From Ectocarpus siliculosus (taxonomy: Eukaryota; Sar; Phaeophyceae; Ectocarpales; Ectocarpaceae), in contig FN648886.1 of NCBI GenBank assembly GCA_000310025.1, forward strand, positions 1 to 24,735: a DNA stretch of 24,735 nucleotides, in the 5' to 3' direction. Shown here one piece after another: positions 1 through 24,735 of the stretch; the first letter of the stretch is position 1; the number at the start of each line of letters is the position of its first letter. Both the position numbers and the translations under genes were made by a program. The notes under the pieces are model-generated. The model was not told the origin of the DNA and did not search any database. It saw only the letters and a program-made list of their open reading frames with translations.

Positions 1-138
1 AAAATTCCCGACAAATGACGCAGCTCAGGCCTCAGACCCGCTGAGCGCACTACAACCGAAGGACAACACTGCTGTAGCAGGTATTTTTTCGGTTGAAGGC
101 ACGCATGTGCGCGTGCTTGAAAGGAACACTGGCTCTTT
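1..138 (+). CDS. Exon 1 (partial; 3' boundary uncertain), beta-helix coil
   Basis: Frame 2 is open from the left edge and reads a coil-like stretch containing GIFSVEGTHVRVLERNTGSL. A GT at 139 is the only nearby donor that leaves phase 2, as the next exon needs; its sequence GTGCGG is a weak donor. Stronger-looking GT sites at 81 (GTATTT) and 153 (GTATAA) give the wrong phase. The exon may begin inside the window or before it. The same frame stays open through the following CAA run. Confidence 0.45.
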
Positions 139-165
139 GTGCGGGACCACAAGTATAACAAGAAC

Positions 166-219
<54 letters not shown>

Positions 220-3200
220 TCCAGGGCCCACCTCGACAACGCGGGCGTGGTGAACGTCGGCGAGTTCGCCACACTCTTAGTGGAGGGGGACGACAACGTT
301 TTCGCGGGAAACGAGTGCGGCCAGAACGGTGCGGTGTTTGGAGCCACCACCGACACAGTCATCGTCATCGAGGGGGGGACCTTCTTCGGCAACGAGGCTG
401 CGGATGTGAGAGAGGTGGCGGTTGGGGCAAAATACGCTTGTACTCCGTAGGCGATTCCCGATTTTGGTTATGATAGTAAAGAAAGGTAAGAGTATCTTAA
501 TCGCAAAAACAAACGCCTCCGGAGTATGGTACGAGCCTACGGCTTAAACGCTAGCGGTGGGTATTAATATATTTTATGTGCTTGCCTGACTTGCTATCTT
601 CATCTGTATTTACCTTAAGGTTGCGAGTCACTGCACCCGCGTGCGGTTTTTTTTTCAACATTTTCGCCATTAACTTTGCATCGCACAGGGGGGCGATGAC
701 TCCGGACCGTGCGATGACTCCGGATCCTGTGCGGAACTCGAATTAATTCGTTTGTTTTGATATGTAACGCAAACCCCTGTGCGATACCTCCGGTATATGC
801 GGTCCTGAGTAAACCCCGAAGGCGATATTATCAAGAATTTTCAACGCATCATGTACGATAACTCCGGTATGTGCGGTACTCGAAATACCTTTGCAGACGC
901 ACGGACACCTCAGTTATGGTGCGGTTGCAGGCTCCAAACGCAACGTACACACACGCTCGCATATCAGTCAACCACAGCAGTTAGCCCGGTGTACCATCTG
1001 TCCGAACGTTCTTGTGTGTGCATCCCGGCAAGACAGAGGTTGGCGCTGTTAGGTGTTTCTGGTAGTGACGGGGTTGAAGTTTGTTTGGTGTAGCGAAAGT
1101 AGAACATGGGTAGTGCTGCTGTTCCATGGTGCTGTTCCATGGTACTGCTGTTAGTGCTTGTTGGCTTATGGCTGCTGTTTTTCTTTCTCGTGTTTCGGTT
1201 GAATGGACAATGTTCAATTTTACCGATCCAATGGAATTTCAAATTTGTTTCATTCCTTCATACCTCCACCTGTGGTGTGCGATGTTGACATACCCATACA
1301 GCAGATCTAACATGCCAGCACTGGCATGGTTACAGGGGTGAGTTGTTGCCCCGGAATCGCTGGCACTCAACTACCCTACTGCTGTAGGTTGCGAGTCATC
1401 ACACCCCTGTGCGGTGACTCCGGACCCTGTGAGGAAATCGAATTAAATCATTTAGCCATTTAGTTTGCATCGCACCCCTGTGCGATTACTCCGGACCGTG
1501 CGATGACTCGCAACCTTACGGTAATTATCGTTTAGCGTCGAGCGCTGGGTGTCGTTGCCACTGTTACTGTTGCTTTGTTTGTGTAGTATGCAGCAGTTTC
1601 GACAATATGCTTAATACAACTCGTCTTTCAATCAACTTTTCTCGTGTTTCAACTTTTTCGGTTTCGATATGCTGGTGACAATAGTAATAATATTCGGTGG
1701 CGAAATATGGTGTACTTTAACTTCGTGTGACGACTGCGCGTCTATTGGACAGCATTAGCAAAGGAGTCTCCTCAACAGAGTCTTGATATGCCGCAACTCA
1801 TTCCTCCGCCGTTCTCACCCCAATCAAACCACCGCTCTTCTTGAATCCTCCCTGCATTTGTCGGAAAACTCAACCGGTAATATAGGGTGGCGGCGTGATC
1901 TGGACCAAGGGAAACGTGACCATCCTTGGGGGGAATTTTTCGGGGAACGCAGTGCCGGAAGCGGGAGGAGTAGTGCTCGCTGCGGAGGAAAGCACGGTCG
2001 TTATTGCAGGTACGAGAGACTGTTCTTGGTGGTGGTGGTGGTGGCGGTAGTGGAGGTGGTGGTAGTGGAGGTGGTGATTGTGGTGGTTGTCGCTGTCGTT
2101 GTTGATGTTGTCGTTGATGTTGTCCGTGTTGATGGTGGTGGTAGTTCTTGTTGTTGTTGGTGTATTGGGGTTGTTTTTGTTGTGTACTGACTGATAGTTT
2201 TCATTGCCCCCGTCGTTGCCTCGTTGTTGTTGCCGGTTATTGTTTTTTGTTATTTCTACTTTCTGTGTTATTTTTCTATCATATGTAGCCCCGGGACGTC
2301 GACCTAGCTTTCAAGCCAGGCGGAAGCATTAGCGTTGCACTGAAACCGTCTGGCTCGAACGCAACCTCACTTGTTTAGCAAGAGGCTACAAAAGACTTCC
2401 GGGTGTTCTTTGAGAAACTTCGGCTTTTTAAGGAGGCGCACTGTGTAAGTTCACGTGTACACAGCAGTCGATTGACTTACGTCGTCCGCGTATGTTCAGC
2501 GTATGTGCGTACCCGCTAGTTGGTGGCGGCTACGGTTTTTTTGAGGGGGCTCCGGGATAAGAGCGTCAAGGGTCTTTGTCACTCCACCCTCTTACATCGC
2601 AGCTGCTGTACTGCCCGTATCCCTTTACGCAAAGTACGCAGTGTTACAAGCTGCAAGCCTATAGATGAGACTTTCTTGTTGTAATCATAACCTTTCCTGC
2701 TCAATCTCGGTCTCGGTCTGGTCAAGGTGGTCTCTTCCAGGGTAACGAGGCATTGGACGGAGGCGTGGTGTTCGTGGGCGAGGGGGCGGCGGTGGAAGTG
2801 GAAGGAGGCGTTTTCGACTCGAACCTTGCTGGCAATGGGGGCGGCGCCTTCGCTGCGGAGGAAGACGGACACATCAGCGTGAGAGATGGAGAAAGGAGAG
2901 ACAGATTGGCAGAGAAAAGTAGATACGGACACGTTATTGACACGAAGGCAGGCAGGCAGGCAGGCAGGCAGGCAGATAGGCAGACGCGTGAGAAGTGGAG
3001 AGAGAAGAGAGAGGGGAGACAGACAGATGGGCAGACAGGCAGGCAGACGGACAAACAGAAGGGGGGCTTTGCGGGTCTCGCAACAACTACGAGCCCCCAT
3101 CCATCCTGACAATCAACACCCGGTACACGCCAACATCAATCCGCACAGATCACGCAAGGAACTTTCACCAATAACGAGGCCGACTTCGGGGGGTTTCTGT

Positions 3201-6200
3201 ACAAGGAGGGGCCGGGAAACGCCTCCTGCACGGGTGCGAGCATCGCGGGGCACCGCGGTGTGAACGGGGGTGCCTTGTATGCGGTCGAGGGGCCCAAGCT
3301 GGAATGGGGGTGCGACCTGGTGAACAACTCCGCGCTCACGGGACCTGCCATGTGAGGTGTTTGCATGCGGGCGGAGTGGAGCTTGGTATCTCAGCTCACA
3401 CAAGTTTGCGTGCGTGTGTTTTTTTATTTTTTGCTTCGACGGCGCTAACCGTCTGACCCATGAAAAGACGTCAGTCTCAGTGCGGTTGAAAACGCAAAAC
3501 ACTTCTAAACGCCATTAACTAGGACTCCGTGAGGGCGGCAGGGGGGAAGCTAAGCCATTCTCCGGATTAAGAAAGACATAAACGGTAGTAGCAGAGGAAT
3601 ATGCACGTGTCGACCAAGGCTGTTACCCTGCACACGAGTTCATTTGGAGTGCTTTCACCACCATCCTCCTTGCTGTCACCACCATCACTCTCATCATCTT
3701 ATACAGCTATTTTCAGGCAGTTTTTTCTCTACCTAGCCCTCGTCGTTTTTTGTGGGGAAGGTCATCTGGCTCGAAGCTCTTGCTCTCTTCCACTCCATGC
3801 TTCCCTCCTCGATTGCTGTTTTGGTCGTTGTGTGTGTTTTTATTATTTGCTAATGTGTGTGGTTGTTTTTTAAGGTTATTGGGGGGGGGACGACACGACA
3901 GGCTATAGGCTGCCCTGGTCGACATACTATTCAGCATCGTGAATGAACCCAGATGAGTTTGTTAGACAAATGGTTGTAAAACAACAGGCGGTGCCGTTTC
4001 CATCTTCAATCCGGAGAATAGCGTGACGTCTCCTCACGCGACCGCAGATCATGGCCTGTAGGAGAATCGTGTTGCGTGTTTTTTCCGCACTGAGACTTGA
4101 CTGCGTATTTTCGTTGGTCAGCCGGGTTGTAGCGCGGTCGATGCTAATGGTAATATCGCACACCCACACACACACTACATGTTGACGTTTTTTAATCCCG
4201 CTGTATGCATTAGACTGACGTATTTTCATTGGCACGCCCGTTGACGCCGTCGATGTACATACAACCATTACCAAACCAAACCAAAACCACACTATCGAAC
4301 CAATTCCACCAACACAAAAAATCCAACCGAACCAAACCAAACCAAACCACACCGAACCAAACAGCTATGCTCGGGACAATGCGGAGGTGGTGCTTCGCGG
4401 GGTAGAGCTTTACGACAACTTCGTCGCTCGCGGGAGCGTCGTCTTCGTCGTTTCCAGCAACCTCACCACCTACCAGGTATTGCTGCTGCTGCTGCTGCTC
4501 CTGCTGCTGATGCTGCTGCTGTTGATATCGTTGGTTTAGATGTTGTTGTTGGTGTTGCTGCTGTTGCTGCTCCCCTTCCCAATAGTGACCCTTGCCATGG
4601 TTGCCATCTACACCGGACGTGCCTGAATGGGTGAAGGATTCATAGCAGTGAATATGTATGGGTGCGGTAGCTTCCCCAGAGGCCGAAAGAGAAGCGAAGG
4701 TAGACTCAAAGACCCTATTGCTTCGACTAGGCTATGTAGTTGTAGTGGCATTTTTCCAAAGATGGAAATCCCGATTGTACGCCTTTTACGTCCAAACCCA
4801 CATGGGCCGCGGGAGATCTGCGTACTTCGTTGGAAGAAGGCACACAAGCGCGCTCTTGGCCCTCAGTACTCGCCTCACAGAGACATGTTTGCGTTCAAAC
4901 CTTCGAGGCCGCGCAGTTGATTGCTGTGAGCCTCTTCGAGCCAAGTTTGGAGAGCTGGGGTGCGGTGTGTGTTCATCATGGTTGGTAAAATAGGAAATCC
5001 AATTTAGAATTCTGGACGATCCTGGTTGGAATTCCTCATGAATTCCCAGCTGGAATTGGTTGAAATTCCAAACTGGGAGTTTACTTCCAATCATTACATA
5101 CTCTGCGCACACTGCGCCCTAGCTGCCCAAACTTTGCTCCGAGAAGATCACAGTAGTGGAGCGTACAGCCTTATCGGTTAGACATCAAGGGTCTGTGAGG
5201 CGAGGACGAACTGACGAAACGCCTCGGTGCGCTCTGCTTGCTATCCAGTACACAGACCTCCTGCTTTTGGGGTTGGGTGGAGCATTTTCTGTCGGTCCCC
5301 CGGATTCCCATCTTGGAAACATTTCCATAACAACCAGCCTTAGAGAGTGAGAGACATGCAGCAGGCCACACCATCACCATGTAGTGTTGTTATGCCTTGG
5401 ACTAAGATACCATCTGGGCGGGTATATCTTTCTGGAATATCCCGACCACCTGCCCAGATTCCTAGTATTCCGACTTTAAGCAGGTAATAGTAATGGTTAC
5501 TAGCAGCAGCAAGCGATGCGCAAGCTTTCCCCCTTGCTCAGTGTTGCCTGGGAGTGCGCGATAGCGAGCGACTGAGAGGAAAAGGAAGGATAAGGAAGGA
5601 ATCAGACTGAAGAAGCGAAGCGGCTCCAACCTGCACACACTTGCCGGATTAGCTCCTCCACACTGAACCATCGTCACATCTCGTCACACTTGGCGTCGTC
5701 TTGGATTCGAACGTGAGTCCACAGTAGCATGTCCGTCAACACATATCACCAGCGTATCCCCCGGAGGCCCCGTAGACAGCATACTCTGCCGAGAACCCCG
5801 AACATTCCCCCCCCCTGCTCCGTACGAGATACGATCTACGAAATTCCCGTCACGACTATCATTGCCAGGAAAAAACGGCAATAAATCACGCTACCCATCC
5901 ACCATATTCCAATCCAAACAATCTCCCAAAAAAACAATGTTCTACGAAATCTGTCGATCTCCCAATAAAACATGTTCTACGAAATCTTTCAAATCTTCTG
6001 ATTGTGTCAAATTACAATCCCCTAAAAGGTCTGACAAATAACAAATGGCCCTCTTGAGAAAATGCTCTACCAAATTCTCAAGCAGTCCAACGCAGACAAC
6101 TACCCTTTGAAAAATACCAAGTATAGATTAACGTTATGTCGGAGTTGCGTCAGAACGGGGACGGGTAACGCCGGGAAAACGTGCCCCAATTACTCAGAGC

Positions 6201-9200
6201 AACTTCCTCAGATAGAAATGATGTTCAACTCAATGACCAGTTCAACAACCTTCGGAAGCACAAATGCTTCAACCATAACTTTTCGAAACATGCCAAACCC
6301 TTCCTCCAGTGTACAGACAGACATGCAAGTACAGTGTAGCAAAGCCCGCAGCAAACCGATCAAGTGCATCCCAAAGTTGTTCGGAAACAAGCGACTAGTA
6401 AAACCTTCATCAATACTGCCGCAGCTTCGATTCCTCCATCTCAGCTAATCCATCCAACGGCCCACCTGCGGGGACATTCCATATACATGCAACGAAAATC
6501 CCATTCAATTTTCAATTCCATGTCAGCTCCACAGGTAAAACGCGGAAAATGATCCACACATGAACTTCCAAACCCGATTTCAAAATACGTCTTGTTGTAC
6601 TGCGGCGGATAACATGGTATCACTCCCCCCCCCCTGATTTTCGATGGCAGTGCAACAATGAGGCGTGACTCCAAAACGTCCAGCTTGCCATCAGGTAAGA
6701 CTCCAAACCGAAACAAGAAACCAAAATATATCAAAGAAAGAACGCCACACGTCCAGCACTACCAGTCTGCCGTACAAATAAATCCGTGTCATCACACAAA
6801 TCGGTCTATTTCGGAAGGAAATTGGAAGTACTCCGCAAGGATTGACTCGTCGGGTACCGGTACATGGGAGGGACAGACAAACGGTGCGTGCCCCCCAACC
6901 TCTTACCCAGTAGGTCGCACGCCAAGCCAACGCCTACGTATACCCAGTACCACCTGAAAAAAAAAGCGGTAACTACCATAGAGAAGGTTGTCCTATAACA
7001 AAGAAGGTCAAACCAATGTGGAACAAACCCCACGCAGAAATATTCTACCACCGCCATTTGACATATGTTTCCTGGCAACAGCCCCCCTGCCGCAACATTA
7101 CGTTTGTTTCCACAAAAAACAATACAAAAAACCTACCAGGAACTTTCCTGCCAATTGGCGTGGAAATCGGCGTCATTGCAAGGTAAAACGCGAGTAGACA
7201 TCTCTACAGAACAGAACCAAAACAAAACGAAGTCTGAAATGCGCCAAGGAGGAATATTGATCTACACACACTCAAACAACGGTGAAGAGTGCAGCAGAGA
7301 CATCGGATGTGAACGCCAAAAACACCAAAACGACAGACTGCACAACACGAAAATAATACTTCGAAGTACGCACTAAACATCACGTGCTTTGGCGAGATCA
7401 AGACCCCAGCAGAAGTCGCGCTGCTTGCGGTCATTGTTGGACTCGCCCGACCCTCCGAACTCCCTTCTCCGCTTCATGGTCCTCCTGCCGCTGTTCCGGC
7501 CGCGAACACGAGCGCCCCCGCCGTCCCCACCACCACATCTTTCCACGGTCGGAAGGGGTGCCTAACCCCAGCACGGGCCCCACTCTCCCAGCCTTCAACC
7601 GGCACAGCGTCCTCGGGTCGAAGGGGCGCAGCAGTGCCCGAAACCGGGCCACATCCATCCTCTTTCCGTGGTCATTGCTAGTGCTGCTGCTGCTGCTGCT
7701 GCTAGTGCTGCTGGATCCGTCGACCAGGTCGTCCACCCCGGGATCGTTGGCGCTGCGCACCCCCGAACACAAGGTGCCGGGATCGAAAGGGTGCGTGGGT
7801 GCCCCCCTCTCGCCGCAGTCGCTGTCATCCCAGCAGTTACCAACCTCACCTGCGCACCAACCGCCATCATCGCTGCCGTCGTCGATGCCGTTGACCACCG
7901 CTTCTCCGTTGCACGTACTGACCGCCCCCCCAACCGATATGGGGGAGGAAACGTCACCACCGGTCGCCATCGTAGCGGCCGGTGCCGTCGCCGCGGTCGC
8001 GGGTGGTGCCGTCACCGATGTCGCCACTCCAGCCGCCGATACCGCCGCTGTAGCCACCTGCGCGGGCTCTCGAGCCGTTCTCCCCGCCAGCGTCGCGGAA
8101 ATAACAGTGTCACGGGGCACCGCCGACGTCGCCGCTGTAGCTGCTGCCGATGTTGCCGCTCCTGCCGGCACTGCGGGGACCCCGGCCATCCCCCCCGTCG
8201 CCTCCGAGGGGAGAACACTGCCGTCCGAGGTCGCCGCCGTCGCCGCTGGAGCTGCTGTCGATGCCGCCGCTCCTGCTGCCACTGCCGGGACTCCAGCCAT
8301 CCCCCCTACCGACCCCCAAGACGCCCATCTGCCGAAAGCCCTAGCTGTTGAAGCTAATGGTGCAGTGATCGGAGTACGTGGGCACCCCAGCTGGCGTAAT
8401 GATCTTGTGCGTTGTAGAGGAATGATCGTGGCCTGAGTTCAGGTAGAAGCACCGCTCCCCCTTGCTGTGTATCTTGGACGGGTGGTGTCGGTGGCGGAAG
8501 CCGGGCATCATGGACGGCAGGACTAGTCGGGTCCTTCTCCTGCCGTACAGCTTAACCTCTGGGTACCGCTTGTCTTCCTTGCTCACCTCCGCTGCGATGT
8601 TCAAAGAGTCGTTCACCCACGCGAAGGCCTCGGGCCAGATAGCACGGAAGGACCTATTGTGTTTGGGTGCGGCAGCTTCGTCAGAGGCCGAAAGAGAAAC
8701 GAAGGTCGACTCAAGACATTATTGCTTAGAGAGTGAGAGACATGCAGCAGGCCACACCGTCGCCATGTAGCGTATCCATCAACACATTTCATCCGCGTAT
8801 CCCCCGGAGGCCCCGTAGACAGTATACCCTGCCGAGCACCCCACACAGAATACTTTACCAAGTGTTGTAATATCGTTTGTGTGGGTTGTGTGTGACACCC
8901 AATATATCGGCATCTTGCTTTGTATGGCCGTCGGGCGATGTGTTCATGCACGTTCGCCGACTTCAACACATGTATAATGGAAATACCCGGCTGAAAACAC
9001 ACAGCTCGGTGTATGCATCGTGCTGCAACTGCACACAATTGTTATTGCCTCCCCCCCCCTGGTGTGAGCCATCGGGGTTGTACTGCATGTTTTTGCGTTT
9101 GTTTGTTTTTTTTGCGGCAACCATGAATGGTGGTCGAGTAGATTATGTTGTGCGGGGTTGAGAACCCTCACTCCGCACAAAGCGGATGATCGCACCACGT

Positions 9201-12200
9201 TGTGGTAAATTGGTCAAGCAGTGCTTATGGCTGTCTCTGGAAGTGGAAGCACCAGAAAATAAATTACTTCACTCGCAGCTGTCATCTGTTGCAAGGAAGT
9301 AAGCACACGAGGCCGAACACCCTTGGTAGGACGCAGCGCACCCTCCATGCGACTCGCCGAATACCTCACGGCGCTTCGCGCTTGGTGATGTGGGAGCCTG
9401 GTCCGGTGAGAACCCGGCGTGTTCCGTCCCGGATTTGTAGGGATGCGAGGTCAATGGTCGAACGACTACGGCATGCACGACTATGAGCCCCCGGATAGGC
9501 TTACTTTTGTTTGATGAATCTCTCAACCGTTTTTGTCGCACCTTTGTCTTAACTGTCTTGGGTGTTTCTTGTTTGTTGCAGACGGTTTTCACCGACACCG
9601 GGGGGTCTTCTGACCTGTCTGCGGTGCAAGCGGACGAGGACTCTAGCTACAAGGCTGAGGAGACTTCGTTCGTTGGCTTCGCCGGAGATGTAAGTTTTGT
9701 CGCAGGCTTGATAAAGTCGTTACTGTTGCTGTGGCTGCTGCTATTGCTTTTGTTGGTGCTGTTGTTGTTGTTGTGGTTGGTGATGTTTGTGGCGGTGTCG
9801 ATGTTATTGTCGATGATAGCGGTGGTAGCGGTGGTTGGTTAACATTGTCGTTGTCATTTTTCTAACTTTCTTCCGTTCAACCATGTTAGATTTCCGCGTG
9901 GGTCGCTGACAGGCGAGCATTCCCATTTTTCGGCCTCTGACAGGTCCCCATTTCTCCCGTCCTTTTCATTCAGACTGCATTTGATTCTCCGCGCGGCTCT
10001 CCCTTTGTCGGGGCGTTCTGTGCGCTCCCCCCTCTCGTGGCCTGCGCGCACACACGTCACGGTCGCTCCACAGCCGTTCTCTCACCTGCCACTCCGTCGC
10101 TCACGTCGTCTTCCGTTCGCGTGTAGTTCAGGCCGTGCTTTCAGACAGAGCAGTACACAGCAGGTGCTGCTTTTCAACTCATGCATGCGTGGCTAAATTC
10201 TGTGCTGTTTTGTGCATTTGTTTTTTTTTTTCCCGCGCCGTGGTGCACAAGAAGGAGTGTGACGACCAGCTTTTGATACCCACATGAATATGTAATGGCA
10301 GTACTATCCATTCTTGTGTATTAGAAAACATACCGGGTCGACAAGTAGGTCGTTGTCGGTGTATAGGGCCTGAATGTACAAGGTTATATCGTGGCCTTTC
10401 CAGCAATCAATGTAAAATGCGTCGATACATCTTCTCCTATCCTGCAGTTTACGAAGGTCTAGCGTCTCTATCTCTCTACCAAATATGCGCTCTTGCTCTC
10501 TGTCTGTAGACTACTTTTAGTGCAATATGGACGCCTACACGCACCACTCTGTCTCTAGCTCAGCTCACGTGCTGCGTCGATACCCAACAAGTGGTGGTGT
10601 ACTTCCTGGATGCACATACATGTGGTCTTTCCAGCACGCAACCGGTGCTAATGCCCCTTTCATCCTTTCTATATGTGGGTTTTTTCGTTATTCCGCAATA
10701 TGCATCGTCTACGTGAATGCATCAAATCGTGCTGAAACTCCTGTATGTAGTTATTATTGTTCTTTCCGTACTTTTTTACCGCCGGGTATGCAGGTAAGCC
10801 GGTCGCCCCGGTGGTCTAGTTGGTATCCTCGAAACCTTCTAGAGGTCAGCTCAGGGGTTCGAATCCCGGCGTAAGCGAGCTTTTCCTGCAAAGTGAGTTT
10901 TTCTCTCGCTTCCGCTCCTGGCCTAGTGGATAGCGCTAGTTCGTGTGTACACAGAGGGAAGAGAGTGCTGAACTCTTCTCGCATCAAAAATCGAAGGCAA
11001 CGTACCGCAGGAGGGGAGGGTAGAGAGGGGCCCTTCTGTGTGACCACGGGTTGGAGTAAACGGCACTAGTGCTGTGAGCGCTGATTTGAAGTGAAGACAA
11101 AAAAAGAAAAAAATGCATATGCAAATGTGCAATAATTGATGACGCTCTCCCACCCATCGTGAGGGAACGGGGGTGTCATGCATTTTGGTACAATCAGTAG
11201 TGTTGTATTATGCTGTCGTTCAAGCAACATGCAATGGATGCTCTGCCCCTTTCATCCTTTCCAGTGGCATTTGTTTACTCCGCTATTGAAGGCGGTAACC
11301 TTTGTAGACTACGAGGTAATTCGTTTTGCTGCTTTCTTTGTCATTCTGCGTAGTCCAGTTCTCATACACGGTGCATGGTGGAATAGAGTGTGGAATAGAG
11401 GTCCTTTCACACCCATCGTGAGGCAGAGGAGGTGGCATGCATTTCTTTGAAGAGCTGGATGTATGTCGTCGTTCAAAATTAAATAGACGGATGGGTGATG
11501 ATACGCCTTCGGGAATTATGTGTGGCTTTGTTTTCTTTCAGTGGCCCATCCAATTCAACAAAGTTATGTACCCCACCAGTGGGGTAACGGTGGTATGTTC
11601 CCCACCAACCGTGGCACCACCCAAGCTGTACCGTTTCGGCCTCATGGTGGGTCCAATGATAGCCCTGCAACGCAATAACACGCTCGTTGAAGTCCTGTGC
11701 TGATTGGAGTCTTGTAGAGCGAGATATAGCTGGTGGGGTGTTTTAAGCGTTAACCACCCCACCGGTGGGGTGAATAAGAGATTACCCCACCGATGGGGTG
11801 TTTAGCCGTGCCGATTTTTTTTTCCCATGGGAACACTTTAGATCATCAGCAGTTGCGTCATTTAGAATATTATACAAAAAAATGGGAGATATAGTCTATA
11901 TATGGATGGGTGTCAATCGTGCTAGAAGTATGGTGGTATTGCTTACACCTAAGACGTGCAGCAGCGGTTTCCACACTATATGCATAGGTGGCACTATTGT
12001 TTAAAGCGCACAGTGCAGTATCAAACAGTATTTTTGATGCGAGGTGGATGATTTGTTCAATGATATTTTGTAGGAATCGGTCGGGGTACAGCAGTGGTAC
12101 TTCGGGCATTCATTTCGTATATACGTGTCGAGCATCAGATCCGCGTTTTTCAGCACTCTATTGTGTCGGTACATGAAATTTCAATGACACACAATAACAA

Positions 12201-15200
12201 GCGTACCCAGTCAACAATTCCACGCCCACTATTTACCGTCTACTTTTCGCTTCACTCAGCGTGGCGGCGTGAGCCCCAAAGACGCCGCCTCAGCAAGCGG
12301 CGAGGTGATGAGAGAGAATGTTTTGCGAAATGTGGCCCAGGCGAGAGAGAAAGCGGTTACTTGCTGAGCACTCCAGGAAGGAGCGTTATTAAAGATCCTT
12401 CATGCAGTTCTCCGTGTCATTAATCATCCATCATCCATGCGGTTATTAAATAGTGTATCTTTTTTTGCTTCATTGAGGACTCCATGCTCAGCTTGCTCTT
12501 GAGGTTTCCTTTTCTTTCAGTTTTTGTGACCCGGTATCTCCGAACATAAACCTACGGCCGTTTAGTTTCTCCGAGCTCTTTCGCATTAACGCTCACCTGC
12601 CCACCAACAACCCATTACACGCCAAGAAGTGTTCACATGTCCAGCTCGTGGACTCCATGTTGACGCATCCCTTCGCACCCCTTCGGTGTCGCAACTGACT
12701 ACCGCACGTAATCAAGAGCAACGACAAGTAGACCAACAAGACGGCCATCCAAGAACGCCGATACAAGCGTCTTGCGGAACCCTTCTCTCAGCATGGCGGC
12801 GGAAGCCGCCAAAGAGCCTTGTACTGAAGTACGTCTTTGATTTCTTGTTAATTTTTGTTCTCGTCTCAGCGGCTGTTTCGGCGCCTCCAAAACCCTCCCA
12901 TAAAGTAGTTCCGTTCGAATGGAAACAGTACGAACCGTATCCGTGGTCTGTGTCAGGGATATTTACGTGTCGGTATGTAGGCAGTAGACAGTAGCCAAGT
13001 TTTATCCCTTCTGTGTTCGTTGTTTGCAACATCGACAGTACCAGTAGGCTAGCCTAAGCGCGTTAGGTCTGTACGCCGTAGAATGATGCCGGTATCAGCA
13101 ACCAGCGGTAGAGCAGCGACCACATACTGTGTGACCCGTTCCCGTACGGGACTATCCGCGAACGGTCAGGATAGTTCTCGGGGGACCCCAACATAGCCGG
13201 TTGACTATTCGGGGTCCCCAACAGTAGAACTTGTTTTTTGTTGTTTCTAGTGATCGAGAGCTGGCTCGCGCGCGCCTCTCTCTCACTCGCATCTTCTACC
13301 ATCAAAACCTAGCCTCGGAATCAGCCAGTAACAACGGCATTAACGACATCTTGTACCTCATCGTTCCCACGGTCAATGAGTTGCGCACAGCACTCAGGAA
13401 GGTACCACCTCTCGCTTATACCGGGCTTGCCTTGCAATCTCGGCGAGCACCTGCGGTAAGCTTTCCAACGAGGTCAAACCCGACGTACTACCGCCGCAAG
13501 CTTTTACCAAGAGTCTGAGGCTACAATACTCAACAGAAAGCATGTGATGGTCTATGTAATGGAATTCTCGGCTGAGAACGGCAAGGGGCAGAGCGGGTCA
13601 GGGGGCTATTATATGGTACCTGGTAGGACGTAGTATGGTATAGTATAACCTACAGTCGACCCCGCTTTAAAAACACACCTCGTTTTCGTTAATTATTAGT
13701 TTTTTTTCGCGGGGAGTTCCTTTGAGGTTTCCGGGGACAGCATCGCACCATCCCCGGGGTCAATGGAGGCGAGCTAACATACGTCAAAATATGAGACTTG
13801 ACAAGCATGATCACAGCATATGAAAAACGGCGGGCAACGTCGTGGAATCGTCCCGTACTTGTTACACTCAAAATCAACAGCCTCGTCGACGGTGGTACGC
13901 TATGAACACATCACCACTGGTTCCTCTGCGCCGTATTCCAGTAGTGCACAACAAGGACACAGAATAGTATTACTTCTTGCAACAGAAATCGCGAATCTTG
14001 GCTTGCATCTCCCCTCACCCCTTGACTTGAGATTCTTAATAGGTGAACGAATTCACAGCCAGCGATCGAACGAAGGTTGTCAAGAACGGGCCGGCAGACA
14101 AGAAACGTCAAGGTCGGGGCAAGGTTCAACCTCTGATTTTGGCTCAACAAAACGGCCGAGTCCGCCCCCCTTGTTGTTAAATTATTGATATTGTGTTAAT
14201 TGCGGGTGCGGGTTCCGAGTTTTCGCGTATTTCTCATCATCCCTTCCCTGCCCTTCTACAAATAGGACCGACCGAAGCTGCTCGAGAAGAGAGAAGAGAG
14301 TGCACCTCAGCCTCTGTGAGCGATGATGTAATGGAGCACTCAGGCCTACGATCGTTTTCCCCCCTCGTTCGAAAGGAATCTCGCATACCCACACACACGG
14401 CTGCACAGGCAGACCTCGCGGAGCACCATTTTTTTCGAGGGACCCGTGGAGTATAAATAGTTTCCCCACCGTGTTTTCCATCCCCGGAGCACAACGTTTC
14501 TGAAAAAATGTGTCTAAAACCTAGGGAGTATCCTTATGCCCAGTGTCTGTAAAGCGGGGACGTCTGTGTTATCAAAAGGTGTTTGGTTGAACCAGCAGCT
14601 AGCTGTCACAAGTTTTGCTTCACCCCATTTCGACCATTTCACTCGAGTTACATTTTTTCCATGCTTTGTCGTCCAGTGGCCATATAGAGGTGGTGGGGCT
14701 TCAACCGAATTCCACTCGTCTGCACTTCTTCGTTGTTTTTTCCCAGCAAAGGCGGATTTATACTAATCTGGGGTTTGGTTGTGTGTAGTGAAGGTTAATT
14801 TTTTCTCATCGCACTTGATCACTTTTGGCACTAGGTGGATGCTCTTAAGGGCAAATGCACTCGTCACTCACGTATCTTCGTTCGTCGCGCATATCCGTGC
14901 TCGATTCACTTGATTTGGTTTTGCCTCGCAGGCGGTGGTCTTTAGCGAAGGGACTCTGTATCTCGACGATTGCAACTTCAGCGGCAGCTCTGCCTCGGTG
15001 CTGGTCTACTCGGAAGGGAATTCCTCCACCGTCGTGCGGAATGCCGTCCTGGGGGACTACAACTGTAAGAATTGACTATCCGCAGAGCCCCCCCAAAACG
15101 AATATTCCAAAAATATCACAGGGAAATCCCCTCGCCTTCCTTCTGTTTGTGTGATCCCGGCTGGTACTCATGATGTAGACTAGCCTCCAACGGGGGGACG

Positions 15201-18200
15201 AAAACATTCACACATTCACACACTCAACACATACACCATTATTACCCAATCGAAAATTGGAAATTGGCATGACATTTTGGAAGTACGTGTAAAATCCTAA
15301 AAGTGGGCCTGCTCGTTGATGAACTTGAACGTCAGGCTGCATCGACGGTGAATACGTTCATTCCCACGGGCCGTTCGTCGCTGCAAGTGAATGGCACGTA
15401 TGTGTGACTACAAACGACGAAAGAAACCGATTCAATTAGCCCTTCATGCAACCCATGAAAATGATGAAAACATTAGTTTGACCGAGTAAGCCGTTGATGA
15501 AACATATGAAACCGTTCATTAACTCAGATTTCGACGTCCCCCAGGCTGCATTGGTGTATCAGATTGATTCTAACCGCCCGCTCGTCGCTGAACGTAAACA
15601 TCACGTGCGTAATAACTACACGAGCGATAAATGAAACCGATTCATTCAGCCTTTCACAACACTGATGTTCATCAACAAATCAGATTTGGGGATCTCGGAG
15701 AGTGCTTTGGCGGACGGATCGCTGCTCATCGAAGTGAACGTGGGCGTCACCTACCTGTGACTACAAGCCTATATTGAAACCGTTTATGACACCATTTATA
15801 ATGAAACAAGGTAGATTCGGACGTCCGATTGCTGCTGAACATGGGCGTCAACCGTGACGAACAACGATGAAATCGCTTGTGGAACCGATCAATGAAACTG
15901 TTCATAGCGAATCAGATTTCCACGGCCCACTCGTTGCGGCATGTGAATGTCACGCGTGGCTACGAACGATGAAAGGAACCAATTCATTCAACCTTTTATG
16001 AAACCGATGAAGTCGTCCCTTCAAACGATGAAAAACATCGTTGGTGAAACCGAAGAAGCCGTTCATTCAAGTCAGAGTTCGACGTCGTCGGGCCTAACGA
16101 TGGCGAATGACATTTCTACGGCCCACTCGCTGATCAACATTGACGAGCTTCAGTTGTGACTACAGACGATGAAAGAAGCCGTTGACCGTTCATAAAACCG
16201 ATAGAACCTTTCGTTAGTCCGATAATACCGATCGTGAAACCGTTGATGAAAACCGTTAACAATAGAAATCATATTTGGATGTTGCTGAGGCTGCTTTAAC
16301 TGCGAATGAGATCTCTACGCCCCGCTCGCTTTTGAGCGTGGACGATAGTCAGTTGTGACTATGAACGAAAGACCGATTCAGCCTTTCGTAAAACCGTTGA
16401 AATTATCAGCGGAACCTAATGCTTCGTCCATACTGTCAAATTTCGACGTCCACGGGGCCGTCGACAGCCAATGAGATCTTTACGGCCGGCGCGCTGACGA
16501 ACGTGAACGAGCGCCATGTGTGACAAAACCCGATGAAACCGTTGACGAAACCGTTCTTGATAATGAAACCGATGAAACCGTTCATGCAGCCGTCTTTCTT
16601 AAAATCGTTGTTCACGAACCCTTCAGATTTCGACGTGGCGGAGGCGGCTTCGACCGCGAACGTGATCCCTACGGCCCACTCGCTGATCAATGTGAATGTC
16701 ACCTGCGATGGATGGATGCCGTTCTCGTCGACCCCTCCCTGCAGCGAGGGGTCCCCGTGTATCGACGGAGACCTCGGGGTGTACTGCCAGTGCTACACGC
16801 GGGAGTCTTCAATTGCAAAGGTTCGTGCCTTCGTGTCTTGGTTGTTGTCGGTGTTTTTTGTCCGCGCAATATCAGACGGAATCGGGTGCGAGCATCATGC
16901 TGCATTGGCTACCATAGCGGCGACAGCGATGGCAGCCGACAGATAAAACCTTGGTGTCGGCTTTTGGTACTTGACGTTCCGTTGCAGGGTTAGTAAGCGT
17001 TTGCTCTAAACAGTAGTCCACACGTACAATTGTATTGTAGGTATGTATGTTAAGTAAAAGAGTAAGTACTTTCCGTATTTGTACGTGTATATGGTAAGTA
17101 AAACAGTCAAGTATTCATGTATTTGTAGAACTACTATTTATGAAGCACTTTTTGTGTGCATGGTGAATGGAGTTCCATGTCTGTCTGTCCGCACGCACTC
17201 GTGAGAAATTGTGAAAATGTTTTTTTTTCATGTCTGAGAAGTGGAGCTGTTGCCCCTGCACGTACGTACGTGTCATTTTTCGTGCTCCAAGAACACCACA
17301 CGCTCAAACCCGCCCCCGCCACTCTTCCCTACAGGGTTCCCCCTCCGAGACGTGCGTCACGGGAGACCCGGGGCTGCTTAGCCTCACAGTGCTGTCGGAA
17401 CCCGCCGACGCCGTCTTCCCTACCATGCTCGACGGAGAACTCCTCCTTACCCTTAATGACGATGAAACGGTCACCACCAGCAGCAGTGCAGGGGGCTCCG
17501 GGGTAGCCTTGTCGGCTGGGGCGGGAACGGAAGGCGGCGTGATTTGGAACGTTTCGGCGTTGCTGTTGTCTTCGGAGGAAGGGTTGATGGAGTGGACGGT
17601 ATTTCCGTCGACCGGTCTGCTGCTCCCGGGGCGGAGGTGAGGGAGGGTGTTTGGTGTTGTTGCTTTGTTGTAGTCTGCCGGGTGATACCCTCTAGTGTTG
17701 CAACAAGACGGTCGGGGTAGCAAGGTGATTGTCGTTGTTGTTTTCATGAGACGTGCGTTGCTCGGTGTCATTCTTTCCGCGCCACGTTGACCCACGTCCA
17801 CCCCCGTACACTTCACGCGAGCTACATTTCGCGCGACCGCACGCTAGACCACGCGGTCCACCGCCTCCCAAGGATGCAAATTTGAACATTACCTTAACTG
17901 GGCCTGCCTACAAGGTGCCCATTCCCTATGCTAAACCCTATATTGTCGATGTTGGGGTACCCCACAGATTGGATTGCTCCGAGCTCGCGCACACTAAGAG
18001 CTGTACGGAACCCTAACCCTTCCTTCCGTACCCCCTGCCCGACAGCATCACACTCCACGTGGTGACCCTCCCCAGCGAAGACTTCAACGGAGAGGCCACC
18101 GTGAGCTTCCAGGCGGACGGGATGTCTCCTCCCGCTTCTCTTGTCGCCAAGGCCGCCGCTGCTGTTGTCGTCCAGACCACTTCATTGGCGGATGATGGGG

Positions 18201-21200
18201 AGGGGGAGATAGCCGCTGCTTCCTTCGACGTGTCCTTCGTCCATTGCGAAAGCGGGACATACTGGAACAACTCGTGCGATCCGGAAGGCGACTCCGTCTC
18301 TTGCTGCGAGCTGTGCACGGATGTCGGTGGAGACGAAGATGTGAGTGCATTGCCGCAGGAGAGCGCGATACCATCGTACCCACGAAGGTTTTCTTGTTCT
18401 CCCTCGCCCGCTCTTTCGTGTTCCGTCTGTGTGAATTGTGATATTGCCTACCCGCGATTGTTTTCTTTTTTTCTCGCTTTCTTTCTTTTTGTATTGTGAC
18501 ATGCGAAGTGCTTTTTGTTTGACAACAACGGCATCTATCCTGGGCGGTGAACCGCAGTGATGCGGGTCTCCACCGGTCGGTGTTGCACGGAACAGGAGGT
18601 AAAATACCCGTAAAGAACGTGAGACGGTGCAAGAGATATGAAGGCGACAACAACGGCAACCCATTTCGCCGCCACTCTGAGCCGCTACCGGTGGGTAGCA
18701 GACTGCCACCACCTGCATTTCACCACCCTTGAACGTTGACCGATCTTGCCCTTTGCTTGTTATCGTGTGGTTCGTTCAATTTCTGCGGTGAAATCAAACT
18801 TGGAAGGGGGTGAACTGCGAGATTGACGGCGCGACGACCCGAACCCTCCCCGTCCAGCCGGGGTACTGGCGAGCTTCGCTGGATTCCGACTACATCCGCC
18901 AATGCTTCAACGAGGTAAGGAAATTAGGTGTGTGGCGGGCAAATAATAAAATGTTGCGTGAACACCTGTCGTCCAAAAACCCCAAAGATTTGTCGTCCAA
19001 GCCCTAAAAATATAGTCGTCCAATAAAAACAAAATTGATCGTCCAAACCCCCCCAAAAATATATTTTTGTTATGATGAAATATGAAACGCACATATGTAT
19101 TATTAATTCAGGCTCAATTTTGTACGAACAACGTTGAAGTAGGGGTGAGACACTTTGCTCCAACGGTGGGTACTACGTAAACTCTACCACGTGTTCATTG
19201 TTACCCGAACTCGATGATCATGCGACGAAATGAGAAATTGAGCCCGTATTCCTTGGCAGGAAGGGGGATGTTTGCTACTCTTAAAGACCTTGGGGGGGGT
19301 CTCGTGGAGAGCGTGCAAGCCGTGTGGTGTCAGGTTCGCTCAACTCGTGTGGTGTCTTTCATTTCCTCGCCCACTATAATACTGATTGCCGCAGTAAACA
19401 GACGTCTCAGGTCTACCCGGATATTGAGCGAGGCCCGAACCTGTACATGATCAAAACCCTCTCTCCCTTGGTCCCAGGTAGTTTTAACGTTCCCTGCAGT
19501 ATCTCTAACCCCCCCCCCCGGCTCTTGCGCCTCCCCCGATGTTTGCCATCGGGGTTTGGGTTTTCGCCGCTTGGCAACGACGTTGTAAAACAAGCCCCCC
19601 ACTCGTTGTTTGCCATCGGGATTGGGCTTTCGTCGCTTGGCAACGACGTTGTAAAAGAAGCCAATTCACTTCGTGAACTCGGCAACCAGGTTACCGTTCT
19701 TTTTTTTTACCTCGTTTTTTTTTTTGGCGGTAATCATAGTGGTGGTCGAGTAGATCATGTTGTGCGGGGTCGAGAACCCTCACTCCGCGCAACGGGGGAT
19801 GATTGCACCACGTTGTGTTAAAATGGTCAAGCTTCCTCGAGGCAGTTACACAGTGCTTACAACTGTCTCTGGAAGTGAAAGCACCAGAAAATAAATTAAG
19901 TCATACGTAGCTGTCATCCGTACGCAAGGAAGTAAGCACAAGATGCCGAACACCCTTGGCAGGATGAAGCTCACCCTTCATGCGACTCGCCAAATACCTC
20001 ACGGCGCTTCGCGCTTGGTGATGTGAGAGCCTGGTCCGGTGAGAACCCGGCGTGCTCCGTCCCGGCTTTGTAGGGATGCGAGGTCAATGGTCAAACGACT
20101 ACGGCATGCACGACTATGAGTACACCCCCCCCCCCCCCGGCTCTTGCTCGAACCATGACGATGCACCACGTTGCAGGACGCCTGCCAAGGTGGAAGAATC
20201 GTCGCCAGCGAGCAGGAGTACTGCAACGCCGGCTACGAGGGGCCCCGTGAGTGCATAGTTTATCGTAGCGTATAATTGATGAAGAATAATTGCGATACCT
20301 TGCTGTCGATCCCTTTTTCCCATAATATGCGTTTTTACGTGTGGGGGGGATACTGTAAGTATTCCCTCCTTTTCCGTCTGTGACGACGAGGGACCCATAA
20401 GCAAGCGAGTGTCAGGCACAGTTCTGTGTCGTTTCGGATCCGAATATGCCTGAAGGTAACTTTAACAAACGCCGGGGAGATTGATATTCTAAACCGAAGT
20501 CGACTTTTCACGCAGAACCAGCTGTAATTTGTTTTTGTTCAAGTGGCAATAAACACCCGGCGGCAGCGGCGTTTGCGGTTGCTCCTGTTTCATGGTCCGA
20601 CGGGGGGAGTGAATGTTGTTTACTCTCGCCCTTCCCCCACCTCTCGATTTGATGTATTCTGCCGTCTGCGTGTCTTCGGTGTGTTCGTCCGTTTCCCTTT
20701 ACAGAGTGCGCCGTTTGTGCCTCGGGGTACGGCAGGGGGGTGGCCAACGCGTGCCACCTGTGCACGGCTAGCTTCAAGGGGGGCATGTACTTTGTTCTTG
20801 GTGTTACGGCACTGCTGACGTTCTTCGTGGCCGCACTGCTAGCGGTGTACCTGGTGAGAGAAAGAAGATTATAGTAGCGATGAGGGCCTTAATTTCGTTC
20901 GGCGGACGTTCATAGTTCGGAAGACAGTGAATGACGTTGCCGAGTCGTTTGTCTCCGGAAATCACAGAAAGGAGTGAAATTACGCACCCGTCAGCGGTGT
21001 TCCGGACAACCCCCCCCCCTATTACTACTCCTAGCTAATGACCTGCGAAACCGCTACAGCCTGGTACAATAAACTAGAAATGTTGCCGAACCTCGCGATT
21101 CCCAACTAGAGATTTACTCTCATGTCGGGGATATCCGTCTGTGTGCCTTATGGCAAATGAGAGCACACCTAGCTGCAACAGCACTCTAGTGTGTGCCTCT

Positions 21201-23900
21201 TCTTGGTCGGCAGGGCATCAGACCTTCGGATCCGATTGCTTCTTCAGCCGTCGCTGTTTGCAAGCCCTCATCTCCCGGATGTCACAAGTGTAAGAGTGTG
21301 TTGTACAATCTGGTGTTTTGGCATGTCATGGCAGGAAAGAAAACATAAGATGGGGCAGGAAAACCAAGCTCCTGCCCCCGCAATCAACAAAACCTGAACC
21401 CCCCCACCTGCGAAAACCAACAACACTCATTCAGGTGGGAGGCAGGGGCGCGGTGTCAAACACCTTGACCAACACCCGGGAATGGGCAAGGACGCTACAG
21501 AGGCGCGGCTCCGGCCTGCTCCGCTGGGAGGGGACGACCCGCCGTTTTGACTTTAGAGCCAGCGGGGGGGGCAGCGAGGGTCACCCCACTAAGGGTAGCG
21601 GCGCTCTCAAGAGCGTCGGCGAAGAGAGCGATGGCGGCGAAAGCGGCGGAACCGGCCGGTTCATGGGGGTATGGGGTCGCCGAAAGAGCGCCAGCATCGG
21701 GGCCCCGCCTCCCGGCGCTACTGCGACCTCCGCTGCTGCGGCTACAGGCCCATTGAGCTCCGTCACTGACATTAAGGGTGGAGGGAGCAAGCCGGACTCT
21801 GCCGGCGCCGTGGGAGCCGGCTTTGTTCCCCCTGCTCGGAGCCCTGCCGCCGCCGCCGCTTGGGACGCTGCAGCCGGTAGCGCCCTTGTACACCCCACCA
21901 TGCGGCGGGCCGACAAAGAAGGGGAGGCGGACGCGAGCAACAACACAGTGGGGAGCAGCAGCAGCGGCAGCGGCCTACAATCCTGTGCCGCGCCGGCCGT
22001 GCGGGGCCCCGGCAGCGGCGGGAAGGGGGCATGCGGAGGGCAGCAGCAAGGAGGAGGTGGCGGCGACAGGAAGAAGAAGACGGCCGCGGCCAGGGTGGGG
22101 GAGATGCTGGCGCGTCTGCCCCTGTCCAAGCTCAAGATCGTCGTAGGTGCGCAGTATTTATTGGGTGAAACGGAAGAGAGAGCGAGGAGATTGTGTGTAT
22201 CTGTGTTGTTCATTCTGTTGCCTGGGCGACCGTCTAATGTTTCTGAATCTCGCCCCCGAAATCGTACGCGACAGACGCAAAGTGCGCTCGTGCGGGAGCA
22301 TTACTTTGTAGCCTCCCCTGGTACAGCATTGTGAAGAGCCGGTTTACTCTAAACGCCGTCCTGCTTTGATTGGGGCACATATCGCATGCCTTCGTTGATC
22401 CTCACGACCTCTCCCTCCCCGCCCAACGTTTCTGCGATGTCCCCCCTTCCCTCACCGTTGTCGTCGTCCTTTGTGCCGCTGTGTTTCCTTGTTGTTGTTC
22501 CCCGGCTTTCGACTGATCCACGGAACCCCTCGTGATGATGGCAGTCGTGTGGCAGATATCGAACGCGGTGAGAGCTATTTACAAGTGCTGCGTTGTGGTG
22601 GCACAGAAGTAACTCGGTGTTCGTAGTTTGCTCTCCTGGATGAACCCATTTTGGGGGGTGGAACATCGATGCCGGGAATGTTGTCCAGAGAACCTCAGTG
22701 TTCCCTCCCTCTCTCTCTCTCTCTCCCTCTCTTTCTCTGCCTGACGATTCCACAGTCAGTGTGCCGTGTAATTCCATCCTCTTGTGCCGCAATACATCGC
22801 TTACCTTATTCTTCCCTCTGGCGCGTGTAACCGAAAAACAAACGTTTCGCCGCCGTCTACGACAACGACCGACGCCTTGTTCTTCCTTCAGTTTGCGGAG
22901 ATCACGAAGGTGCCGTTCCCCCCGGTATACGAGAAATTCCTGTCTATCATCGGGATATTCTCGTTCGACCTTGGCTGGATGATGTCGGCGGCGTGCCTGA
23001 CCGCGGGCATCGACTTCTACGACAAGCTTCTGTGAGGCTGGCCCTGAATCTGACTCTGTTGTTCGGTCTCATCTCTCTTGATGTTGTTGTTGTTGTTGCT
23101 GCTGTGATGCCATGATTTTGGGTCATCGACTGCTACGACAAGCTTGGAGGACATTCTGTCACTTCCATCTCTCTCCGTGCCTGTCGTTGGTGGTTGTGGT
23201 GGTGGCGCTAGGTGGTGCTGGTGCTGGTGCCGCTGTTCATAATTGCCCTGCTGTGAGCTCCAGAGTCCAAAGAGTGTTGTTAACCGCATGTATGAGATCG
23301 TAGGGGCGACATCAGAGAGGAGGAAGAGCAGGAGAAAGGAGGAGTGCCAGTCAACCAGTCGAGACGGGGGGGGGCGCAACTCGTATCCCAAAGGCTCTCC
23401 TAGCATGTCCCTCAAGGTCATCCCCATCTGCGACATACGAAACCGCCAGTAGCGGTACAATCCGACCAATCTACCTCCACGCACGAAAACGGTCTAAGAT
23501 CCCTCTCGTCATCTCTCGTACATTCAGGTTACTTTTCTCTCCGTGGCACGTACTTCGTTCGTATCGCAGGATCGTCACCATTGGACCCGTGGGCCTCCTC
23601 CTCCTGCTCGGCTTCACGTTTTACCTCGGCGCCCGGCCTGTCCGCAAGGGGAGGGTAATTGACACGAGGGCCCGCAGCAACGCCAGCAGCAGTGGGAGCG
23701 TGAGTCCTCATGCACCAGCAGCGAGCGATTCTGCGCGCGGCACCGCTTCCGCTAGACGGGGGAAGGGGGCTTCGCGTTCTCCGAGGGCGGCGGCAGCGGC
23801 GGCGGCGGCGGCGGCGGAGAGGGCACGGCAGGGAAGGGCGAGGCCGTCTGCTAGGAGGGTCTGGAGGAACGGTCCCGGTGACGAGTCGGACCTGGAGCAG
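1..23900 (+). CDS. Large split gene: Pmp-like beta-helix / multi-pass membrane protein (partial at both ends, 18 exons)
   Basis: The joined exons encode about 1,158 residues. Residues 1-390 are beta-helix coils carrying FAGN, FFGN, FSGN, FQGN, FDSN and FTNN tetrapeptides alternating with GG[AVF]; these are the FxxN and GGA signatures of chlamydial polymorphic outer membrane protein repeats (Pfam Chlam_PMP family). An EGF-like cysteine module follows (about 410-450), then a region of unknown fold (450-650), a Cys-rich stalk (650-735), a first transmembrane helix (735-757), a Gly/Ser/Ala-rich loop (757-980), three more hydrophobic segments (990-1070) and a basic Ala-rich loop. From position 225 on, all introns are GT-AG and consistent in phase, and no exon has an internal stop, so the gene looks functional. 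The start codon and C-terminus lie outside the window. A cell-surface receptor or adhesin role is inference; no ligand or pathway can be read from the sequence. Similar predicted proteins are, from memory, abundant in brown algae. Confidence 0.82.
139..224 (+). other. Intron 1 with a CAA/AAC microsatellite
   Basis: This short 86-bp intron consists mostly of about 19 perfect AAC units (163-219), ending in the acceptor CATCCAG at 224. There is no polypyrimidine tract before the acceptor. The exon 1 frame is open through the repeat, so an unspliced transcript would encode a glutamine run of nearly 20 residues before a stop at about 250. Confidence 0.45.
163..219. repeat. (AAC)n microsatellite, about 19 units
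   Basis: An uninterrupted trinucleotide run, read directly from the sequence. It produces artefactual homopolymer open frames: Thr and Gln on the plus strand, Cys and Leu on the minus strand. Confidence 0.98.
225..405 (+). CDS. Exon 2, beta-helix coils
   Basis: The acceptor is CCAG|G at 224 and the donor is GAT|GTGAGA at 406, ending in phase 0. The exon encodes about 60 residues including VVNVGEFATLLVEGD, then FAGN, NGAVFGA, VIVIEGGTFFGN and EAAD. The FAGN...GAVF...GGTFFGN spacing is that of Pmp-type beta-helix coils. Joined to exon 3 it gives EAAD-GGGVIW, the expected FxxN-to-GG transition, which supports the junction strongly. Confidence 0.85.
615..723. mobile_element. Copy 1 of a MITE-like element (3' end lost)
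   Basis: It starts with TTAAGGTTGCGAGTCA and continues through a CCATTAACTTTGCATCGCAC block (667-686) to two GCGATGACTCCGG motifs (693-705 and 711-723). This matches the left part of the complete copy at 1386-1516 in the same orientation. Where that copy ends in an inverted terminus, this one continues into CGGATCC, so its right terminus is missing or diverged. Confidence 0.6.
1386..1516. mobile_element. Copy 2 of a MITE-like element, 131 bp, with 15-bp perfect terminal inverted repeats
   Basis: The left terminus AGGTTGCGAGTCATC (1386-1400) is the exact reverse complement of GATGACTCGCAACCT (1502-1516). The interior holds GCGGTGACTCCGG (1411-1423), a CCATTTAGTTTGCATCGCAC block (1456-1475) and GCGATTACTCCGG (1482-1494). 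Both TIRs are bordered by T or TA, but no clear target-site duplication is visible. Small size, TIRs and no coding capacity fit a non-autonomous DNA transposon. Confidence 0.72.
1886..2009 (+). CDS. Exon 3, beta-helix coil
   Basis: The acceptor is ATATAG at 1885 and the donor GCAG|GTACGA at 2010, ending in phase 1. It reads GGGVIWTKGNVTILGG, NFSGN, AGGVVLAAEESTVVIAG. The FSGN and AGGVV motifs continue the coil pattern of exon 2. It shares the 13-nt string CGCTGCGGAGGAA with exon 4, which suggests an origin by exon duplication. Confidence 0.88.
2010..2726 (+). other. Intron 3 with a GGT/GTT-rich tract
   Basis: The donor is GTACGA at 2010. From about 2027 to 2196 the sequence is an impure GGT/GTT microsatellite that gives artefactual valine-rich plus-strand and threonine-rich minus-strand open frames. 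Nothing recognisable lies between 2200 and 2726. The acceptor GTCAAG (2726) was chosen over CTTCCAG (2740) because it preserves phase and restores the coil AGGLFQGNEALDGG. Confidence 0.75.
2027..2196. repeat. Impure GGT/GTT microsatellite
   Basis: Long G/T-only runs of GGT, GTT and GAT triplets, visible directly. It is intronic. Confidence 0.9.
2727..2878 (+). CDS. Exon 4, beta-helix coils
   Basis: Starting at 2727 the split codon G|GT gives GGLFQGNEALDGGVVFVG, then VEVEGGVFDSN, GGGAFAAEEDGHIS. FQGN and FDSN are two more FxxN corners, and GGV and GGAF are two GG steps. The donor AGC|GTGAGA at 2879 leaves phase 0. Confidence 0.87.
2879..3148 (+). other. Intron 4 with a GGCA/GACA microsatellite
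   Basis: The donor is GTGAGA and the acceptor CGCACAG at 3148. It contains a perfect GGCA run near 2946-2973 that decays into GACA/GGCA variants up to about 3060. On the minus strand this run produces a spurious Cys/Leu/Pro-rich open frame. Confidence 0.8.
2946..2985. repeat. (GGCA)n microsatellite
   Basis: About seven perfect GGCA units followed by degenerate GATA/GGCA and GACA units, visible directly within intron 4. Confidence 0.93.
3149..3351 (+). CDS. Exon 5, beta-helix coils
   Basis: The acceptor CACAG|ATC continues in phase 0 after HIS to give ITQGTFTNNEADFGGFLYK, then EGPGNASCTG, VNGGALYAVEGPKLEWGCD, NNSALTGPA. FTNN, GGFLY and GGALY are coil motifs. The donor AT|GTGAGG at 3352 leaves phase 2; ignoring it would run straight into a TGA, so the junction is well constrained. 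Confidence 0.88.
3352..4364 (+). other. Intron 5 (1,013 bp) ending in an AACCAAA-rich tract
   Basis: The donor is GTGAGG and the acceptor AACAG at 4364. Nothing recognisable lies between 3352 and 4255. The last hundred bases (about 4261-4362) are an impure AACCA/AAACC tract, so the acceptor is preceded by an A/C-rich rather than pyrimidine-rich sequence, as in intron 1. Confidence 0.78.
4261..4362. repeat. AACCAAA-type degenerate simple repeat
   Basis: Repeated AACCAAACC and AACCACACC words at the 3' end of intron 5. It gives a spurious Trp/Phe/Gly-rich open frame on the minus strand. Confidence 0.85.
4365..4476 (+). CDS. Exon 6, beta-helix coil
   Basis: The acceptor AACAG|C completes the codon AT+C and continues as YARDNAEVVLRGVELYDNF, then VARGSVVFVVSSNLTTYQ. 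The coil is more diverged (YDNF in place of FxxN, RGSVVFV in place of GGVVFV). The donor CAG|GTATTG at 4477 leaves phase 0. Confidence 0.83.
4481..4572. repeat. CTG/TTG microsatellite
   Basis: Impure GCT/GTT triplet runs just downstream of the exon 6 donor, visible directly. Confidence 0.9.
4656..5800. mobile_element. Composite repeat, long form (blocks A, B and C separated by unique DNA)
   Basis: Three blocks match a contiguous stretch at 8661-8843 in the same order and orientation: A 4656-4723 (contains CAGAGGCCGAAAGAGA), B 5339-5384 (contains GAGAGACATGCAGCAGGCC) and C 5724-5800 (contains GCGTATCCCCCGGAGGCC). Here they are separated by 615 bp (4724-5338) and 339 bp (5385-5723) that the other copy lacks. 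The junctions share only CTT and GTAG, so either this copy gained insertions or the other lost these segments. No coding function recognised. Confidence 0.65.
5880..7380. other. A/C-rich intronic stretch with no recognised feature
   Basis: The plus strand is poor in G and rich in CAAA, ACAA and CCAA words. Open frames at 6062-6448 (+) and 6441-6734 (-) have no family motif. I looked on the minus strand for Copia reverse transcriptase and RNase H downstream of the integrase remnant and saw neither. Confidence 0.5.
7431..8340 (-). pseudogene. Low-complexity Ala/Gly/Ser/Asp-rich tail downstream of the Copia remnant
   Basis: On the minus strand, after the integrase-like frame stops, Gly/Asp/Ser-rich and Ala-rich open frames continue for about 900 bp. 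The longest, 8300 to 7431, starts MAGVPAVAAGAAAS and later has a Ser run of about eight residues. The interval between integrase and reverse transcriptase in Copia polyproteins is often low-complexity, so it is probably a decayed linker. The plus strand has an equally long Ala/Pro/Ser-rich frame (7384-8436); neither has conserved domain motifs, so coding is doubtful on both. Confidence 0.4.
8341..8646 (-). mobile_element. Decayed Copia-type retrotransposon remnant (integrase C-terminal part)
   Basis: The minus strand reads IWPEAFAWVNDSLNIAAEV, then VKLYGRRRTRLVLP, MMPGFRHRHHPSKIHSKGER, CFYLNSGHDHSSTTHKIITP and AGVPTYSD before a TAG at 8343-8341. The order WxEA...N, a short-spaced GR/GK, basic residues, K..ER.FYLN.G.DH...THK and a threonine/valine strand resembles the integrase C-terminal region of Ty1/copia polyproteins. 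No protease, catalytic integrase core, reverse transcriptase or LTR was found. The upstream side is cut by a different repeat at about 8661. Family assignment is from recalled motif pattern. Confidence 0.62.
8661..8843. mobile_element. Composite repeat, compact form (blocks A-B-C contiguous)
   Basis: Block A (8661-8727), block B (8725-8770) and block C (8767-8843) are contiguous here, whereas at 4656-5800 they are separated by 615 and 339 bp. It directly abuts the broken end of the Copia remnant. Confidence 0.68.
9052..9487 (+). mobile_element. Dispersed element R, copy 1 (internally deleted)
   Basis: It shares extended near-identity with 19740-20120, including the words GTGGTCGAGTAGAT, GAGAACCCTCACTCCGC, CTGTCTCTGGAAGTG, CACGGCGCTTCGCGCTTGG and GGATGCGAGGTCAATGGTC. 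The 5' part is shortened: GCCATCGGGGTTG jumps to the GCGGCAACCATGA region, skipping most of the subrepeats seen in copy 2. A C-run precedes it (9048-9060) and CCCCCGG follows the TATGAG end. It ends 94 bp before the exon 7 acceptor. No protein-coding motif; class unknown. Confidence 0.8.
9582..9689 (+). CDS. Exon 7, acidic linker in the beta-helix region
   Basis: The acceptor TTGTTGCAG at 9581 and the strong donor GAT|GTAAGT at 9690 define 36 codons in phase 0/0: TVFTDTGGSSDLSAVQADED, SSYKAEETSFVGFAGD. It has no FxxN motif, though SFVGFAGD precedes the next coil. It joins in phase to exon 6 (TTYQ) and exon 8 (AVVFSEG). Confidence 0.8.
10801..11113 (+). mobile_element. tRNA-derived SINE-like element
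   Basis: A pol III type A box (TGGTCTAGTTGG, 10812-10823) and a consensus B box (GGTTCGAATCC, 10856-10866) are spaced as in tRNA genes, followed by about 250 bp of unrelated sequence and an A-rich tail (11099-11113). A second A-box-like TGGCCTAGTGGAT lies at 10919-10931. The tRNA fold is not intact: no acceptor stem pairs and the T-stem has only three pairs. TATGCA at 10787-10792 and ATGCATATGCA after the tail are a possible short target-site duplication. The tRNA-related head and A tail are seen directly; SINE identity is inference. Confidence 0.66.
11151..11448. repeat. Imperfect direct repeat, about 259-bp spacing
   Basis: CACCCATCGTGAGG occurs at 11151-11164 and 11410-11423. Each copy is followed by a GTGTCATGCATTT or GTGGCATGCATTT word and, about 30 bp further on, by GTCGTTCAA. 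The homology is patchy, consistent with an old tandem duplication or two copies of one repeat. Confidence 0.6.
11570..11799. repeat. Three near-perfect 16-18 bp palindromes
   Basis: ACCCCACCAGTGGGGT (11570-11585), CACCCCACCGGTGGGGTG (11755-11772, perfect) and ACCCCACCGATGGGGT (11784-11799) share the core CCCCACCNNTGGGG. An isolated half, TGGTGGGGTG, lies at 11731-11740. Confidence 0.85.
13141..13219. other. Cluster of stem-loop sequences
   Basis: A perfect palindrome CCCGTACGGG (13141-13150) overlaps a hairpin GGACTATCC/GGATAGTTC (13149-13177). Next comes a stronger hairpin whose arms GGGGACCCC (13181-13189) and GGGGTCCCC (13211-13219) are extended inward by AACATAG/CTATT. Function unknown. 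Confidence 0.7.
13653..14566. mobile_element. Candidate pogo/Tigger-like non-autonomous element (914 bp)
   Basis: The 24-bp segments at 13653-13676 and 14543-14566 are inverted repeats matching at 20 of 24 positions around a perfect CCCCGCTTTA core. The left end, TA followed by CAGTCGACCCCGC, resembles termini I associate with pogo/Tigger transposons. The right flank is TG rather than TA, so target duplication is not preserved. No transposase is recognisable inside. It could be coincidence. Confidence 0.35.
14932..15064 (+). CDS. Exon 8, last beta-helix coil
   Basis: The acceptor CCTCGCAG at 14931 starts AVVFSEGTLYLDDCNFSG, then SSASVLVYSEGNSS, TVVRNAVLGDYN. The donor T|GTAAGA at 15065 leaves phase 1. 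CNFSG is a reduced FxxN corner. Joined to exon 9, the split codon reads Tyr. Confidence 0.86.
15065..16626 (+). other. Intron 8 (1,562 bp), dominated by decayed copies of the exon 9 5' part
   Basis: The donor is GTAAGA and the acceptor CCCTTCAG at 16626. From about 15308 onward it consists of tandem degenerate units of acceptor region plus exon-9-like sequence plus a spacer rich in GATGAAACCGTT words. The first 240 bp hold nothing recognisable. Confidence 0.82.
15308..16626 (+). repeat. Tandem array of about eight degenerate copies of the exon 9 5' part
   Basis: Units whose exon-like part starts near 15331, 15528, 15684, 15815, 15916, 16076, 16271 and 16438 (and a remnant at 15308) align to the intact exon start at 16627. 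Spacings are 101-197 bp. Recurrent landmarks are CAGATTTCGACGT, ACGGCCCACTCGCTGAT, GTGAATGTCAC and then TGTGACTAC..ACGATGAAA, where the copies depart from the true exon and carry an in-frame TGA. The unit at 16271 keeps an open frame (LDVAEAALTANEISTPRSLL) ending at that TGA but lacks the acceptor AG. Confidence 0.85.
16627..16820 (+). CDS. Exon 9, end of beta-helix and EGF-like module
   Basis: The acceptor TTCAG at 16626 completes T+AT (Tyr) and reads FDVAEAASTANVIPTAHSLI, NVNVTCDGWM, PCSEGSPCIDGDLGVYCQCY, TRESSIAK. The spacing C-x5-C-x8-C-x-C with an acidic-glycine turn is EGF-like. This is the intact downstream member of the tandem array in intron 8. The donor AAG|GTTCGT at 16821 is weak but in phase 0. 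Confidence 0.84.
16821..17334 (+). other. Intron 9 (514 bp)
   Basis: The donor is GTTCGT and the acceptor CCCTACAG at 17334. It contains A/T-richer sequence with repeated GTAAGTA and GTATGTA words near 17039-17110. No gene or mobile element recognised. Confidence 0.75.
17335..17636 (+). CDS. Exon 10, extracellular region of unknown fold
   Basis: The acceptor CTACAG at 17334 gives phase 0; the donor GGAG|GTGAGG at 17637 leaves phase 2. It encodes about 100 residues including GSPSETCVTGDPGLLSLTVL, DGELLLTLNDDETVTTSSSA, GGVIWNVSALLLSSEEGLME, WTVFPSTGLLLPG. Alternating hydrophobic strands and the PSTGLLLPG turn suggest a beta-sandwich domain; no family is recognised from motifs alone. The 170-residue open frame on the opposite strand is a shadow. 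Confidence 0.88.
17637..18045 (+). other. Intron 10 (409 bp)
   Basis: The donor is GTGAGG and the acceptor CCCGACAG at 18045. Nothing recognisable. Confidence 0.78.
18046..18340 (+). CDS. Exon 11, extracellular strands into Cys-rich stalk
   Basis: AG+C starts SITLHVVTLPSEDFNG, followed by EATVSFQADGMSPP, an Ala/Val-rich stretch, FDVSFVHCESGTYWNNSC and SVSCCELCTDVGGDED. The donor GAT|GTGAGT at 18341 is near-consensus and phase 0. Four cysteines in the last 30 residues begin the Cys-rich stalk that continues through exons 12-14. Confidence 0.88.
18341..18806 (+). other. Intron 11 (466 bp)
   Basis: The donor is GTGAGT. The acceptor TTGGAAG at 18806 is unusual in sequence but is the only one giving GVNCEIDG in phase. 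No internal feature recognised. Confidence 0.7.
18807..18914 (+). CDS. Exon 12, Cys-rich stalk
   Basis: Thirty-six codons read GVNCEIDGATTRTLPVQPGY, then WRASLDSDYIRQCFNE, and end at GAG|GTAAGG (18915), phase 0. The Cys, PGYWR and RxC order is what I recall immediately before the DAC..GG segment in this family, and exon 13 supplies exactly that. Confidence 0.85.
18969..19046. repeat. Four-copy minisatellite, TCGTCCAA every 23-24 bp
   Basis: TCGTCCAA occurs at 18969, 18993, 19016 and 19039, separated by A/C-rich sequence. Confidence 0.85.
19529..20124 (+). mobile_element. Dispersed element R, copy 2 (most complete)
   Basis: It begins with two 55-56 bp subrepeats (19541-19596 and 19608-19662) containing GTTTGCCATCGGG and TTGGCAACGACGTTG, then T-rich sequence, then the shared body to CGACTATGAG. 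A C-run followed by GGCTCTTGC flanks both sides (19509-19528 and 20125-20147), a possible target-site duplication of about 20 bp. The open frame across 19324-19821 has no conserved domain and overlaps these subrepeats, so it is not treated as a gene. Confidence 0.82.
20177..20246 (+). CDS. Exon 13, Cys-rich stalk
   Basis: The acceptor GTTGCAG at 20176 starts DACQGGRIVASEQEYCNAGY and then EGP; the donor C|GTGAGT at 20247 leaves phase 1. With exon 14 the junction reads EGPQCAVCASGYG, a CxxC-type EGF/ephrin-receptor-like pattern. Confidence 0.86.
20247..20704 (+). other. Intron 13 (458 bp)
   Basis: The donor is GTGAGT and the acceptor CCCTTTACAG at 20704. No internal feature recognised. Confidence 0.8.
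20705..20853 (+). CDS. Exon 14, end of Cys-rich stalk and first transmembrane helix
   Basis: It reads CAVCASGYGRGVANACHLCT, ASFKGG, then the hydrophobic MYFVLGVTALLTFFVAALLA, VYL. The donor CTG|GTGAGA at 20854 is phase 0. Four cysteines precede about 23 hydrophobic residues: a stalk followed by a membrane-spanning helix, so everything upstream is predicted to be extracellular. Confidence 0.9.
20854..21434 (+). other. Intron 14 (581 bp)
   Basis: The donor is GTGAGA and the acceptor CATTCAG at 21434. A possible extra exon at 21214-21289 was considered and rejected on phase. Otherwise nothing recognisable. Confidence 0.75.
21435..22146 (+). CDS. Exon 15, long low-complexity cytoplasmic loop and start of next hydrophobic segment
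   Basis: Joined to exon 14 in phase 0 it continues VYL-VGGRGAVSNTLTNTREW. A Gly/Ser/Ala/Pro-rich, basic region of about 190 residues follows (including RRKSASIGAPPPGATATSAA), then VGEMLARLPLSKLKIVV. The exon stops at G|GTGCGC (22147), phase 1. The frame remains open to 22334, but reading through breaks the hydrophobic segment that exons 16 and 17 restore. The last 17 residues resemble the conserved start of the second membrane segment in the family, as recalled. Confidence 0.82.
22147..22544 (+). other. Intron 15 (398 bp)
   Basis: The donor is GTGCGC and the acceptor GATGGCAG at 22544. No internal feature recognised. Confidence 0.65.
22545..22567 (+). CDS. Exon 16, 23-nt microexon
   Basis: Bounded by GGCAG at 22544 and GCG|GTGAGA at 22568, it encodes VVWQISNA when joined to the last G of exon 15. 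The joined product reads SKLKIVVVVWQISNAFAEIT, an uninterrupted hydrophobic stretch with the WQI motif I recall at this position in the family. Without it, exon 15 (phase 1) cannot join exon 17 (phase 0). It is too short to appear as an open frame and would be missed by ordinary gene finders. Confidence 0.84.
22568..22891 (+). other. Intron 16 (324 bp) with a CT microsatellite
   Basis: The donor is GTGAGA and the acceptor CCTTCAG at 22891. A CTCTCT run lies at 22703-22738. No gene recognised. Confidence 0.8.
22703..22738. repeat. (CT)n microsatellite
   Basis: CTCTCT run with a few C and T interruptions inside intron 16, visible directly. Confidence 0.92.
22892..23031 (+). CDS. Exon 17, membrane segment
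   Basis: The acceptor CTTCAG at 22891 starts FAEITKVPFPPVYEKFLS, then IIGIFSFDLGWMMSAACLTA, GIDFYDKLL. The donor CT|GTGAGG at 23032 leaves phase 2. VPFPPVYEKFL followed by a hydrophobic FDLGW segment is the most family-typical part of the membrane module. Confidence 0.9.
23032..23569 (+). other. Intron 17 (538 bp) with a partial duplicate of the exon 17 3' end
   Basis: The donor is GTGAGG and the acceptor TATCGCAG at 23569. A TTG run lies at 23082-23100. A 25-bp segment at 23121-23145 matches 23005-23029, the exon 17 3' end, with two mismatches. No complete gene. Confidence 0.8.
23121..23145 (+). repeat. Duplicated exon 17 3' end inside the intron
   Basis: CATCGACTGCTACGACAAGC here corresponds to CATCGACTTCTACGACAAGC of exon 17, with the offset 116 bp. 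The copy is followed by TTGGAGGAC, lacking the GT donor, so it should not be spliced as an exon end. Confidence 0.75.
23570..23900 (+). CDS. Exon 18, further transmembrane helix and basic Ala-rich loop (gene continues beyond the window)
   Basis: The acceptor TATCGCAG at 23569 completes CT+G and reads LIVTIGPVGLLLLLGFTFYL, GARPVRKGR, giving a clear transmembrane helix with a basic cytoplasmic end. The frame continues through SNASSSGSVSPHAPAASD, an Ala run of ten, and NGPGDESDLEQ to CAG|GTGGGT at 23901. A donor at 23656 (GTAATT) would shorten it; the longer form is preferred because the codons stay G/C-rich and uninterrupted. No stop is reached, so more exons must lie downstream. Confidence 0.78.
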
Positions 23901-23912
23901 GTGGGTTGGGGA

Positions 23913-24119
23913 GGTGCATGCTGTAGACCGTTGACTTTCGCATCCTGGAGAGGACGGAGCGCGTGCAGAAGGGTGTGTACTCATGTAAACCCATTCCGTA
24001 GTCGGTAGACCGTTGATCTCGCATCCTGGAGAGAGGTTGGAGCGATTTAGGGGGTGCTCATGTAAACACACGCTGTAGTCGGTAGATTGTTGACCTCGCA
24101 TCCCTTCTGAGCGATTTCG
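23913..24119 (-). repeat. Tandem array of the element R terminal sequence (75-77 bp period)
   Basis: CTGTAGACCGTTGACTTTCG (23921), CCGTAGTCGGTAGACCGTTG (23996) and CTGTAGTCGGTAGATTGTTG (24073) each lead into CGCATCC. The same word order, CCGTAGTCG...TTGACC...CGCATCC, begins element R copy 3 at 24181. The first unit is also preceded by the GTGCATG that precedes it in the element. Confidence 0.75.
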
Positions 24120-24170
24120 CGGCCCAGGCTAGGCTTCACAAGGATGAACCAGACGGGGGGTGGGGGGGGG

Positions 24171-24735
24171 GTCGTGCATGCCGTAGTCGTTTGACCATTG
24201 ACCTCGCATCCCTACAAAGCCGGGACGGAGCATGCCGGGTTCTCACCGGACCAGGCTCTCACATCACCAAGCGCGAAGCGCCGTGAGGTATTCGGCGAGT
24301 CGCATGAAGGGTGCGCTGCATCCTGCTAAGGGTGTTCCGCATCTTGTGCTTACTTCCTTGCGTACGGATGACAGCTGCGTATGACTGAATTGTTTTTCTG
24401 GTGCTTTCACTTCCAGAGACATGTGTAACTGCCTCGAGGAAGCTTGATCATTTTAACACAACGTGGTGCAATCATCCCCCGTTGCGCGGAGTGAGGGTTC
24501 TCGACCCCGCACAACATGATCTACTCGACCACCATCATGGTTACCGCCAAAAAGAAAACAAAGGTAAACAAAAACGGTAACCTGGTTGCCGAGTTCACGA
24601 AGTGAATTGGCTTGTTTTACAACGTCGCTGCCAAGCGACGACAAACCCAATCCCGATGGCAAACACCGAGGGGGCGGCTTGTTTTACAACGTCGTTGCCA
24701 AGCGACGAAAACCCAACCCCGATGGCAAACACCGG
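24171..24735 (-). mobile_element. Dispersed element R, copy 3 (inverted, cut by window edge)
   Basis: The reverse complement follows copy 2 closely, from CATGCACGAC at one end through GAGAACCCTCACTCCGC, CACGGCGCTTCGCGCTTGG and both 5' subrepeats (24677-24731 and 24609-24664), and continues past the window edge. A run of G on the plus strand (24155-24171), meaning C after the element's 3' end, repeats the C-run context of copies 1 and 2. Confidence 0.82.

Follow-up and report, generated by a model that had tools for sequence, protein, structure and literature searches.

Intron 8 of a many-exon, surface-protein-like gene contains eight degenerate units and a stub, all related to the splice acceptor of exon 9 and its first 27 codons. 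The units lie head to tail and adjoin exon 9, and the array very probably arose by repeated tandem duplication of part of this exon within the intron, with exon 9 as the source, followed by neutral decay. The window, i.e., the whole stretch of DNA analyzed here (24,735 nucleotides), is contig C325 (1–24735) of a genome of 189.5 Mb in 492 contigs. The genome is probably that of a brown alga, as the EsV-1-7 cysteine-rich motif family exceeded its cut-off at all 150 places scored (from 880 candidates) and at none in 14 control genomes. An array in the same intron is present in two paralogues on contig C15 (L001 and L002). Three further paralogues (L005–L007) are located on contig C33.

Layout and detection of the unit array

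The array spans 15306–16544 within intron 8. The features are as follows (a slash marks a splice junction).

14932–15064, + strand: exon 8 (beta-helix part), ending AACT/gtaag in phase 1; conserved in L001, L002, and L005–L007
15065–16626, + strand: intron 8, 1,562 nt by sequence; ~405–437 nt by hand count in the three C33 paralogues
15306–15334, + strand: unit stub; nhmmer E 0.0055 (window model) and 0.006 (L004 model)
15334–15431, + strand: unit 1, acceptor part gone; both nhmmer models; placed in the unit tree with L002_4258 and L001_4673 (support 0.68 and 0.71)
15502–15641, + strand: unit 2, CAG/ATTTCGACGT retained, junction 15527/15528; read-through stop after 35 codons; both nhmmer models
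15657–15785, + strand: unit 3, CAG retained, junction 15683/15684; read-through stop after 25 codons; both nhmmer models
15811–15872, + strand: unit 4, short and weak; nhmmer E 1.1e-5; no clear partner in the unit tree
15888–15983, + strand: unit 5, deletion from the acceptor to about codon 10; both nhmmer models and unit tree
16048–16184, + strand: unit 6, AG retained, junction 16075/16076; immediate TAG in the exon 8 frame; nhmmer
16246–16373, + strand: unit 7, AG lost (AT), identical state in L001; nhmmer and acceptor inspection
16413–16544, + strand: unit 8, AG lost (AA), identical state in L001; nhmmer and acceptor inspection
16627–16820, + strand: exon 9, likely source copy, the first ~81 nt matching the units; protein 95% and 94% identical on C15 and 47–50% on C33; third-position bias against the unit consensus

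An nhmmer model built from seven window seed units, exon 9 included, returned the eight units (starting at 15334, 15502, 15657, 15811, 15888, 16048, 16246, and 16413), the stub at 15306, and exon 9. Because this search is circular, two further checks were made. When the acceptor and 27 codons of exon 9 alone were used as the query against intron 8, six matches with scores of 18–31 were obtained; the best score among 500 dinucleotide shuffles was 16, that of the reverse complement was 9, and none of the 500 shuffles reached the top real match. The units at 15811 and 16246 (two of the eight) were missed by this query. In the second check, a model made from nine L004 units on contig C21 recovered the full set (eight units, stub, and exon 9) with E values from 1.2e-18 to 0.006, and its best match on the reversed window had an E value of 0.83. 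This check is only partly independent because the window model had served to find the L004 units, whose rows come from the joint alignment. Tandem Repeats Finder at its default threshold reported nothing for the array. The eight degenerate units described in an earlier note on this DNA were therefore recovered with two nhmmer models, and the lack of significant alignment to the exon 9 start, which the note had named as the outcome that would speak against it, was not what we found, as all six exon 9 matches scored above the best of the 500 shuffles.

The similarity between the units and exon 9 covers the acceptor and ~81 nt, after which each unit continues into a TGTGACTACAAACGATGAAACCG-type spacer. 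The homology to the acceptor and exon start noted earlier thus stands, with a length of ~81 nt instead of ~75 bp. It ends at about codon 27–28 of the 65-codon exon, so that ~81 of 194 nt are matched. A similar-looking CAG at 15913–15915 is an internal part of the deleted unit and not an acceptor copy. The array is therefore an intron-borne homologue of one part of an exon that belongs to this gene. When 13 approximate exon pieces were compared with the window at E 1e-3, only exon 9 matched elsewhere (three of its units at that threshold).

Encoded protein

In Pfam searches, the joined exon pieces matched Beta_helix at 18.4 bits (cut-off 25.9) and NosD at 13 bits, and the first part of the gene product may thus resemble right-handed beta-helix proteins, only weakly. 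Exon 9 had no match in Pfam, and no LRR match was obtained for the gene. Further downstream lies one more feature.

20653–20868, + strand: exon stretch with a hydrophobic segment (Kyte–Doolittle 2.61 over 19 residues)

This segment is possibly membrane-spanning. The whole stretch is matched in L002, and the matches in L006 and L007 stop before the hydrophobic part. In Pfam, the stretch matched JAMP at 17.7 bits, under the cut-off of 25.

Splice signals and reading frames

Five units of the window are alignable at the acceptor; three retain the AG (before 15528, 15684, and 16076) and two have lost it (before 16273 and 16440). The acceptor part is missing from the other three. In L001, three of six units retain the AG; L002 has three of four, or three of five when a weak match at 5114 is counted; and L004 has three of nine. 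These counts were made partly by eye. The earlier note had listed acceptors at 15527 and 15683, where AG is indeed present, and had missed the third at 16076; it had also placed ATTTCGACGT after the AG of the unit at 15684, where the sequence is actually ATTTGGGGAT. Its statement that the AG is lost at 16271 and 16438 was borne out (AT before 16273 and AA before 16440). The same letters are found at both of these sites in L001, and the AG of unit 3 is altered there to TCGG.

If exon 8 were spliced to the three kept acceptors of the window, stops would follow after 35, 25, and 0 codons. One kept acceptor in L002 would read 61 codons before a stop. In L001, the last unit has lost its AG, yet from 5722 (reversed locus) its frame is open through the spacer into exon 9. 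The consensus of 32 units is open over 27 codons (YFDVAEAASTANQIPTARSLMNVNVTC) and continues as YFDVAEAASTANQIPTARSLMNVNVTCDYKR before a TGA, which falls after 31 codons, i.e., four codons past codon 27. A counterpart of the exon 9 donor is absent from the repeated module, and the end of the consensus, CCT/GTGACT, would be a weak donor at best. Since the module has no exon 9 donor and its consensus runs into TGA after 31 codons, the copies were probably never functional as coding exons. Early stops would be the expected outcome of any mis-splicing into the window units. None of the units is a complete exon copy with acceptor and donor. Relative to 81 nt, 26 of the 32 units differ in length by a non-multiple of three, a rough count as some matches end short.

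Tests for constraint

The window and L001 arrays (15495–16600) are identical at 853 of 1052 positions (81.1%), with 85 gap columns; these counts omit 15306–15494, where the global alignment is poor (0.35–0.50). Identity is 355/432 (82.2%) in the six exon-like parts, 477/593 (80.4%) in the spacers, with unit 4 counted as spacer, and 378/455 (83.1%) in intron 9, as compared with 73/81 and 105/112 in exon 9 and 287/302 in exon 10. The exon-like parts do not differ from the spacers (p 0.52), nor the array from intron 9 (p 0.38), whereas the exon-like parts differ from exon 9 (p 9e-4). No codon periodicity was found in seven window–L001 unit pairs (differences 28/163, 28/162, and 30/160 at codon positions 1, 2, and 3; p 0.92). 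In the corresponding control, exons 8–10 of the window and L001 show 11, 9, and 20 differences of 209 by codon position; the control is small, with p values of 0.06 (L001) and 0.01 (L002). Across all units, deviations from the consensus number 186/741, 151/733, and 184/733 by codon position (p 0.064, the rows being non-independent), and the slightly fewer deviations at position 2 could hint at a short coding phase. The window and L002 arrays are identical at 641 of 989 positions with 249 gap columns, and their introns 9 at 448 of 494. As the identity of the L002 array is far under that of intron 9, the L002 array has undergone faster turnover or has another history. No sign of structured RNA was obtained in one fold of 15610–16600 (z −1.03; 3 of 20 shuffles were as stable or more). 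Between the window and L001, constraint on the arrays is not detectable, and they appear to have decayed at about the rate of an ordinary intron.

These data bear on the possibility, raised in the earlier note, that the units are decoys or poison exons. The kept acceptors would then be spliced at times, leading to an early stop and to a product that is truncated, secreted or degraded and lacks the hydrophobic segment. The three AG acceptors kept in the window, the stops that follow them, and the possibly membrane-spanning segment downstream fit such a role, which nevertheless gains no support and seems improbable, as the exon-like parts are no better conserved than the spacers or intron 9 and acceptors have been lost freely: the AG of unit 3 is altered in L001, those of units 7 and 8 are gone in both genes. 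The RNA fold is also unremarkable. A related possibility, hardly better placed and perhaps slightly less so, is that all three array-bearing genes contain leaky decoys, a fraction of transcripts ending in a unit and freeing the beta-helix part without a membrane anchor. What would be kept in this case is a number of weak acceptors and no particular one, and site-by-site conservation tests would therefore miss them.

The units could also derive from complete alternative exons (mutually exclusive or cassette) that were once arrayed here and have since decayed. We consider this quite unlikely. The open 27-codon consensus is in its favor, but the homology stops near codon 27–28 of a 65-codon exon, the exon 9 donor has no counterpart beyond the weak CCT/GTGACT, the consensus frame runs into TGA, and codon periodicity between the window and L001 is absent. 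The frame, splice sites, and conservation that characterize mutually exclusive or cassette exons are not kept in the units. By contrast, the duplication of an acceptor and exon-start module, as the earlier note had proposed, agrees with the identity and codon-position tests, in which exon 9 is the only window copy with coding constraint.

Paralogous loci and genome-wide occurrence

DNA searches of the same genome were performed with two array halves, the C21 array, and the spacer pattern, and the resulting counts are lower bounds. Units are borne by the window, L001 (C15 ~4340k), and L002 (C15 ~4375k), and unit pieces occur at three further places: C15 ~4401k (L003, one unit), C21 ~1689k (L004, nine units), and C15 ~3404k (L008, ~129 nt). 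Matches were found at at least five loci with the array halves and likewise at at least five with the C21 array; the spacer pattern gave at least 12 matches, all inside those unit-bearing loci. As far as these searches reach, the units do not match an unrelated genome-wide satellite, the other outcome that the earlier note had named against its reading. A genome-wide satellite or transposon was rejected as the array and the GATGAAACCG words were found at only a few loci (lower bounds), and an assembly artefact was rejected as two other assembled genes contain arrays that have diverged but whose units match.

Protein searches with exons 8, 9, and 10 gave six loci that have all three, namely the window, L001, L002, and L005–L007. 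Weaker matches were obtained for exon 8 on C7 (one) and C6 (four), for exon 9 on C5, C11, and the C21 units, and for exon 10 on C8 and C23. Units are present at C21 ~1689k and C15 ~4401k, and the listed matches to exons 8 and 10 include neither place. The nine units of L004 occupy ~4080–5440 of the reversed locus, and the search for inverted repeats around them gave one imperfect 25-nt pair. The L008 piece (3354–3481, in a locus that is partly N) is 88% like the C21 array and borders a frame that resembles reverse transcriptase by eye; Pfam gave no match for this frame at E 0.1.

Age of the array and direction of copying

The unit tree was built only from units of at least 20 bits, and many of its deep nodes are poorly supported. 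Six of the eight window units are each sister to one L001 unit (support 0.91–0.97). A seventh (15334) falls in the small clade with one L002 and one L001 unit given in the feature list, and the eighth (15811) lies beside a C21 unit at 0.41. Of the seven L002 units, four are placed with a window unit and three are not. The three exon 9 copies cluster (0.85); the single L003 unit (reversed locus, 5080–5186) neighbors them rather than the array units (0.83). Because six of the eight window units pair directly with an L001 unit, the array is older at least than the split of the window and L001 genes, and it is very likely older than the split of the window gene and L002. The tree gives no sign of homogenisation of the units since the gene split.

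All three C33 paralogues have exon 9 behind the same phase-1 intron, with intron 8 borders AAYT/GTGAG ... CAG/ACRAAACCATC, and no unit match was found in this intron at E 1 (three of three). Compared with the consensus of 32 other units, exon 9 of the window shows 1, 2, and 10 differences per 27 at codon positions 1, 2, and 3 (third position versus the rest, p 6e-4); the values are 2, 1, and 9 for L001 and 3, 4, and 11 for L002. Since the C33 genes have exon 9 without an array, and since the differences concentrate at the third position, exon 9 is an old coding sequence and the units likely derive from it. It is possible that the C33 genes once had an array that vanished completely, which would count against this argument. 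The reverse direction, in which the exon 9 start was made from a pre-existing repeat array by exonisation, would fit the occurrence of C21 units without recognized exons 8 or 10 and is very unlikely given the homologous exon start of the array-free C33 paralogues and the long coding constraint indicated by the third-position bias.

Proposed origin and relation to known systems

At the level of sequence comparison, the homology of the units, the direction of copying, and the shared ancestry of the arrays are established. Here, we propose that the duplicated segment ran from the intron tail (GATGAAACCGTT-type words) through the acceptor to codon 27 of exon 9. The short spacer repeats may have mediated unequal exchange or slippage that produced the copies. 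The array was very likely in place when the window gene diverged from its two C15 paralogues and then decayed like ordinary intron, and splicing presumably skips the units and joins exon 9.

An intronic minisatellite is a tandem array at few loci with short repeated words. The window array is likewise tandem, located at few loci, and has short repeated words in its spacers, but what is repeated comprises a splice acceptor and coding sequence, and Tandem Repeats Finder was silent. In tandem exon duplication, exon segments are duplicated within a gene, with unannotated copies in introns (PMC9013439). The head-to-tail copying within one gene and the intronic position of copies are alike; here, only the acceptor half without a donor is copied, and all eight copies look decayed. 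Unannotated or degenerate (pseudo) exons are detected as exon–intron matches by Exonize (PMC12343006). The window units are such matches too and differ in that ~81 of 194 nt are matched and the multi-copy array is common to three paralogues. The brown-algal ROCO genes also contain many tandem copies of a short coding segment; shuffling of whole 72-bp phase-2 LRR exons, splice variants, and sites under positive selection are reported for them (PMC11378527), whereas the window units are phase-1 half exons of ~81 nt with no sign of selection and no LRR. In a literature search of partial coverage, an array of this kind was not found described.

The array alone shows no new mechanism. It is a clear case of a splice-acceptor half-exon multiplied and then decaying, and the paralogues include both genes that bear the array and genes that lack it. 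It offers a natural series for how the spliceosome disregards sequences closely resembling a genuine acceptor that lies only a few hundred bases off, and it cautions against scoring such units as exons in gene finding.

Mosaic ancestry along the gene

At informative sites, the ratio of positions shared by the window with L001 to those shared with L002 changes along the gene. It leans to L001 in the array (217:61), the intron 7 tail (41:24), and the last spacer (9:1), and is near even in exon 8 (5:5), exon 9 (7:5), and 8863–8961 (9:8). It leans to L002 upstream at 3921–4480 (22:54), 9557–9702 (2:9), and 12855–12949 (5:8), and downstream in intron 9 (20:52), exon 10 (5:12), 17640–18990 (32:150), and 19139–19243 (7:12). 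Ancestry thus switches within 3921–19243 of the window: the array sides with L001, and intron 9, 17640–18990, and 3921–4480 side with L002. Either of two processes could account for the switches, namely gene conversion whose limits fall close to intron 8, or a more rapid turnover of the L002 array together with its poorer alignment. A dispersed repeat is represented in the window by related stretches at 9090–9487, 19530–20138, and 24155–24735, and it is present in L002, L004, and L008 too.
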